A stretch of DNA of 64,000 bases from Fodinicurvata sp. EGI_FJ10296 (GTDB lineage Bacteria; Pseudomonadota; Alphaproteobacteria; DSM-16000; Inquilinaceae), in NCBI RefSeq assembly GCF_040712075.1, contig NZ_JBFCVL010000003.1, positions 62,001 through 126,000 of the forward strand, written 5' to 3'. Within the stretch, counting starts at the first letter, position 1; the number at the start of each line of letters is the position of its first letter. Positions 1 through 64,000 of this stretch are shown in pieces. The position numbers were made by a program, and so were the translations under genes. Below the pieces are notes generated by a model that searched no databases, was not told where the DNA came from, and worked only from the letters and a program-made list of their open reading frames with translations.

Positions 1-1692
1 CACCATGTCGCCGACCTTGTAGCTGTTGATCGTGCGCACCCAGGACACGCCGAAACTCTTGACCGCATCCTCGATCGTCATCAGCGCCTTGCGATCGGGC
101 CCGACCTTCGACGACGGGATGGTTTGCTGGCCGGTGGCCGACGAATAGCCGTTGTTCAGCACGACCAGCACGCCGTCGGTGCCGTTCTGGACCGCCCCGG
201 ACACGCCGCTGGTCAGGCCGTTGTGCCAGAATCCGCCATCGCCCATGACACTGACCACCCGCTTGCCCAGCGCCGGGCGCACGCCGTTGGCGCTCGCCAG
301 CCCCAGGCCATAGCCCAGGATCGAGTTGCCGATATTGAACGGCGGCAGGGTGCTGAAGGAATGGCAGCCGATGTCGGCGGAAACGTGGAACTTGCCGATC
401 TGGCGCTGGGTCAGTTCCATGGCCGTGAACACCGGTCGTTCCGGGCAGCCGGTGCAGAAGGTCGGCGGCCGCGACGGTACCGCGCCGCCGATCAGCGACC
501 GCGCCCGATCGGCGTTCGACGTCACCCGATGGACGATGCGCCCGACCGTCTCCAGATCGACACCCCGGGGCACCGCGCCTTCCAGATAGGCGCCGAGGCC
601 CTTGAGCATGACATCGGCGACATATTCGCCAGCTTCGGGCAGCACGCCCTTGCCGATCACGGTGGTGTTCAGGTCGGCCTTGCGCAGGATCGTGTTGACG
701 GCGTCCTCGATATAGGCCGGAAAGCCCTCCTCCACCACCAGCACCGACCGCTTGCCGGCGCAGAAGCCCGAGATCTCGTCGGGCAGCAGCGGATAGGTCA
801 CGTTCAGCGCCAGTATCGGAATGTCGGTACCGCCGAACCCGTCGGCCAGGCCAAGCTGGGCCAGCGCGCGCATGACCGTGTTGTGCAATCCGCCCTGACA
901 GATAATGCCGACATCGTCATAACGCCCGTCGAAATGATCGTTCAGGGCGTTGTCGCGGATGAATTTCAGCGCCTCGGGAAAACGGCGGGTGACCTTGTCC
1001 TGCTCCTGCACATAGGTCGACGGCGGCAGGCAGATCCGGTTGTAGTCGAAGTCTGGGTTTTCCAGCGGCGCCTTGGCCGAATAGCGCGGGCTCTTGTTGT
1101 CGCGGGTTTCGAACCGGCCATGCATGTGACATGCGCGGATGCGGAACTCCATGATCACCGGCGTGCTGGTGGCCTCGGAGAACTCGAAGGACTTTTCGAT
1201 CAGATCGACGAAACGCGTGTGATCGGGGCGCGGGTCCATCAGCCACATGGACGACTTCATGGCAAAGGCGTGGGTGCGCTCCTGGATGATGCTGGCGCCC
1301 TCGCCATAATCCTCGCCGACGATGATCAGCGCGCCGCCGACCACGCCGGCCGATGCCAGATTGGACAACGCGTCCGAGGCGACATTGGTGCCCACGACCG
1401 ACTTCCAGATCGCCGCGCCGCGTATCGGATAGTTGATCGATGCCGCCAGCATTGCCGCACTGCCGGCCTCGTTGGCCGCCGGCTCGTAATGGACGCCCAG
1501 TTCGTCCAGAAACGGCTTGGCCGTCGACAGCACGTCCATCAGATGAGAGACCGGCGCGCCCTGATAGCCGCTGACATAGCCGACGCCGGACTGCAACAGC
1601 GCCTTGGTGATGGCAAGAATGCCCTCGCCCTCGAAGACCTCGCCGTCGCCGCGTTTCAGCAACTCAATCTCAGCGGAATACGACCGTTCCAT
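1..1692 (-). CDS. iorA: Indolepyruvate ferredoxin oxidoreductase alpha subunit-like protein (partial, C-terminus beyond window)
   Basis: Thiamine-diphosphate enzyme of the IorA type, which oxidatively decarboxylates arylpyruvates such as indolepyruvate to acyl-CoA with ferredoxin as acceptor. Reading leftward from the ATG at 1690-1692 there are 564 codons without a stop, so the C-terminus (with the ferredoxin-like cluster domain expected in IorA) lies outside the window. Seen: an N-terminal pyrimidine-binding domain with SGYQGAPVSHLMD and YEPAANEAGSA near residues 40-75, then FCTGCPERPVF near 425, then the diphosphate-binding motif GDGGFWHNG followed by VVLNNGYSS near 510-535. These are typical of IorA and of the related long alphaproteobacterial 2-oxoacid oxidoreductases. 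The partner IorB subunit is not visible and would have to lie to the left. About 200 bp separate it from the flavoprotein gene upstream, so it may have its own promoter. Confidence 0.88.
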   Translation of the reverse strand, partial: MERSYSAEIELLKRGDGEVFEGEGILAITKALLQSGVGYVSGYQGAPVSHLMDVLSTAKPFLDELGVHYEPAANEAGSAAMLAASINYPIRGAAIWKSVVGTNVASDALSNLASAGVVGGALIIVGEDYGEGASIIQERTHAFAMKSSMWLMDPRPDHTRFVDLIEKSFEFSEATSTPVIMEFRIRACHMHGRFETRDNKSPRYSAKAPLENPDFDYNRICLPPSTYVQEQDKVTRRFPEALKFIRDNALNDHFDGRYDDVGIICQGGLHNTVMRALAQLGLADGFGGTDIPILALNVTYPLLPDEISGFCAGKRSVLVVEEGFPAYIEDAVNTILRKADLNTTVIGKGVLPEAGEYVADVMLKGLGAYLEGAVPRGVDLETVGRIVHRVTSNADRARSLIGGAVPSRPPTFCTGCPERPVFTAMELTQRQIGKFHVSADIGCHSFSTLPPFNIGNSILGYGLGLASANGVRPALGKRVVSVMGDGGFWHNGLTSGVSGAVQNGTDGVLVVLNNGYSSATGQQTIPSSKVGPDRKALMTIEDAVKSFGVSWVRTINSYKVGDMV

Positions 1693-1901
1693 GCCTGCCC
1701 CGACCTTTGCGTCACCTCGCCACGGCGAAGCATATGCAAATTCATATAGGCAGGCAAGGATACACTTCAGGGGCGAAGCATCACTCTCTTGAAACGCAAT
1801 TGCGCTCAAAAGGCTGGAAGCCGTGTCCGACGAGCATGACCACCGGCTGACCGTGCGCCGCCAACCCGGCTACGATCAGAGCTACTTCTTCATCGCCACC
1901 G

Positions 1902-2984
1902 TTATCGACGACCCTCTGCGCTACCACGCATCTGATCTGGCATGAGCGGCTTGAAACCGCAGAGTTCCGCCCAGTTGCGGCGCAGAGATGTGCCAGCATG
2001 GCGATCGCCATAATGCTCACGCACCCAAGCACTATAGGCCTCAAGGGGGCCGTCATGTCGGTACAGGCAGTATTCGGCCATCGCCGTGCCGGCCCGCAGG
2101 CCGGATTGAAGTGCCGGCCCCAGCCCTTCGCCGGTGAGGGGATCGATCAGTCCGGCGGCATCGCCGCAGGATATGACCCCGCCGCCGAGATGCCACAGGC
2201 GGCCCTGACCGCTCCACCCGTTGCCGACGCCGCCGCGCAGCGATGGGCAACCGGCAATGCCGCTCGATTCTCGGGACTGGACATAGGTATCGAACGCCGC
2301 GCGCAGGGCGTGCCCCTTGGTGGGAGAGAAAGCGCAGATGCCGATGTTGACCTGGTTCTCACCAACCGGAAAACACCAGCCATAGCCGGGCCGAAGGCCG
2401 AGCAGAAAGTCGAACGCCAGGATTTGCGGCTGGTGGCCGTGTCGGTACCCGGTTACGGACCAGAAGCGGGTCGGGCGGCCGTCGACACCCAATCGGCGCG
2501 CCAGGCCGTCGGCCGATCCCGCTGCAATGATGACACCGTCGACATTGATGTCTTCGCGGCCGCCGGGTCCCTGCGCGTCAATAGTCCACTGGTTACGGCC
2601 CGTCGCTACGATATTGCGGACCCTTGTTTCGTAACGCAAGTCGGTGGTCGAAGCGGTCCTGTCGCGCAAGGCCTGATCGAACGCCTTACGGGGCATGACA
2701 AAACCGGTATCCTTGCCCAGGCGCCAGGTCCACAATTGGGCCCCATGGGCAAACAGCGATACCGCCGAAACCGCGGCCCCAAGTCGTTCAAGGTCGCGCG
2801 GCATCATTCCAAGGGCAGTGAGCGCGCTGACGGCTTCGCCCATGAACGCATCCCCGCAGGCCTTGTCCTTGCCGGGTCGGCCACGCTCGAACATGACCGC
2901 CGCGATGTCCCGTCGGGCCAGAACCGTCGCTGCCGCGCAGCCGGCCGGGCCCGCGCCGATGATGGCGACGCGCGGTCGACTCAT
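1902..2984 (-). CDS. Geranylgeranyl reductase-family FAD-dependent oxidoreductase
   Basis: 360-aa flavoprotein. The N-terminus carries a Rossmann FAD motif, [20 protein letters not shown] (residues 5-24), and a conserved acidic residue closing the fold (MFERG). A second flavin motif, [20 protein letters not shown], lies near residue 285, with [17 protein letters not shown] before it; both are hallmarks of the geranylgeranyl-reductase branch of the p-hydroxybenzoate hydroxylase family, which saturates or oxidises isoprenoid chains. The start is the ATG at 2982-2984, which overlaps the stop of the upstream isoprenoid synthase-like gene by 4 bp (ATGA). An open frame continues 97 codons further upstream, but it runs inside the neighbour and lacks family similarity. 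Coupling to an isoprenoid synthase-like gene supports a prenyl-lipid or terpenoid role; the substrate cannot be read from the sequence. Confidence 0.85.
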
Positions 2985-4090
2985 TTCGGTCCGTCCAGTG
3001 ACGTTGCCGTCAGATCCCCCAACAGGCAACGCAGCGGCGGGCAATCCAGTCCTGCCGCTTCCAGCGCCGATACGGCACGGGAAAGTCGCCCGACGCCGAT
3101 GGCGATCAACGCTTCGGTCGTGGGCGCGTCGCTCAGGGCACGCCCCAGCCGCGACGGCGTATCCCCATATGTCGAATGGGCAGCAAACCGGTTTCGGGCG
3201 GCGAACTCGATCAAGGGGACGTTCCATGAATCGGCATTCGCGTCTTCGACGAGATCCTGAATGTCGTCGATCCACTCAAGATAGTCGCCCAGAGCGTCCA
3301 TGGAATTCCGATACTGGTCAAGGTCGCATTCGGCAGGAGATCCATCGACGCAGACCGGCATCAAGGCCATGCACCAGGTAGTCGTTCGGGTCTTGGAATC
3401 GAGATCCCTGCCAATGGCGGACAGGTCCGACCCGGTCCGGGAAAACCGCAGACAGGGCGTGCGGAACTCCGCCGCGAGAGCCTCGCGAGCCGCTTGGGCG
3501 ACGGCGTTGCGGATAGTTGGATCCCGCCGCCACGCGGCGCTTTCCCGGACGGCCTCGGTCCAGAACAGGGCCGTTCGCCACAAGAGCGCGGTAGCGGGAT
3601 GGCGGTGGGTCGTGTCGGCCCAGCGCAAGGGCTGAGGGCCGTCCCGTGTCAACGCTGAAGGGATTTCACGTTGAAGGTCGGACCGGTCGGATTCCGTCAG
3701 CAGGTCCGGTGCATTGTCGATCAACCCGTCGAGCAGGCGGATAAAAACGTAAATCCATTGCCCGAGCTGCCGGGTTTGCATGTTGGTGGCACCGTGCAGG
3801 CCGGTAGCGAGGGCTTCGGCAATGCGGCCGCCCAGGCCGGCGCTGCGCGGCAGGGAAAACATGAATTCCAGCCGCGCATCACCTTCGACCAGTGCCTGAA
3901 AGGTCTCGCCGTCGAATCCTTCAGCGTCGGCATACGTCTGGAGCATGTGCACGCCGTCGACCAGGGATGCGGCCATCCGGTCGGCATGTCCGGCGAGAGC
4001 GCTATCGAAAGCCGGCGCCAATGCTGCCCACTGCCGCGCCATGAGATCGCGATGCAGTGTCGCCACGAGCCGGTCCGGATCGATCGTCAT
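2981..4090 (-). CDS. Class I isoprenoid synthase-like all-alpha protein
   Basis: 369-aa, predicted largely alpha-helical. Two aspartate-rich motifs are placed as in trans-prenyltransferases and class I terpene synthases: RLLDGLIDN (Asp121 and Asp125) and EWIDDIQDLVED (Asp275, Asp276, Asp279), the latter followed by ANADSWN. In that fold paired Asp motifs bind Mg and the diphosphate of a prenyl substrate. The spacing of about 150 residues fits; the first motif is DxxxD rather than DDxxD, closer to squalene/phytoene-type enzymes. The best description is the loosely defined class 1 isoprenoid biosynthesis group. I placed the start at the ATG ending at 4090 (MTIDPDRL); an alternative start 31 codons upstream would nearly reach the Hint gene. 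It is translationally coupled to the downstream flavoprotein reductase. Activity and product are unknown; fold assignment is an inference from motifs. Confidence 0.65.
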   Translation of the reverse strand: MTIDPDRLVATLHRDLMARQWAALAPAFDSALAGHADRMAASLVDGVHMLQTYADAEGFDGETFQALVEGDARLEFMFSLPRSAGLGGRIAEALATGLHGATNMQTRQLGQWIYVFIRLLDGLIDNAPDLLTESDRSDLQREIPSALTRDGPQPLRWADTTHRHPATALLWRTALFWTEAVRESAAWRRDPTIRNAVAQAAREALAAEFRTPCLRFSRTGSDLSAIGRDLDSKTRTTTWCMALMPVCVDGSPAECDLDQYRNSMDALGDYLEWIDDIQDLVEDANADSWNVPLIEFAARNRFAAHSTYGDTPSRLGRALSDAPTTEALIAIGVGRLSRAVSALEAAGLDCPPLRCLLGDLTATSLDGPK

Positions 4091-4124
4091 CGCCGATCTC
4101 CCCACCGGATTCTGGCCATTGCGG

Positions 4125-4880
4125 TTACCATAGGCCCTTGTTGTGAACCAGATAACCATTGGCGAAATAGGTATTATCGCCATCCAGGATCAGGTTGTAT
4201 ACGGGCATCTCGTACGGTGCCCCGGCGGCGGCGATGCGCATGACCGTTTCGTCGACAAGCGGAATTTCCATGGTTGCGGCGGCGCTGCCGGTAGTCACCG
4301 GCTGTCTCCATTGCCCTGGCATGCGCGACAGCCGGTCCCCGATTACCATCGGCGTTGCCTCCAGCGTCATCCCCTCGGCCTTACCCGCCGTCGGGTCGAG
4401 GGCTTTCCAGCCGGACTGCGTCCAGAATGGGTGTTCGGCGGTAAAAAACGCCCGGCCGTCGTTGATGGCAAAAAGACCACGGTTGCCGAGCAGCGGTGTT
4501 TCCACATCCAGAACGCGATTGGCTGCGCCCGACCAGCCCAGGACCCGATCACCCACAGCGATTGCAGCGATCGGCTTCTCACTGCCATCGGCCATCGTGA
4601 CGACCGTTTCACCGTCAAAGCAACAAGTCGTCGTTGGCGGCTTTGGGTCCAGGCAGATCGTCACCCAGCCCGAACTGACATCCGAGGAGGTGAATGAGTG
4701 GGTTTTCGGATGGAGCCCGCCCGCCGACGCGGTCAAGGCGTAGCCGGGATAGGCATAGGAGGTATACCAGAAGCCGTAAACATCCGCCGAAGCTATATTG
4801 CCGAGATTATCGGACAGCGTCGCGTATCCGATCCCGTTGTGATTGTCGCAGCGTTGCACGCGACCTTCGACATAGGCCAT
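4125..4880 (-). CDS. Hint (hedgehog/intein-like, BIL-type) domain protein
   Basis: 251 aa. Residues 1-85 form a short Tyr/Gly-rich head of unknown family without a signal peptide. From Cys87 to the end it is a Hint self-processing domain: block A CFDGETVVTMADG (Cys87, preceded by Cys86), then PIAAIAVGDRVLGW, the block B histidine in FFTAEHPFW (His150), and the C-terminal block G NTYFANGYLVHN (His246-Asn247). Only four residues (KGLW) follow the terminal Asn. In bacterial intein-like domains this arrangement supports protein cleavage or ligation rather than classical splicing, and here the residue after Asn is Lys, not Cys/Ser/Thr, so ordinary splicing is unlikely. It starts 3 bp after the stop of the 153-aa gene and ends 34 bp before the isoprenoid synthase-like gene, so it is almost surely cotranscribed. 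Its released head domain could be the functional product; this is inference. Confidence 0.8.
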   Translation of the reverse strand: MAYVEGRVQRCDNHNGIGYATLSDNLGNIASADVYGFWYTSYAYPGYALTASAGGLHPKTHSFTSSDVSSGWVTICLDPKPPTTTCCFDGETVVTMADGSEKPIAAIAVGDRVLGWSGAANRVLDVETPLLGNRGLFAINDGRAFFTAEHPFWTQSGWKALDPTAGKAEGMTLEATPMVIGDRLSRMPGQWRQPVTTGSAAATMEIPLVDETVMRIAAAGAPYEMPVYNLILDGDNTYFANGYLVHNKGLW

Positions 4881-4883
4881 CGC

Positions 4884-5345
4884 TCACCCTTCCCCATTGC
4901 TTGATTGTTCGGTACGGTGTCGTGGGGCTCCCGGCCCCATGCCAAGGCCCGAAGCCATATTGGGCACGCGCATACCGCCGATCGCGCCAGATCGTGCTGC
5001 GAGAACCTTCAGCATCAGTCGCCGGGCCGTCTCCGGGTCATCATGGTCAAACTCTACCTGGGGCGGCGCCATCCTCGCCGCGAGGGCCGCGAGTTGGACC
5101 AGATTGCCGAGGCTGTCGATGGGAAAAAGAAAATCGGGAACCAGAGACGTGAAATGCCCCAGGTCGTAATCCTCGCCCCGAAAGCGGATGGGACCATTGC
5201 CCGCAAGCTCCCTCATGCTCTTGATCGGTAGCCGAGGGGCCAGTTGGCTGACCAGTTCCAGGGTCTCGCGCGCCTCGTCCACCTCGTGGACGATCAGTGT
5301 CAGGGTTTCGAGATCGTCTTTGCCGGAATTCGGATTCTTTGCCAT
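4884..5345 (-). CDS. Hypothetical protein, 153 aa, in Hint-isoprenoid operon
   Basis: Soluble, acidic 153-aa protein that I cannot assign to a family. The N-terminus (LETLTLIVHEVDEARETLELV) looks helical, the middle holds a segment rich in hydrophobics (FTSLVPDFLFPIDSLGNLV), and the last 30 residues are Gly/Pro/Met-rich and probably disordered. There is no signal peptide or membrane segment. The stop lies 3 bp from the start of the Hint protein gene and 76 bp separate it from the 427-aa gene upstream; that gap contains three tandem 16-bp repeats. Codon use matches its GC-rich neighbours. The gene is likely real because the frame is open, it fits the spacing of the operon, and no competing frame has better coding character. 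Confidence 0.6.
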   Translation of the reverse strand: MAKNPNSGKDDLETLTLIVHEVDEARETLELVSQLAPRLPIKSMRELAGNGPIRFRGEDYDLGHFTSLVPDFLFPIDSLGNLVQLAALAARMAPPQVEFDHDDPETARRLMLKVLAARSGAIGGMRVPNMASGLGMGPGAPRHRTEQSSNGEG

Positions 5346-5360
5346 GCCGGGCGCTCCTTC

Positions 5361-5408
5361 GGGTCAAGTGTGGGCCGGGTCAAGTGTGGGCCGGGTCAAG
5401 TGTGGGCC
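5361..5408. repeat. Three tandem copies of a 16-bp repeat
   Basis: GGGTCAAGTGTGGGCC occurs three times in perfect succession (5361-5376, 5377-5392, 5393-5408) in the gap between the 427-aa and 153-aa genes. It sits 16 bp upstream of the 153-aa start (minus strand). A regulatory role is possible, but slipped-strand expansion is equally likely. Confidence 0.95.
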
Positions 5409-5421
5409 GGGTGATGGGTGG

Positions 5422-6705
5422 TCAGGTGACGCTAACAACCAAGGTGTAACCTCCGATAATGTGCCGGTCGGTGCGCAGCAGAATGTCCGCGACCACCACA
5501 TCGCCACTTGCGGCCTCACCGGGTGCCGTTACTTCCACCTCCAATTGGCGTTGCTCGAATGGTTGAGCAGTAAAGCGCAGTATGGGGATGTCCGACCCGC
5601 CCTGGGTACAGGCACCGTCGGAGGACAGCTTGTCGTCGGCACCGAACGCATCGCACATTGCCTTGCCGGTGTGCTGCGGCACCAGAATGCGTGTGTGGTC
5701 CGTCAGACCTGCGGCCAGGGCCGGTGTTCCCCGAACCGGTGTCGCAATCGGGTCTTTCTGACGAAACTGCGTGTGGGCGTGTCGCCCCAGCGCGGCCAAG
5801 GCTTCCCGGGTTCGGGCCGGAAGGGCGCCGGCGGCGAAGCGCTGTTCGATCTCCCAGCCGTCGTTCGCGCCGCTGTGAGTGGTGGATGCCAATTGGTTCA
5901 GCAAAGTCTTGCGGGGAAGAGCAAGGCCGACCCGCGTGGGACGCAGGACACGCATGCGTGCGGTGACGGCAACGGCTGTTTCTATTGGAAACAGATTGTT
6001 TGCGAACAACAGCATCTTCGCCGCCTTTCCGGCCGGCGCCGACAGGACGGTAATGTTTCGCTGGCCGGCACGGCGGTCGAGGCGCGGTTTGAACGGGTTC
6101 TGGATTGGATCGAGAATCCAGTTGCTGCAATTGACCTTGAGGCATTCATGTCCGTTATTGACGAATTCGGGTACCCAGGGCGTCTGGCATCTCACCTCCC
6201 GTGATTGCCATGAGGGAATCGTGACCCATTCCGTACCGATCGGCTTCATGTGGTGGGCGTCCAGGCCGAGCGAGGGATCGGCCCAGTAGAAGTCGACCTG
6301 GACCGGCAGGGCAGCGGCCAATCCCAGGTTAAAAACTCGGCAATGGACAAAATTGGCTTCACCGGCGACGGCATTACCATCCGGATCGCTGGATTCGACC
6401 CGAATGTCGGGTGACTTCCAGTGAATCTCTCCGTTGGGTATGGGGCGAGCACCCACGTCGGTAAGAGCGTAGCGGATGAGAAGCCACGGGGTGTAGGTCG
6501 AACGGTTCTTCTCCCGCGCGATCCGTTGCAGGCGGCGATAGAGTTCAAGGATACGCTCTTCGCTCCAGGGCGAGTTCGGATCGGGCCGATCATCCGGACG
6601 TCGGTCATCCTGGGGAGGACGGCGGTCCTTGTCTCGATGCTTCCGGCCTTCACTGCGGTCCGTCTTATCCTGATGCGCGCGCGTGCCGTGTCGATTTCCG
6701 ACCAT
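5422..6705 (-). CDS. Hypothetical protein, 427 aa, charged N-terminus and Ig-like (CARDB-type) middle
   Basis: The first 45 residues are a low-complexity run rich in Arg, Lys, Asp and Pro and probably disordered. Residues about 98-200 resemble a CARDB-like beta-sandwich (SPDIRVESSDPDGN, then FVHCRVFNLGLAAALPVQVD and FYWADPS), a fold common in adhesion or carbohydrate-associated proteins. The C-terminal half has further beta-like segments (HIIGGYTLVVSVT at the end). No signal peptide or transmembrane helix is visible, so a cytoplasmic or non-classically exported location is implied. It lies 18 bp after the stop of the 643-aa gene, so the two are probably cotranscribed. Catalytic motifs were not found. 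The Ig-like assignment is inferred from the strand pattern and needs a profile search. Confidence 0.6.
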   Translation of the reverse strand: MVGNRHGTRAHQDKTDRSEGRKHRDKDRRPPQDDRRPDDRPDPNSPWSEERILELYRRLQRIAREKNRSTYTPWLLIRYALTDVGARPIPNGEIHWKSPDIRVESSDPDGNAVAGEANFVHCRVFNLGLAAALPVQVDFYWADPSLGLDAHHMKPIGTEWVTIPSWQSREVRCQTPWVPEFVNNGHECLKVNCSNWILDPIQNPFKPRLDRRAGQRNITVLSAPAGKAAKMLLFANNLFPIETAVAVTARMRVLRPTRVGLALPRKTLLNQLASTTHSGANDGWEIEQRFAAGALPARTREALAALGRHAHTQFRQKDPIATPVRGTPALAAGLTDHTRILVPQHTGKAMCDAFGADDKLSSDGACTQGGSDIPILRFTAQPFEQRQLEVEVTAPGEAASGDVVVADILLRTDRHIIGGYTLVVSVT

Positions 6706-6722
6706 CGTTTGGAGTCCCCGAG

Positions 6723-8654
6723 TCAGGGTTCCGGTTCTATGTCTACCGGATCGGTGTAAAGGCTGTTCTTGAACTGCCAGGTCATGTACGCGGTGCCGCG
6801 ATCGCCATCGAGGTTCCAGTCCGGCAAGGCGCCGTGGCGGTGCTGAAGAACGTCAACGGCGTTGGCGACGGCATTGCCGAACTGTACCGGCAGCGCCATG
6901 GCGCCAACGACGGCCTGCGTAGCCACGGGCCAGGACCCGCCGTCGCGAACGCGGCCGTTGGTCAGGGGATTGGTCGCGTCGTTGTTCAGAAAGAAATCGG
7001 GGTAGGCGGTGGTATAGTAGCCAATCGTATGGGGGGCTTCGAAAGTTGTCGGTGCCAGGTGCCAGCTTGCGGGCGTGCCATCCCATACCGTTGCGGGAAA
7101 GACTTCCGGCCGCCGCGACTTGACCAGGTTCGGCCCGCTGTCATAGCGGGTGCCCAAGAGGTCGGCAGTCGCTTCGTCATTGCCCAGGAATTGGGTGTGC
7201 GGATAGATGAAACCCGCATAAACCAGAAGTTGGTCCAATCCGCGCAGCCCGTTGGCCAGGTATTGGCGGTACCAATAGATCATACAGCGCAGCTTGCCCC
7301 AATCGACATCGACGCTGCCCAGAATCAGGGCAACGCCACCGGCGATCGCGCCGCCGCCCGCAACGAGCCCGCCAGCCAGGAATATCAGTCCACCGATGAT
7401 CGCCAGGATGAAGCCGCAGACCTTCTGGGCGGTATCGACTTCGACAAAGTCCTCGGGATTGGGTGTTGGCGGAGGCAAGGGGCCGCCGGAGGATCCAGAC
7501 TCCGTCGGATCGACCCAGGGTGGTGCGCCCCCACAATCCGCGGGCGGTGCCAGGGTCTCGAACCGATGGACGCATCCGATGACGTCGCCGCTGGTCTGGA
7601 ACCAGAGAACGAGCCAAGTCATCAAATAGGCGGCGTTCAGTCGTTCTTCACGGACGGCGCTCGTCGCAGTTACCGGGCCATGGGCATCCTGGTAGGCGGC
7701 GATCCAGAATTCCGTGAAGTCGCTGGGCAGGATGTCGCTCTGCGCGTCACCGGACCATAATCTGCCCATGACATCCTGAAGGTCGATACCGGGCAGTTCG
7801 ATCTTTTCGTGGAGGCGAGCGTCACAAAGATCGGGCCAATCCGCATAAGGGGGTGTCATGGTGTCGCCGGAAACGCTGGCACCGGCCCCCTGGTAGCCAT
7901 GAGTCCAGGCTGCAATGAAGTTGTTTATCCAGCGGTGACGCCACCACTGAGTCCGGTAAGGGCCGCCGACGATGGAGTTGGCAAACGGGCTGGCACCGGT
8001 CTTGGCTGCGTAGCTGGCCGCGTATCCATAGGCATAGGCGCGGAAACGGTCGTCATTGGCCGCCTCGGCCCGCGAAACCAGGGCGGAAACGAACTTGCCC
8101 GTATTTTTCCAGTGAAGCTGTGCCCGGGCCTTCCACAGTTCATGGGGTGGTACGGCGTCGCCGACGCTGACGCTGATGACCGGTTTCATGGCCGACCCGA
8201 TGCTTACTGCAACCGGGACGGCAATGCCGGGAATCTGGTCGACAATGATCTGCAGGCCGTTGGCGACATCCTCGATATCCTCCAGGCCGCCATCATCGGA
8301 CAGCGTTTGCAGAGCATCCAGGTCTTCGGCTTCCGCAATTTCGTCCAGCCGATCGATGATTTCCCGCATGCGCGACAGCAGGGACAATAGTCCCTTCTCT
8401 GCCACCATATTGTCGCCGACAATGCCGATGATCTGACGCCAGATGACTAGATAGGGGTTGCCGCCCAACTCGCCGGGTGGTGGCGGCTCGCCGGGAATGA
8501 AGTCCGCCAATGTCGGACCGATGACGCCAAGATGTGCATAAACCGATTGGTTTTTCATCACCTTGCCGACATCCTGAAGATCGGCATCCGGTGACATTGT
8601 CAGCCGCTCGATTGTATCGTCGAGTACATTGAATAATGTAGGAATGCCCGGCAT
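6723..8654 (-). CDS. Predicted membrane protein, 643 aa, with weak zinc-dependent phospholipase C-like features
   Basis: First gene of the collinear run. The start chosen is the ATG at 8652-8654 (MPGIPTLFNVLDD); the frame is open upstream but runs into an AT-rich stretch with non-coding character. Residues about 39-55 (YAHLGVIGPTLADFIPG) and about 205-245 (a Tyr/Ala-rich helix, then SPFANSIVGGPYRTQW) recall the LGxxGPD and HPFxN signatures of zinc-dependent phospholipase C-like proteins, but the usual metal-binding histidine before PF is a Ser here, so activity is doubtful. A proline-rich linker near residue 390 precedes a long hydrophobic Gly/Ala/Ile segment at about 412-450, compatible with one or two membrane helices. 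The C-terminal 190 residues are Tyr/Trp/Asn-rich with no recognised domain. Function is unknown; context is an operon with Hint and isoprenoid genes. Confidence 0.62.
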   Translation of the reverse strand: MPGIPTLFNVLDDTIERLTMSPDADLQDVGKVMKNQSVYAHLGVIGPTLADFIPGEPPPPGELGGNPYLVIWRQIIGIVGDNMVAEKGLLSLLSRMREIIDRLDEIAEAEDLDALQTLSDDGGLEDIEDVANGLQIIVDQIPGIAVPVAVSIGSAMKPVISVSVGDAVPPHELWKARAQLHWKNTGKFVSALVSRAEAANDDRFRAYAYGYAASYAAKTGASPFANSIVGGPYRTQWWRHRWINNFIAAWTHGYQGAGASVSGDTMTPPYADWPDLCDARLHEKIELPGIDLQDVMGRLWSGDAQSDILPSDFTEFWIAAYQDAHGPVTATSAVREERLNAAYLMTWLVLWFQTSGDVIGCVHRFETLAPPADCGGAPPWVDPTESGSSGGPLPPPTPNPEDFVEVDTAQKVCGFILAIIGGLIFLAGGLVAGGGAIAGGVALILGSVDVDWGKLRCMIYWYRQYLANGLRGLDQLLVYAGFIYPHTQFLGNDEATADLLGTRYDSGPNLVKSRRPEVFPATVWDGTPASWHLAPTTFEAPHTIGYYTTAYPDFFLNNDATNPLTNGRVRDGGSWPVATQAVVGAMALPVQFGNAVANAVDVLQHRHGALPDWNLDGDRGTAYMTWQFKNSLYTDPVDIEPEP

Positions 8655-9337
8655 GTGACACCTATAACTGTGCTGGAACTGTGCTGGCCTACAAGATAAA
8701 AAGCTAATTATTGTATGTTTATGTTCACGGATTTTGTAGATACAGAATCCAAGTATAGATTTAATGACAACGATTGCAAAGAAATACAAAATTCATAATA
8801 AAATATATAATATTTTAAATTTATTTACTGTATAATAAATTGAATTAGAAATTATGTTTCTAAATTTCTGTTATTATAAACGAGCCAACCTCCTTTTCAG
8901 GATCGGTTTTTGCTGTACGCGCAAGTTCGCATCCTGAAAGTATATCCCTAATTCTTTATATTGCATTGTGATTATTTTGTGACTGAAAGTAGCTATAATA
9001 TAATATATATAAAAAGGCTTCCTATCCAGGCAATTCCCAGAGGGCTGCGAGTCCGGTCGCGCGAATCGTGGGATTCTCGCCCGGATGAGGACATGTCCGA
9101 TAGCGCTTGCGACTCGGAGGCCCGGGGTTACGACCTCTTTCAATCAGGCCGAACCAGCGTTTCCTTACCAGATCACGCCCAATTTCTTCGATACCAGACC
9201 TTGACCCAACTTAAATACCGGCTTCAGAAAGAATTCATAATATCCTATGTTACGGGCCGGGCCACGTCGGACCGCCGATCAGATGTGCAGCACCCCACTG
9301 CAGCTGCTCCCGACCGACCCGCCCCCGAAACGGCCGC
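8655..9337. other. Gene-free region with strongly AT-rich stretch
   Basis: About 680 bp without a convincing gene. Bases from about 8690 to 9020 are extremely AT-rich, with long A/T runs in sharp contrast to the GC-rich surroundings. Short frames on both strands (for example minus 8874-9143 and plus 9099-9434) have no family resemblance and poor codon bias. The region probably holds the promoter for the leftward operon starting at 8654 and may be the scar of a transfer event; dksA ends at 9338. Confidence 0.6.
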
Positions 9338-9688
9338 TCACTCGCCGCCCGAGGCGCATTTGATGCAGGTGGGGATGGTGGGATCGACGGCGAGGCGTTT
9401 GGGGGCGATCTCTTCGTCGCAGACCGTGCAATAGCCATAGTCGCCCTTGTCGATCCGGGCGATGGCGGCCTGGACGCGCTGCACATCCACGTTGCGCGCA
9501 TTCTCTGACGCCAGTGCCATGGCCTGCTGCTGCATGGCGTCCATACGCGACAGCCGGCCGACGGTCGTCTGATCGAGTTCGACCGGCTTGCGGTTGGCAG
9601 CCGTGTCGGTGCTGGCCGTCTTGAGCGTCTTCAGCCGTTCGACCAGGGATTGGCGCAGTGCTTTCAGTTCGTCGTCGCTCAGGGCCAT
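9338..9688 (-). CDS. DksA/TraR-type C4 zinc finger protein
   Basis: 116 aa. The N-terminal two thirds form a predicted helical hairpin (MALSDDELKALRQSLVERL onward) and the C-terminus holds the four-cysteine zinc finger CTVCDEE and CIKC, separated as in DksA/TraR. Members bind in the RNA polymerase secondary channel and tune transcription, often with ppGpp. It is shorter than E. coli DksA (151 aa), and matches the many short paralogues in alphaproteobacteria; the acidic tip typical of DksA is not obvious, so it may be a paralogue rather than the main DksA. It lies downstream of the gcv operon in the same orientation, 123 bp from gcvPB, with a terminator-like hairpin between, so it is probably separately transcribed. 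Confidence 0.9.
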   Translation of the reverse strand: MALSDDELKALRQSLVERLKTLKTASTDTAANRKPVELDQTTVGRLSRMDAMQQQAMALASENARNVDVQRVQAAIARIDKGDYGYCTVCDEEIAPKRLAVDPTIPTCIKCASGGE

Positions 9689-9731
9689 CTCTCGTCCGCT
9701 CCGTCTCGGAATTCCCTGAGTCTGACGAAGA

Positions 9732-9777
9732 AAGGGCGCAAGGAAAAGAGGGAAGTTCCCCCGCTCCTCGCGCCCTT
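9732..9777 (-). terminator. Terminator-like hairpin after gcvPB
   Basis: An 8-bp perfect inverted repeat (AAGGGCGC at 9732-9739 and GCGCCCTT at 9770-9777) with a purine/pyrimidine-biased loop, 35 bp past the gcvPB stop. Read on the minus strand the stem is followed by TTTCTTCG, a weak U tract. The large loop and short U tract make it a moderate candidate. Confidence 0.4.
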
Positions 9778-9811
9778 GCAGTCCGGTAGGTCTGTCGCTG
9801 GTTGGTGCGGC

Positions 9812-11395
9812 CTATTCGGCGGCGTTGCGCAGCGCCTCGTCCTCTGTCCAGCGCAGGATCGGCTTGCGGGCCGCGGCCGTTTCGTCCAGCCTGCGCAGCG
9901 GGGCGTAATACGGCGCCCCGGCGAAATACGCCTTGTCGCCGGCCTTCGCCCGCTCGGCCAGATAGTTGAGCGTGTCGACGAACTGGTCCAGCGTCTCCTT
10001 GCTTTCGCTCTCCGTCGGCTCGATCAGCATGGCGCCGTGGACGACCAGCGGGAAATACACCGTCATCGGGTGGAATCCCTCGTCCAGCATCGCCTTGGCG
10101 AAATCCAGCGTGGTGATGCCGGTGCCCTTCAGGAAGCGGTCGTCGAACAGGGCCTCGTGCATGCACGGCCCGGCGAACGACGGCGTCATGGTGCGCGACA
10201 GCCCTTTCATGATGTAGTTGGCGCTGAGCACCGCATCTTCCGATGCCTGGCGCAGGCCGTCGATGCCATGGCTGAGCATATAGGACAGCGCCCGGACGAA
10301 CATGCCCATCTGGCCGTGGAAGCCCTTGAGCCGGCCAAAGCTGTTCTTCGTCTCGCCCTCGGCCGATTCCACCAGATCATAGACATCGCCCTTGCGGGTC
10401 ACGACCGGGTACGGCGCGAACGGGGCCAGCGCCTCGGACAGCACCACCGGACCGGAACCCGGACCGCCGCCGCCATGAGGCGTGGAGAAGGTCTTGTGCA
10501 GGTTGATGTGCATCGCGTCGATGCCCAGATCGCCCGGCCGGACCTTGCCGACGATGGCGTTGAAATTCGCCCCGTCGCAATAGAAGAACGCCCCGACCTC
10601 GTGCACCGCCTCGGCGATGCGGGCGATGTCGCGCTCGAACAATCCGCAGGTGTTCGGATTGGTCAGCATGATCGCGGCAACGTCGCTGTCCAGCATTTTG
10701 GTCAGCGCCTTCAGATCGACCCGGCCGGTCTTGTCGACCGGGATCGTGTCGACCTTGTAGCCGAGCGACGCGGCGGTCGCCGGATTGGTGCCATGGGCAC
10801 TTTCCGGCACCAGAACCCGCGTCCGGCTTTCGCCGCGATGCTCGATCGCCGAGCGGATGGCCATCATGCCGCACAATTCGCCATGCGCGCCGGCGCCCGG
10901 CGTCATCGCCACGGCCGGCATGTTGGTCAGCGCCTTGAGCCATTCGGCCAGATCGTCGATCAGGGCCAGCGCGCCCTGCACGGTCTCGATCGGCTGCATG
11001 GGGTGGATGTCGGCAAGCCCCGGCAGCCGCGCGACCTTTTCGTTCAGGCGCGGGTTATGCTTCATCGTGCACGAGCCGAGATTGTACATCGTGCTGTCGA
11101 TGCCGATGTTCTTCTGGCTCAGACGGGTGAAGTGACGCACGACCTCGGGCTCGGTCAGGCCCGGCAGGCCGACCGATTTCCGTTGCGCAACGCCGCCCAG
11201 TCGCGGTTTGCCGACGTCTGGCAGGTCGGGCAGGTCGACGCCAGTCGATCCAGGGCTGTCCTGTTCGAAGATCAGCGATTCCTGCAGCATCAGCGCCCGG
11301 TTGCCGGTATAGGTGCCGGCAATGCCGCCGAAGCGGTCGCCTTCCGGCCCGTCGACGGGAGCCGTCGGCCGGCCCTGCTTGTTCATGCCGGTCAT
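9812..11395 (-). CDS. gcvPB: Glycine dehydrogenase (decarboxylating) subunit 2
   Basis: 527-aa beta half of the split P-protein of the glycine cleavage system, which decarboxylates glycine and passes the aminomethyl group to lipoylated GcvH. The PLP-binding lysine is in [19 protein letters not shown] (about Lys301), and other family signatures are [13 protein letters not shown] near residue 95, [15 protein letters not shown] and [11 protein letters not shown]. The start is the ATG at 11393-11395, overlapping the gcvPA stop by 4 bp (ATGA), so the two subunits are translationally coupled. Length agrees with bacterial GcvPB (480-530 aa). It is the last gene of the operon that begins at the glycine riboswitch. 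Confidence 0.97.
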
Positions 11396-12741
11396 TGCAG
11401 TTCCTCCTTGAGGCCGTCGATCAGCGCGTCCATATCGGCGTCCGTCGTCATCTCGGTCACGGTAACCAGCAGGTCGCCGGACAACTCGGCGCGGTCCGGA
11501 TAGAACCGGCTGACGGGAACGCCGGCCAGGACGCGGCGCTTGGCGAGGCTGTCGACAATGCCGGCGGCCGGTTTCGGCAGCCTGACGGTGACCTCGTTGA
11601 AGAAGCCCCGGTTCAGCACCTTGACGCCCTTCAGTTCGGCCAGCCGGTCGACCAGCTGGATCGTGCGGGCATGGTTGAGCTCGGCCAGCTTCAGCAGTCC
11701 GGCCTCGCCCAGCAGGCTGAGATGAACGGTGAACGCCAGCGCGCACAGGCCGCTGTTGGTGCAGATGTTCGACGTCGCCTTTTCGCGGCGGATATGCTGC
11801 TCGCGGGTCGACAGGGTCAGCACGAAACCGCGATTACCCTCTGCGTCGGTCGCCTGACCGCAGAGCCGGCCCGGCATCTGACGCACGAATTTCTGGCGTG
11901 TCGCGAACAGGCCGACATGCGGCCCGCCGAAGTTCAGCGAATTGCCGATCGACTGGCCCTCGGCGACGACGATATCGGCGCCCATATCACCCGGCGGCGT
12001 CAGCAGGCCCAGCGACATGACCTCGGTCACCGCGACGATCAGCAGCGCGCCCTTGGCGTGGCAGGCCTCGGCCAGCGCCGTCAGGTCGCTCGGATGGCCG
12101 AACAGGTCCGGTGTCTGAACAACGACGCATGACGTCTTGTCGTCGATGCGGTCGGCCAGATCCTCGACGTTCTCCGGATCCGGCGGGCATTCGACCAGAT
12201 CGAAGCCGATGAACCGGGCCAGAGTGCGGGTCGTCTCGGCGTAATGCGGATGCAGGCCGCCGCTCATCACCGCACGGCTGCGCCGGGTCAGGCGATTGGC
12301 CATCAGCACGGCTTCGGCGCAGGCCGTCGCGCCGTCATACATCGAGGCGTTGGCCACATCCATACCGGTCAGCAAGGCAACCTGCGTCTGGAATTCGAAC
12401 AGATACTGCAGGGTGCCCTGGCTGACCTCGGGCTGATACGGCGTGTACGAGGTCAGGAACTCGCCGCGCTGGATGATATAGTCGACCGTCGCCGGCACAT
12501 GGTGGCGATAGGCCCCGGCGCCCAGAAAGAACGCCGCATCGCCGGCCGGTGTGTTCCGCCCGGCATAGTCGGCAAACAGGCGCTCGACTTCCAGCTCGCC
12601 CTTGTGGGTCGGCAGGCCGTCGATGCGATCCTTGAGCAACAGGTCGGCGGGCACGTCGCGAAACAGGTCGTCCACGGTGCCGGCGCCGATGCTATCGAGC
12701 ATCGATGACCGGTCCTGGTCGGTGAGCGGCAGATAACGCAT
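11392..12741 (-). CDS. gcvPA: Glycine dehydrogenase (decarboxylating) subunit 1
   Basis: 449-aa alpha half of the split P-protein. Typical blocks are seen in order: [50 protein letters not shown], and [20 protein letters not shown] followed by [19 protein letters not shown]. It lacks its own PLP lysine, as expected for the alpha half. The start is the ATG at 12739-12741, sharing one base with the gcvH stop (TGATG); a TTG one codon upstream is possible but less likely. A split P-protein is normal for many alphaproteobacteria, whereas others have a single fused gcvP. Confidence 0.97.
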
Positions 12742-13118
12742 CAATCAAGCCCCTCCACAAAGGCTTCATAGGCTTTCTCGTCCATCAGTCCGTCGAGCGC
12801 GCCGGTATCGGCGATCTTTATCTTCATGAACCAGCCGGCCCCGGTCGGGTCGGAGTTCACTGTCGACGGATCGTCGGCAAGCGCGTCGTTGGCTTCGGTC
12901 ACTTCGCCGGCAACCGGCATATAGATCTCGCTGGCGGCTTTCACGCTCTCGACCACGGCCACCTCGGCGCCCTTGTCCAGGGACTTGCCGACTTCGGGCA
13001 GTTCAACGAATACGACGTCGCCCAATTGCTGCTGGGCAAAGTCCGTGATGCCCACCGTGCCGATGTCGCCGTCGACGCTGACCCATTCATGGTCTTCAGT
13101 GAAATATGTCTTGCTCAT
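12741..13118 (-). CDS. gcvH: Glycine cleavage system H protein
   Basis: 125-aa lipoyl-carrier protein that shuttles the aminomethyl intermediate between the P, T and L proteins. The lipoylation site is Lys60 in [12 protein letters not shown], and the family opening [12 protein letters not shown] is present at residues 7-18. The length is standard. It lies 55 bp after gcvT and overlaps the start of gcvPA by one base. The small gap to gcvT contains a 7-bp inverted repeat at 13149-13168 (CTCTCCA and TGGAGAG), which might be an RNA-processing or stability element; its T-run lies on the opposite strand, so it is not a terminator for this operon. Confidence 0.97.
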
Positions 13119-13173
13119 GGCTCAACCCTCTCCTGGTCGTTATTGGGCCTCTCCATTTGGCTGGAGAGAGTTT

Positions 13174-14331
13174 TCATGTTTTGGATCCCGCAGCACTGCG
13201 GAAGTAATTCTGGGGTACGAAGGGCAGCGCCGCGATGGTCGCTGGCACGGTCTTGCCGCGCACGACCAGCCCGATCCTGGTGCCGGGGGCGTCATGGCCG
13301 GCCGCGACATAGCCCATCGCCACCGGCGCCTGAACCGTCGGCCCGAATCCGCCAGAGGTCACGCGGCCGATCTCCGCTCCGTTCTCGTCGACGATGACAG
13401 CGCCTTCCCGGGCCGGGGCGCGACCTTCGGGCCTGATGCCGACGCGCCGCCGGGGGGCGCCGTCGCGCAATTGCTGCTGAATGACACTCGCGCCAGGGAA
13501 TCCCCCCTCTTCGCGCCGCCGCTTGCCGATCGACCACGCGAGATCGGCTTCGATCGGTGTCGTCGTGGTATCGATGTCGTGACCGTACAGGCACAGCCCG
13601 GCCTCGAGCCGAAGGCTGTCGCGGGCGCCGAGGCCGATCGGCTCGACTTCCGGCTGGTCGAGCAGGCGTTCGGCAATGCCGGCTGCCTTGTCCGACGGCA
13701 CCGACAGCTCGTACCCGTCCTCGCCGGTATAGCCACACCGGCTGATCAGCACCTCGACACCGTCAAAGGCCGAATCCCGGCACGACATGAACGGCATTTG
13801 CGCCACGGCGTCACCCTCGGCGCTGCCGATCAGGCGCGACAGCACCGCCGCCGCCTGCGGCCCCTGCAGCGCCAGCAGGCCGCGGTCGAGCACCTCGACC
13901 TCGTGCCCCGCCGGCAACCCGCTGCGGATATGCGCGATGTCGTCGTCCTTGCACGCGGCATTGACGACCAGGAACAGATGGTCGGCCCGGCGGGTCACCA
14001 TCAGATCGTCCAGAATGCCGCCCTTGACGTTGGTCAGCTGGGTATAGCGCATTCGATCGGTCTTCAGCCCGGCGATGTTCCCGGGCACCAGCGTCTCGAT
14101 CGCCGCCTCCGGATCCGGGCCGCGCAGGATCGCCTGACCCATATGCGACACATCGAACAGCCCGGCCGCGTTGCGGGTCTGGGCGTGCTCCTTCATGATG
14201 CCGGCGGGGAACTGCACCGGCATCTCATAGCCGGCGAAGGGAACCATCCGGGCGCCGTGCGCACGGTGCAAGGCATTCAGCGGGGTCGCTTTAAGGGCGT
14301 CGGTATTGTCGGTGGTGGTCGGGTCGGTCAT
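13174..14331 (-). CDS. gcvT: Aminomethyltransferase (glycine cleavage T protein)
   Basis: 385 aa. Transfers the methylene group from GcvH to tetrahydrofolate, releasing ammonia. Signatures: LHRAHGARMVPFAGYEMPVQ at residues 20-39, GLFDVSHMGQ, and DGYELSVP with RCGYTGE in the folate-binding region; the C-terminal beta-barrel ends with FVPQNYFRSA. First gene of the gcvT-gcvH-gcvPA-gcvPB operon; its start lies about 60 bp after the glycine riboswitch. The N-terminal Thr/Asp-rich tail of about 13 residues is an ordinary extension. The lpd partner is not in the window and is usually shared with other 2-oxoacid complexes. Confidence 0.97.
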   Translation of the reverse strand: MTDPTTTDNTDALKATPLNALHRAHGARMVPFAGYEMPVQFPAGIMKEHAQTRNAAGLFDVSHMGQAILRGPDPEAAIETLVPGNIAGLKTDRMRYTQLTNVKGGILDDLMVTRRADHLFLVVNAACKDDDIAHIRSGLPAGHEVEVLDRGLLALQGPQAAAVLSRLIGSAEGDAVAQMPFMSCRDSAFDGVEVLISRCGYTGEDGYELSVPSDKAAGIAERLLDQPEVEPIGLGARDSLRLEAGLCLYGHDIDTTTTPIEADLAWSIGKRRREEGGFPGASVIQQQLRDGAPRRRVGIRPEGRAPAREGAVIVDENGAEIGRVTSGGFGPTVQAPVAMGYVAAGHDAPGTRIGLVVRGKTVPATIAALPFVPQNYFRSAAGSKT

Positions 14332-14394
14332 CGTCTCGTCCTCGGACAGGGCCAGTTATCGACGGTGCCGCCACTGCGGTTCCATCCTAACGCC

Positions 14395-14600
14395 CCACTC
14401 TGTCCGAGACCTGAGAGATTCACGCGAGCCGCAAAAAGCGTCCGCCGCTTACTCCTTCGGTGGGATGAACCGACTTCCCGGCGCATCCGCTTTCCAGAGT
14501 GCCATACATGTCCCTGGCGGTCCGTTGGCCTGAGAGTTTCCGGGGCGGTTGCTCCTTCGGCGTCGACCGGCAATCGGGCAGGTCGAACTCTCCCGCCAGG
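14395..14600 (-). promoter_or_regulatory. Tandem glycine riboswitch upstream of gcvT
   Basis: Read on the minus strand, two glycine aptamers occur in tandem. The first starts with GGCGGGAGAG (about 14600), has the conserved CCGAAGGAGCAA and closes with AAACTCTCAGGCCAACGGAC (about 14517-14536). The second has ACCGAAGGAGTAAGC and closes with AATCTCTCAGGTCTCGGACA near 14402. Both carry the CCGAAGG and CTCTCAGG signatures of the glycine riboswitch. In most bacteria it is an ON switch that turns on glycine cleavage when glycine is plentiful. The 3' end is about 65 bp before the gcvT start, where the expression platform should lie. Confidence 0.95.
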
Positions 14601-14620
14601 GCCTTGGCTATGGGCCATAG

Positions 14621-15114
14621 CATAAGGGTGGCAGCGTCGATGTCAACCGAATGCGGGCGCACGGTCCGCAGCACGGTGTATGACCGGCTTTCGCAGCCTC
14701 AATGTCTCCGGTTTGCGGAGCGGCCTCAGGTCGGCTGAATTGAAGGTCCTTTCGATGGATACAGTAGCTGGGTGCGACGCGGTGAACATAAGAACTCCGG
14801 TGTACGGAAAAATCATTCATAACTTGTATTGTTGATTGATGGGTTATCAGGCTCACTACACCATTCGTGCTGCCATGGCGGTCGACAACGAACTCGGGGT
14901 TCCTGCCTTGGGCGGCCATAGCGCCCTGGCCGAGAGGCATTAGTTCGGAGTGTAAGTAATCCAGGAAAAAATATATCTTGGAGCAAATTTCTATTTATAG
15001 TAGTGATATACCACGGTCTGCCGCAGCCGGTGATTGACGAGCAGCGTGGCCGTTGAACCAGCCGCCACCCTTGTTCATCACCGTCAAACCCGCCACGGAC
15101 ACGAGACAAGCAAG
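14621..15114. other. Intergenic region between gcv leader and chemoreceptor, no gene seen
   Basis: Nearly 500 bp separating the divergent gcv leader and the chemoreceptor gene. Short open frames on the minus strand (14608-14940, 14813-15109) show no family similarity and have atypical codon use. Bases around 14800-15010 are AT-rich relative to the genome and probably contain the promoter of the chemoreceptor gene; the gcv promoter should lie just right of 14600. Confidence 0.6.
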
Positions 15115-16815
15115 ATGCTGAACAGGCTCAAGGTCTCACAGAAGGTACTGATTGCGCCGTTGGCGGTTCTGATCGTTCTCCTTGCTTTCGCGACTCTGGC
15201 CTTTATCACCGTGCGCGGGCAACTGGCGACGACCAACCGCCTCGTCGACGAAACCCATGCCGCCAGCCTGGCCGCGGAGAATCTGGTCACCATCGTCTCC
15301 GACGCTCACGCCGACATCATGCGGCTCATGGTCTGGAACCGTATGGACAGGCCGCAGGAGGATCTGGATGGCCTGATGGCGTCCATCACGACGGCGATGG
15401 AAGACCTTCCTGCCGCCCATGTCGCGGTGAACGACGTGGCGGGTTCGGCGCACCGGACGGCGCTGGCCGATATGGAACCCCTCATTGCCGATTTCCGTTC
15501 CGTTGGCGGGAATGCGGCCACTATGGCCCTGGTCAACCCGGCGCTTGCAGCGGCCGTGGTGACGGGTGCCACCGAACGCTATACCGAGCTGCGTGGCGAG
15601 ATCGATGCGTTGCTGGCCGAACTCGCCGTCGAATCCGAAGCGACGACCGCCATGGCCGAGCAGCGCGCAACACAGATGCAGCTGCTTCTGGCCGCCTGTA
15701 TCGTCATCGCGGTGTTCGGTTCGGCGATCGTGACGATCACCATCGGCCGCCATATCACCAACGGCCTGAGGTCCGCGGTGGCGGCCATCGATGCGCTGGC
15801 CGACGGCGACCTCGACGCTCCCATCCCCAACGCCGATCGTCCGGATGAATTGGGCGACATCAGCCGCGGGCTCGTCATCTTCCGCCGAAAACTGCGCGAG
15901 CGAACCGAGCGGGAGGCCAACGACCGACGCCGACAGGAGGCAGACGCCCAATCGGTGCTCCTTGGCGATCTTGCGGACACGTTCGAATCGAGCGTCACCC
16001 ATGTGACCGAAACCCTGGCTTCCAGTGCGACCGAACTCGGACAGGCAGCGGACAACATGTCCGCCATGGCCGGGCGGTCATCGACGGGCGCGCGAGATGT
16101 GATGTCGGCAACCGAATCCGCCGCGGAAGAAGCCGATCACATCCGTGGCGGCGTTTCCGACCTGAACGACGCCACGCGGGCCATTCTGGACCGGGCCACC
16201 GAATCGACGACCGTGGTCTCTCGCGCCGTCAACCGCGCCGAGGACACGAATGCGACGCTTGCAGACCTGTCCGAAGCAGCGCAACGAATCGGCGACGTCA
16301 TCAAGCTGATCACCGAGATTGCGGAACAGACCAACCTGCTTGCGCTGAACGCCACGATCGAAGCCGCGCGCGCCGGTGAAGCGGGGCGCGGGTTCGCGGT
16401 CGTCGCCCAGGAAGTCAAATCGCTCGCCAGCCAGACGGCCGAGGCGACCGACGATATCCGCCGCCAGATCCAGGGCATCCAGTCCGCGACCGCCGACTCC
16501 GTCGCGGCCATCAAGGGTGTGACCGCCGTCATCGGAGAAATCAGCGCCGGGACCGATGCGATCAGGACATCCGCTGAGCAGCAGAACGACACGACCGACC
16601 GCATGACGGACGCGGTGGGACGCGTTGCGGATTCCACGGCCCGCGCCGTGGAAGAAATGCGCGCGGTCATGTCGGCTGTGGAGGAGACGAGCGAGATTGC
16701 GGGCCATGTGCAGCAGGCGTCTCGCCATCTCAGCCAGGAAACGGAAACCCTTTCCGCCGAATCGCGCCAGTTCATCGACGGAATACGCCAGCAGAAATCC
16801 GGCACAACGTCCTAG
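15115..16815 (+). CDS. Methyl-accepting chemotaxis protein
   Basis: 566-aa transmembrane chemoreceptor. Architecture: cytoplasmic tip, membrane helix 1 at residues 11-33, a periplasmic four-helix-type sensor of about 155 residues, membrane helix 2 at about 188-210, a HAMP domain at about 211-265 ([20 protein letters not shown]), then a long coiled-coil signalling domain. The highly conserved hairpin tip [20 protein letters not shown] lies at 401-420, followed by [15 protein letters not shown]. There is no obvious C-terminal CheR-binding pentapeptide. The start is the ATG at 15115 ([11 protein letters not shown]), because upstream codons are non-coding in character. No che genes are adjacent; the fused CheB-CheR kinase 11 kb away is a different kind of system. 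Ligand unknown. Confidence 0.95.
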
Positions 16816-17028
16816 CCCGCTGCCAGACTACGATTTCAACGGCCTGGAGGTTTCCGGCCACTGTCCGCACAGGCACCCTTTCGGCAGGGCTCCACTTTCG
16901 TTGGAATGGGACTCGATGTCTGAAAGAGAAGTCGTGCTGGCAAAGGATCGATGCAGGTTATACACCTGCGCTTCGAGCCGACCGCCGCACCTCTCACCTG
17001 TCGAATCATCTGTCGGGGCGCCATCACG

Positions 17029-18639
17029 ATGAAACCTTTACCCGGCACCCGCAAATGTATGGCCCGATCCGCGGCCATTGCGATGCCGGTGGCAGTGCTT
17101 GCCTCCATTAGCGGTCCGGTAAAAGCCGATCGGGAGATCGGGGATATACCGGCTCCCGCCGTATCGATCGAAATTGGCAGCCTTGCCGGGCAGTGGTCAG
17201 GCGAACCCGTGACGGTCGCCGTCACCACGACCGGCGCCACGGCGTTCGATTCCGTCGTCCGGGGGTGCCCCGGCTGGGGAACGGAGCCCGGGAACACCGC
17301 CGGCGCCGGTCTCGGTGTGGAACTGGGAAGCGTCATCGGCGATCTCTTCATCCAGTTCGAGGGCGAGAACACTGTCGCCGCCATCGTCGAGGGACCGGAC
17401 GGTGTCCATCACTGCGTGACCCCCGACGATGACGGACTTCTGACCCACCATTTCCCCGATGCGGGCATCGGCCGGCTGCGTGTCTGGCCGGCGGGCGTCG
17501 AGCGGGGTGAAACGATCAGCACCCGCGTCATTCTCTCCAGCCGCCATCTGCGCGACCGCGATCTGCATCCGGTTTCGATGGACGATACCGCCCCGCCGCG
17601 ACAGGGCGCGTTGTCCCTGGATGCCGGGCGTCACGGCGTGCGACAGCACCTTGCAACCGGCCCCATACAGGCAACGGAACCCGCATTCGCCGTCGCCGCC
17701 GACTGCGCTGGTCACGTGAACTTCGATGCACCGGATGCCCTGTTGAACGTCACCGACCAGGAACACACACTCAGTGTCTTTGCGGAAAGCGTCGTCGATC
17801 TGGTTCTCATGATTCAGGATCCGTCCGGTGATTGGCACTGCAATGACGACATCCATGGCTTCAACCCGGCGGTGACTCTTTCGCCCGCCCCTGCGGGAAC
17901 CTATCGAATTCAGGTCGGCGCCTATGAGCGCGACCGCACTGGTTCCTACGAGCTCTTCGCAAGCCGCGGCGACCCGCAATGGACATACTCGTCAGCCTTT
18001 GCCGACCCCGGCGGATGGCTGGATGGGGAACTTGGTTCCCAAACATTGCCAGCGGGCGGACGGCTGAGTCTCAATGGTCCTGACAGCGGTCACACAGACG
18101 CCGATCGCCTGCCTCTCCGATTGACCGCTCGCGGCACACCCGCAGAAGATTTTCGAGCGGACTGCCGGGGCTACATGGATTTCAGCCGCCCGGACGCCAT
18201 CCTGACAGTCGCACGCCGGGAACGGCACGTGACCATCTATGCCGCCTCGCAGGCCGACACCGCCATGCTGGTCCGAACGCCGGGCGGCAGGATCCTGTGC
18301 AATGACGATTTCGATGGCTTGAACCCGGCAATCGTCATGCGGGATGTCGGTCCGGGCGACTACATGATCTGGGTCGGCACCTATGACGGCTTTGGCGCCG
18401 AAGCCACGGTCGGTGTCACACGCACAACGCCCGATTGGACGGAAGTGCAGCAGGCCGGGATCGGCTCCGGCATAGCTCCCGGCCAATCAGTCGCAAATCA
18501 ACCGACTCTGGCCATAGGCCGTCGTTTGACCCAGATCAGCGCCCGAGTCAGCGATAGTCGAAGATACGGCATTGCTCCATCGGCGACCCCGGCCGCAAAC
18601 GCCCGCCCAAGCGGCGAATTACAGCACAGGCGGCATTGA
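17029..18639 (+). CDS. Secreted protein with repeated PPC-like domains
   Basis: 536 aa. The N-terminus has a basic start and a hydrophobic segment ending SISGPVKADRE, a probable signal peptide cut near residue 33, giving periplasmic or extracellular location. Three similar beta-sandwich units follow, resembling bacterial pre-peptidase C-terminal (PPC) domains: unit 1 from about residue 80 (GCPGWGTEPGN, IVEGPDGVHHCV), unit 2 from 224 (DCAGHVNFDAPDALLNV, WHCNDDIHGFNP, AGTYRIQVGAYE), unit 3 from 377 (DCRGYMDFSRPDAILTV, ILCNDDFDGLNP, GDYMIWVGTYD). Paired cysteines in each unit could form a disulfide, and CNDD..G.NP may bind a metal. No catalytic domain is present, so this is a binding or structural protein. 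Its 3' end overlaps the convergent flavin oxidase gene by 92 bp. Earlier in-frame starts exist (16951) but lack signal-peptide logic. Confidence 0.75.
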   Translation: MKPLPGTRKCMARSAAIAMPVAVLASISGPVKADREIGDIPAPAVSIEIGSLAGQWSGEPVTVAVTTTGATAFDSVVRGCPGWGTEPGNTAGAGLGVELGSVIGDLFIQFEGENTVAAIVEGPDGVHHCVTPDDDGLLTHHFPDAGIGRLRVWPAGVERGETISTRVILSSRHLRDRDLHPVSMDDTAPPRQGALSLDAGRHGVRQHLATGPIQATEPAFAVAADCAGHVNFDAPDALLNVTDQEHTLSVFAESVVDLVLMIQDPSGDWHCNDDIHGFNPAVTLSPAPAGTYRIQVGAYERDRTGSYELFASRGDPQWTYSSAFADPGGWLDGELGSQTLPAGGRLSLNGPDSGHTDADRLPLRLTARGTPAEDFRADCRGYMDFSRPDAILTVARRERHVTIYAASQADTAMLVRTPGGRILCNDDFDGLNPAIVMRDVGPGDYMIWVGTYDGFGAEATVGVTRTTPDWTEVQQAGIGSGIAPGQSVANQPTLAIGRRLTQISARVSDSRRYGIAPSATPAANARPSGELQHRRH

Positions 18640-20221
18640 TTCCCGTGTGCAGAGCGCCTTCGGCCCATCCTCCCGACCACGAAATGCCGTCCCCCGCCAG
18701 GTAGATGCCGTCGTCGTGCGCCGTTCCGGCTTTCTGGAACTGAAAATAAAGCCCGGCATTGTCGACATCCTGACCGGGCAGCATCAGCTTGAAGGCGCCC
18801 ATATGGTCGGATTCCGATTGCCAATCCACCGCCTTGATCTCGCCATTGACGGGCACCAGATGTTCGGCGAATTGCGGACTTATCCGGTCGATATATCCCC
18901 GGACCATTTCGAATCGGCGCATCGGATCGAAAGACTGCATTTTCACCGAATCCGCGCCCCAGGCATAGCTCAGCAGTACGACACCATTCTCGGTTCCCGG
19001 GTTGTCGATGCAATAGACGCCCCGCGACATGGCGTCGGACTGAATATTGTGAGGTATATTGTGATGGATTTTCCAGAATTTCTGCTCGGTGCGGATGAAC
19101 ATCTTCGAGCTTTCGATCATATTCAGATTTTGCAGAGCAAAATATTTTGAACCATTGAAATAGGTATCATATCCACCAACACCGCCGGTCATCAGCAGCA
19201 ACTGCATGGCCCGCGTGGTCGTGGCGATGATCACCGCCTTGAAGGACCTGTATATGACATTGCCATCCGGCGGCTCGATGGCGAGAACGAGCCGGTCAGC
19301 GTTGTCAGGTCCGATGCCGATCACCCGGTGACGCCTGTTGATTGCGCCCGAACCGGATAACGATCGGCGGCCCAACGGCGTATCGACGAGCGTATCGGCA
19401 AACGCCCGGTTCAGCGCATCCGCGCCGCCCAGCAGAGAAGCCTGGTTGCGATGGTAGTCGTTGACAATAATCCGCAGGAATTCCACGAAACCGATATGAT
19501 ATAATGCACCGTACCCACCCGCGCCGATGCCCAACGAGCCGAAGATTCCGAGATCTTCACTGGTCCAGTGGGGCATGCCGCGTGCTATCGCGGAATACAG
19601 GCTGTCGTGGGCATAGCATTCCAGGCAATGCTGCCACGCCCTGATCAAGCCTTCGGCATCACCACGTCTGCGGCAGGCAACCGCGTCGGCGACGATGGGG
19701 CTGATGAATGCCTCCCAGTCGCGCGCAATCCGGCCGAACGGACCCGGCGGATTGGCGGGATCGCGATTTGTCCATGAATACGCATTGCCGCGATACGACA
19801 GCAAGGTCGGAACGAGCCCCGGATCGGGAAAGACATTGGCCATATCCAGAGCGAACAAATCATTGGCATAGTGCCGGAATGCGGACGCCGATGCTGGAAA
19901 CCGCATCGCGCCCATATCAGCAAAAGCCGACGCCGGAGCGCCGTCCCGATCGTGGAAACGATCGGTCCGATTCCGGCCGCCGATCCTGTCTTGCGCCTCG
20001 AAGATGACGGGATTGGCGCCAGCTTTCAGCAGCTCGAATCCGGCGCACAGGCCGCCAATTCCGGCGCCGACGACGGCAACATCGCCGCCGGCCACGGTTC
20101 CGGTTTCAGCGATCGGACCCTGGCGGAGAAATCCGGCGTAGTCGTACAGCGTGTCGATCTGAAGTCCCTCCAGATCCGACATGCCGCCGGTGTCGAGATC
20201 CCGTCCGTCCCGCTCGATCAT
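18548..20221 (-). CDS. Flavin monoamine oxidase family protein, tryptophan 2-monooxygenase-like
   Basis: 557 aa. The FAD-binding Rossmann motif VAVVGAGIGGLCAGFELL lies at about 48-65 with the conserved GGRNRTDRF after it. The central part (FGSLGIGAGGYGALYHIGFV and the surrounding helical region) and the C-terminal flavin motif GIYLAGDGISWSGGWAEGAL are typical of the tryptophan 2-monooxygenase (IaaM) and L-lysine/phenylalanine monooxygenase branch. These enzymes decarboxylate an amino acid to its amide, or oxidise it to the keto acid; the substrate cannot be told from sequence. I placed the start at the ATG at 20219-20221; a second ATG 13 codons later (20182) is an alternative. No iaaH-like amidase is adjacent. 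It stands alone and overlaps the convergent gene at its 3' end. Confidence 0.85.
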   Translation of the reverse strand: MIERDGRDLDTGGMSDLEGLQIDTLYDYAGFLRQGPIAETGTVAGGDVAVVGAGIGGLCAGFELLKAGANPVIFEAQDRIGGRNRTDRFHDRDGAPASAFADMGAMRFPASASAFRHYANDLFALDMANVFPDPGLVPTLLSYRGNAYSWTNRDPANPPGPFGRIARDWEAFISPIVADAVACRRRGDAEGLIRAWQHCLECYAHDSLYSAIARGMPHWTSEDLGIFGSLGIGAGGYGALYHIGFVEFLRIIVNDYHRNQASLLGGADALNRAFADTLVDTPLGRRSLSGSGAINRRHRVIGIGPDNADRLVLAIEPPDGNVIYRSFKAVIIATTTRAMQLLLMTGGVGGYDTYFNGSKYFALQNLNMIESSKMFIRTEQKFWKIHHNIPHNIQSDAMSRGVYCIDNPGTENGVVLLSYAWGADSVKMQSFDPMRRFEMVRGYIDRISPQFAEHLVPVNGEIKAVDWQSESDHMGAFKLMLPGQDVDNAGLYFQFQKAGTAHDDGIYLAGDGISWSGGWAEGALHTGINAACAVIRRLGGRLRPGSPMEQCRIFDYR

Positions 20222-20414
20222 TGGCTTCCCTGCCCGCCGCGTCGATGGGCGCAACCCGATTGCCGCACGCCATTGGGAGCATGGCCAAATAAATATAATC
20301 TCGCAAGTTGTATACTTCGCGCAGAACGGGTAACGCAGGAATAAAGCTACAGCGGTTAAGGCCCACTGCCAGCCGAATTATCGCCGATCGGTATTCTCCG
20401 CTCGCCGCCAGCGA

Positions 20415-20912
20415 TCAGGGCTGGAAGCCGAATATCACCTGATAGGACATGCCGGCCGCAGGATTCGGCAGCGGGATGACCTGCCGCAGCTGTTCGCGCC
20501 TGATGCCGGTTGTCCCGTCAAAGGGCACATCGGTCTGGAAGACTTCCTTGTTCAGAATGGTCTGCTGCGGATCGACCACGGCCACGAAATAGGATACGCG
20601 CGCCGCCCCGTCGGTGCCGGAACTCCGCTCTCCCGCCAGAACCGCGTCGACATCGACCGTCACCGCGTTCGCCGTATAGGCACATTCGCCGGACAGCGAT
20701 TGAATGGCCAGAGTTGCCGAGGCGCCATCTGCCGTGGTTGCGTCCGTGCGCTCCATCTGGCGCAGTACGGATACATCCGGACAGCCCCGCGCGGCCTGGG
20801 TCTCGGCCGTATCGGTCCCTGCGCACCCGGTCAGCAACAGTGCAGCCGGAGCGGCAAGGGAGAGCATGCGCAGCGCGGCATTGCCGCACGGCCGATCGTG
20901 GGGTTTCTTCAT
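20415..20912 (-). CDS. Predicted lipoprotein
   Basis: 165 aa. The N-terminus has a Lys-containing start, a hydrophobic stretch (MLSLAAPAALLLTGC) and a lipobox LLTGC with Cys30 as the lipidation site, so it is likely anchored to the inner or outer membrane. The mature part is Ala/Thr/Asp-rich and probably beta-rich (SYFVAVVDPQQTILNKEVFQ, GMSYQVIFGFQP), with two further cysteines (GCPDVS, ECAYT) that could form a disulfide. I do not recognise a more specific family. It is divergent from ispH, with 70 bp between start codons. Confidence 0.75.
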   Translation of the reverse strand: MKKPHDRPCGNAALRMLSLAAPAALLLTGCAGTDTAETQAARGCPDVSVLRQMERTDATTADGASATLAIQSLSGECAYTANAVTVDVDAVLAGERSSGTDGAARVSYFVAVVDPQQTILNKEVFQTDVPFDGTTGIRREQLRQVIPLPNPAAGMSYQVIFGFQP

Positions 20913-20982
20913 GGCGGACCGTGTACTAAGTTCCGGGTCACCGGTTGCGATTGAACCGATATCATCAATGGGACTTTAGGCA

Positions 20983-22041
20983 ATGGATACGGTCGACACA
21001 AGCGTTCCCGCCGCCGATTCCGGCGGCAATGCGGCCCCGGACCGGGCCCCGAACCGACAATTGAAGATCCTTCTGGCCGCGCCCCGGGGATTCTGCGCCG
21101 GTGTCGATCGCGCAATCCATATCGTGGAACGGGCGCTGGAGCGGTTCGGCAGCCCTGTCTATGTCCGGCATGAGATCGTTCATAATCGCTATGTCGTCGA
21201 AGGGCTTGAAGCAAAGGGCGCGGTATTCGTCGACGAACTGGACGAGATTCCGGCGGATCGCGCCGACCGGCCGGTGATTTTCTCCGCCCATGGCGTCCCG
21301 AAATCCGTTCCGGAAGATGCCAGGGCGCGGAACATGCTCCATATCGATGCTACGTGCCCCCTGGTCAGCAAGGTCCACCGCGAAGCCGAACGCCATCATG
21401 CAGCGGGCCGCCTCGTGGTACTGATCGGCCACGCTGGTCATCCCGAAGTGATCGGCACGATGGGGCAACTCCCGCCCGGCGCCGTCGTGCTGGTCGAAAC
21501 GACGGCACAGGCTGCAACCGTCGACCTGCCCGACGATAGACCGCTGGCTTTCTGCACCCAGACGACACTGTCTGTCGATGACACCGCCGACATCGTCGCG
21601 ACCCTCACCCGTCGTTTCCCGGACATCGCCGCGCCAAAACGCGAAGATATCTGCTACGCGACGACCAACCGTCAGGAGGCCGTCAAGGCGATGGCCGACC
21701 GTTGCGGCCTGACCCTTGTCGTCGGCGCACCAAACTCGTCCAATTCACGCCGCCTTGTCGAGGTGGCCGAACGCGCCGGCTGCCCTCGGTCCTATCTGGT
21801 CCAAAGGGCGGCGGATATCGACTGGGACTGGTTCGAGGGGGTCGAAACCGTGGGCATCACTGCTGGTGCCTCGGCGCCGGAAGCTCTGGTAGAAGAGGTG
21901 ATCGCCGCCTGCCGCAGTCGTTTCACGACCACGACAGAGTCGGTAACGACAGCCGTCGAAGACGTGATCTTCAGAGTCCCGCCGATCCTCGCCGAAACAC
22001 CGGTGCGTAATGCCACCACGGGCACCGCCGAAAACCGATGA
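20983..22041 (+). CDS. ispH: 4-hydroxy-3-methylbut-2-enyl diphosphate reductase
   Basis: 352-aa iron-sulfur enzyme of the last step of the methylerythritol phosphate (MEP) isoprenoid pathway; converts HMBPP to IPP and DMAPP. Three conserved cluster cysteines are seen: Cys38 in [13 protein letters not shown], Cys125 in [13 protein letters not shown] and Cys224 in [13 protein letters not shown]. Other signatures: [22 protein letters not shown] and [12 protein letters not shown]. The N-terminal 25 residues are a Ala/Pro/Asp-rich extension beyond the usual start. First gene of a rightward operon with a lysine aminomutase-like gene, thrB, rnhA and a DUF3891 gene. Confidence 0.97.
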
Positions 22042-22052
22042 ACGGAGACCGG

Positions 22053-23144
22053 ATGTCCCGGCGCCTTACGACGGTCGACGATCTGCATTCGGCCGGGCTG
22101 GTCGATGCCGGCGCGCTGCCGGAACTGCGCCGGGTGGCCGAGCGCTATGCCACGGCGATCACGCCGGAAATGGCAGCCTTGATCGACCCTGACGATCCCG
22201 ATGACCCGATCGCCCGGCAATTCATCCCCACCGGCGGCGAAACCCGGACCACGCCGGCGGAACGGGCCGATCCGATCGGCGACGACGCCCATAGCCCGGT
22301 GCCTGGCGTCGTCCACCGCTATCCAGACCGCGCCCTGCTCAAGGTCGTCCACGCCTGCCCCGTCTACTGCCGTTTCTGTTTTCGCCGCGAAAGCGTCGGG
22401 CCGGGCGGCGATCACCTGACCGGACCGTCACTCGACGCCGCGCTCGCCTATATCCGTGCGACGCCGGCGATCTGGGAGGTCATCCTGACCGGGGGCGACC
22501 CGCTGATGCTGGCGCCCCGGCGGCTGGACGCCATTATCACTGCGCTGGCGGCCATCGATCATGTGGCCGTTATCCGCTTGCACAGCCGTGTGCCGATCGT
22601 CAGTCCGGAACGCATCGACGCGGCGATGACGAACGCGCTGACCGCCGGCCACCGACACACCGCTGGCACCGGGGATCGCGCGGGGGACGACAGCACGGGC
22701 GCGGCCGTGTGGGTCGCCATCCACACCAATCATGCGCGCGAGTTGACGCCCGATGCGCGCTCGGCCATCGCGCGGCTTGCAGACCGCGGAATTCCGCTGG
22801 TGAGCCAGACGGTCCTGCTGCGCGGGGTCAACGACGACCCTGCCGTGCTGGAAGCCCTGTTCCGCAGGCTCGTCGCCAACCGCGTGAAGCCCTATTACCT
22901 GCATCACGGCGACTTCGCCCCGGGCACCGGTCACTTCCGCACCGGCATCGAACAGGGTCAGGCCATCGTCGATGATCTGGCCGGCCGGATTTCCGGGCTG
23001 TGCCAGCCGCGTTATGTCCTCGACATCCCGGGCGGCCATGGCAAGGCGCCGATCACGCCCGCCGCCGCCGAAGGCAGTGACGAGAAGGGCTGGCAGGTTC
23101 GCGACTTTCACGGCAAGACACATTCCTGGCCGCCTGTGCCCTGA
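22053..23144 (+). CDS. Lysine 2,3-aminomutase-like radical SAM/PLP protein
   Basis: 363 aa. Radical SAM cluster motif CPVYCRFCFRR near residue 105 (CxxxCxxC), with ILTGGDPLML shortly after and PYYLHHGDFAPGTGHFRT near residue 285, the latter region containing family features of KamA/EpmB enzymes. These enzymes move an amino group from C2 to C3 of lysine, either on free lysine or, in EpmB, for elongation factor P modification. No efp or epmA is adjacent, so which type it is remains open. I chose the ATG at 22053 because GGAG lies 5 nt upstream; an ATG at 22038 overlaps the ispH stop (ATGA) and is the alternative. About 18 residues near 200-217 (GHRHTAGTGDRAGDDSTG) look like an insert relative to the usual fold. 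Confidence 0.88.
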   Translation: MSRRLTTVDDLHSAGLVDAGALPELRRVAERYATAITPEMAALIDPDDPDDPIARQFIPTGGETRTTPAERADPIGDDAHSPVPGVVHRYPDRALLKVVHACPVYCRFCFRRESVGPGGDHLTGPSLDAALAYIRATPAIWEVILTGGDPLMLAPRRLDAIITALAAIDHVAVIRLHSRVPIVSPERIDAAMTNALTAGHRHTAGTGDRAGDDSTGAAVWVAIHTNHARELTPDARSAIARLADRGIPLVSQTVLLRGVNDDPAVLEALFRRLVANRVKPYYLHHGDFAPGTGHFRTGIEQGQAIVDDLAGRISGLCQPRYVLDIPGGHGKAPITPAAAEGSDEKGWQVRDFHGKTHSWPPVP

Positions 23145-23214
23145 CGAAATTGGCGGCGCCTCGCCCCGCCAACGCCGTTGACGCCGCGGCAAAAAGTCAT
23201 CAGTTTCCGATCCC

Positions 23215-24180
23215 ATGGCAGTCTACACAGAAGTTACCGACGAAGACGTTCAGGCCTTCGCGTCACGGTTTGATATCGGCACGGTCATCTCGCTGAAAGG
23301 GATCGCCGAAGGGGTCGAGAACTCGAACTACCTGATGGTCACCGACCGGGATCAGTTCATACTGACGCTCTACGAAAAGCGCGTTCATCGGACGGACCTG
23401 CCCTTTTTCATCGGGCTGATGCGCCATCTGGCAGACCGCGGGGTGAATTGCCCGCTGCCGGTCGCGGCATCGGATGGCGAGGCGCTGCACGAACTCGCCG
23501 GCCGCCCGGCCGCCGTGTTCACCTTTCTGGAAGGCATGTGGCCGCGCCGGATCACGGTTCGGCATTGCGCGGAACTGGGGCCGGCAATGGCCCGTATGCA
23601 TCTGGCCGGCTCGGATTTCGCCATGACGCGTGCGAACGCACTGGGACCGTCAGCCTGGCGCCCCCTTTATAATCTGTCGGCGGATCGCGCCCATCTGGTC
23701 GATCCGGCGCTGCCGGAACTGGTTTCAACCGCCCTCGATCGCTTTGATGCCCAATGGCCAACGGGGCTGCCGTCCGGCCTGATTCATGCCGATCTGTTCC
23801 CCGACAACGTCTTTTTCCGCGACGAGGAACTGACCGGGCTGATCGACTTCTATTTCGCCTGCACGGATTTTCTGGCCTATGACATCGCGGTGGCGCTGAA
23901 TGCGTGGTGCTTCGAACCCGACGGCGCGTTCAACACGACCAAGGCCCGCGCGCTGCTGACCGGGTACCAGCGGTTGCGCCCCCTGGCGCCGGAAGAAATG
24001 GCGGCGCTGCCGGTTCTCGCCGCCGGTGCGGCGGCCCGGTTTCTGCTGACGCGCCTTTATGATTGGCTGAACCACCCCGACGGCGCGTTCGTCAAACCCA
24101 AGGATCCGGTGGAGTATCTGCGCAAGCTGCGGTTTCACAGCAAGGCCGCCGATCCCGCCGCCTATGGCCTGCCGGCATGA
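23215..24180 (+). CDS. thrB: Homoserine kinase (aminoglycoside phosphotransferase fold)
   Basis: 321 aa. Type II homoserine kinase found in alphaproteobacteria, phosphorylating homoserine on the way to threonine. Signatures: [21 protein letters not shown] for nucleotide binding near residues 35-55, the catalytic loop [11 protein letters not shown] near 190, and the metal-binding [17 protein letters not shown] after it. Length is normal. It overlaps rnhA at ATGA (24177-24180), so the two are coupled; the ispH-thrB-rnhA order is common in related genomes. Confidence 0.93.
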
Positions 24181-24629
24181 CCGCGCCCGTGATCGTCGAA
24201 GCCTTTACCGACGGCGCCTGCAGCGGTAACCCCGGCCCCGGGGGCTGGGGGGCGATCCTGCGCTATGGCGACCAGGAAAAGGAATTGTCGGGCGCCGAAG
24301 CGCATACCACCAACAACCGTATGGAACTGATGGCGGCCATCGCCGCTTTGGAGGCCATGAAACGCCCGGTGACGGTGACGGTATGGACCGACAGCCAATA
24401 CCTGCGCAACGGCATCACGCAATGGCTGGCCGGGTGGAAAGCACGCGGCTGGAAAACCGCGTCGAAAAGCCCGGTGCGCAACGTCGATCTATGGGTCCGG
24501 CTGGACGAGGCCCGGCAGCGCCACACCGTGAACTGGCAGTGGATCAAGGGCCATGCCGGCCACGCCGAAAACGAGCGCGCCGATGCCCTCGCCCGCCAGG
24601 CTCTCAAAGCCCTGCGCGAGGGGGTCTGA
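24177..24629 (+). CDS. rnhA: Ribonuclease HI
   Basis: 150 aa. Cleaves the RNA strand of RNA-DNA hybrids. The four catalytic acidic residues are visible: Asp in [17 protein letters not shown], Glu in NNRMELMAA, Asp in TDSQYLRNG and the C-terminal Asp in [12 protein letters not shown]; the His in IKGHAGHAE is also present. The start is the ATG at 24177 that overlaps the thrB stop by 4 bp; an open frame continues upstream but lies within thrB. Canonical length. Confidence 0.96.
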
Positions 24630-24651
24630 GAAACGGGGAAAGTACACGCCG

Positions 24652-25455
24652 ATGCTGCTCCGCCCGCTTGGAGACGGCCGCACGGCCGTCATCACCCAGC
24701 CTGCCCATGCCTGGCTCTCCGGCCGGTTGATCCGGGCCTGGGGATGTCCGCCTTTTGCCGCACCGGCACCCTTCGATCAGGTCTGTTTCGCGGCCGAGAA
24801 TCACGACATCGGCTGGCTGCGGTGGGAGAGCGCGCCGACGCCCGACCCCGAAACCGGCTTGCCGCGAAACTTCACCCGGATGCCATTGCCGACCCATCTG
24901 GCGATCTGGCGCGAGGGCATCGACCACGCCGGCCACTATGGCCGCTATCCGGCCCTGCTGGTTTCCCTGCACGCCACGACGATATACCGCCGCTACTTCG
25001 ATCTGGACGCGGCCAGGCCCGAGGACGCCGGGCGGGTGCGGTCATTTCTTGATGAACAACAACAGGTTCAGGATCGCCTCTCCGCATCGCTTCAAAACGA
25101 CCCGTACTGCGCCGCGACAGCCTCGGCGCCGCAGATCGAGGTCAACCGTCTGCTGATTGCCGCCGTCGACTGGATGTCGCTGGCCATGTGCCAGAGTCCC
25201 GACCGGCCGGCTTCGGTGGAAAATGTGCCGACCGCCGACGGCGACCGGACGTCTCTGACGCTGACGCCATCAAAGGATGGTACGATCGCAGTCGACCCCT
25301 GGCCATTCACCCGGGATCGGCTGGAAACGACCATCGAATGCCGCATCCTGACCGGCCGCTACAAAGACGACACGTCCCTGAGGCAGGGGCTGGCGAACGC
25401 GCCGCGCCAGTCTCTGCCCATCCACCTTCGGCCCCAAGCTCGCGAACGGGCTTGA
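24652..25455 (+). CDS. DUF3891 family protein
   Basis: 267 aa. Fits DUF3891, a small family of unknown function that has a central conserved His/Asp region: QPAHAWLSGRLIRAWG near residue 15, AAENHDIGWLRWE near 47 and SLHATTIYRRYF near 107. The aspartate/histidine pattern suggests an HD-like phosphohydrolase fold, but this is inference. It lies 22 bp after rnhA in the same operon. The start is the ATG at 24652 (MLLRPLGDG); the frame is open further upstream but would overlap rnhA. Confidence 0.7.
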   Translation: MLLRPLGDGRTAVITQPAHAWLSGRLIRAWGCPPFAAPAPFDQVCFAAENHDIGWLRWESAPTPDPETGLPRNFTRMPLPTHLAIWREGIDHAGHYGRYPALLVSLHATTIYRRYFDLDAARPEDAGRVRSFLDEQQQVQDRLSASLQNDPYCAATASAPQIEVNRLLIAAVDWMSLAMCQSPDRPASVENVPTADGDRTSLTLTPSKDGTIAVDPWPFTRDRLETTIECRILTGRYKDDTSLRQGLANAPRQSLPIHLRPQARERA

Positions 25456-25586
25456 CGACGCGCATGGACATACCGGCGTCATGCGGTCCATTGTCGGTCC
25501 CAGCACTCCCGTAACGCTCCCCGCCGGTGGCATGGAAAGCGCGGCTTCCGCCTTGATCGCGACCGGCCAACAGCCTGGAAGACACG

Positions 25587-26657
25587 ATGAACGACGCTGA
25601 AATGGATACCCCCGTTCCGGTCATCGACCTGGATATCGTCATGGCCAATCTGCGCCGCATGCAGGACTACTGCGACCTGCACGGATTGAAGCTGCGCCCG
25701 CATATCAAGACGCACAAGATGCCCGATCTGGCACTGGAGCAGGTCCGCCTCGGCGCGGTCGGGATTACCTGCCAGAAGCTGGGCGAGGCCGAGGTCATGG
25801 TCGATGCCGGGCTCACCGACATTCTGATGTCCTATCCGGTGATCGGGGCGGCCAAGGCTGCCAGGCTGGGCGCGCTGGCCAGGCGGGCCACGATGCGCGT
25901 GGCGGTGGACAATCCGGTCGCCCTGCGGACGGTTGCCGACGCCGCCTCTCAGGCGGGCCGCGAGATCGGCATTCTGGTCGAATTCGATTCCGGCCGACTC
26001 CGCACCGGCGTAACGACAGTGGACGAAGCACTGGCGCTTGCCCGCGCGGTCGTGGCGACCGATGGCGTGCGATTCGACGGGTTGATGACTTATCCGAGTT
26101 CGGCCGCAACGGCGCCGTTCATCGCCGCGGCAAAGGAGGCCTTCGCTGCGGCCGGGATCGAGATCGGCATGGTTTCAGGCGGCGGAACCCCCGATGTCTG
26201 GTCGAAGCATGAAACGGTGGGCCTGACCGAATTGCGGGTCGGCACCTATATATTCCACGACCGCGCCACAGTCGGCAACGGCGTCGCCACGCTGGACGAT
26301 TGCGCCCTGCATGTGCATGCGACCGTCGTCAGCCGGCCGACGCCCGACCGGGCCGTGATCGACACCGGATCCAAATCGCTGTCCAGCGATCTGGTTGCGC
26401 CATCCGTGGGCAAGGGGTTCGGCATGATCCGGGAATATCCGGACGCCGTCATCGAACGGGTGAACGAGGAACACGGCATGGTCGATCTTTCGGCCTGCGC
26501 CGCCCGGCCTGAAATCGGCGAGCGGGTGCGCGTCTTGCCCAATCACGTCTGCGTCGTCGTCAATCTCCACGACACCGTCGTCCGTACCCGAGGTGGAGAA
26601 ATCGACGGTGACGGCACCGGGGTCTGGCCGGTGGCGGCACGCGGCCGAAGCCGTTAG
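25587..26657 (+). CDS. D-threonine aldolase / D-serine dehydratase-like PLP protein
   Basis: 356 aa, alanine racemase-type TIM barrel with a C-terminal beta domain. The PLP lysine is in RPHIKTHKMPDLA near residue 40, VSGGGTPDVW near 195 is the usual cofactor-phosphate and substrate region, and the C-terminal PNHVCVVVNLHD carries the His-Cys metal pair typical of metal-dependent D-threonine aldolases and eukaryote-type D-serine dehydratases. It would split or deaminate D-hydroxyamino acids. It lies 130 bp after the DUF3891 gene on the same strand, so it may be a separate unit. The start is the ATG at 25587; an ATG five codons on is also possible. Confidence 0.85.
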   Translation: MNDAEMDTPVPVIDLDIVMANLRRMQDYCDLHGLKLRPHIKTHKMPDLALEQVRLGAVGITCQKLGEAEVMVDAGLTDILMSYPVIGAAKAARLGALARRATMRVAVDNPVALRTVADAASQAGREIGILVEFDSGRLRTGVTTVDEALALARAVVATDGVRFDGLMTYPSSAATAPFIAAAKEAFAAAGIEIGMVSGGGTPDVWSKHETVGLTELRVGTYIFHDRATVGNGVATLDDCALHVHATVVSRPTPDRAVIDTGSKSLSSDLVAPSVGKGFGMIREYPDAVIERVNEEHGMVDLSACAARPEIGERVRVLPNHVCVVVNLHDTVVRTRGGEIDGDGTGVWPVAARGRSR

Positions 26658-26724
26658 CGGTTATCGAATTCTCCGCATATCACTATCGGTGGGCGGTACG
26701 CCCTGACTGGCGCGACGGCGTCCT

Positions 26725-27507
26725 TCAGTCATAGCGCATCGCCATATCCGCAGTGGCATTGGGCGTACGCGAAGCACAATCGGTCCGCATTTCCGGCTCG
26801 TCATCAACGACGCGGTCAAGGCCGCGATCCAATGCCCAGATCGCCGCCTTGGTTCGATTGCCGACGTTTATCTTCTTGAACAGAAACTTCATCTGGACCT
26901 TGATTGTGCTTTCGGTAACATTGAGCTGAAAAGCAATAATCTTGTTGGGTTCACCGCGTATCAAGAGTCGCAGAATACTCATTTCGCGGTTGGTAATCGA
27001 TGCCTCCGCCTGTATAGCCGCCGAACTGCGCCGCTGGGAAAAGCTCACGCTGCCGGAAATCAACAACGCCCCCAATTCCGTTGGAAACACCGTTTCTCCC
27101 ATCTCCACCAAACGCAACGACTCGATCAAGGCATCGGGCGACAGATCCTTCAGCAGAAAGGCCTTCACACCGGAACGCAGGGCACCAATCAAGTCGTTAC
27201 ACTCAACCTCGTCGTTGATGGCCACGATCTGATAACCGCTGCCCACGGCAGTCAACTCGATGATGTTCCTGAGGAAGTCGGGATCATCGGCACACCACTT
27301 GACGATCAGAAGCCGAGTTTCCGACGCGCCCCGCCGAAGCTCCGGCATCACCTCGTCCAGACGCTGGGCCTCCGCCACGATTCTGAACCTGGTCGTTTCG
27401 AACAGGCGTTTCATGCCTTCGCGAAAAAGGCGGCTTGGGTCAACAACCACGACAGCTGTCTCTTCCAGCAGCCCTTCAATCTCAAATTCGCGGCTTCCAC
27501 TATCCAT
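26725..27507 (-). CDS. LuxR-family regulator with degenerate receiver domain (paralogue 1)
   Basis: 260 aa. An N-terminal receiver-like domain (residues about 17-145) keeps the first acidic patch (VVVVDPSRLFREGMKR) and the beta-5 Lys in FLLKDLSPDAL, but the strand-3 phospho-acceptor position (LLIVKWCADDP) has Lys70 in place of Asp. Conventional phosphorylation is therefore unlikely. The C-terminal LuxR/NarL helix-turn-helix is at about 165-230 (SITNREMSILRLLIRGE, NVTESTIKVQMKFLFKKI). The divergent giant kinase gene starts about 290 bp away. Paralogue 2 (33132-33875) has the same layout. It may be controlled by protein partners or atypical signals; the cognate signal is unknown. Confidence 0.88.
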   Translation of the reverse strand: MDSGSREFEIEGLLEETAVVVVDPSRLFREGMKRLFETTRFRIVAEAQRLDEVMPELRRGASETRLLIVKWCADDPDFLRNIIELTAVGSGYQIVAINDEVECNDLIGALRSGVKAFLLKDLSPDALIESLRLVEMGETVFPTELGALLISGSVSFSQRRSSAAIQAEASITNREMSILRLLIRGEPNKIIAFQLNVTESTIKVQMKFLFKKINVGNRTKAAIWALDRGLDRVVDDEPEMRTDCASRTPNATADMAMRYD

Positions 27508-27800
27508 AAATGCTACCTTTTGCTTGCTTTTACTTGATTTCGGCGCACGTATACTATAATTGATAGACCAAGATATCTCTCACTTTCCATGCACAGCTCC
27601 GGCGACGAAATTGCCGTAAGCGAGACCGAAACGCCTGGTGACAAGGGCGCCCACAAGATAATCGGCGCTGAAAAGTACCCACCATCGGCTCAACCAACAA
27701 ACGTGCGAAATCGGCCGATTTGAAAGGGCCCGGAATCATTTCCAAAATTCAAAGAAACTGAAAATTTCGGATCGACGTCCGGCTTCAGAACTTATGACAA
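27508..27800. other. AT-rich divergent promoter region
   Basis: Between the divergent LuxR gene and the kinase gene, nearly 300 bp are AT-richer than the average and contain no supportable gene. They should hold both promoters. If the kinase starts at 27972 rather than 27801 the region is longer. Confidence 0.6.
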
Positions 27801-30800
27801 ATGCAAAGCGGTGGGTATCATCGGAATCTACTCAATTTTCTTCCACGAGTGACTTTGCGATTGGCGCCGCCATCCGCAGAACCTCACGCCGCGACGTCCG
27901 GAAGGCGATCGGGCAATCCGGGCACAGCGCCAGGGTCATTGTTTTGGGACTATGCGGCACCAAATTGTAGTATGCGTTACCTGTTATTGATCGAAAGTTC
28001 TGTTTTGATACGCGACCGCTCGTCGGCCCCTGAGGGCCAGCCTACGCGCGCCGACGAGGCCGCGTTGGACATTGGCCACCCCCCGGGCAGGACTTTTCCG
28101 GTGATTGCGCTCGGCGCGTCTGCCGGCGGTCTGCAATCCTGTCGCAAGCTTCTGAAAGCTCTGCCCAAAGAGCCGAAACTGGCATTCGTGTTGATCCTGC
28201 ACCTGGATCCGACGCACGAAAGCATGATGGTCGATCTGCTGGCCCGAGACACGACGCTGACCGTCCTAGAAGCCGCCGAGTCCATGGTGGTCGAGCCTGG
28301 TTGTCTCTATGTCATTCCGCCGGGCGCCTATTTATCGATTGCCAATGGCACACTCCATCTCAACCCACCGAGCGAACGGCATGGCGCTCGGCTTCCGTTC
28401 GATTTCTTCCTGCAATCACTGGTGAAGGACATGGCCGGCCGCGCGGTCTGCGTCGTGTTGTCCGGGACGGGAGCCGATGGTAGCGCGGGTCTGGCCGCGG
28501 TCCGCGCGGCAGGCGGCGTGGTGATCGCCCAGGATCCTGACGACGCCGAATATCCCGGCATGCCGAACAGCGCGATCGAGACCGGTCTGGTCGATCATAT
28601 CCTGACGACGGCCCATATGCCGCCCGTATTGGCGGATATTGCCCGAAACGCCGCCCTGGTGCCTGCGGCCAAACCCGCGCCTCCGGTCGTGCGAGCGCAC
28701 GTCGAACTGGATCAGGACAGCTTCAATGCAATCGTCGATCTCGTCCGAAGTCGCACCAGCCAGGACGTCACGCTTTACAAGACCGGAACGATACAGAGAC
28801 GAATCGCCCAACGGATGGCGATGTCCAGCATTCCGCCGACCGATTCGACGCGATATCTCGACCTTCTCCGGTCGGATTCCGCAGAACTTGACCGTTTGGC
28901 CGCCGATTTGCTGATACATGTGACGGGGTTCTTTCGCGACACGATCGCCTTTGATCGATTGGCGGCCAGCACCATTCCCGAACTGTTGCAGGGAAGGCCG
29001 ACCGACCAACCGCTTCGGGTCTGGGTTGCGGGATGCAGCACTGGCGAGGAAGCCTATTCCATCGGCATGCTGTGCCTGGAAGCGATCGAAGCCCGGGAGG
29101 AGCCTATCGGGCTGCAGATCCTGGCGTCCGACATTGATGCCGAAGCCATCGCCACTGCACGCGAAGGGTTCTATCCGGACAGCGCGGTCGCGGCCATATC
29201 CGGGGAACGTCTTGCACGCTTTTTCAACAAGGAGGTCGGTGGCTGGCGCGTGCAGGCACATCTTCGGGACAAGATCGTGTTCACGGTCCAGGATCTGCTG
29301 TCGGACCCACCGTTTTCGCGTATTGATCTTGTCGCCTGCCGAAACCTTCTGATCTATCTGGGCGCTGAAGGACAGCGCCGGGCAATCGGGATGTGCAGTT
29401 TCGCGCTGCGGCCCGGCGGATTCCTGATGCTCGGCAGTTCGGAAACGCCGGGCGCCCTCAACGGACGGTTTGAATCCAACGACAAGGCCGCGCGGCTTTG
29501 GCGCCGCGTCGGAAAATACTCACCCGACGATCTGAAACTTGTTTCAGGGGCCCGGCCCGAACCGGCCACTCCGGCGAAACCGACCGGCGGGCGGCGGACG
29601 GATTATGCGGAAATCTGCCGCCAACAGCTGATCACCGCGTACGCCCCCGCAACAGCTTTGCTGAACCGGCGTCTGGAATGCCTGTATCTTCTGGGGCCAA
29701 CCGACCGGTATCTGCGGCTGGCACCCGGCTATCCCAACCACGACTTCCTCGCCATGGCGCCAAAGTCCTTGCGTGTCAGACTGCGCGCGGCGGCGGCATC
29801 CTGCACCGCAGAAAATCCCGTGGTGACGATTGTCGGTGGCCGGACCGACGATGGCGCCGCCTTTTCCGCCGAAATGCGGGCTATCGCCGCTGCGGATGAA
29901 AACCTCTTGCTGGTCTCCTTTTTCGATGACCGGTCGCAACTCTCTTTCACACCGCCCCCATCCGACGCCGATCAGTCCGCGCCCCCCAAGCGGGTCCTGG
30001 CGCTGGAGGCTGAACTCGAAACCGTCAAGGCAGAATTGAGCGCTGCGCTCAGCGATCTGGAAACGGCTGCTGAAGAACATGGCGCGGATGCGGCAGAGGC
30101 GTTGTCGATCAACGAAGAATATCAATCGACCAACGAGGAATTGCTTGCCTCCAAGGAAGAGTTGCAGTCGCTGAACGAGGAACTGAACGCTCTCAATGGT
30201 CAGCTGCAGGAAACGCTGGAATGCCACCGCACCACTGCCAACGATTTGCAGAACGTCCTGTACAGCACCGACGTTGCGACCGTATTTCTCGACACCGAGT
30301 TGAAGATTCGCTTTTTCACACCGGCCCTGCAGTCACTTTTCCGCATCATCCCCACCGATATCGGCCGTCCCCTGGCGGATTTCGCGGGCCTGGCGAACGA
30401 TGCCGGCCTTCTCGAAGATGCCGTCGCCGTGCTTCAAGGACACGAACCGAGCGAACGTGAGATCATATCGGCCGACGATACATGGTACCAGCGCCGCATT
30501 CAGCCCTATCGCGTCGAGGGTGGGCATGTCGAAGGGGTGGTAATCACCTACACCAACATCACAGAACGCCGAAAGACGGCCGAAGCCCTCGACGCGGCGC
30601 GTCTGAAGGCCGAACGCGCCGATGCAGCCAAGTCCCGTTTCCTGGCAGCTGCCAGCCACGACCTGCGCCAGCCACTGCAATCGCTGGCCCTGATCCACAA
30701 GCTGTTGCTCCACGACGAGGGCGAAGCGCACCGCCGGCGACTTGCGGCCCTGCAGGACCGAACACTGGCATCGATGACCGAAATGCTCGACGCCCTGCTC

Positions 30801-32447
30801 GACATCAATCGGATCGATGCTGGCGCGATAAAACCCGAGATAGCCTCATTTCCCCTGGCACCATTGATCGAGCGGCTGATCGAAGACCATGCCGATCTGG
30901 CGGCGGATTACGGTCTTCGACTGCGCGGCCTTCCCTCGACCGCAACGGTGCGGAGCGACCCGCGCCTGCTGGAACAGATGCTGCGAAATCTCTTGTCAAA
31001 CGCGATGAAGTACACACTCAAGGGGGGTATACTTCTTGGGTGTCGACGAAGGGGCGATCACGTCAGCATCGAAGTCTGGGACAGTGGCGTCGGGATCGCG
31101 GAATCCGATCAGGCGGCAATTTTCGAAGCCTATCATCGAATCAAGAATGACGCCGGCGGTGAAGGCCGCAGTTTCGGCCTCGGCCTGGGACTGCCGATCG
31201 TCAAGCATCTCGGTGAAATTCTGGGTCATCGGGTATCGGTCCGCTCACGGATCGGCCACGGTTCCGGTTTCGCGATCGAAGTTCCGGCCGCATCGCTGCG
31301 GTCGGATTCCGTCTCGCCGTCCTCACCCCACCTTGATGTCGGCATACTCCCCGAACCTCGGAAGACTGGATCGACCTCCGATATCGACGATGCGCCCGAC
31401 ACTGGAACACCCGGCGCAACGATCCTGTTGGTCGAGGACGAACCGGATTTGCTCGAACTCATGACCGCCATGCTGACCGCTGAAGGGCACCATGTTATTG
31501 CAGCACGCGATGCCGCCGACGCCCTGTCACGCGCGGTCGACCCGGCGGTGACGCCCGACCTGCTTCTCACCGATTTCGACCTTCACAATGCCTTGAACGG
31601 CGTGCAATTGGCCGCTGCCCTTTCCGGTGTTCTCGGTCGCCCGGTTCCGACGATCGTCCTGACCGGCGATATCTCGACAGCGGCTCTGCGTGGTATCACG
31701 GAATCGAACTGCCAGCCGATCGCCAAACCGGCCAGCCCGGAGATGCTGAACGCCCGGATCAAGTCGCTGCTCCAATGGGCATCGAGCGTTCCGCTTCACC
31801 CGGAGCCCGGCGGGCAGGAGGCCGACCAGGACCGATTCCAGCCCGCTGGGCCGACCATCCATATCATCGACGATGACCCGATCATTCGCGACAGCTCGCG
31901 GCACCTGTTCAAATCAAACGCGTGGGCGAGCGAAACCTACAATTCAGCGGAAGCATTCCTTGATGCCCCGCGCCCATCCGGCGACGCCTGTTTGGTTGTC
32001 GACGCACGGCTGCCCGGGATGGACGGCGTGGCCCTGTTGGCTCTGCTCAAGAACGAAGGGCACAACATACCGTCGATCATGATCACGGGTCATGGCGATT
32101 CAGCCATGGCTGTTGCCGCCATGAGATCGGGCGCGTCGGACTTTATCGAAAAGCCTGCCAATCCCGACGATCTGATTGCAAGCGTGGCCCGCGCATTGGA
32201 GCAATCACGAGACAGCCGGGCGCTGGCTCAATCGCGCCAGACGGCCGCCGCGCAATTCGCCAGCTTGACGCGGCGCGAGGAACAGGTGCTGGAAAAGGTT
32301 CTTGCGGGCGACTCCAACAAGAACATCGCCGCCGATCTGGGGATCAGCCAACGGACGGTCGAAAATCACCGGGCATCGGTTATGCAGAAAACCGGCACGC
32401 CGTCGCTGCCAGCGCTCGTCCGGCTCGCCCTGGCGGCGGGACGATAA
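27801..32447 (+). CDS. CheB-CheR-PAS-histidine kinase-REC-REC-LuxR fusion protein
   Basis: 1548 aa by the longest frame. Domains in order: CheB methylesterase (about 98-280; GASAGG, HLDPTHESMM, GTGADGSAGL), CheR methyltransferase (about 305-575; VAGCSTGEEAYS), a coiled coil (about 730-812), a PAS domain (about 815-925), HisKA with the phospho-acceptor in ASHDLRQPLQSL (about 943), HATPase (about 1056-1165; NLLSNAMKYT, DSGVGI, FGLGLGLPIVKHL), receiver 1 (about 1206-1325; LLVEDEPDL, LLLTDFDL), receiver 2 (about 1352-1470; HIIDDDP, LVVDARLPGMDG) and a FixJ-like LuxR helix-turn-helix at the end (about 1480-1545; LTRREEQVLEKVLAGDSNK). One protein therefore contains sensor, kinase, phospho-receivers and DNA-binding output. 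The start is uncertain: ATG 27801 or ATG 27972 (57 codons later, MRYLLLIESS); neither has a clear ribosome binding site. No membrane helix is present, so it is cytoplasmic. Confidence 0.93.
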   Translation: MQSGGYHRNLLNFLPRVTLRLAPPSAEPHAATSGRRSGNPGTAPGSLFWDYAAPNCSMRYLLLIESSVLIRDRSSAPEGQPTRADEAALDIGHPPGRTFPVIALGASAGGLQSCRKLLKALPKEPKLAFVLILHLDPTHESMMVDLLARDTTLTVLEAAESMVVEPGCLYVIPPGAYLSIANGTLHLNPPSERHGARLPFDFFLQSLVKDMAGRAVCVVLSGTGADGSAGLAAVRAAGGVVIAQDPDDAEYPGMPNSAIETGLVDHILTTAHMPPVLADIARNAALVPAAKPAPPVVRAHVELDQDSFNAIVDLVRSRTSQDVTLYKTGTIQRRIAQRMAMSSIPPTDSTRYLDLLRSDSAELDRLAADLLIHVTGFFRDTIAFDRLAASTIPELLQGRPTDQPLRVWVAGCSTGEEAYSIGMLCLEAIEAREEPIGLQILASDIDAEAIATAREGFYPDSAVAAISGERLARFFNKEVGGWRVQAHLRDKIVFTVQDLLSDPPFSRIDLVACRNLLIYLGAEGQRRAIGMCSFALRPGGFLMLGSSETPGALNGRFESNDKAARLWRRVGKYSPDDLKLVSGARPEPATPAKPTGGRRTDYAEICRQQLITAYAPATALLNRRLECLYLLGPTDRYLRLAPGYPNHDFLAMAPKSLRVRLRAAAASCTAENPVVTIVGGRTDDGAAFSAEMRAIAAADENLLLVSFFDDRSQLSFTPPPSDADQSAPPKRVLALEAELETVKAELSAALSDLETAAEEHGADAAEALSINEEYQSTNEELLASKEELQSLNEELNALNGQLQETLECHRTTANDLQNVLYSTDVATVFLDTELKIRFFTPALQSLFRIIPTDIGRPLADFAGLANDAGLLEDAVAVLQGHEPSEREIISADDTWYQRRIQPYRVEGGHVEGVVITYTNITERRKTAEALDAARLKAERADAAKSRFLAAASHDLRQPLQSLALIHKLLLHDEGEAHRRRLAALQDRTLASMTEMLDALLDINRIDAGAIKPEIASFPLAPLIERLIEDHADLAADYGLRLRGLPSTATVRSDPRLLEQMLRNLLSNAMKYTLKGGILLGCRRRGDHVSIEVWDSGVGIAESDQAAIFEAYHRIKNDAGGEGRSFGLGLGLPIVKHLGEILGHRVSVRSRIGHGSGFAIEVPAASLRSDSVSPSSPHLDVGILPEPRKTGSTSDIDDAPDTGTPGATILLVEDEPDLLELMTAMLTAEGHHVIAARDAADALSRAVDPAVTPDLLLTDFDLHNALNGVQLAAALSGVLGRPVPTIVLTGDISTAALRGITESNCQPIAKPASPEMLNARIKSLLQWASSVPLHPEPGGQEADQDRFQPAGPTIHIIDDDPIIRDSSRHLFKSNAWASETYNSAEAFLDAPRPSGDACLVVDARLPGMDGVALLALLKNEGHNIPSIMITGHGDSAMAVAAMRSGASDFIEKPANPDDLIASVARALEQSRDSRALAQSRQTAAAQFASLTRREEQVLEKVLAGDSNKNIAADLGISQRTVENHRASVMQKTGTPSLPALVRLALAAGR

Positions 32448-32560
32448 CCGGACGACGCTTCCAGTTCCCGGCGTTCCGGCGAAGGAACAGCGTGGTTGGC
32501 CGCGACAAACCCTGGTGTCGTCACTGGCAACCGCAAGTGACGCTCTGCTTTGATGGCAGA

Positions 32561-32965
32561 TCAGGTTGGCGCGACAGCGTATTGCTCGTCGGTGACCGGC
32601 TCCATCCAATCCGCGTGCGCGCCGTCGAGGGCCTCGTGGATGGCCAGATGAACCATGCCAATCGTCGGCGATGCGCCGTGCCAGTGCTTTTCGCCGGGTG
32701 GAATCCAGATTGAATCGCCCGGCCGGATCTCGCGGACCGGCTCGCCCCAGACCTGAATGCGGCCGACTCCCGTCAGAACGTGCAGGGTCTGACCAAGCGG
32801 ATGGGTATGCCAGTTGGTCCGGGCCGCCGGCTCGAACGTCACTCGGACGGCGCGGACCCGTGCCGGTTCGGGTGCCTCGTTGATCGGATCCTGCCAGACA
32901 GTTCCGGTGAAATAGTCGGCTGGCACGCGCCGTGTCGGGGTGTCGGCTGCTGGACGGATTTCCAT
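32561..32965 (-). CDS. Cupin-domain protein
   Basis: 134-aa single-domain cupin. The two metal-binding cupin motifs are visible: motif 1 HTHPLGQTLHVLTGVGRIQ (His, His, Gln in place of the usual Glu region) and motif 2 PGDSIWIPPGEKHWHGA. Proteins of this size often act as small isomerases, dioxygenase-like enzymes or metal-binding accessory proteins; the substrate is not predictable. It is convergent with the kinase gene. The start is the ATG at 32963-32965. Confidence 0.85.
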   Translation of the reverse strand: MEIRPAADTPTRRVPADYFTGTVWQDPINEAPEPARVRAVRVTFEPAARTNWHTHPLGQTLHVLTGVGRIQVWGEPVREIRPGDSIWIPPGEKHWHGASPTIGMVHLAIHEALDGAHADWMEPVTDEQYAVAPT

Positions 32966-33131
32966 CTACTTTGCTCCGTGCGGTCTCAAAGGGTCAAACA
33001 TCAGATTCGCCGCACAGACTACGCGATTTCCTTCGCCTTCTCATCCTTGCTTTGTCGGATTGCGCCTTGTCCGATTGGGCTTCGCCCGAAGGGGCTGTGA
33101 CCGGTGAAACCCCAAGGCACCAGACCGACAC

Positions 33132-33875
33132 CTAAGCCAGACGTATCTGCGGCTGCTGACTGCCGTAATCCGGGGAATCGTCGTCTGGCTGCGCTGCGAG
33201 ACCATGGGCCTGCGCCCAGATCGCCGCCTGGGTGCGATTGCCAGCATTGATCTTTCTGAGCAGGCTCTTGAGCTGCATCTTTATCGTGCCTTCAGTGACC
33301 TCCAGCCGACGGGCGATTGCCTTGTTCGACTCACCGGACACCAGACACCGCAATACCATCATTTCACGCTCGGTCAGGGCAACGGGCAGCATGCTCACTC
33401 CAGGCCCACTCTGCCAGGCGTCGCCCCCACCGCCAATCAGGGTGGCAGCCAGTTCGGTCGGGAACACGACCTCGCCGATCTGAACCAGTCGCATCGACTG
33501 CACCAAAGCATCGGCCGACAGGTCCCTGAGCAGAAACGCCCGCACACCGGCGCGCAAAGCAGCAACCAGGCTGTCCGAATTCATCTGAGGGCTGAGTGCG
33601 ATAACACGGTAGGAATTTTCCATCGCCGCCAGTTCGGCAACGGCTTCAAGGAGTGCCGGGTCGTCATCGAACCATTCCACGAGGAGAAGTCGGCGGGCGT
33701 GCGCCGCCAGCCGCAGATCCGGCATCATGGCGCCGAGGTGCCGCCCTTCGTTCACGATCCGAAATGGTGTGGACTCGAGCAGACGCTTCATGCCCTCCCG
33801 GCAAAGCCGGCTCTGATCGACAACGACCACATCCGTCCATGACAGCGCCCGCTCTACCTCCAAATGCGTACTCAT
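33132..33875 (-). CDS. LuxR-family regulator with degenerate receiver domain (paralogue 2)
   Basis: 247 aa, clearly paralogous to the regulator at 26725-27507. It keeps VVVVDQSRLCREGMKRLL at the first acidic patch, but the phospho-acceptor position is Glu67 (LLLVEWFDDDP) and the beta-5 Lys is Arg (FLLRDLSADAL). A Glu may mimic permanent phosphorylation, which is a known engineering effect in other response regulators but only inference here. The helix-turn-helix spans about 160-225 (ALTEREMMVLRCLVSGE, EVTEGTIKMQLKSLLRKI). Upstream (33876 onward) is AT-rich, like the upstream region of its paralogue. The two flank the giant kinase and may regulate it or respond to it. Confidence 0.88.
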   Translation of the reverse strand: MSTHLEVERALSWTDVVVVDQSRLCREGMKRLLESTPFRIVNEGRHLGAMMPDLRLAAHARRLLLVEWFDDDPALLEAVAELAAMENSYRVIALSPQMNSDSLVAALRAGVRAFLLRDLSADALVQSMRLVQIGEVVFPTELAATLIGGGGDAWQSGPGVSMLPVALTEREMMVLRCLVSGESNKAIARRLEVTEGTIKMQLKSLLRKINAGNRTQAAIWAQAHGLAAQPDDDSPDYGSQQPQIRLA

Positions 33876-34116
33876 TTTTCGACCGTCCTTACATTATAGG
33901 TTGATAAACTAATAAGCAAGAACACGTAAACGGCTCAGTCGGATGCTTCGCATCTCTTGTTTTATTTATTCGTATTTTTTGTATAAAACGTCCAGCGACA
34001 TCCATTCGTCTGCGGAAAGTACGTATAATATCGTTGCTCACTACCCCTTGATCATCCGGCGTCATCGAGGCAGCGTGACGGCACCCGAGTTCGTCCGCCG
34101 CGCGATGGCCCAACGG

Positions 34117-34872
34117 TCAGATTCCGAGATAAGCCTCGCGCACCTTGTCGTCCTTCATCAGTGCCTCAGCCGATCCCGACAGGACAAACTGGCCGGATTG
34201 CAGCACATATCCGCGTTGGGCGACGGACAGCGCCATCTGGACGTTCTGCTCGACCAGCAGCACCGAAACGCCGGAGCGGTTGATCTCCACCAGCCGGTTG
34301 TGCAGTTCCTCGACCACGATCGGCGCCAGCCCGTGGCTGGGCTCGTCGAGCACAAGCAGCTTTGGCTCCAGCATCAGGGCGCGCCCGACCGCAACCATCT
34401 GCTGCTCGCCGCCGGACAGTGTCCCGGCATGCTGGCGCTGGCGCTCCGCAAGGCGCGGGAACAGGTCGAAGACGCGGCGAAGCCGACCCTCGACCACGCC
34501 CGGGTCGCCGACCGTATAAGCCCCCAGTTTCAGGTTCTCGACCACTGTCATGTCGGGAAAGACATGCCGGCCCTCGGGCACATGGGCCAAACCCAGCGCC
34601 GGCACCTCGTGGGCGCGACGGCCCATCAGGTCGGCGCCGTCCAGCGTGATCGTCCCCGAAGACCGGGGAATGAGGCGCGAGATCGTCTTCAGCAGCGTCG
34701 TCTTGCCGGCGGTATTGGCGCCGATGACGCAGACGAACTCTCCGCGCCGGACCTCCAGACTGACGCCGGTCAGCACGTCGGTCTTGTCATAGGCAGCACG
34801 GACGTCGCGGACATCGAGAATGACGTCGGCGGCGCCCGCCCCGTTCCCAGTCCCGTTCCCGGCCCCGCTCAT
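34117..34872 (-). CDS. livF: Branched-chain amino acid-type ABC transporter ATP-binding protein
   Basis: 251 aa. Walker A GANTAGKTT (near residue 50), signature LSGGEQQM, Walker B LLVLDEPSHGLAP and the H-loop region are all present, with the LivF-type C-terminus VREAYLGI. The Walker A has Thr-Ala where Asn-Gly-Ala is usual, but the GxxxxGKT core is intact. ATPase partner of the LivG/LivH/LivM transporter; last gene of the operon. The start ATG at 34870-34872 overlaps the livG stop (ATGA). The N-terminus has a Gly/Ala-rich 14-residue tail. Confidence 0.93.
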   Translation of the reverse strand: MSGAGNGTGNGAGAADVILDVRDVRAAYDKTDVLTGVSLEVRRGEFVCVIGANTAGKTTLLKTISRLIPRSSGTITLDGADLMGRRAHEVPALGLAHVPEGRHVFPDMTVVENLKLGAYTVGDPGVVEGRLRRVFDLFPRLAERQRQHAGTLSGGEQQMVAVGRALMLEPKLLVLDEPSHGLAPIVVEELHNRLVEINRSGVSVLLVEQNVQMALSVAQRGYVLQSGQFVLSGSAEALMKDDKVREAYLGI

Positions 34873-35624
34873 ACCGACACCTCTTCGGCTTTGGCCTCGG
34901 AATAGGGCTTGCCCAGATACGCTTCGACGACTTTGGGATCATGGGCGATTTCGACCGGCGTCCCGTCGGCGATCAGCTGGCCGAAATTCAGCACCAGGAT
35001 ACGGTCGCACAGGCTCATGATCGCCTTCATATGATGTTCGACGCAGATGATGGTCAGTCCCTCGTCTCTCAATTGGCGCACGAAGGTCATGAAGTCGGCC
35101 ATCTCGACGGCGTTGAGCGCGGCCATGACTTCGTCCAGCAGCAGGATTTTCGGTTCGGTGCACAGGGCGCGGGCCACTTCCACCCGCGCGCGTTCGGGGA
35201 ATGACAGGTCGCCGGCCTTCTTCCGGGCAATGGCGTCCATACCAGCCCGCGCCAGCATGCTTTCCGCGATCCGGCGCGCGTCGAGCATATCGTGGCGCAG
35301 CAACGCACCGGTCAGCACATTGTCCAGCACGCTGCTTTCGGGGAAGATCGCGCCGTTCTGGAACGTCTTGGTCATGCCCATTGCGCAGACACGGTGCGGC
35401 TTGGCACCGACGATGTTCTGGCCCTGGAGCCGGATCTCGCCGCCGCTGGGCGCCTGCAGGCCGACCAGCATGTTGAACAACGTCGTCTTGCCAGCGCCGT
35501 TCGGTCCGATCAGCCCCAGAATCTGACCGCTCGGCAGGCTGAAGCTCACCTGATCGACAGCGACCAGACCGCCAAACCGGCAGGTCAGATCGGTAACGCG
35601 AAGAATGTCGTCGGTATCGGTCAT
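34869..35624 (-). CDS. livG: Branched-chain amino acid-type ABC transporter ATP-binding protein
   Basis: 251 aa. Walker A GPNGAGKTTLFN (near residue 42), Walker B ILLLDEVMAALN, and the LivG-type Q-loop segment MTKTFQNGAIFPE. The signature region reads LSFPERARVEVARAL rather than LSGGQ-like; a relaxed signature is common in LivG but FPER is unusual. The start is the ATG at 35622-35624 overlapping the livM stop (ATGA); the frame is open upstream but inside livM. It pairs with LivF to power import through LivH/LivM. Confidence 0.92.
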   Translation of the reverse strand: MTDTDDILRVTDLTCRFGGLVAVDQVSFSLPSGQILGLIGPNGAGKTTLFNMLVGLQAPSGGEIRLQGQNIVGAKPHRVCAMGMTKTFQNGAIFPESSVLDNVLTGALLRHDMLDARRIAESMLARAGMDAIARKKAGDLSFPERARVEVARALCTEPKILLLDEVMAALNAVEMADFMTFVRQLRDEGLTIICVEHHMKAIMSLCDRILVLNFGQLIADGTPVEIAHDPKVVEAYLGKPYSEAKAEEVSV

Positions 35625-36643
35625 GATCGGTCTTTCCCCCCGAAGCGCTCGGAAATCTGGATGATCAGATAGACCAGACCGCGCGGCTGCAGCAGGATCA
35701 GCGCGATTAGCACAAGTCCATAGGCGAAGGCAGATAGCCCCGCCGCCCGGCCGCCGAGGGTCGCGTTGGCGAGTTCCTCGAACGGCACGATCAGAAAGGC
35801 GCCCAGGATCGGCCCGAAGACGAGGCCGACGCCGCCAATGATCGCCGTCAGTGCGATCTTGACCGAAACCGACGCCAGACTGAAAATCTGATCGGGGTCG
35901 AAGAAATAATTGAACTGGGCATAAATGACGCCAAGACACGCCGTCACCATGGCCGAAACGACGCTGGCGATCAGCTTGGTGCGATAGGTGTCGACGCCGA
36001 TGACCTCTGCCGCCTCGGGGTTCTCGCGGATCGCCCGGAGGCGATAGCCCAGCGCGCTTTCCTTCATCCACCAGAACAGGCCCGTCACCAGGATAAGCGC
36101 CACCAGCGTGATGTAGTAATACGGCATCGCGCCGCTGAACTGCATCATGGCGAAACTGCCGTCGGGCAGATACGGCACCGATATCCCGACCGGTCCGCCC
36201 GTCATCGACGACCAGCTGATCGCGATGACGCGCATCACCTCACCGAAGGCCAGTGTCGCCAGAGCGAAATAGTGCCCGCGCAGCCGGAATGTCGGCACGC
36301 TCAACAACAGGGCGGCGACCGCGGCCAGCGCCGCACCGGCGCCCATGCCGAGCCACGGGCTGACATTCAGATCGCGCAACAGGATCGTCGAGGTATAGGC
36401 GCCAACTCCGAAAAAGGCGGCATGGCCGAGCGAAAGCTGGTTGGCCAGCCCGCCGATCATGTTCCACGCCTGACCCAAAGTGGCGAACAGCAGCGTCATG
36501 GTCAGGACGCGCATGACATAGCCATCGCCGTCGAGCCCCAGGGGGATCGCTGCAGCAACGGCAACCAGCAGGCCGATGGCCAGCCAGCGCGCCGTCCCGA
36601 CCGGCCGCCCCAGCGCGACGCCCGTCATCCCGGCAACCGACAT
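35621..36643 (-). CDS. livM: Branched-chain amino acid-type ABC transporter permease
   Basis: 340-aa polytopic membrane protein with about 9-10 hydrophobic helices. LivM-type features: WNMIGGLANQLSLGHAAFFG, RLRGHYFALATLAFGEV, and the EAA-like RAIRENPEAAEVIGVDTYRT. The start is the ATG at 36641-36643, sharing one base with the livH stop (TGATG). With LivH it forms the channel of the ABC importer. The periplasmic binding protein gene lies upstream in the same operon. Confidence 0.93.
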   Translation of the reverse strand: MSVAGMTGVALGRPVGTARWLAIGLLVAVAAAIPLGLDGDGYVMRVLTMTLLFATLGQAWNMIGGLANQLSLGHAAFFGVGAYTSTILLRDLNVSPWLGMGAGAALAAVAALLLSVPTFRLRGHYFALATLAFGEVMRVIAISWSSMTGGPVGISVPYLPDGSFAMMQFSGAMPYYYITLVALILVTGLFWWMKESALGYRLRAIRENPEAAEVIGVDTYRTKLIASVVSAMVTACLGVIYAQFNYFFDPDQIFSLASVSVKIALTAIIGGVGLVFGPILGAFLIVPFEELANATLGGRAAGLSAFAYGLVLIALILLQPRGLVYLIIQISERFGGKDRS

Positions 36644-37503
36644 CACGAACCTCCCTTGAGCAGACCCTGGGGCCGCAGCGCCAGCACAGCGATGAAGACG
36701 ACGAAAAGGGTCAGGTTCTGCAACTGGATCGGCAGGATCAGGGTCGACATCGACTGGATGATGCCGACCGCGAGGCCGCCCACGACCGCGCCCAGAACAT
36801 TGCCCAGTCCGCCCAGCACGACCGCCGTGAACATCAGCACCACGAACTGGCTGCCCACGGTCGGAGACGCCGTCAGATAGGGCAGGATGATTGCACCCCC
36901 GAAAGCCGTCGTTCCGGCGCCAATGCCGAACGCGATGCGGCGCACCCGGTCGGGATCGATGCCCATCAGACGTGCGGCCATGGCGTTCTGGGCGGTTGCC
37001 CGCATCGCCCAGCCGAGCGAGGTATAGCGCAGGAAGAGCCACAGCGCGACGCCGCAACCAAGCGACATGCAGAAGGCCAGCAGATACGGCACGCTGATAT
37101 AGATCGGGCCGATGAACAGCGCCATGGTCTGATAAGGCGTCTGCACCGAACGGAATTCCGATCCGAACAGCAGCAGCGCCCCGTTTTCGAGGACGATCAG
37201 CAATCCGACGGTCAGAAATATCTGCGCCACCGGCGGCGCATCCAGCACCCGCCGGATCAGCAGGTGCTGAATGCCCATTCCCAGCACGAACGCAAAGGCG
37301 AAGGCGAAGAAGGCGCCGATCAGCGGATCGAGCCCCAGGAACAGCCAGATGAAATAGGCCGTGAACATGCCGACCATCACGAATTCCGCGTGCGAGAAAT
37401 TGATGATGTGCATGATCCCGAAAACCAGGCTCAGCCCGATCGCCAGCACTGCATAGACGCCGCCGATCATGATCCCGTCCAACAGGGCCTGAATGACGTT
37501 CAT
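36643..37503 (-). CDS. livH: Branched-chain amino acid-type ABC transporter permease
   Basis: 286-aa polytopic membrane protein with about 8 helices. LivH-type features: IMIGGVYAVLAIGLSLVFGI, MHIINFSHAEFVMVG, and ATAQNAMAARLMGID in the cytoplasmic loop contacting the ATPase. The start is the ATG at 37501-37503 (MNVIQALLD); an in-frame start four codons upstream is possible. It lies 86 bp downstream of the binding protein gene. Confidence 0.93.
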   Translation of the reverse strand: MNVIQALLDGIMIGGVYAVLAIGLSLVFGIMHIINFSHAEFVMVGMFTAYFIWLFLGLDPLIGAFFAFAFAFVLGMGIQHLLIRRVLDAPPVAQIFLTVGLLIVLENGALLLFGSEFRSVQTPYQTMALFIGPIYISVPYLLAFCMSLGCGVALWLFLRYTSLGWAMRATAQNAMAARLMGIDPDRVRRIAFGIGAGTTAFGGAIILPYLTASPTVGSQFVVLMFTAVVLGGLGNVLGAVVGGLAVGIIQSMSTLILPIQLQNLTLFVVFIAVLALRPQGLLKGGS

Positions 37504-37589
37504 ACCCTCGCCCACTCCTCTATGTGCCCAGATATCTGCCCAGAAGAATTGCGGCCCGGCACTTCAGTCGGACCGGACCGCCTGTCGGG

Positions 37590-38885
37590 TCAGATCGGCT
37601 CGCCGCGCCACAATGCCGACGCTGTGGCGGCCTCTTCGGGATAGACCGTTACCAGTTCGCCACCCTGCCATTGGACCATGACCGGGATGGCGTTGACATT
37701 CAGGCCGGTCTCGTCGAAGTCGATCTCGCCGCCGCTCATCACCGACGCCCAGCCTTCGTTGAACGTGTTGTTGCGCAAGGCGTCGCGCAGGGCGTCGCTG
37801 TCGGTCGTTCCGGCGATCTCCAGCGCCGATTTCAACACGCCCATCAGGGCCGCGTGCTCCAGCGCCTCGTGGACCATGAAATAGCCGAACCGCTCGCGGA
37901 ACCGCTCGGTGTATTCCGGCGCCCCGTCGTAATTGGCGGGCGAGATCGACAGCACGCCGTCCGACAACTCGCCCAGCCCGTCGCGGAAATCGGGAATGAC
38001 GTAACCCGCCGCACCGCCGACCGCCGGCGTGTCCAGTCCCTGCTGACGCATGGTGCGGACGATGAGCAGAGAGTCGTTCAGATACGAGACCGGAAACACG
38101 ACCTGCGCTTCGGAATTGCGCAGATTGCGGATCAGCGGGTTCACGTCGGTGATGCCCAGTGGATAGGCCTCGTCCATGACGATCTCGATCCCGGCCTCTT
38201 CGGCGGCGGCGCGCAGGCCGCCGGCTTGAGACGTGCCATAGGCCGTGTCCTCGTACATGATCGCCACACGGTCCAGCGACTCGCCCGCTGCCTCGGCCAG
38301 TGCGACGGTATAATCGAACTGTGCGCGGCCGATATCCGATGCCTTGGAGACGACCTGGAACACATTCTGGAAGCCGCGTCCGGTGATCTCGTCGGAGAAC
38401 GACATGGTCAGCAGCGGGATGCCCCGGCGTTCTGTCACCTGAGAAATCGCCAGCGTCAACGACGACGCGAACGCGCCCAGAATGGCGGTCACGTTGTCCT
38501 GTGAAATCATCCTCTGCGCCACGTTGGCCGCCGTCGACGGCGTGGAGGTAGAGTCGGCGATGATCAGATTGATGCGCGCGCCGCCAAGTGCTTCGATACC
38601 GCCGGCCTCGTTGATTTCGTCGGCGACCAGTTGAATGCCGTTGCGGGAATTGATGCCGAACTGCGCATTGGCGCCCGACAGCGGCACGACGACCCCGATA
38701 TTGATGTCACCGTTGCTCGCCAGCAGCCCCCTGGAGGCAAAGGGCGCGGCCAGAGCGGCGCCAGCCAGCGCGGCCGACCCCTGCAACACGCGGCGGCGTC
38801 CCAACCCCTTGCCCGCATTCCCGATTCCAGCGATCCCGGAACTGGGCATCCACAGGCGATGATCCGTTTTCGGCGTCTTTTTCAT
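37590..38885 (-). CDS. Branched-chain amino acid-type ABC transporter substrate-binding protein
   Basis: 431-aa periplasmic binding protein of the leucine/amide-type family. The N-terminus carries a twin-arginine signal (GLGRRRVLQGSAALAGAAL), so export via Tat is predicted, with cleavage near residue 52. Family blocks: INIGVVVPLSGANAQFG, then NGIQLVADEINEAGG, then a second domain with PLGITDVNPLIRNLRNSEAQ. LivK-type proteins for amides, aromatic acids and amino acids look alike; the substrate cannot be predicted. The divergent GntR gene and catabolic operon suggest an aromatic or acyl compound. Start ATG at 38883-38885. Confidence 0.93.
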   Translation of the reverse strand: MKKTPKTDHRLWMPSSGIAGIGNAGKGLGRRRVLQGSAALAGAALAAPFASRGLLASNGDINIGVVVPLSGANAQFGINSRNGIQLVADEINEAGGIEALGGARINLIIADSTSTPSTAANVAQRMISQDNVTAILGAFASSLTLAISQVTERRGIPLLTMSFSDEITGRGFQNVFQVVSKASDIGRAQFDYTVALAEAAGESLDRVAIMYEDTAYGTSQAGGLRAAAEEAGIEIVMDEAYPLGITDVNPLIRNLRNSEAQVVFPVSYLNDSLLIVRTMRQQGLDTPAVGGAAGYVIPDFRDGLGELSDGVLSISPANYDGAPEYTERFRERFGYFMVHEALEHAALMGVLKSALEIAGTTDSDALRDALRNNTFNEGWASVMSGGEIDFDETGLNVNAIPVMVQWQGGELVTVYPEEAATASALWRGEPI

Positions 38886-38958
38886 GGCGATTCCTCCCGA
38901 GGAATTTCATTTAGTGTTCTAAACCATAGGACCCTTTCCTTTCAGCCGTCAAACTGAT

Positions 38959-38971
38959 TGACAGACTGTCA
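38959..38971. promoter_or_regulatory. Perfect palindrome, likely GntR operator
   Basis: TGACAGACTGTCA is a perfect 6-1-6 palindrome in the 100-bp divergent region between the binding-protein gene and the GntR gene. It lies 15 bp before the GntR start and 74 bp before the other start. FadR-type GntR regulators bind short palindromes of this kind, so joint control of both directions is plausible. Confidence 0.55.
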
Positions 38972-38985
38972 TACAATTTTCGACT

Positions 38986-39714
38986 ATGGAGCCGATGAAC
39001 GACACCATGAAAATTCAACGCCACCGTCTGTCGCTCGCCGATCAGGTCGTCGACACGATGCGGCAGAACATCATGAACGGCCGGTTCCAGCCGGGCGAGA
39101 AGCTTGTCGAACGCGAATTGTGCGATCTCCTGGGCGTGTCGCGGACGTCGCTCCGCGAAGCTTTGAGCCATCTCGCCGCCGAGGGGTTCATAGAACACGT
39201 GCCCCACCGCGGCCCGTTCGTCGCACGCGTCACCGCTGACGAGGCACAGGCGATCTACGAGGTGCGCGAAGTGCTCGAAGGGCTTGCCGGCCACGGATTC
39301 ACCCGGCACGCCGACGCCGACCAGCGCCGCCAGTTGCACGAGGCCGTAGCGGATCTGGGTGCACAGCCCGAGCCGCTCGACCGGCAGCAACTCGTTGCAA
39401 TCAAGAACCGGATCTACGCCATCCTGCTGGACGGCTGCCGCAACAACGTGGTCCGCGAGACCCTGACCCTGCTGAACAACCGCATCGCCCTGCTGCGCGG
39501 CATGTCGCTGTCGTCGCCGGGGCGCCTGCAGCAGACGCGCGACGAAATGCAGGCGATCCTCGATGCCATCGATACCGGCGATCCGGAAAATGCCCGGGCC
39601 GCCTGTCAGAGCCATGTCCGTTCCGCCGCCAACGTCGCGCTCGACGCCCTGCGGGCGGCGCAATCCCATTCCGAAACTGCAACTTCAAAACAGAGGGAAC
39701 AACGAGATGAGTGA
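38986..39714 (+). CDS. GntR-family transcriptional regulator (FadR/FCD type)
   Basis: 242 aa. Winged helix at about 10-80 (LADQVVDTMRQNIMNGRFQP, ERELCDLLGVSRTSLREALSH) and an all-helical FCD ligand-binding domain after it (EVREVLEGLAG near 85). FCD members typically sense a small organic acid and usually repress catabolic and transport genes. It overlaps the next gene by 8 bp and is divergent from the binding-protein gene, placing it as the local regulator of both. Alternative starts: 38995 and 39007. Confidence 0.9.
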   Translation: MEPMNDTMKIQRHRLSLADQVVDTMRQNIMNGRFQPGEKLVERELCDLLGVSRTSLREALSHLAAEGFIEHVPHRGPFVARVTADEAQAIYEVREVLEGLAGHGFTRHADADQRRQLHEAVADLGAQPEPLDRQQLVAIKNRIYAILLDGCRNNVVRETLTLLNNRIALLRGMSLSSPGRLQQTRDEMQAILDAIDTGDPENARAACQSHVRSAANVALDALRAAQSHSETATSKQREQRDE

Positions 39715-40093
39715 CGACAATTACGAAAAGGGCCTGAAAATCCGCCGTGAAGTGCTGGGCGCGGAGTATGTCGACAAGGCGATCGCCAACGCCGACGACT
39801 TCAATCGGCCGCTGCAGGAACTGGTTACGTCGTATTGCTGGGGATCGGTCTGGGGCCGCGAGGAACTGTCCAGGCGCGACCGCAGCCTGATCAATCTGGC
39901 CATGCTAACCGCGCTGAACCGGCCGCATGAAATCAAGCTCCACCTGCATGGCGCCCTGAACAACGGCCTGACCAAGGACGACATTCGCGAAGTCCTGCTG
40001 CAGACGGCGATCTATTGCGGCGTGCCCGCCGCCATCGACAGTTTTCGCATCGCCCGCGAGGTCTTTGCCGAGCGTGAAGCGGAGAACAAGTGA
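39707..40093 (+). CDS. Carboxymuconolactone decarboxylase family protein
   Basis: 128 aa. Fits the PcaC/CMD family: VLGAEYVDKAIANADDF near 15, TSYCWGSVWGREELSRRDRS and the Leu-Ala-Leu block LINLAMLTALNRPHEIKLHL, ending with REVLLQTAIYCGVPAAIDSF. In the beta-ketoadipate pathway PcaC decarboxylates 4-carboxymuconolactone, but many paralogues in catabolic operons have other roles. The start is the ATG at 39707, overlapping the GntR gene; it runs into the dehydrogenase gene with TGATG. The conserved Cys pair of peroxidase-type members (CxxC) is absent, supporting a decarboxylase-like assignment. Confidence 0.8.
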   Translation: MSDDNYEKGLKIRREVLGAEYVDKAIANADDFNRPLQELVTSYCWGSVWGREELSRRDRSLINLAMLTALNRPHEIKLHLHGALNNGLTKDDIREVLLQTAIYCGVPAAIDSFRIAREVFAEREAENK

Positions 40094-40995
40094 TGACGGA
40101 ACGCGTCGGGTTCATCGGGCTCGGCCGGATGGGCCGACCGATGGCGAGTAATCTGGCCAGGGCCGGCTTCGGCCTGGTGCTCCACGATGCCGTGCCGGGC
40201 GTTGCCGACCAACTGGCGGCCGAACTGGGGGCGCAAGCGGCCGCCAGCCCGGCCGACCTGGCGGGCCAATGCGATCGCATCATCACCATGCTGCCCAATA
40301 GTGCGATCGTCGAAGCGGTGCTGGAGGGTGACAAGGGTGTTATGTCGGCGCTGCAGCCGGGCACCGTGATCATCGACATGAGCTCGTCGGATCCGGATTC
40401 CACCCGGCAACTGGCGGCGAAGACCGAAGCCGCTGGCGGAACGCTGATCGACGCCCCGGTTTCCGGCGGCGTCAAGAAGGCGGTGCAGGGCTCACTGGCG
40501 ATCATCGCGGGCGGCGACAGCGACACGCTCGCCCGCTGCCGGCCGCTGTTCGAGGCCATGGGCGCCAAGACCCTGGAAACCGGCCCCACCGGCACCGGTC
40601 ACGCCATGAAGGTGATCAACAATTACGTCTCCGCCGCCGGGCTGATCGCCGCCAGCGAGGGCCTGGTCCTGGCCCGCAATCAGGGCATCAGCGACGAGAA
40701 CTATGTCTTCGTGCTGAATGCGTCGACGGGCAAGAGCAACTCGACCGAAAACAAGCTGGCCCAGTACATCACCAACGAGGCGTTCAATTCCGACTTCCTG
40801 CTGTCGCTGATGAGCAAGGATGTCGGCATCGCCCGCACGCTGGCCCAGCGCGGCAAGCTCGATCTGCGCCAACTGAACTTCGTCGCCGACATGTGCGAGG
40901 AAGCGCGCGACATGCTGGGTGACCAGGCCGACCATACGGAAGTCTATCGCTTTGTCGCGGCCAAGGCGGGTCTCGCCGGAGTCGGGGGCCAATAA
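40093..40995 (+). CDS. NAD(P)-dependent beta-hydroxyacid dehydrogenase family protein
   Basis: 300 aa. N-terminal Rossmann motif VGFIGLGRMGRPMASNLARA; DAPVSGG substrate loop near residue 118; catalytic Lys in GTGHAMKVINNYVSAAG near 170. This places it in the 3-hydroxyisobutyrate/tartronate semialdehyde reductase family. The substrate cannot be assigned. It starts at the ATG overlapping the preceding stop by one base, and ends overlapping the next start (TAATG), so it is cotranslated in the catabolic operon. Confidence 0.9.
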   Translation: MTERVGFIGLGRMGRPMASNLARAGFGLVLHDAVPGVADQLAAELGAQAAASPADLAGQCDRIITMLPNSAIVEAVLEGDKGVMSALQPGTVIIDMSSSDPDSTRQLAAKTEAAGGTLIDAPVSGGVKKAVQGSLAIIAGGDSDTLARCRPLFEAMGAKTLETGPTGTGHAMKVINNYVSAAGLIAASEGLVLARNQGISDENYVFVLNASTGKSNSTENKLAQYITNEAFNSDFLLSLMSKDVGIARTLAQRGKLDLRQLNFVADMCEEARDMLGDQADHTEVYRFVAAKAGLAGVGGQ

Positions 40996-42281
40996 TGACC
41001 GAAGGGCGGTTTGACGCCTGGCGTCGGCGCGCGCAGGCCGACCGCGTGCTGGCAAGTCTGGCCGGGGGTGTCGACGTATCCGTGGCGCTGACGGGCGAAG
41101 TCCCGATCGGCCGGATCGTCCTGGCCGACCCGATTGAATGGCCGAAATCGGGGCCAGAGTCGGGTCCGGCACCGGCGTTGACACTGTCGGCCCCCGACAG
41201 CTTCTGGCACGGATTGATGTCGGGCACCGCCCCGCCGGGCGGTCATGGTCTGGGCGCAGCGTTGGCAACCGGCGCGCAACTCAAAATCGACGGGCGACCC
41301 GGTCTGCTGGCCCGCGCTCGTCCGGCACTGGAACGTCTGTTCGAACTGGCGGCCCCGGTACGCATGGATGATGGCGCGCCCTGGGCCGGAGACGCGGCGC
41401 TGCCGGTGGGCCGCTATGCCGATCTGGCGACGGACACCGGCGAGCGCGCCCGGATTTACTTCGAAAGCTCGGGCCCGACGGTCGATCCGTCGCTGCCGCC
41501 GGTGGTTTTCCTGCACACCGCCGGCGCCGACAGCCGCCAGTTCCACTTTCAACTGGCCGATGGTGGACTGTCCCGGAACCGCCGGCTCTATGCCTTCGAC
41601 ATGCCGCGCCACGGGCGTTCCCTGCCGCTGACCGATCGCTCGCCGTTCGAGCGCGCCGACCTTGACGCCAAAGCCTATATCGGCTGGTGCAAGACCTTCA
41701 TGGAGCGTGTCGTCGGTGAGCCTGCGATCCTGATTGGCTGCTCCATGGGCGCCATGGCCGCGCTGATGACCGCCGCCGACCACCCGGATCTGGTCGCAGG
41801 GGCGATTGCGGTCGAAGCGCCGGAACGTTCGCCCGATCGCCGCTCAGCGGATCTGTCCGATCCGGGCCTCGACCAGACGCGCTTCGTCCCGGCCTATGTC
41901 CGCAGCCTGATGAGCCCGCACAGCCCGGAGCGCTATCGCGACCTCGCCACCTGGATCTACAGCCAGGGCGGTTTTTCCACCTATGTCAACGACATCGCCT
42001 TTTACAGCCGGGCCTTCGACGGTTCCGCCGTGGCCACCCGGCTGAACGCCGCCAAGATGCCGGTCGCGCTGCTTACCGGCAGCTATGACTATTCCGCGTC
42101 ACCGGCATCGACGCAAAAACTGCACGCGGTCCTGCCGCAGTCGCGGTTCGTGGAAATGACCGAACTCGGCCATTTTCCGATGATCGAGAACCCGCCCGTG
42201 TTCACCCGCTATCTTGCCGACGCGCTGGCCTTCGTCGACGACGGCCGTACCGACAAGAAACCTGACCGGAGCAATCCATGA
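40995..42281 (+). CDS. Alpha/beta hydrolase fused to an N-terminal SCP2-like domain
   Basis: 428 aa. The C-terminal part from about 165 is an alpha/beta hydrolase: oxyanion-region VVFLHTAGADSRQFHF, the nucleophile elbow GCSMGAMAA (Ser about 250), and the late His in ELGHFPMIENP. The N-terminal 115 residues match the pattern of an SCP2 sterol-carrier-like domain (a beta sheet ending with GAQLKIDGRPGLLARARPAL), which binds hydrophobic ligands. The combination suggests a hydrolase of a lipid-like or aromatic acyl substrate. It overlaps the downstream metallo-beta-lactamase-fold gene by 4 bp. The SCP2 call is inferred from pattern only. Confidence 0.75.
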   Translation: MTEGRFDAWRRRAQADRVLASLAGGVDVSVALTGEVPIGRIVLADPIEWPKSGPESGPAPALTLSAPDSFWHGLMSGTAPPGGHGLGAALATGAQLKIDGRPGLLARARPALERLFELAAPVRMDDGAPWAGDAALPVGRYADLATDTGERARIYFESSGPTVDPSLPPVVFLHTAGADSRQFHFQLADGGLSRNRRLYAFDMPRHGRSLPLTDRSPFERADLDAKAYIGWCKTFMERVVGEPAILIGCSMGAMAALMTAADHPDLVAGAIAVEAPERSPDRRSADLSDPGLDQTRFVPAYVRSLMSPHSPERYRDLATWIYSQGGFSTYVNDIAFYSRAFDGSAVATRLNAAKMPVALLTGSYDYSASPASTQKLHAVLPQSRFVEMTELGHFPMIENPPVFTRYLADALAFVDDGRTDKKPDRSNP

Positions 42282-43057
42282 CGGCCCTGCCTCAATTCGA
42301 CATCTATGCCGTGCGCTATGGCTTCTGCAAACGCACCCACGCCGAATGCTTCCTGCATTCCGACAGCCACGATGTCCCCCGGCAACTGGATTATTTCGTC
42401 TGGCTGGTGGTCGGCGGCGATCGCGCGATCCTGGTCGATACCGGCTTTTCGGCGGAAACGGCAAAGGCGCGCGGCCGGACCTTTCTGCAATGCCCGATCG
42501 AGGCCGTCGGCAAACTCGGCTGGCCGGCGGAAAAGCTGACCGACATCGCCATCACCCACCTGCACTACGACCATGCCGGCAATCTGGCGCGCGTGCCGGA
42601 TGTGCCGATCCACATTCAGGAAGCCGAACTGGCCTTTGCCACCAGCCCTGCCATGCGCCATCGGCTGGTCAACGCACCGTTCAATGTCGACGACGTTTGC
42701 GAAATGGTCCGTCGCACCTATCGCGACCGGCTGCGCTTTCATCGTGGTGATTCCGAAATCTGCCCCGGTGTCGAGCTGAAACTGGTCGGCGGCCATTCGC
42801 GGGGCCTGCAGTTCCTGCGCGTCCACACCCGCCACGGCTGGATGGTGCTGGCGTCAGACGCCGCCCATTTCTACGACACCTTCACCGAACGCCACCCGTT
42901 CCCGATCGTCGTGGACATGGTGCAGACGCTGGACGGCTACGAACGCCTTGCCGCCGCCGCCGACGATCCCGGCCTCATCATTCCCGGCCACGACCCCGAT
43001 GTCCTGACCCGCTTCCCCGCCGGTCCGCTGCCCGATACGGTTCATATCACGGGGTGA
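42278..43057 (+). CDS. Metallo-beta-lactamase-fold lactonase-like protein
   Basis: 259 aa. The metal motif THLHYDHAGNLA (HxHxDH) is at about 93, a further His in GGHSRGLQF near 166, an Asp in ASDAAHFYD near 190, and a final His in PGHDPDVLTRFP. This set is typical of the N-acyl homoserine lactonase group, but many members of the same group hydrolyse other lactones or esters. The context (carboxymuconolactone-type gene, hydroxyacid dehydrogenase, hydrolase) points to lactone hydrolysis in catabolism rather than quorum quenching. Start ATG overlaps the preceding stop (ATGA). Last gene of the operon. Confidence 0.85.
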   Translation: MTALPQFDIYAVRYGFCKRTHAECFLHSDSHDVPRQLDYFVWLVVGGDRAILVDTGFSAETAKARGRTFLQCPIEAVGKLGWPAEKLTDIAITHLHYDHAGNLARVPDVPIHIQEAELAFATSPAMRHRLVNAPFNVDDVCEMVRRTYRDRLRFHRGDSEICPGVELKLVGGHSRGLQFLRVHTRHGWMVLASDAAHFYDTFTERHPFPIVVDMVQTLDGYERLAAAADDPGLIIPGHDPDVLTRFPAGPLPDTVHITG

Positions 43058-43107
43058 TAGCGGATATCGTTCCCGGAACCGTTCGAAAACCTCGACGCAG
43101 GCAAGGA

Positions 43108-44037
43108 TCAAATGTCTCTTGCAGCCAGTGCATCCGGTGCGCGACCCGGGCCGCGTCCTGGCTGCGCCCGCTGCGCAATAATTGTTCGCTGCATCCACAC
43201 CCCGACTGCAACACTCACCACGATCAGCACGACCCCGGACAGTTGCAGCGAGGTCATTGATTGCCCCAGGATGATCCATCCGAGAAACAGGGCGGAGACT
43301 GGACTGAAGAACCCGAGCGTCGTCGGGGTGATCGGTCCGAGTTGCGCGACACCCCAGAACCATACCGTGTATGTCACCGCGCCGCCGATCAGCGCCAGAT
43401 AGAAGTAGCCCGCCAGATTGGCGACGCTGATGGTTGGCATGGGCGGGTCGATCAGGATCGCAGCCGGGGCCAGAAGCAGCCCCCCGATAACCAGCTGCCA
43501 GGATGCAAAGGTCAGGGGCGAGACCGGAAACTGCCATCGCTTCGTCAACACAACGCCAAGCGCCATCGAGACGGCGCCGGCGATGGCCGCGGCAATCCCT
43601 ACCGGATCGACCGACGCTTCGGGCGTAAGCGCCAGGAGCGCGACCCCGATGACACCGCCGATCCCGGCGACATAGACCAGGATGCTGACCCGCGTTCCGA
43701 GGAGCAGTGCCGAAAGGGTGAAGACGATAAGCGGCTGCACCGATCCCACCGTGGCGGCGACGCCGCCCGGCAGTCGGTAGGCAGCCTCGAAAAGAAGCCA
43801 CCAGAAGATCGAAAAATTGAGAGCCGAGACAATGAGCAGCTTTCCGATCCAGGACGGATGCGGCAATTGCCGGGTAACTGCCAGCAAGGCGAGACCAGCT
43901 GGAAGCGCGCGTAGGCAGGCGTTCGTGAGCGCGTGATCGGGCGGCAGGAGCTCGGTCGTCACGACGAATGTGCTCCCCCATATGGCGGGAACCAGTGCGG
44001 TCACGGCGATGATGGCGGGTTGTCTCATGCTTCCCAT
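43108..44037 (-). CDS. EamA/DMT-family transporter
   Basis: 309 aa with about ten predicted membrane helices in two EamA repeats. Repeat 1: IIAVTALVPAIWGSTFVVTT, LLPPDHALTNACLRALPAG. Repeat 2: VSMALGVVLTKRWQFPVSPL, TPTTLGFFSPVSALFLGWII. Proteins of this group export or import small metabolites; the substrate is unknown. It is divergent from the MarR gene (108 bp between starts), so MarR control is likely. The C-terminus has a short hydrophilic tail. Confidence 0.9.
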   Translation of the reverse strand: MGSMRQPAIIAVTALVPAIWGSTFVVTTELLPPDHALTNACLRALPAGLALLAVTRQLPHPSWIGKLLIVSALNFSIFWWLLFEAAYRLPGGVAATVGSVQPLIVFTLSALLLGTRVSILVYVAGIGGVIGVALLALTPEASVDPVGIAAAIAGAVSMALGVVLTKRWQFPVSPLTFASWQLVIGGLLLAPAAILIDPPMPTISVANLAGYFYLALIGGAVTYTVWFWGVAQLGPITPTTLGFFSPVSALFLGWIILGQSMTSLQLSGVVLIVVSVAVGVWMQRTIIAQRAQPGRGPGRAPDALAARDI

Positions 44038-44065
44038 TCCTTGTTACACTGGAATATCTCCCTGC

Positions 44066-44100
44066 AATATCTCTACGTCAAGATATTTATCTCTACGTCA
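44066..44100. promoter_or_regulatory. Operator-like repeats between EamA and MarR genes
   Basis: AATATCT (44066-44072) and AGATATT (44081-44087) form a 7-bp inverted repeat with an 8-bp spacer, the layout of MarR operators. In addition TATCTCTACGTCA occurs twice as a direct repeat, at 44068-44080 and 44088-44100, exactly 20 bp (two helical turns) apart. The region lies 46 bp before the MarR start and 29 bp before the EamA start, so it can control both. Confidence 0.6.
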
Positions 44101-44145
44101 AAATAACACTCTTGAGTGCCGCCCCTAACGGCTGTAGGATGAGAC

Positions 44146-44691
44146 ATGGACAGGGTAGACCAGATTCTCTCTCAGTGGCGCGAGCAGCGCCCCGACCTGA
44201 ATGTGACGCCGATGGGCACGGTCGGCCGCATCAGCCGGGTGTCGGACATTTTCACGGCCTCGATGGCGGTCGTGTTTGCCAGGCATGACATCAATGCGGC
44301 CGCGTTCGACGTTCTCGCCACCTTGCGTCGCGCCGGCCCGCCCTACAGCCGCTCGATCGGCGAGATGGTCGACTGGATGATGATCAGTTCGGGGTCGACG
44401 ACCAATCGTATCCAGCGGCTGGAGGCAAGCGGCCTCATCGAGCGGATCGTGGACACGAGGGACGCCCGCCGGGCCTCGGTCAGGCTCACCGATGCCGGGC
44501 TGGCCAAGATAGATGAGGTCGTGGAGGATCACGTGGCCAATCAGGCAAGGCTCACGAGTTGCCTGTCCGACGAGGAGCGGCACATTCTCGAGGGGCTGCT
44601 CAAGAAGATGGAAGCCGCTGCCGATCCGGACTCAGAGAGATGGTCCCGGAATTATGCGCAGGATGACAAGCTCATCCCGACGGCGTCCTGA
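44146..44691 (+). CDS. MarR-family transcriptional regulator
   Basis: 181 aa. Winged helix-turn-helix around residues 50-120 with RRAGPPYSRSIGEMV, the recognition segment SSGSTTNRIQRLEASGLI and the wing RIVDTRDARRASVRLTDAG. It probably represses the divergent EamA gene and itself; the operator-like repeats in front support this. N-terminal extension of about 30 residues (QWREQRPDLNVTPMGTVGRI) is common in the subgroup. The ligand is unknown. Confidence 0.9.
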   Translation: MDRVDQILSQWREQRPDLNVTPMGTVGRISRVSDIFTASMAVVFARHDINAAAFDVLATLRRAGPPYSRSIGEMVDWMMISSGSTTNRIQRLEASGLIERIVDTRDARRASVRLTDAGLAKIDEVVEDHVANQARLTSCLSDEERHILEGLLKKMEAAADPDSERWSRNYAQDDKLIPTAS

Positions 44692-44783
44692 CCCGCTTCC
44701 CCACCGGGCCCATGCCCGATACAGTGCCTATCATTGGATGATAGCAGCCCCGACAGAACGGGGCCGATAAAGGGGAGAGTTAT

Positions 44784-46163
44784 ATGACGGATTTCGATCT
44801 TGTCGTACGGGGGGACCTTGTCCTGCCGCAGCGGATCGTCAAGGACGGCTGGGTTGCGGTGAGTCAGGGACGGATCGCCATGGTCGGGGATGGCCCGCCG
44901 CCATCGGCCACGACGGTGCATGACGCGCGCGGCGCCTGGGTGATGGCCGGGGCGATCGACGCCCATGTCCACTCTCTCAGCCAGCGGGGTCAGGAGGGGT
45001 TTGGCCGATCGACCCGCTCCGCCGCATCGGGCGGCGTGACGGCGTTTTGCGATATGCCCTATGACGACGGCCGGCTGATCGCCAATGTTGAAAATTTCGA
45101 CGCCAAGCGGCGGGAAATCGAAGCCGAGGCCGTGATCGATGTCGGTCTGTATGCCACGATCCATCCGTCTGACGGCACGGCCAACATCGCCGATCTGGCG
45201 CGCGCCGGTGCCAGCGCCTTCAAGTTCTCGACCTATGAATCCGATCCCGGCCGCTTTCCACGAATTCCGACGGCGCTGCTGGCCGAGGCCTTTGCCGCGG
45301 CGGGCGCCTTTGGCCTCGTCTCCGGTGTTCACAACGAGAATCAGGAAATCGTGGATGCCTGCATCGCCAAGGCAAGAAAGGACGGACTGAACTCACCAGA
45401 GGTCCACGCCGCCACACGCCCGGTCTTGAACGAGGCCATGGCCATGCTGGAAATCTACGAAGCGGGCGTCACGGCCGGGGCCCGCGCCCACGTGGTCCAT
45501 TGTTCGATCTCGCGCGGGATCGAGATCTGCGAGAGCTATAAGCGCCAGGGACACGCCGCGTCGGTGGAGGTTCTGCTGCCCCACCTTGCCCTGACGGAAG
45601 ACGACGATGTGCGTCGGCTTGGCGGCTTCGGCAAGATCAACCCGCCGATCCGTCCAGCGCCGGAGCGCGAACGCCTCTGGCGGCATCTGGTCGCCGGTCA
45701 GATCGATATCGTCTCCAGCGACCATGTCTGCTGGTCGCTCGATCGCAAGAACAACGACAACATGCTGAAGAACGCCTCCGGCCTGCCCGGTGTCGATGCG
45801 TTCATGCCGCTGTTCCTGACGGCCTGTCTTCGCCGCGATGTACCCCTGTCGCTGGCGACGCGGCTGGTCTCGCTCAATCCCGCCCGGCATTTCGGCTTCC
45901 TGCCCGACAAGGGGTTGATCGCAACGGGCTACGACGCCGATCTGGTCGTCATCGAGCCGGGTTCGTTCAAATACGACAGCGGCAATACATTGTCGGTTCT
46001 CGACTGGAGCCCCTATGACGGCATGACCATGGATGTTCGGGTTCAGGCGACATTTGTGCGCGGTGCGTTGGTCTGGGACGGCTCGGCCATCGTGCAGGAG
46101 CCCGGCTTCGGGCGCTTCATCCGTCCGACATCGGCACCAGAAACGCGGGTTTCCCAACAATGA
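44784..46163 (+). CDS. Dihydroorotase/hydantoinase-like amidohydrolase
   Basis: 459-aa amidohydrolase fold with a TIM barrel. Metal ligands: DAHVHS near residue 59 (HxH), Lys in AFKFSTYE (candidate carboxylated Lys bridging two metals), His in ARAHVVHCS and the Asp in VSSDHVCW. C-terminal beta-sandwich residues (YDADLVVIEPGSF) return to the N-terminal sheet. Hydantoinase, dihydropyrimidinase and allantoinase members are alike, so cleavage of a cyclic amide is the safe call. The following gene is a carbamoylase-type hydrolase, overlapping by 4 bp, which together would make a ring-opening-plus-decarbamoylation pair. A GGGGAGAG ribosome binding site lies just upstream of the ATG at 44784. Confidence 0.88.
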   Translation: MTDFDLVVRGDLVLPQRIVKDGWVAVSQGRIAMVGDGPPPSATTVHDARGAWVMAGAIDAHVHSLSQRGQEGFGRSTRSAASGGVTAFCDMPYDDGRLIANVENFDAKRREIEAEAVIDVGLYATIHPSDGTANIADLARAGASAFKFSTYESDPGRFPRIPTALLAEAFAAAGAFGLVSGVHNENQEIVDACIAKARKDGLNSPEVHAATRPVLNEAMAMLEIYEAGVTAGARAHVVHCSISRGIEICESYKRQGHAASVEVLLPHLALTEDDDVRRLGGFGKINPPIRPAPERERLWRHLVAGQIDIVSSDHVCWSLDRKNNDNMLKNASGLPGVDAFMPLFLTACLRRDVPLSLATRLVSLNPARHFGFLPDKGLIATGYDADLVVIEPGSFKYDSGNTLSVLDWSPYDGMTMDVRVQATFVRGALVWDGSAIVQEPGFGRFIRPTSAPETRVSQQ

Positions 46164-47443
46164 TGACCGACAACAGCTTTTCCTTTGCGACACGGTTGCT
46201 CGACGGCCTGGAGAAGGAAACCGGCGATCCGTCCGGACGGGGCATGACCCGGATCGCCTATGGCCCCGGAGAAGAATTCGCCCATGGCCTTTTCGCCGAA
46301 CTGGCGCGTGAAATCGGGGCAACCGTAATCCACGATGCCGCCGGCAACACGATCGCCCATATCAACGGCAAGGATCCGGCCCTGCCCGTCGTCGTCACGG
46401 GCAGTCATCTGGACAGTGTTCGTCAGGGCGGCAATGTCGACGGCGCCGCTGGCGTGGCGGCGGGGCTTGCCTGCCTGAAAGAAGCCGCCGACCGGCCCGG
46501 CGAACGCGGGCTGTCGGTCGTCGCCTTCCGGGGTGAGGAAAGCTGCTGGTTTCCGCATTCATATATCGGCTCGCGCATGGCGCTGGGCCGTCTGCCGGCC
46601 GAACAGCTCGAACTGCTGCGCCGGTCCGATACCGGCCGCACGCTGGCCTCTCATATCGATGAATGCGGCTATGATTCAGCGGCGGTCAAACGCGGCGAAG
46701 CGCTCCTGACACCTGAGAAGATCGACAGCTTTTTCGAAATGCATATCGAGCAAGGGCCGGTTCTGGAAACGGCGGGAATTCCGGTCGGCGTGGTGAGCGC
46801 AATTGCCGGCGGCCATCGCTTCCGTGACATGACGGTAACGGGCGTCTGGGCCCATGCCGGTGCGGAACCCCGGACCTATCGGCACGACGCCATGGCCGCC
46901 ACAGCCGCCTTCATCGACCAAACGAACACCATCTGGCGGGGGATGGAGGAAGACGGCGACTTTCTTCTGGTCACGTTCGGAATCGTTCAAACGGATCCCG
47001 AACTGAACGCGTTCAGCCGCATTCCCGGAAAGGTCAATGTGACCATCGATATCCGGGCCATCGAGGCGGAGGCCCTGAAGCGATTCATGGACCGGCTATA
47101 CACCTTGATCGACACGATTTCAGAGACGTTCGGTGTCGACTTCAAGATTGGCGGTGACAGTGGGCCGCCGATCCGCGCCATGGACGATGGTCTGGTGGCT
47201 TTGCTGGAGAAAAGCGCCGACGAAGCCGACATCAAGACCCTGACCATGCCCAGCGGTGCCGGCCATGATGCGGCGGCCTTTTCCGAGGCCGGTATCCCAA
47301 CGGCCATGGTCTTCATTCGAAGCCAGAATGGCAGCCACAACCCGGATGAGTCGATGCGGATCGACGATTTCCGCCTGGCCTGCGAGGTGATGGGCCGGGC
47401 CATCGCCAGGCGCCGGGAACGCCGGCATGGATCGGGAGAATAG
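46160..47443 (+). CDS. M20-family Zn-dependent hydantoinase/carbamoylase hydrolase
   Basis: 427 aa. Binuclear-metal M20 hydrolase: GSHLDSVRQGGNVDGAAGV near 95, RGEESCWFPHSYIGSR near 140, HIEQGPVLETAG near 195, GAGHDAAAFSEAG near 370 and the final His-containing SHNPDES. This is the allantoate amidohydrolase / N-carbamoyl-L-amino acid hydrolase / beta-ureidopropionase group; a fine substrate assignment is not possible. It overlaps the preceding amidohydrolase by 4 bp, and the two probably act in sequence on a cyclic ureide or pyrimidine. No substrate-binding or regulatory gene for this pair is adjacent except the Dpp system on the other strand. Confidence 0.88.
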   Translation: MMTDNSFSFATRLLDGLEKETGDPSGRGMTRIAYGPGEEFAHGLFAELAREIGATVIHDAAGNTIAHINGKDPALPVVVTGSHLDSVRQGGNVDGAAGVAAGLACLKEAADRPGERGLSVVAFRGEESCWFPHSYIGSRMALGRLPAEQLELLRRSDTGRTLASHIDECGYDSAAVKRGEALLTPEKIDSFFEMHIEQGPVLETAGIPVGVVSAIAGGHRFRDMTVTGVWAHAGAEPRTYRHDAMAATAAFIDQTNTIWRGMEEDGDFLLVTFGIVQTDPELNAFSRIPGKVNVTIDIRAIEAEALKRFMDRLYTLIDTISETFGVDFKIGGDSGPPIRAMDDGLVALLEKSADEADIKTLTMPSGAGHDAAAFSEAGIPTAMVFIRSQNGSHNPDESMRIDDFRLACEVMGRAIARRRERRHGSGE

Positions 47444-47500
47444 TCTTTGCATACCACAAGATGCTCAGTTAGACAGACCATGCAACATTAGGATTAAGTT

Positions 47501-47575
47501 ATGCATAGTTTGATCTATCTCGTCGGGCTCGTCGTCGTCGTCTTTTTCATCCTGTCCTTTCTGGGGCTGGTCTGA
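47501..47575 (+). CDS. Small single-helix membrane protein, 24 aa
   Basis: The frame from the ATG at 47501 encodes 24 residues forming one Leu/Val-rich helix (LIYLVGLVVVVFFILSFLGL) flanked by a short polar head. AGGA lies 7 nt upstream, a good ribosome binding site. Similar very short hydrophobic proteins are widespread in alphaproteobacteria. It is 57 bp after the carbamoylase gene. The assignment rests on composition and RBS only. Confidence 0.55.
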   Translation: MHSLIYLVGLVVVVFFILSFLGLV

Positions 47576-47758
47576 CCCCAGTGCCCACCTTTGATCGTCC
47601 TTCCGGATAGGCGCGGTTCGCGTTTCATCCGTGGGAAGTTTCTGCACCAGATCCCGGGTCAGCAATGCGTCACTCCGTGCCGCACAGCACCCGGGAATTG
47701 GTCAGGGTGGCGGCTGGTCCGGGACAGGGATTTCGTGCGGCATCGCGGCCTTTTCCCC

Positions 47759-47932
47759 TCACCCCCCGAACAGCGCCCAGACCACGGTCAGGGCGAGCAG
47801 CAGCAGCAGGCCGACCAGCCCCACCACGCCCCCAAGGCGTTTCTGCGGCTGTGCCGCGCCGCAGTGCTGGCAGGTCGCGGCATAGCGGTTGACCGGTCGG
47901 CCGCAGCTAAGGCAGTGGGTCGGGCGCGTCAT
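47759..47932 (-). CDS. Small zinc-ribbon membrane protein, 57 aa
   Basis: A short gene on the minus strand with CLSCGRP near residue 7 and CQHCGAA near residue 21 (two CxxC pairs, a zinc-ribbon), followed by one hydrophobic helix (VVGLVGLLLLLALTVVWAL). A membrane-anchored zinc-ribbon is therefore predicted, facing the cytoplasm at its N-terminus. It lies 15 bp after the ArgE-like gene in the same orientation and is probably cotranscribed with it. Function unknown. Confidence 0.75.
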   Translation of the reverse strand: MTRPTHCLSCGRPVNRYAATCQHCGAAQPQKRLGGVVGLVGLLLLLALTVVWALFGG

Positions 47933-47947
47933 CAGTCCGGCGCCAGT

Positions 47948-49081
47948 CTACGCGACATGGTCCAGCCCCAGGCGCACGAAATAATCGGTGCAGGCGTCAA
48001 TGGCGTCGACGTCACAGTATTCGTCGGTCTGATGCGCCATGGCCATGGGGCCCGGCCCCATGATCAGCGTCGGCGGGTTGCCGCAGGCCGGTTTCAGGAC
48101 GGAGGCATCGGTGAAATAGGTCGCGGTCTCGACCGATGGCGACCGGCCGAAATCCTGCGCCCATAATTCAAACGCCCGCTGCATCCAGGGCGTTTCGGGA
48201 TCGGTATAGACATGGTCCATGTCGGTCAGTGTCGTGAAACGCGCCGCCCCTTCCAGCACGGCATCGAGCTGCATTCGCGCCTCGGCGTTGGTCTGACCGA
48301 CGACGGTGCGGATATCGACACCGATTTCGGCGGAATCGGGCACGGAGTTGATATTCAGCCCGGCTGACATGGTGCCGACATTCAGGCTCAGCCCGCCCAT
48401 CACGGGGTGGGGCGAAACGCCGAAGGCGAACTGCTGCAGTTTCGTCACCGCCGCGCAGGCCTTGAAGATCGCGTTGTCGCCCTTTTCCGGCATCGAGCCA
48501 TGAGCGGTAACGCCCTCGAAGCCGAGCGTCAGCCACAGCGCGCCCTTGTGCCCGACCATCGGGCGGTTGTCGGTCGGCTCGGCGACCACCAGTGCCCCCA
48601 GTTGCGGCAAAGCGCCCGGCGTCCGGGCCAGATGCATAACACCCTCGCATCCCGTTTCCTCACCGGCGCTGATGACAAGCACGACGTCGGCGCGCCGGCC
48701 GCTGCGCTGGGACAGCGCCAGACCCGCAAGCACGCAAGCGGCGACACCGCTTTTCATGTCGCTGGATCCGCGCCCATACAGGCGCCCGTCGCGCACCTCA
48801 CCGGCAAACGGGTCGACCGACCATGGGGCACGGCCCAGTGGCACCGTGTCGACATGACCGGAATAGGCGATCGGCGCCCTGTCGGCGGGACCATCGGCCG
48901 GCAGCGTCGCCACCAGGCTGGGCCGTCCGGGCGCGAACTCGTGAAATGCCAGATCGAATCCGGCAGGCTTCAGCAGACCGGCGATATGCTCGACGCAAGG
49001 ACGCTCGTTGCCCGGCGGGCTCACGGTATCGAAGGCGAGGAGGTCGCGGGTGAGGGTCAGTCCGCTCGGCGCCGTCGTCAT
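47948..49081 (-). CDS. ArgE/DapE-family M20 deacylase (acetylornithine deacetylase-like)
   Basis: 377 aa. Metal and catalytic residues: SGHVDTVPLG (His, Asp), YGRGSSDMKSG (Asp), SAGEETGCEG (Glu-Glu) and the C-terminal His in MAHQTDEYCD. It removes an acyl group from an N-acyl amino acid or splits a small peptide; ArgE is the classical member. The start is the ATG at 49079-49081 with a GGAG at a good distance; the open frame upstream overlaps dppF. Position at the 3' end of a Dpp-type peptide transporter operon suggests it hydrolyses the imported dipeptide or acylated amino acid. Confidence 0.88.
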   Translation of the reverse strand: MTTAPSGLTLTRDLLAFDTVSPPGNERPCVEHIAGLLKPAGFDLAFHEFAPGRPSLVATLPADGPADRAPIAYSGHVDTVPLGRAPWSVDPFAGEVRDGRLYGRGSSDMKSGVAACVLAGLALSQRSGRRADVVLVISAGEETGCEGVMHLARTPGALPQLGALVVAEPTDNRPMVGHKGALWLTLGFEGVTAHGSMPEKGDNAIFKACAAVTKLQQFAFGVSPHPVMGGLSLNVGTMSAGLNINSVPDSAEIGVDIRTVVGQTNAEARMQLDAVLEGAARFTTLTDMDHVYTDPETPWMQRAFELWAQDFGRSPSVETATYFTDASVLKPACGNPPTLIMGPGPMAMAHQTDEYCDVDAIDACTDYFVRLGLDHVA

Positions 49082-49119
49082 ATCGAATTCTCCGTCTTCG
49101 TTATTGCCGCCGCCGGCCG

Positions 49120-50147
49120 CTAGCGCAGGTGGCAGGCCGCCTGATGGCCGGGCGCGACTTCCCGCAGCAGCGGTTCCTCTTCGAAACAGCGCTTTACGGC
49201 ATAGGGGCAGCGGGTGTTGAAATGGCATCCTCTGGGTGGATTCATCGGGCTGGGGACGTCGCCCGTCAGGATCGTGCGTTTGCCGCGCCGGCGCGGATTG
49301 GGCAGCGGCGCCGCCGCCAGCAGGGCTTCGGTGTAGGGATGCTGCGGATTCTTGAACAGGCTGCGCTTGTCGGTGATCTCGACGACCCGACCCAGATACA
49401 TGACGGCAATGCGGTGGCTGATGTGTTGAACCACGGCCAGATCATGCGCGATGAACAGGTAAGACAGATTGAACTCTTCCTGCAGGTCCATCATCAGGTT
49501 GATGACCTGAGCCTGAACCGAAACGTCCAGCGCCGACACCGGTTCGTCGGCAATGATCAGTTCCGGGTTCAGGGCCAGCGCCCGTGCTATGCCCAGCCGC
49601 TGGCGCTGACCGCCGGAGAACTCGTGCGGATAGCGATGGAGAAAGTCCTGGCGCAATCCGACGCGCTCGAAGAGCGCCGCCGCCCGCTCGGCCCGTACCT
49701 TTGCCGACGCCCCCTCGGGATAATTGCCCAGCGGTTCGGCAACGATGTCCCGCGCGCGCATGCGCTGATTGAGCGAGGCATACGGGTCCTGAAAAATGAC
49801 CTGCATCTGGCGCCGATACGGATGCATCTGCGCCCGGCTGAACCGCGTGATGTCGTGCCCGTTCAGCCGGATCTCGCCCGATGTCGGCTCGATCAGCTTC
49901 AGGATTGTCTTGCCCGCCGTCGACTTGCCGCAACCGGACTCTCCGACCACGCCCAGCGTCTCGCCCCGGGCGACGGAAAAGCTGATACCGTCGACGGCAT
50001 AGACGCGCGCGGACTCCCGCCCGAACAGGCCGCTGGTGATCGGGAAATGCTTTTTCAGGTTGCGCACGTCCAGCAGCGGCGGTTCGGGCGCGGCGGCGCC
50101 CTGTGCGCGCGGGCCGGTCGTCGCGTCGATGGTTTCGGTATCCATGC

Positions 50148-50151
<4 letters not shown>
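49120..50151 (-). CDS. dppF: Dipeptide/oligopeptide ABC transporter ATP-binding protein
   Basis: 343 aa. Walker [16 protein letters not shown] (near 70), signature [16 protein letters not shown], Walker [13 protein letters not shown], and the C-terminal Cys-containing extension typical of DppF/OppF ([19 protein letters not shown]). Second ATPase of the peptide transporter. The start is the ATG at 50149-50151, overlapping the dppD stop (ATGA). The open frame upstream lies within dppD. Confidence 0.93.
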
Positions 50152-51215
<1,064 letters not shown>

Positions 51216-51251
51216 GAATGTCGGACCTTTCACCTGTTCGTCACGCTGTCG

Positions 51252-52136
51252 TCAGACGCGCCGCGCCATGCGGGGGTCGAGGCTGTCGCGCAGGCCGTCG
51301 CCGAAGGTATTGATGGCGAAGACGGTGATCGCGAGGAACAGCCCCGGAAACAGGATGATTGCGAAGTTCGAATGAAAATACATGCGTCCTTCGGCCATGA
51401 TGTTGCCCCAGCTCGGGATCTCCGGCGGCGTGCCGGCGCCGACAAAGCTGAGATAAGCTTCGAAGATGACCGCTTGCGCGCAGATATACGTGGCCTGGAC
51501 GATCAACGGCGGCACCGCGTTGGGCAGGATGTGCCGCAGCAGGATCTTCCAGGTCGGCGTTCCCGATGCGACGGCGGCCTGAACGAACAGCTGATCGCGC
51601 AGCATCAGCACGACCGAGCGCACCAGCCGCACCACCCTCGGCACCTCGGGGATGGTCAGCGCGAGGATGACGTTGGGCACGTTGCTGCCCCACAGCGCCA
51701 CCAGCGCAATGGCCAGCAGGATCGCCGGGATCGACATCAGCGCATCCATCAGCCGCATGACGACGGCGTCGACATGGCGGTTGAAACCGCTGGCAAGGCC
51801 GATGGCGAGGCCGAGCACGGTTGACAGGAACGCGACGCTCAACCCGACCACCAGCGAGATCTGGCCGCCGTGAAGGACCCGGCTGAACAGATCGCGGCCA
51901 TACATATCGGTGCCGAACCAGTTGCTGGCGCTGGCGCCCTGCAGCCGGTCGATGGCGTTCTGCCGCAGCGGATCCGCGACGCCGAAATACGGCCCGACGA
52001 ACGACGCGAACGCCATGATGAACAGCACCACCAGGCCGAACAGCATGGTCGGATTGCGGCGCAGGCCGTCGCCCATGGAGGCGAAGGTTTCGGCCACCCG
52101 GCTGGACACCGTCAGGTCCCTTGTCTCGGCGCTCAT
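51252..52136 (-). CDS. dppC: Dipeptide ABC transporter permease
   Basis: 294-aa polytopic membrane protein with about 6 helices ([20 protein letters not shown] at the first). The EAA-type cytoplasmic loop and LGTD-like motif ([17 protein letters not shown]) are typical of DppC. It lies 9 bp after dppB and forms the translocation channel with it. Confidence 0.93.
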
Positions 52137-52145
52137 GCGTTGGCC

Positions 52146-53087
52146 TCAGTACCGGATGCGGGGATCGAACAGGACATAGCTGAGATCCACCAGAAGATTG
52201 AGCAGGACATAGGCGAAGGAGAACACGAGGATCACGGCCTGGATGACGGGATAATCGGTCCTGAGCACCGCATCGACGGTCAGCCGCCCCAGCCCGGGGA
52301 TCGCGAACACGCTTTCGGTCACCACCACACCCCCGATCAGCAGCGCGACGCCGAGACCGATCGTGGTCACGATCGGCACCATGGCGTTTTTCAGCGCGTG
52401 CTTGATCAGCACCTTGTGTGTCGGCACGCCCTTGGCATAGGCGGTGCGGATATAATCCTCGTTCAGCACTTCCAGCATCGTCGCCCGGGTCATGCGCGCA
52501 ATCAGCGCCATGTAGACAACCCCCAGCGTGATCGCCGGCAGCGTGATATGAAGCAGAAATTCCCATGGGTTGACGAACAGGCTGGTATAGCCCTGCACCG
52601 GAAACCAGCCGAGTTGCATCGATCCGCCGGCAATAAGGAAATAGCCCAGCACGAAGACCGGCATCGAAAAGCCCATGACGGCAAACGCCATGACGATCCG
52701 GTCCAGCCAGCCGCCCGCCTTCCAGGCGGCGATGACACCCAGTGGTATGGCGCAGGTGACCGCGATGGCGATCGTGCACAGGGTCAGCAGCAGCGTCGGC
52801 TCCACCCTTTGACCGATCAGCCGGGTGACCGGCAGGCCCGAATAGATCGAGGTGCCGAGGTCGCCCTGCAGCAGCGAGCCCAGCCAGCTGCCGAACTGCA
52901 CGATCAGGGGCTGATGAAGCCCCAGCTGACGGCGGATCTCCTCGACCTCTTCCGGTCCGGCGAAGTCACCGGCGATGATCACCGCCGGGTCGCCCGGACT
53001 CATATGGAGCATCAGGAACACGAAGACCGCCACTATCCCCATGATGGGGATAGTGGCCAGGACGCGTCGAATGACATAGGCAAGCAT
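52146..53087 (-). CDS. dppB: Dipeptide ABC transporter permease
   Basis: 313-aa polytopic membrane protein. The N-terminus begins VIRRVLATIPIMGIVAVFVF as in DppB; the EAA loop is RTAYAKGVPTHKVLIKHALK. The C-terminal helix carries VLFDPRIRY. It lies 65 bp after dppA. Start is the ATG at 53085-53087. Confidence 0.94.
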   Translation of the reverse strand: MLAYVIRRVLATIPIMGIVAVFVFLMLHMSPGDPAVIIAGDFAGPEEVEEIRRQLGLHQPLIVQFGSWLGSLLQGDLGTSIYSGLPVTRLIGQRVEPTLLLTLCTIAIAVTCAIPLGVIAAWKAGGWLDRIVMAFAVMGFSMPVFVLGYFLIAGGSMQLGWFPVQGYTSLFVNPWEFLLHITLPAITLGVVYMALIARMTRATMLEVLNEDYIRTAYAKGVPTHKVLIKHALKNAMVPIVTTIGLGVALLIGGVVVTESVFAIPGLGRLTVDAVLRTDYPVIQAVILVFSFAYVLLNLLVDLSYVLFDPRIRY

Positions 53088-53152
53088 GCGGCTTTGTTAC
53101 CCTTGTCTGGTCATGGAGTGCGACGGCGCCCTATGGGTCTTCATCCGGGGGG

Positions 53153-54781
53153 TCATTCGACTTCGATGTTCCAGAAGAACGGCACCGGCGTGTTCATGAC
53201 GCCCGTCACGTTATCCCGATAGGCTGTCGGCTGATAGTACTGACCGGTCGGGATATAGGGGACGAAGTCGTACAGTTCCTGCTGCAGTTCTTCCACGACC
53301 GCCATCTGGGCGTCGAAGCCCTCGGCCCGGGCGAAATCGTCGCGAAGCTGTTCGATCGTTTCGTTCTCGGGCCAGCCGAACCAGGCATCGTCGCCGGAAC
53401 CGGAAACCGAGATGTTGCTGATCGGGTTCAGCTGATCGACGGCCAGCCACCAGGTCGGGAAGATGTTCCAGCCACCCTCCTCCGGCGCCTCGCGAACGGC
53501 CCGGCGCGAGGTCATGGTCGCCCAGTCCATGGCGACCAGCCGTACATTCATGCCGATTTCGCGCAGCGCCTGCGCCGTGACCAGCGCCTGACCGTGGGCC
53601 ACGGGAGTGTCGGTCGGATCCAGGATCAGCACCTCGCGGCCATCGTAATCCGACTGTTCGAGCAGCGCGCGCGCCTCGTCCAGGTTCTTTTCCTCAAGCG
53701 GCTCGCTGCCGACATCCGTTTCGTACGGGCCGCCGCACATGAAATAGGCACCGCAGAATTCCTCGAAATATTCCGGATTGCCCAGGATGGCGTACATGTA
53801 ATCGCTTTGCTGAACCGCCATCATCAGCGCGCGGCGGGCGTAGACGTCATCGAAAGGCGGGTGCAGGAAGTTCGGCCGGATGACGCCCTGCGATCCCAGA
53901 GGATCGATCAGCTCGATGTTGATCCCCGAGTCCTGTTCCAGCATCGGCAGAAGATCGACCGGCGGTTCCTCGTAATAATCGACCTCGCCGGCCAGCAGCG
54001 CCTGGGTCGCCGTGGACGCATCGGGGATGTAATGCCACTCGACCCGGTCGACATTGGCAACCTTGCCGCCGGCCGCATAACTGGCGGGTTCGTCGCGCGG
54101 GACATAGTCCTCGAAACGCTCGTAGACGACCCGGTTGCCCGGCTGCCATTCCTCCTCCACGAAGCGGAACGGGCCGGAGCCGATAACCTCCTCGATCTGC
54201 GTGTTGGGGTCCGTCTCGGCCAGGCGTTGCGGCATGATGAACGGAACGTTCGACGAGATCTTGCCCAGCGATTCCAGCACCAGGCCATACGGTTCAGACA
54301 GCGTCAGCGTGAATGTCAGGTCGTCCACGGATTCGATGGAGTCCGTGAAATCCATCAGCTTCTGGCCCATGCCGTCGCGCGCCGCCCAGCGCTCCAGCGA
54401 CGCGACCGCATCGTCCGCGGTCACCGGCGCGCCGTCGTGGAACGTCATGCCTTCGCGCAGGGTGAAGGTATAGACCAGACCGTCGTCGCTCACCTCGTGG
54501 GTGTCGACCATCTGCGGCTGCACTTCGAGATTTTCGTCCAGGGCGAACAGCGTGTCCCAGACGAGATAGCCGTGATTGCGCGTGATATAGGCCGTCGTCC
54601 AGATCGGGTCGATGTTGCGCAGATCGGCGTGCGGCACGATGCGCAGAACGGACTCCTCGTCATCCGCCACCGCGGGTGTCGCCAGCGTGGCCGCCGCGAC
54701 CAGCGGAACGGCAAGCAAACTCGCGCCCAGCATGGTTCTCAGGCCAGACGAGGGAGTCCGACTGCGAAGACTGTACGTCAT
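53153..54781 (-). CDS. Dipeptide ABC transporter substrate-binding protein
   Basis: 542-aa extracytoplasmic binding protein, family 5. The N-terminus has a Sec-type signal: basic head, hydrophobic core (MLGASLLAVPLVAAATLA), likely cleaved after AVA near residue 40. Family features: RNIDPIWTTAYITRNHGYLV, TFTLREGMTFHDGAPVTADD, and IIGSGPF-like VIGSGPFRFVE. It captures dipeptides, oligopeptides or other related solutes. The start is the ATG at 54779-54781; upstream frame (54811) would add only 10 Arg-rich residues. Candidate operator at 54807-54831 sits just upstream. Confidence 0.93.
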   Translation of the reverse strand: MTYSLRSRTPSSGLRTMLGASLLAVPLVAAATLATPAVADDEESVLRIVPHADLRNIDPIWTTAYITRNHGYLVWDTLFALDENLEVQPQMVDTHEVSDDGLVYTFTLREGMTFHDGAPVTADDAVASLERWAARDGMGQKLMDFTDSIESVDDLTFTLTLSEPYGLVLESLGKISSNVPFIMPQRLAETDPNTQIEEVIGSGPFRFVEEEWQPGNRVVYERFEDYVPRDEPASYAAGGKVANVDRVEWHYIPDASTATQALLAGEVDYYEEPPVDLLPMLEQDSGINIELIDPLGSQGVIRPNFLHPPFDDVYARRALMMAVQQSDYMYAILGNPEYFEEFCGAYFMCGGPYETDVGSEPLEEKNLDEARALLEQSDYDGREVLILDPTDTPVAHGQALVTAQALREIGMNVRLVAMDWATMTSRRAVREAPEEGGWNIFPTWWLAVDQLNPISNISVSGSGDDAWFGWPENETIEQLRDDFARAEGFDAQMAVVEELQQELYDFVPYIPTGQYYQPTAYRDNVTGVMNTPVPFFWNIEVE

Positions 54782-54806
54782 AATCCGCCTCCTTGTTCGT
54801 TTCGTT

Positions 54807-54831
54807 CTCATTGAACCTGGCTGGCAATGAG
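54807..54831. promoter_or_regulatory. Inverted repeat upstream of the peptide transporter operon
   Basis: CTCATTG (54807-54813) and CAATGAG (54825-54831) are perfect 7-bp arms with an 11-bp spacer, located 26 bp before the binding protein start in the 260-bp divergent region shared with the XRE-cupin gene. A two-fold symmetric site of this kind suits a dimeric helix-turn-helix regulator. Confidence 0.5.
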
Positions 54832-55041
54832 GAGCCTTCGCCCCCTGGTTGCCGACCCGATCCCGGACGATCGTTCATCGAGTTTCTCATTCACCCGTAC
54901 CATCGTACCGCGACATGATGCAAGTCACTTTCCCGCAGGGCAATGCCATTGACAAGCAGCGACCGGCACCGGTTATTTTGCCGACTGCAGGTCCGCTTCT
55001 GCGGGGCCGACACCCATGACGACCGCAACCGGGGCAATGGA

Positions 55042-55689
55042 ATGAACCGCGCTTCAAGGGCCGAAAGCCGGGATACCGGGGAGGATGAAGGGGTCGTCGA
55101 GGGGCCGGTGGGCGAAGCGAATCCGCCCGACGCCATCGATATCGGAACACGGCTGAAGCATGCGCGCCGGGTGCGTGGATTGAGCCTCAAGGAGGTTGCA
55201 TCCAGCGCTGGCTGTTCGGAAGGCTATCTGTCGAAGATCGAGAACAACAAGGGCGCACCGTCCCTGACCATGCTCCACCGCATCGTCCGGGTACTCGGCA
55301 TCAATCTGGGATCATTGTTCGAGAACGCCGACAAGCCGCCGGATGCCGTGCTGCGCCAGGGCCGCCGGCCAGTGGTCGATCTCGACCCGCTGCGCCGGGG
55401 CGACGGCCTGAAGCTGGAACGCATCGTGCCCTATTCGGAACGGCACCTGCTCCAGTGCAATATTCATATCATCGAACCCGGCGGCGGCAGCGACGGCCAG
55501 ATCCAGCACGAGGGCGAGGAGGTCGGCTATGTCCTGTCAGGCCGGATCGAACTGCACCTCGACACCGAAACCCATATCCTGACGCCGGGCGACGCGTTCT
55601 ATTTCCCGTCGGTGCGGCTGCACGGATACCGCAACATCGGCGACGACGAAGCCCGCATCCTGTGGGTCAACACACCGCCGACGTTCTGA
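55042..55689 (+). CDS. XRE-family regulator with C-terminal cupin domain
   Basis: 215 aa. Helix-turn-helix at about 33-90 (GTRLKHARRVRGLSLKEVAS, AGCSEGYLSKIENNKGAPS) and a C-terminal cupin at about 140-205 (GSDGQIQHEGEEVGYVLSGR, PGDAFYFPSVRLHGYRNIG). XRE-cupin regulators typically sense small amino-acid-like or polyamine ligands through the cupin. The position divergent from the Dpp operon makes it its probable regulator. Start ATG at 55042, with a purine-rich stretch upstream; the 33-residue N-terminal extension in the frame is not needed. Confidence 0.9.
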   Translation: MNRASRAESRDTGEDEGVVEGPVGEANPPDAIDIGTRLKHARRVRGLSLKEVASSAGCSEGYLSKIENNKGAPSLTMLHRIVRVLGINLGSLFENADKPPDAVLRQGRRPVVDLDPLRRGDGLKLERIVPYSERHLLQCNIHIIEPGGGSDGQIQHEGEEVGYVLSGRIELHLDTETHILTPGDAFYFPSVRLHGYRNIGDDEARILWVNTPPTF

Positions 55690-55762
55690 CAGAACCGTCA
55701 ACCGGCGGGGAACGGGCAAACCTGTCCCCGCGCCCGACGGCAGGCGCTGATTCAACGCGGTG

Positions 55763-56068
55763 TCAAAGCGGCAGATCCATGATCAGCGCGTGATACTGGG
55801 CGCCATAGATGTCGCTGTCGGTCAACGATCCCGATGAAGCCGCACGCGGGAACGTGATCTTAACGGCGTTCGCCTTTTCATAGAAGATGACGGCCACTGC
55901 CCCTTTTTCGCAGTGGAGCAGGGTTTCCAGCTTTTCGGCCCCGAACAGATCGCTATTCCTGAACCGTTCGAAATCGGTCTGGTCCTTGAAAATGACGTCG
56001 ATCGTCGCGAGGAAAGCGCCCGCGTTCTTCGATCGCACCGTCGTGGCAACATCCTTGAGGCGCGGCAT
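55763..56068 (-). CDS. DUF4387 family protein
   Basis: 101 aa. Short protein of DUF4387, which often accompanies AtuA-like (DUF1446) proteins. Conserved pattern: LKDVATTVRSKNAGAFLATI at the N-terminus, VIFKDQTDFERFRNSDLFG in the middle and AVIFYEKANAVKITFPR near the end. It lies 3 bp after the AtuA-like gene and was presumably cotranscribed with it. Its function is unknown; cooperation with AtuA-like proteins is inferred from co-occurrence. Confidence 0.8.
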   Translation of the reverse strand: MPRLKDVATTVRSKNAGAFLATIDVIFKDQTDFERFRNSDLFGAEKLETLLHCEKGAVAVIFYEKANAVKITFPRAASSGSLTDSDIYGAQYHALIMDLPL

Positions 56069-56071
56069 TCG

Positions 56072-57445
56072 TCACACTTCCGAAAAGGTGATGGGGAAAA
56101 TTTCGCAGGGATCGTCCAGTTCCATCGCGTGCCAGAGGGAGAATTCCCAGGCCGACCCGACGGAAATATCGGATGGAGAGAATGGCATCGCCAGATTGCC
56201 GGAACTCGAAAGGCGTCCCTTGAATTCCGTATGCATCCCGATGTACCGGGCCTTTGCGAGTACGGAAGCGGCAATTTCCTCCGTCCGGCCGACCACGTCG
56301 AGCACAAGACCGAGTTCGTGTCCCGGCTCGCTTCGCCGCGGTTCCAACGGGCCCAGGACGCCGTCCAGCCCGTAGCGCCGGATCGTTAGCGTCCAGTCGG
56401 AGTCCGCGATGCCGAGATTGCGCGCTTCGGTGACCACCCTGTCGTTCATGGCATCGCAGAAAGAGTGAATTTCCTCGATCAGCCGGCTGTCGCGAATGCC
56501 GGCAATCATGATCGACCGGTGGCCGACACACCGCACACCTTCCAGTTTGACCGTGTATTTTTCCGCCCGATTGTACTGCGACCCGGTCACCCGGACCCGC
56601 CGGTCGTCCAGCGCGGTATAGGTGGCATCACGGGTATCGACCACGCCTGACGGCTCGATGAAATCGTATGGCGAGGGGTTCTCGTACAAGGTATGGGCGG
56701 CGACGCTCTCCGGCGTGCATCGCTTGTCCGGGTGCCCGGGCTCGACCTCGAATCCGTCGTCGTCCAGGTGGCCGATAACGCAATCCTGACCGATCTTGGG
56801 CCGGACGATCGCTCCGCCGCATTCGATGGTCTTGCCCAGGTGCCAGGCCGGGCCGGCGGGATACCCCTGCATAAGCGGTATTGCCGCGAACAGCGCACTG
56901 TCGGAACACCGGCCGGCCAGAACGACATCCGCACCACCGCGAAGCGCGGCTTGCAGAGGCTCCGCACCCATCATGGCGACCATGACATCCGTTTGGTCAA
57001 GCGTCTCCGGCGTCAACGGCGGGACGTTCTCCAGAGGCCGTATCCGATCCTGCTTCAAACGTTCGGCCACGAGATCCCGATCCGGCACCGATGAGATCAC
57101 CGCCAGTTTGAAATGCAGGCCGCGTTCGGCGGCGATTTCACGGATCAGCCGCTCCAGAATGGCGACATGGGGTGTCGCACCGCCACCGCCGGCCGATCCG
57201 ATGATCACCGGCACGCCGACGCGACGCGCGCCTGCCAGCATGATCTCGAGATCGCGCCGCAGCGCCTGTTCGGAGACGTACGGCTTGCCGGCACCGAGAT
57301 ACCATGGACCCGGGTCCATGGAACCGGCATCACAGGCGATGAAATCGATGCCTGATTGCAATCCGGCGTCAAAAGCCGTTTCTGTAAAACCGTATCCAAG
57401 GCAGCCTGAGACGGCCAGCATTCGAATGCCGCGTTTTTCGCTCAC
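56072..57445 (-). CDS. AtuA-like (DUF1446) acyclic terpene utilization-family protein
   Basis: 457 aa. Matches the AtuA/DUF1446 family: LAVSGCLGYGFTETAFDAGL at the N-terminus, DFIACDAGSMDPGPWYLG, and IIGSAGGGGATPHVAI near residue 85. AtuA occurs in the acyclic terpene degradation cluster of Pseudomonas, but the wider family appears in many catabolic clusters with unknown chemistry. I chose a GTG start at 57445 because AGGGAGAAG lies 7 nt upstream; alternative starts (57469, 57421) lack a site this good. It lies 14 bp after the stop of the TRAP permease gene and 3 bp before the DUF4387 gene. Confidence 0.85.
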   Translation of the reverse strand: MSEKRGIRMLAVSGCLGYGFTETAFDAGLQSGIDFIACDAGSMDPGPWYLGAGKPYVSEQALRRDLEIMLAGARRVGVPVIIGSAGGGGATPHVAILERLIREIAAERGLHFKLAVISSVPDRDLVAERLKQDRIRPLENVPPLTPETLDQTDVMVAMMGAEPLQAALRGGADVVLAGRCSDSALFAAIPLMQGYPAGPAWHLGKTIECGGAIVRPKIGQDCVIGHLDDDGFEVEPGHPDKRCTPESVAAHTLYENPSPYDFIEPSGVVDTRDATYTALDDRRVRVTGSQYNRAEKYTVKLEGVRCVGHRSIMIAGIRDSRLIEEIHSFCDAMNDRVVTEARNLGIADSDWTLTIRRYGLDGVLGPLEPRRSEPGHELGLVLDVVGRTEEIAASVLAKARYIGMHTEFKGRLSSSGNLAMPFSPSDISVGSAWEFSLWHAMELDDPCEIFPITFSEV

Positions 57446-57458
57446 GGTGATCTTCTCC

Positions 57459-59393
57459 CTATGGGGCATTGCTTTGTGGAACTGGACTGGGAGCCTCGCG
57501 GCTTGAACGCCAATACTGCCAGGCGACGACACCCCCTCCGACAGTAAGACCGATCATGTCCGTCGCAAGGCCCGGATAGAGCAAGGCCCCGGCGGCGACA
57601 AAGGCGGCCAGTCGCTCGGCTGCACTCATCGGCCGGATCAGGCATCCGAAAGTCGCCGCGGCAATCAGGCAGGCGCCGATCGCCGCCGTCATGACGGCCC
57701 ATGCCACGCCGCCGGCGCTGCCGATGAACAGCAGCTCTTCGTGAAAGACGAACATGTACGGGACGATGAATGCCACGATCGCCAGTTTGCACGCGGTCAC
57801 AGCCGTTCGCTGAGCGCCCGACCCCGCGATCGCCGCAGCCGCATACGCCGCCAGCGCGACCGGCGGCGTGATGGCCGACATGACGGCGAAATACAGGATG
57901 AACATATGGGCCGAGATCTGGCTGGCGCCCAGATCGATCAGGGCCGACGCGCCCAGCGACGCGATGAGAATATAGGCCGCGGAGGTCGGCATGCCCATTC
58001 CCAGTATGATGCAAGTAACCATTGCGATCATGAGACCGAAGAGAAGATATCCACCGCTGAAATTGACGATCATGCTGGAAAAACGAAAACCGACGCCGGT
58101 TTGCGTGAACGCGCCTATGACGATCCCTGCGCAGGCGCAGGTGACGCCGATCTGAACGGATTGGCGTGCGCCCCGGATCATGGCGGCAACGACGCGGCCG
58201 GGCGTCAGTCTGTGCTCGCGCTTCAGCCACGAAACCGGTATCAGCATGACGATGGCGGCGAAACAGGCGTACATCGGGGTATAGCCGGAAATCAGCAAGG
58301 TCAGCAGCAGCGCGATCGGCGACAGCAGAACGCCTTTGCGGATCAGCAGCGCCAATGCGCTCTCGGTCTTGTCGCCGGCATGGATGCCCAGATTGTCGCG
58401 CACGGCAATGAAATGCACGGCAGCGAGTACGGACAGAAAATACAGTGCCGCCGGAATCGTGGCATGGCCGATGATCGAGACATAGGGAATGCCCGTATTT
58501 TCCGACATCAGAAATGCCGCAGCCGCCATGACCGGGGGCATGATCTGCCCGCCATTCGACGCCGCTGCCTCTAGCGCGCCCGCCATGTGGGGCTTGTAGC
58601 CGGCGCGTTTCATCAACGGAATGGTAAACGTGCCCGTCGTCGCCACATTGGCGACGCCGCTGCCTGAGATGGATCCGACAAAGGCACTTGCAAGGACCGT
58701 CGCCTTCGCCGGACCACCGCGCGTCCTGCGCGTCGTGGCAAAGGCAAGATCGGTCAGGAATTCGCCGATCCGCGAGACTTCGAGAAAGGCCGCGAACAGG
58801 ATGAACAGGACAATATAGGTCGACATCACCGCAATCGGCGTTCCGAATACGCCTTCGAGCTGGAGCGCCTGAAAGGAAATGATCTGGTCGATGGAAAAAC
58901 CGCGATGGGCAAAGGTCCCCGGCATCGACTGACCGAAATAGGTGAACAGCAGACCCAGCATGGCCAGCATCGGGATGATCATTCCGACCGCACGCCGTGT
59001 CGCCTCGATGACCACCACCATGATAGCGCCGCCCGCAACCAGGTCGGTCGTCGTAAAGCGGCCGGCCCGTCGGACGAAGGCATCGAAATCCCACAGGATA
59101 TAGCCGCACGCGGCGATCGCCACCGTCAGCAGTATGGCGTCGATCGTCGTGCCCAGCATCCGGCCGGGCACCCGAAACGGATAGATCAGGAAGCAGAGCG
59201 ACAGCAGAAACGCCACATGAACGGTCCGGTGCCACTGTGCCGGCGGCGTGCCGAAATATCCGGTCCACAGGTGATAGGCCGCCATGGCGAAAGCGATCGC
59301 TGCGATAATCCAGCCGCGCCGCGTATTCTCGATCACGCCTTGACGAACGGGCGACAACGATCGGAGCCAGTCCTGCATTTTTGCCGAAATCAT
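57459..59393 (-). CDS. TRAP transporter fused permease (DctQM, TAXI type)
   Basis: 644 aa with about 16-18 predicted membrane helices. The first 150 residues are the small-permease (DctQ-like) part and the rest is the large DctM-like part; TAXI-type TRAP transporters typically have this fusion. Motifs: ASAFVGSISGSGVANVATTG, SNGGQIMPPVMAAAAFLMSE, and the repeat LILGMGMPTSAAYIL-type region (CIILGMGMPTSAAYIL). It uses an ion gradient and works with the TAXI receptor upstream. Start is the ATG at 59391-59393. Confidence 0.93.
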   Translation of the reverse strand: MISAKMQDWLRSLSPVRQGVIENTRRGWIIAAIAFAMAAYHLWTGYFGTPPAQWHRTVHVAFLLSLCFLIYPFRVPGRMLGTTIDAILLTVAIAACGYILWDFDAFVRRAGRFTTTDLVAGGAIMVVVIEATRRAVGMIIPMLAMLGLLFTYFGQSMPGTFAHRGFSIDQIISFQALQLEGVFGTPIAVMSTYIVLFILFAAFLEVSRIGEFLTDLAFATTRRTRGGPAKATVLASAFVGSISGSGVANVATTGTFTIPLMKRAGYKPHMAGALEAAASNGGQIMPPVMAAAAFLMSENTGIPYVSIIGHATIPAALYFLSVLAAVHFIAVRDNLGIHAGDKTESALALLIRKGVLLSPIALLLTLLISGYTPMYACFAAIVMLIPVSWLKREHRLTPGRVVAAMIRGARQSVQIGVTCACAGIVIGAFTQTGVGFRFSSMIVNFSGGYLLFGLMIAMVTCIILGMGMPTSAAYILIASLGASALIDLGASQISAHMFILYFAVMSAITPPVALAAYAAAAIAGSGAQRTAVTACKLAIVAFIVPYMFVFHEELLFIGSAGGVAWAVMTAAIGACLIAAATFGCLIRPMSAAERLAAFVAAGALLYPGLATDMIGLTVGGGVVAWQYWRSSREAPSPVPQSNAP

Positions 59394-59472
59394 CAATGCC
59401 CCATCCCGGCGCGGCGCGGCTTTGCTGGCGCACCGCGCCGTCCGGATTATGACGTGTCAGATGTGACCGTCG

Positions 59473-59514
59473 TCGATCTGGATCAGTCGATCTGGATCAG
59501 TCGATCTGGATCAG
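59473..59514. repeat. Three tandem copies of a 14-bp repeat
   Basis: TCGATCTGGATCAG occurs three times in a row (59473-59486, 59487-59500, 59501-59514), followed by a partial copy. The TAXI gene stop codon (59511-59513) lies in the last copy. The rest is in the short gap before the permease gene. Likely slippage; no hairpin is obvious. Confidence 0.95.
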
Positions 59515-60479
59515 TCGATCAGCCCGGTTTCCCGGAAGTAGCGCTCGGCGCCTGCATGGAACGGTGCATTTTCCATTCCGTCCATGGCAGTTTCCGGCGT
59601 GATGCCTTCCGCCGAGGCATGGACCGAAGCCAGCCGATCGCGATTTTCCAGCAAGGTCCGGGTGATGTCGTAAACGAGATCTTCGTCGAGATCGCCGTTC
59701 ACGATCAAAGCCGTCGCCACCGTCAGAACGTCGACCGGCTCGTCCTGGCCTTCGTAGAGGCCGCCGGGCAGTTCGGTGACATAATAGGCCGGATAGGCGC
59801 TGGTGATTTCCTCCAACTTGTCGTCGGCGATCGGCAACAGCCTGATCGGCTGGGTCGAGGCGAGATCCATGAAGAACGCCGCCGGTGCGAAGGTGATCGA
59901 CCCGTGCCAATCCAGATGGCCGTCCTTGATCAGGTTCACCGCTTCGCCGGACGAGGTGTAGTTGATCTGCCCGCCAGCGGCTTCGATGCTGTCATAAGAC
60001 AGGCCATGCGCGTCGAGCAGGATCTGGGTCAGGATTTCGCCGCCGAAGCCCACCTGACCGGGGGAAAGGCGCGCGTCGGCAAGGTCCTCGACCGCCTGTA
60101 TGTCGCTGGAAGCCGGCACGCCCATCTGGAAGTACAGCGGGAACATGCTGAACATGACTTCAACATTGTCGTATGACCCTTCGTCGAACGGCGCCTCGCC
60201 GGCCCAGGCGGCGAACGGGTCGGTGGCGAAAACGAAACCGATCTCAGCGGTGCCGTCACGGACGTCGCGAACGTTATTGGCCGATCCGCCCGGCGTTGCG
60301 GTGACATTGATGCCGTCCAGGTTCTCGTTCAGCACTTCCGCCATCGCGCCTGCCAGCGGATACCACGACCCGCCGGTACCGCCACTGGTGATCGTGATGA
60401 ATTGCGTCTGTGCGGCTGCGGTGCCCGCACCGAGCAACAGTACGGCGGCAGAAGCCGTGCTCAGCAGTTTCGTATTCAT
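59511..60479 (-). CDS. TAXI-family TRAP transporter solute-binding protein
   Basis: 322 aa. The N-terminus has a Sec signal (LLSTASAAVLLLGAGTAAAQ, cleavage after AAA). Family blocks: ITITSGGTGGSWYPLAGAMA, PGGSANNVRDVRDGTAEIGF and the C-terminal FHAGAERYFRE. TAXI receptors bind organic acids such as glutamate or related solutes; the substrate here is unknown. First transporter gene after the amidase gene, 4 bp beyond it. Genes order: amidase, TAXI receptor, fused permease, AtuA-like, DUF4387. Confidence 0.93.
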   Translation of the reverse strand: MNTKLLSTASAAVLLLGAGTAAAQTQFITITSGGTGGSWYPLAGAMAEVLNENLDGINVTATPGGSANNVRDVRDGTAEIGFVFATDPFAAWAGEAPFDEGSYDNVEVMFSMFPLYFQMGVPASSDIQAVEDLADARLSPGQVGFGGEILTQILLDAHGLSYDSIEAAGGQINYTSSGEAVNLIKDGHLDWHGSITFAPAAFFMDLASTQPIRLLPIADDKLEEITSAYPAYYVTELPGGLYEGQDEPVDVLTVATALIVNGDLDEDLVYDITRTLLENRDRLASVHASAEGITPETAMDGMENAPFHAGAERYFRETGLID

Positions 60480-60483
60480 TCAA

Positions 60484-61902
60484 TTACCTCCTGTCCTGAA
60501 GTTGAAAGATTGTTTGGGCCGATTCCGCCCCCGCGGCGGACATCAGCCAGCGAGCGACGGCGAGAATCCGCCGCTCGGCATGGGGTTTGCCGACGATCTG
60601 CATCCCGATGGGCAGACCGTGCCCGTCGACGCCGATGGGGATCGACGCAACCGGCAGGCCGAGATAGCTGAAAGGTCTTGTCAGCCGGGTGATTTTGGCA
60701 ACGACCTCGAACACGGCATCGCCGCGCTCCATATCGGCGTCGACACGGTTCGGAATTTCGACGGGAATCGTGGGGCAGACGAGAACATCGGCTTTGGCGA
60801 ACGCGGTTTCGATCACGTTCCTCAAGATGCGGCCGCGAAGTGTCAACGCCTCGGCATAGCGCTGCGCCGGGATCAGAAATCCCGGTTCGGTGCGCGTATA
60901 GACGGCCTTGCTGTAGGACTGCGGCGACCGCGCCATGCTTCTGGCGTGCAGCGTTGCCGCCTCCACCTTGGATATTGCATCGCCCAGCGCATAGGTCAGC
61001 GCAAGATGTGGCAGGTCGACGTTTTCGCGGATTGTCAGACGCTCGCCCAGCAGCGCGATCGACCGGCCCCATGCGTCGGCAATCGGGGCATCCAGATCGC
61101 CCAGAAGGCTTGGGGCGATAACACCGATCCGGGTCGCGGTCGGCATCAGCAACCTGCCGCTGGCCGCATCGCGCTCATCGACGGCCGATCCCGCGATGAC
61201 GGATGTCACAGTCATCGCATCCTGCGCATTGCGTGTCAGCGGCCCCACGCAATCCAGGCTTTGAGCGCGCGGAAACGTCAGGTCCGCAGGCGCCAGGCCG
61301 TATGTCGGCTTCAGCCCGACGCACCCATTCGCCGAAGCCGGCAGCCTTATCGAACCGCCCGTATCAGAGCCGAGACTGGCAAACACCACACCGGACGCCA
61401 CCGCCACGGCTGAACCGGACGATGAGCCGCCGGAAATGTAATCGGGATTCCAGGCATTCAGGCAATCGCCGAAATGCGGATTCTGTCCCGTCGGGCCCGC
61501 CACCATTTCGCTGAGATGCAGCGTGCCGATCGTGATGCTTCCCGCCGCTTCCAGCCGTTCGATCGCCGACGCCGTCCCACGGGCCGTGCGCGGCAGGTCG
61601 ACGATGGATCCAACGGTCGGCGTGTAGCCGTCGATGACAAAGCAGTCCTTGTGTGCCATGGGAATGCCATGCAGCGGCCCGCGTCGATCGGCGGGAAGCG
61701 CGTCGAGCGCGTCGGCCCTGGCAAGGGCGCGGTTCGTCCATATCTGAAGAAACGCGTTATGCGATGCCGTGATCTTCTCGGCCCGTGCCAAAGCGGCTTC
61801 CGTTATGGCCCGCGCAGAGATATTTCCCGCTCTCAAGCGCAAAGCCGCGTCGGCCATCGAGCCATCCAGCAGCTTTTCAGCGTCGCCGGTGCCCGCCGTC
61901 AC
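60484..61902 (-). CDS. Amidase-signature family amidase
   Basis: 472 aa. Catalytic triad of the amidase signature family: Lys in MAHKDCFVIDGY (near 84), Ser in the GGSSSGSAVAVASG loop (near 160; cis-Ser and nucleophile), and the SDTGGSIRLPAS loop after it. Such enzymes hydrolyse linear amides, ureido compounds or small peptides; the group includes AtzE- and GatA-like members. The start is the GTG at 61900-61902, overlapping the stop of the small upstream gene (GTGA). It lies 4 bp before the TAXI receptor gene, so it likely acts on the imported solute. Confidence 0.92.
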   Translation of the reverse strand: MTAGTGDAEKLLDGSMADAALRLRAGNISARAITEAALARAEKITASHNAFLQIWTNRALARADALDALPADRRGPLHGIPMAHKDCFVIDGYTPTVGSIVDLPRTARGTASAIERLEAAGSITIGTLHLSEMVAGPTGQNPHFGDCLNAWNPDYISGGSSSGSAVAVASGVVFASLGSDTGGSIRLPASANGCVGLKPTYGLAPADLTFPRAQSLDCVGPLTRNAQDAMTVTSVIAGSAVDERDAASGRLLMPTATRIGVIAPSLLGDLDAPIADAWGRSIALLGERLTIRENVDLPHLALTYALGDAISKVEAATLHARSMARSPQSYSKAVYTRTEPGFLIPAQRYAEALTLRGRILRNVIETAFAKADVLVCPTIPVEIPNRVDADMERGDAVFEVVAKITRLTRPFSYLGLPVASIPIGVDGHGLPIGMQIVGKPHAERRILAVARWLMSAAGAESAQTIFQLQDRR

Positions 61903-62099
61903 AGGTCCTGCCCTTCATCGGCCATATCCACCAGCGCAACGCGGAAATCATCGATGCGGTCCCATGGCTCAAGCATTTCCGCAGACGCGTCGCGGATCCG
62001 GTCGTTAATCGCCTGGGCCTCACGCTCGGGCCGGCCGGTCGTCGCGCGGCTCGTGATGCCGTGCCATTCGGAAAGGGCGTCGGGCGTCGTTTCCATCAT
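61899..62099 (-). CDS. Small protein, 66 aa, between IclR and amidase genes
   Basis: 66-aa acidic, helical-looking protein with no recognised family; possible helix EREAQAINDRIRDASAEML. It overlaps the IclR stop at its start and the amidase start at its end by a few bases (ATCA/GTGA contexts), so it is translationally linked to both. Small accessory proteins do pair with amidase-signature enzymes (for example AtzG with AtzE), but I see no AtzG signature here. Confidence 0.65.
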   Translation of the reverse strand: MMETTPDALSEWHGITSRATTGRPEREAQAINDRIRDASAEMLEPWDRIDDFRVALVDMADEGQDL

Positions 62100-62914
62100 T
62101 GATTCCTCGAAGCAGCTTTCGCGGCCTTGATGGGCGCGAAGCGCCGGCCGCCGATGCGGGTCGCCAGGGCGTCGCCCTGTTCGACAAGTGAACACAATGC
62201 AGCCTCGCGGCGCTTGCCGGTAAGGCGCTCGCTGATCGCCAGACAGCTCAGCGCGGCGATCGGACGGCCGCTCTGATCCAGGATGGCCACTGCCAGGGCG
62301 CTCATGCCGGCCACGATGTCGCCGGCGCTTTCGGCAAAGCCGTTTGCACGGGTGGTCGCCGTCAACGACCGCAATCGATCCTTGGTGAAGGAAGGAAACG
62401 ACTGTCGCGCCGCCTCGTCTTCCTCGATAACGCGCTCGACCGCCGCATCCGGCATGGCAGCCAGCAACGCCATCGAATGTGCGCCGCAACCCAGTGGCCG
62501 TGTCACCTTTACCTTCAGGTTCATCGGCAGAATTGGATGGTCGCCTTCCTCGCGCCCCACCACGCGGGCGGTCCGGCCGAATGGCACCGACAGGATCGAA
62601 ACGTCGCCGGTTACCTCGGCAATCCGCAGGAGACAGTCGCGGCCATGGGTCGTCAGGGAGTGGCGCTCGGTTGCCGCCTCGCCCATCAACCAGGCCTGAA
62701 CACCGAGCGAATATCCCAATGGCGTCACCTGGACCAACCCTTCGGCACACAGCGCCTGGGCGATGCGGCGTGTCGAACGCTCATTTAGCCCGACCGCATC
62801 TGCCAGGGCGGACAACCGCCAATCAGCCTGCGGATCGCTGGCGAGCGTTCTGAGAATCGCCGTAGCCCGGGCAATTGATCGCAGCGACGTATCGGCAGGA
62901 GAGGACGAATGCAT
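62096..62914 (-). CDS. IclR-family transcriptional regulator
   Basis: 272 aa. Winged helix at about 10-75 (SIARATAILRTLASDPQADW, LADAVGLNERSTRRIAQALC) and an effector domain after about 90 (MSALAVAILDQSGRPIAALS near 205). IclR members often regulate catabolic genes on sensing the substrate. It is the first gene of the leftward run and probably controls the amidase/TRAP genes that follow. The start ATG is at 62912-62914. Confidence 0.9.
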   Translation of the reverse strand: MHSSSPADTSLRSIARATAILRTLASDPQADWRLSALADAVGLNERSTRRIAQALCAEGLVQVTPLGYSLGVQAWLMGEAATERHSLTTHGRDCLLRIAEVTGDVSILSVPFGRTARVVGREEGDHPILPMNLKVKVTRPLGCGAHSMALLAAMPDAAVERVIEEDEAARQSFPSFTKDRLRSLTATTRANGFAESAGDIVAGMSALAVAILDQSGRPIAALSCLAISERLTGKRREAALCSLVEQGDALATRIGGRRFAPIKAAKAASRNQ

Positions 62915-63281
62915 GGCACCGTTCCGACTATTCTTGTGCGTCGAGAATGAGAAACGGGGACCAGCGAGTCCAGTAAATGCCGATTTTTCTGTCGTAACAG
63001 GCGCACAGCGCCGGCAATTCGACTCTGGGGAGCATTCGATGCCATGGCACTACTGCCTGACGCGGTCCAATTGCGCAGCATCTCGCCTTGTCGAAGATGC
63101 CGAGAACCTTCGGGTTTTGTCACCGGGTTGGAGAGTGGTCGAGCCGAGGCAGTTTGATTTTTTGGGGGCCGTTCGGGGCGCGGCGATGATGAAACTGCGC
63201 CACAGCGAAAGGATCGCGCGCCAGATGGACGCCATGCACGGGGACGCCCTGCTCGTGGATGGTGGCCTGGCTTTACAGGGA
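62915..63281. other. Gene-free region between IclR and acetamidase genes
   Basis: About 370 bp with no supportable gene. A plus-strand open frame (62763-63338) crosses it but overlaps IclR antisense and has no family resemblance, and a short minus frame (63050-63235) has an odd basic composition. The IclR promoter should be near 62930-63000. The remaining part has no visible terminator or repeat. Confidence 0.5.
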
Positions 63282-64000
63282 TTACTGCGCCGGGCTGGCC
63301 TGATCGCCGCCCTGATGCATGATCCATTTGGCGACTGACGCGCCGACGGTATATTTCGGGTCGACCATGTTGCCCAGCCGCGCCTTGCCGCATTGCGTCA
63401 GCAACATATAGGCGTCCATCGTGTCGAAACCGAAATCCGCCGCTGCCCACCGCACCAGTTCGCGATAGGCGATACGGGCCGCATCCTCCAGCGGGCGGGC
63501 ACTGCCGATCGCCATGTAGAAGTCTTTGGTTTCCAGGCGCGGCCAGGCGATATCCAGACCCTTGATCAGATCGACATGCAGCGTGGTCGTGGTCGCCTGC
63601 TCGATCGCAACACCGCACAGCTCGCCGTCGCCCTGGATGGCGTGGCCGTCGCCAAGATAGAGGAAGGCGCCGGCATGATGGACCGGCAGATAGATGATCG
63701 CGCCGGGGGCGACATCCGGCAGATCCATGTTGCCGCCATAATAGTCCGGCTGGAGCGAGGTGATGGCCTCGATTTCCGGCGACACGCCAATGGTGCCCAG
63801 AAACGGCTCGTAAGGCAGCGTGATCCGGTCCGACCAATAGACGCCATTCTCGTCGACATTCACCTTCTTCACCCGTTCGGGCAGCGGTGCATTCAGCAAT
63901 GCGGTTGCCGTCGTTCCGGTCAGCCCGCCGAATTCCGGAACGAGCGCGGTCGTCCCACGCGGCTGCGGGCCGCGCGGGGCGATGGCGTGTATATGGACGG
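63282..64000 (-). CDS. Acetamidase/formamidase family protein (partial, N-terminus beyond window)
   Basis: The minus-strand frame remains open to the right edge; 239 codons are visible and the N-terminus is missing. Recognisable family blocks: VHIHAIAPRGPQPRG near the window edge (upstream codons in the frame), ITSLQPDYYGGNMDLPDVAP, AGAFLYLGDGHAIQGDGELC and QATTTTLHVDLIKG. Acetamidase/formamidase hydrolyses short-chain amides to ammonia and a carboxylic acid. The C-terminus ends with Gln after GGDQASPA. It is in the same orientation as IclR but separated from it by 367 bp. Confidence 0.88.
   Translation of the reverse strand, partial: VHIHAIAPRGPQPRGTTALVPEFGGLTGTTATALLNAPLPERVKKVNVDENGVYWSDRITLPYEPFLGTIGVSPEIEAITSLQPDYYGGNMDLPDVAPGAIIYLPVHHAGAFLYLGDGHAIQGDGELCGVAIEQATTTTLHVDLIKGLDIAWPRLETKDFYMAIGSARPLEDAARIAYRELVRWAAADFGFDTMDAYMLLTQCGKARLGNMVDPKYTVGASVAKWIMHQGGDQASPAQ

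Follow-up and report, generated by a model that had tools for sequence, protein, structure and literature searches.

Comparison of the fusion protein encoded in the window (the whole stretch of DNA analysed, 64,000 nucleotides) with its relatives makes it likely that this is a soluble two-component system contained in a single chain, and that a specific DNA box is the site through which it activates promoters. The comparison covers domain order, residue conservation, the box itself, the geometry of the promoters behind it, and its co-occurrence with the LuxR-bearing half of the protein.

The fusion gene is a real, intact ORF: an ORF check of the window gave a single frame of 1548 aa at 27801-32447 (+) with no internal stops. 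All of the named Pfam models score above their own gathering score, and they fall in the order CheB_methylest (102-275), CheR_N (307-359), CheR (374-558), PAS_10 (816-921), HisKA (943-1008), HATPase_c (1053-1163), Response_reg (two stretches, best 1353-1462) and GerE (1488-1543). The intact ORF and this order bear out the proposal of the initial annotation that input, kinase and DNA-binding output lie on one chain. The protein is probably soluble because its highest 19-residue Kyte-Doolittle mean is only 1.52, with no strongly hydrophobic segment. The start assigned at 27801 is probably too early, since the first ~57 codons of the listed ORF overlie the promoter region of a divergent gene, a duplicated region (245 bp are 70% identical to a paralogue's promoter on another contig), and a coding-score gene caller prefers the ATG at 27972. 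This ATG, codon 58 of the listed ORF, is probably the true start. Most homologues become alignable only at about residue 55-101, although two (L038, L039) do so at residue 5. The features of the gene are:

27972..32447, + strand: fusion gene, probable true extent (gene caller, homologue alignments)
28104..28625, + strand: CheB methylesterase domain, with S107, H134 and D226 invariant in 64 of 64 aligned rows (Pfam, alignment)
28719..29474, + strand: CheR N-terminal and SAM-binding methyltransferase domains (Pfam, alignment)
30246..30563, + strand: PAS_10 domain (Pfam)
30627..31289, + strand: HisKA (H953) and HATPase_c kinase core (Pfam, alignment)
31422..31775, + strand: first receiver (D1258), approximate limits (Response_reg stretches, conserved residues, end of the NahK profile)
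31857..32186, + strand: second receiver, FixJ-like (D1401) (Pfam, alignment, solved-structure match)
32262..32429, + strand: LuxR/GerE DNA-binding domain (Pfam, solved-structure match)

Within the gene, in the stretch from CheR to PAS, a one-mismatch copy of the box described below (TGAGTATTTTCCGA) lies at 29509-29522 (-). Convergent with the fusion is a small cupin gene at 32561-32965 (-), which scores 183 bits against a cut-off of 140 on NF049940 ((R)-mandelonitrile lyase).

Judged by its homologues, the fusion as such is not unique but is a member of a recurrent, conserved family, and novelty of the architecture in itself is not supported. We aligned 64 full-length rows, all with the same domain order, leaving out ORFs that were split, frameshifted or cut at contig ends (for example L030, L049-L052, L055, L063, L069, L074, L084, L086 and L098). 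At least 80% of the query is also covered by one tblastn place in each of 24 plasmid records. Forty of 42 inspected positions are common to 60-64 of the 64 rows. At the positions inspected in the CheB triad, CheR motifs, kinase boxes, receiver pockets and HTH core, 63 or all 64 rows agree; the exceptions are a CheR glycine (60 rows), a REC1 acid (61) and the variable last HTH position (K/R, with K in 45). The acceptor aspartate is kept in 63 of 64 rows in REC1 and in all 64 in REC2, and the active-site residues of both CheB and CheR are retained. The H-box reads HDLRQ; its Q, found in 64 of 64 rows, takes the place of the T or N that usually supports phosphatase activity.

A scan of genome contigs for fusion relatives left 80 loci. 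Fifteen of 385 genomes of the class match the fusion with E no higher than 1e-230, although in two the match is partial (G196 from query residue 379 and G056 from 261), and distribution within the window's own family is patchy, with the full-length form in G000 and G016 among 17 genomes searched. A tree made by a quick method is discordant with taxonomy, placing Burkholderiaceae and Dyella rows among Alphaproteobacteria, and the window protein clusters with Lutimaribacter and a Roseicitreum plasmid (SH-aLRT 100). Fusions from loci titled Mycobacterium sp. KBS0706 (L037) and Candidatus Kuenenia (L064) are placed among alphaproteobacterial ones; the proteins of L037 and of G016, a member of the window's family, are identical, so mislabelling or a binning error is likely. 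In Methylocapsa polymorpha (L103, 6073-10353), a separate CheB gene lies directly upstream of a CheR-kinase-type gene that ends in a REC2-LuxR match. Plasmid annotations mostly name the fusion genes chemotaxis protein CheB or CheR family methyltransferase. Judged by title or start of abstract, none of the literature matches listed concerned the architecture or the box; subscription journals were mostly outside the search, so this does not show that either is unpublished.

The box emerged from 8-mer counts upstream of 63 family genes (L009 was omitted as a duplicate of L037), which gave GGAA[AT]CTAC, the reverse complement of GTAG[AT]TTCC. The full element is TGAGTAGWTTCCGANNCT, also written TGAGTAGWTTCCGA(NNCT). 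Positions beyond the nine-base seed were conserved in 33 sites even though they had not been selected, and a wider set was likewise examined. The box is almost the same as the SELEX site published for FixJ, for which an excerpt of PMC4999443 quotes the consensus GTAGTTTCCC along with the fixK site TAAGTAATTTCCCTTA. Searching with TRVGTAGWTTCCG gave 175 sites including repeats from overlapping loci, or 164 unique sites in the loci examined; this survey skipped L001, L009, L117 and L134 and contained 28 loci (L141-L168) plus seven of L133-L140 that had been fetched for holding the pattern. By the gene caller, 160 of the 164 are intergenic, as compared with about 25% of random positions in the same loci, and for 47 of these 160 the next gene in the direction of the box begins 100-149 bp away.

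We assessed promoter geometry in 123 sites that were unique on 40 bp, had enough flank and had the next gene no more than 400 bp away in the box direction. A -10-like TANNNT stands at offset 40 in 40 of these and at offset 41 in 35 (75 of 123 together), and no other TANNNT offset from 14 to 74 reaches 10 sites. This spacing would put the box near -43 relative to the inferred start site, as for an activator site over the -35 region. The box lies within 500 bp of the start in 32 of the 63 fusion genes and anywhere in the examined locus in 53, and is missing from the other 10 examined loci. Among near boxes, 33 are oriented away from the fusion gene and two towards it. The HTH is nearly the same in family members with and without the box, leaving too few differences to compare covariation.

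Sixty-two fusion loci (1.08 Mb) contain 114 boxes and no copy of the reversed pattern, and 32 control loci (0.26 Mb) of relatives without REC-LuxR contain no box. In the class as a whole, the strict 14-mer is found in 12 of 385 genomes, that is, in 9 of 15 fusion-positive genomes vs 3 of 370 others (Fisher 2e-12), the sites in the 370 fusion-negative genomes numbering three, the same as for the reversed control in all 385. A looser 18-mer occurs in 10 of the 385 genomes (reversed control, four sites). Counting strict or loose boxes together gives 12 of 15 fusion-positive vs 4 of 370 other genomes (Fisher 4e-17), with neither pattern in G050, G284 and G308, which were counted as fusion-positive. 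One of the four box-positive others, G075, carries the kinase-REC-REC-LuxR half. The strict box is also present in 20 of 25 named fusion-positive genomes, many of which taught the motif. We saw no relative at E 1e-100 in the box-bearing genomes G154, G251, G275 and G617. Each has a single box (G154 C83, G251 C12, G275 C83, G617 C3), most of which could be explained by chance; the one in G275 keeps the trailing CT.

As a prediction test of the link between box and fusion, we searched 299 Burkholderiaceae genomes. The strict box occurs in six of them, at 24 sites altogether (the reversed control gave nine single sites), and of these six, four carry the full fusion, G578 carries the LuxR-bearing half, and G617, with a single site, has no relative at E 1e-100. 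The fusion or the kinase-REC-REC-LuxR half is therefore present in 5 of 6 box-positive genomes vs 0 of 40 tested box-negative ones, the 40 being our choice from 293, all of at least 5.7 Mb. No match in these 40 reaches the second receiver, and 21 of them have CheB-CheR relatives. G397 was part of the motif learning set, as G671 probably was (its boxes equal those of L104); G585, G474 and G578 apparently lie outside it. CheB-CheR is absent from G578 and G075, where matches begin at query residues 668 and 819, respectively, and reach the LuxR end, and both have boxes all the same. By these comparisons the box tracks the LuxR-bearing half, and CheB-CheR relatives without that half show no link to it. 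Because comparison ties the LuxR-bearing half to a specific box, direct promoter control by the fusion, which the initial annotation had raised, is likely.

An alternative is that the box is read by FixJ or by a separate FixJ/NarL-type regulator of the same genomes, with the fusion merely a neighbour or a target. The match to FixJ's own SELEX site in the PMC4999443 excerpt would fit this, as would the prevailing orientation of near boxes away from the fusion gene and the presence of other FixJ-like ORFs in the window's genome (C3:448989, 40% identity over 1342-1546). We nevertheless consider it unlikely, as presence of the box goes along with that of the fusion or its LuxR-bearing half, both in the 385 class genomes and in the Burkholderiaceae, while genomes with CheB-CheR only are without the box. 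Moreover, G017 and G020, two of six class genomes searched for the REC-LuxR tail, have FixJ-like matches and no exact box.

The fusion could also be mainly a chemotaxis-type or signalling methylation enzyme with a hybrid kinase that serves other partners, its LuxR domain being minor or vestigial. Retention of the CheB and CheR active-site residues, database names that follow CheB or CheR, and the existence of relatives without the LuxR end are all compatible with such a role. The HTH core and receiver acceptors are conserved as well as the enzyme residues, however, and the box follows the LuxR-bearing half even without CheB-CheR (G578, G075), making this reading quite improbable. A frameshift, an assembly error or a chance join of two genes, named at the outset as what could overturn the fusion, has practically no probability left: relatives in two pieces do occur (L103, L050, L086, L098, L030), but the common order in the 64 full-length rows and the cover in the 24 plasmid records exclude it.

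The window's genome holds exactly two 14-mer boxes. The features of the circuit within the window are:

27821..27834, - strand: exact box TGAGTAGATTCCGA, facing the divergent regulator (pattern search)
27789..27794, - strand: -10-like TAAGTT at offset 40 of the box (offset rule from 123 sites)
26725..27507, - strand: divergent NarL/LuxR-type regulator with degenerate receiver, predicted box target (Pfam, by eye)
33132..33875, - strand: paralogue of the divergent regulator (50% identity), degenerate receiver (Pfam, by eye)

The second exact box, on contig 1, faces a paralogue of the 26725-27507 regulator, and TAAGTT stands at offset 40 behind both. Two of the three regulator paralogues share this duplicated box-bearing promoter, and no box precedes the 33132-33875 paralogue under the patterns used. 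By eye, the three have K, E and N at the expected acceptor Asp position (26725-27507, 33132-33875 and contig 1, in this order), and the receivers of the 26725-27507 and 33132-33875 regulators score below the Pfam receiver cut-off. The third NarL/LuxR-type paralogue with a degenerate receiver, the one on contig 1, lies at about 315468-316241 (+) of G000 C1, in L133.

Allowing three mismatches gave five matches in the window vs 4.9 expected, so only the exact site counts there. This box is without the trailing CT, the loose 18-mer pattern has no sites in the window's genome, and the predicted target starts 315 bp off, beyond the usual 100-150. A 10-mer search of the genome found eight sites, six of them without the flanking TGA (reversed control, three). 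With only two exact 14-mer sites, we rejected a wide regulon in this genome. Given boxes before degenerate-receiver LuxR regulators and no surplus boxes, the local output is likely a cascade that leads to LuxR-type regulators unable to accept phosphate by the usual route.

Across the family, the genes downstream of boxes include those for Dps, PRC-barrel, CsbD, Ysc84 and CheY-like proteins. A Pfam tally of 117 such genes, covering the best 25 of 114 families, gave among the matches listed Response_reg 13, CsbD 7, PRC 7, Ysc84 6, DUF3309 5, Ferritin 5, and MCRA, ADH, OmpA and Sigma70_r4_2 3 each. We also opened 17 plasmid regions, of which 16 were annotated, and classed neighbours by product names. 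Seven of the 16 have stress-type neighbours (Dps, CsbD, DUF892, ferritin-like, universal stress protein, PRC-barrel, DUF1003), five are polysaccharide-type clusters with a divergent regulator, and four are of neither type. The five polysaccharide-type loci (L105, L108, L110, L112 and L115, on plasmids of Agrobacterium, Shinella, Rhizobium, Roseateles and Neorhizobium) contain no box, and in them a fusion-type kinase adjoins a divergent degenerate-receiver regulator.

A single universal neighbour was rejected, as no family is common to all loci; the widest, ignoring nested shadow ORFs, is that of a CheY-like receiver, relatives of which occur in 22 other loci. EcfG promoters as the basis of the stress-type neighbours were likewise rejected, on the evidence of fusion upstream regions and box promoters. 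The GGAAC-N-GTT type promoter of the EcfG general stress regulon is not enriched there: GGAAC-N15-20-GTT is present in one of the 63 regions upstream of fusion genes, where the shuffle mean is 2.2, and in none of the 123 box promoters, where it is 1.0.

We hypothesize the following mechanism, in which the phosphotransfer route, DNA binding, activation, transcription start and signal are what we infer. The N-terminal half (CheB, CheR, linker and PAS) would sense or modulate a signal. CheB-CheR is absent from some box-bearing members, suggesting that it is an input layer and not part of the DNA readout. HisKA H953 would autophosphorylate and donate its phosphate straight to D1401 in the second, FixJ-like receiver, which is the simplest route given one kinase, two receivers and no HPt; the first receiver (D1258) may be a competitor, sink or modulator. 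An internal phosphorelay in the strict His-Asp-His-Asp sense, as the initial annotation implied, is not supported, since Pfam found no HPt domain in the protein at E up to 1. The phosphorylated REC2-LuxR end would then bind the box, centred near -43, and activate sigma70-type promoters with the -10 at 40-41 bp from the box start. Family-wide, targets would include stress-type genes and CheY-like receivers; in the window's genome they would be the degenerate-receiver LuxR regulators, hence the suggested cascade.

The protein shares features with several known systems. CheB is joined to CheR in a hybrid from Rhodospirillum centenum (PMC2890560, in part), and the portion of an Azospirillum survey consulted (PMC4618731) lists CheB methylesterase and methyltransferase among the sensing domains of histidine kinases. 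As in CheB-CheR hybrid histidine kinases, the fusion carries CheB, CheR, PAS, HisKA and HATPase one after another in a single chain. It adds REC-REC-LuxR and the link to a box, an output that these excerpts do not mention. It also keeps the active-site residues of CheB and CheR. Like the Bacteroides HTCS, which are transmembrane and have AraC-type DNA binding according to an excerpt of PMC11253607, it combines kinase, receiver and DNA-binding domain in one polypeptide. It differs from them in having no transmembrane sensor by hydropathy, a GerE/LuxR domain instead of an AraC-type one, two receivers, and CheB-CheR. FixJ is the closest solved relative of REC2-LuxR (5xso, E 1e-42), and GTAGTTTCC-type sites, as for FixJ, appear strongly associated with the fusion. 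Unlike FixJ, it is fused to a kinase, scores 229 bits on NF006900, below the cut-off of 255, and has predicted targets other than fixK. Its kinase-REC1 part scores 314.9 bits on NF041832 for the NahK/ErcS hybrid kinases, below the cut-off of 400, and unlike these it has its own output domain.

More tentatively, we speculate that the fusion could be a mobile, self-contained stress circuit: a cytoplasmic sensor-kinase-activator moving between Alpha- and Betaproteobacteria with its own FixJ-type box promoters, whose regulon would lie beside and be independent of EcfG. CheB-CheR might then serve for methylation-linked input or memory, as a module whose loss leaves the DNA target intact. What was an annotation curiosity ("chemotaxis protein CheB") becomes a regulator open to testing, with predictions for its DNA site, promoter geometry and targets. 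The fusion may offer a soluble model for studying how a kinase works when it shares one chain with its transcription factor, and a way into CheB-CheR roles outside ordinary chemotaxis.
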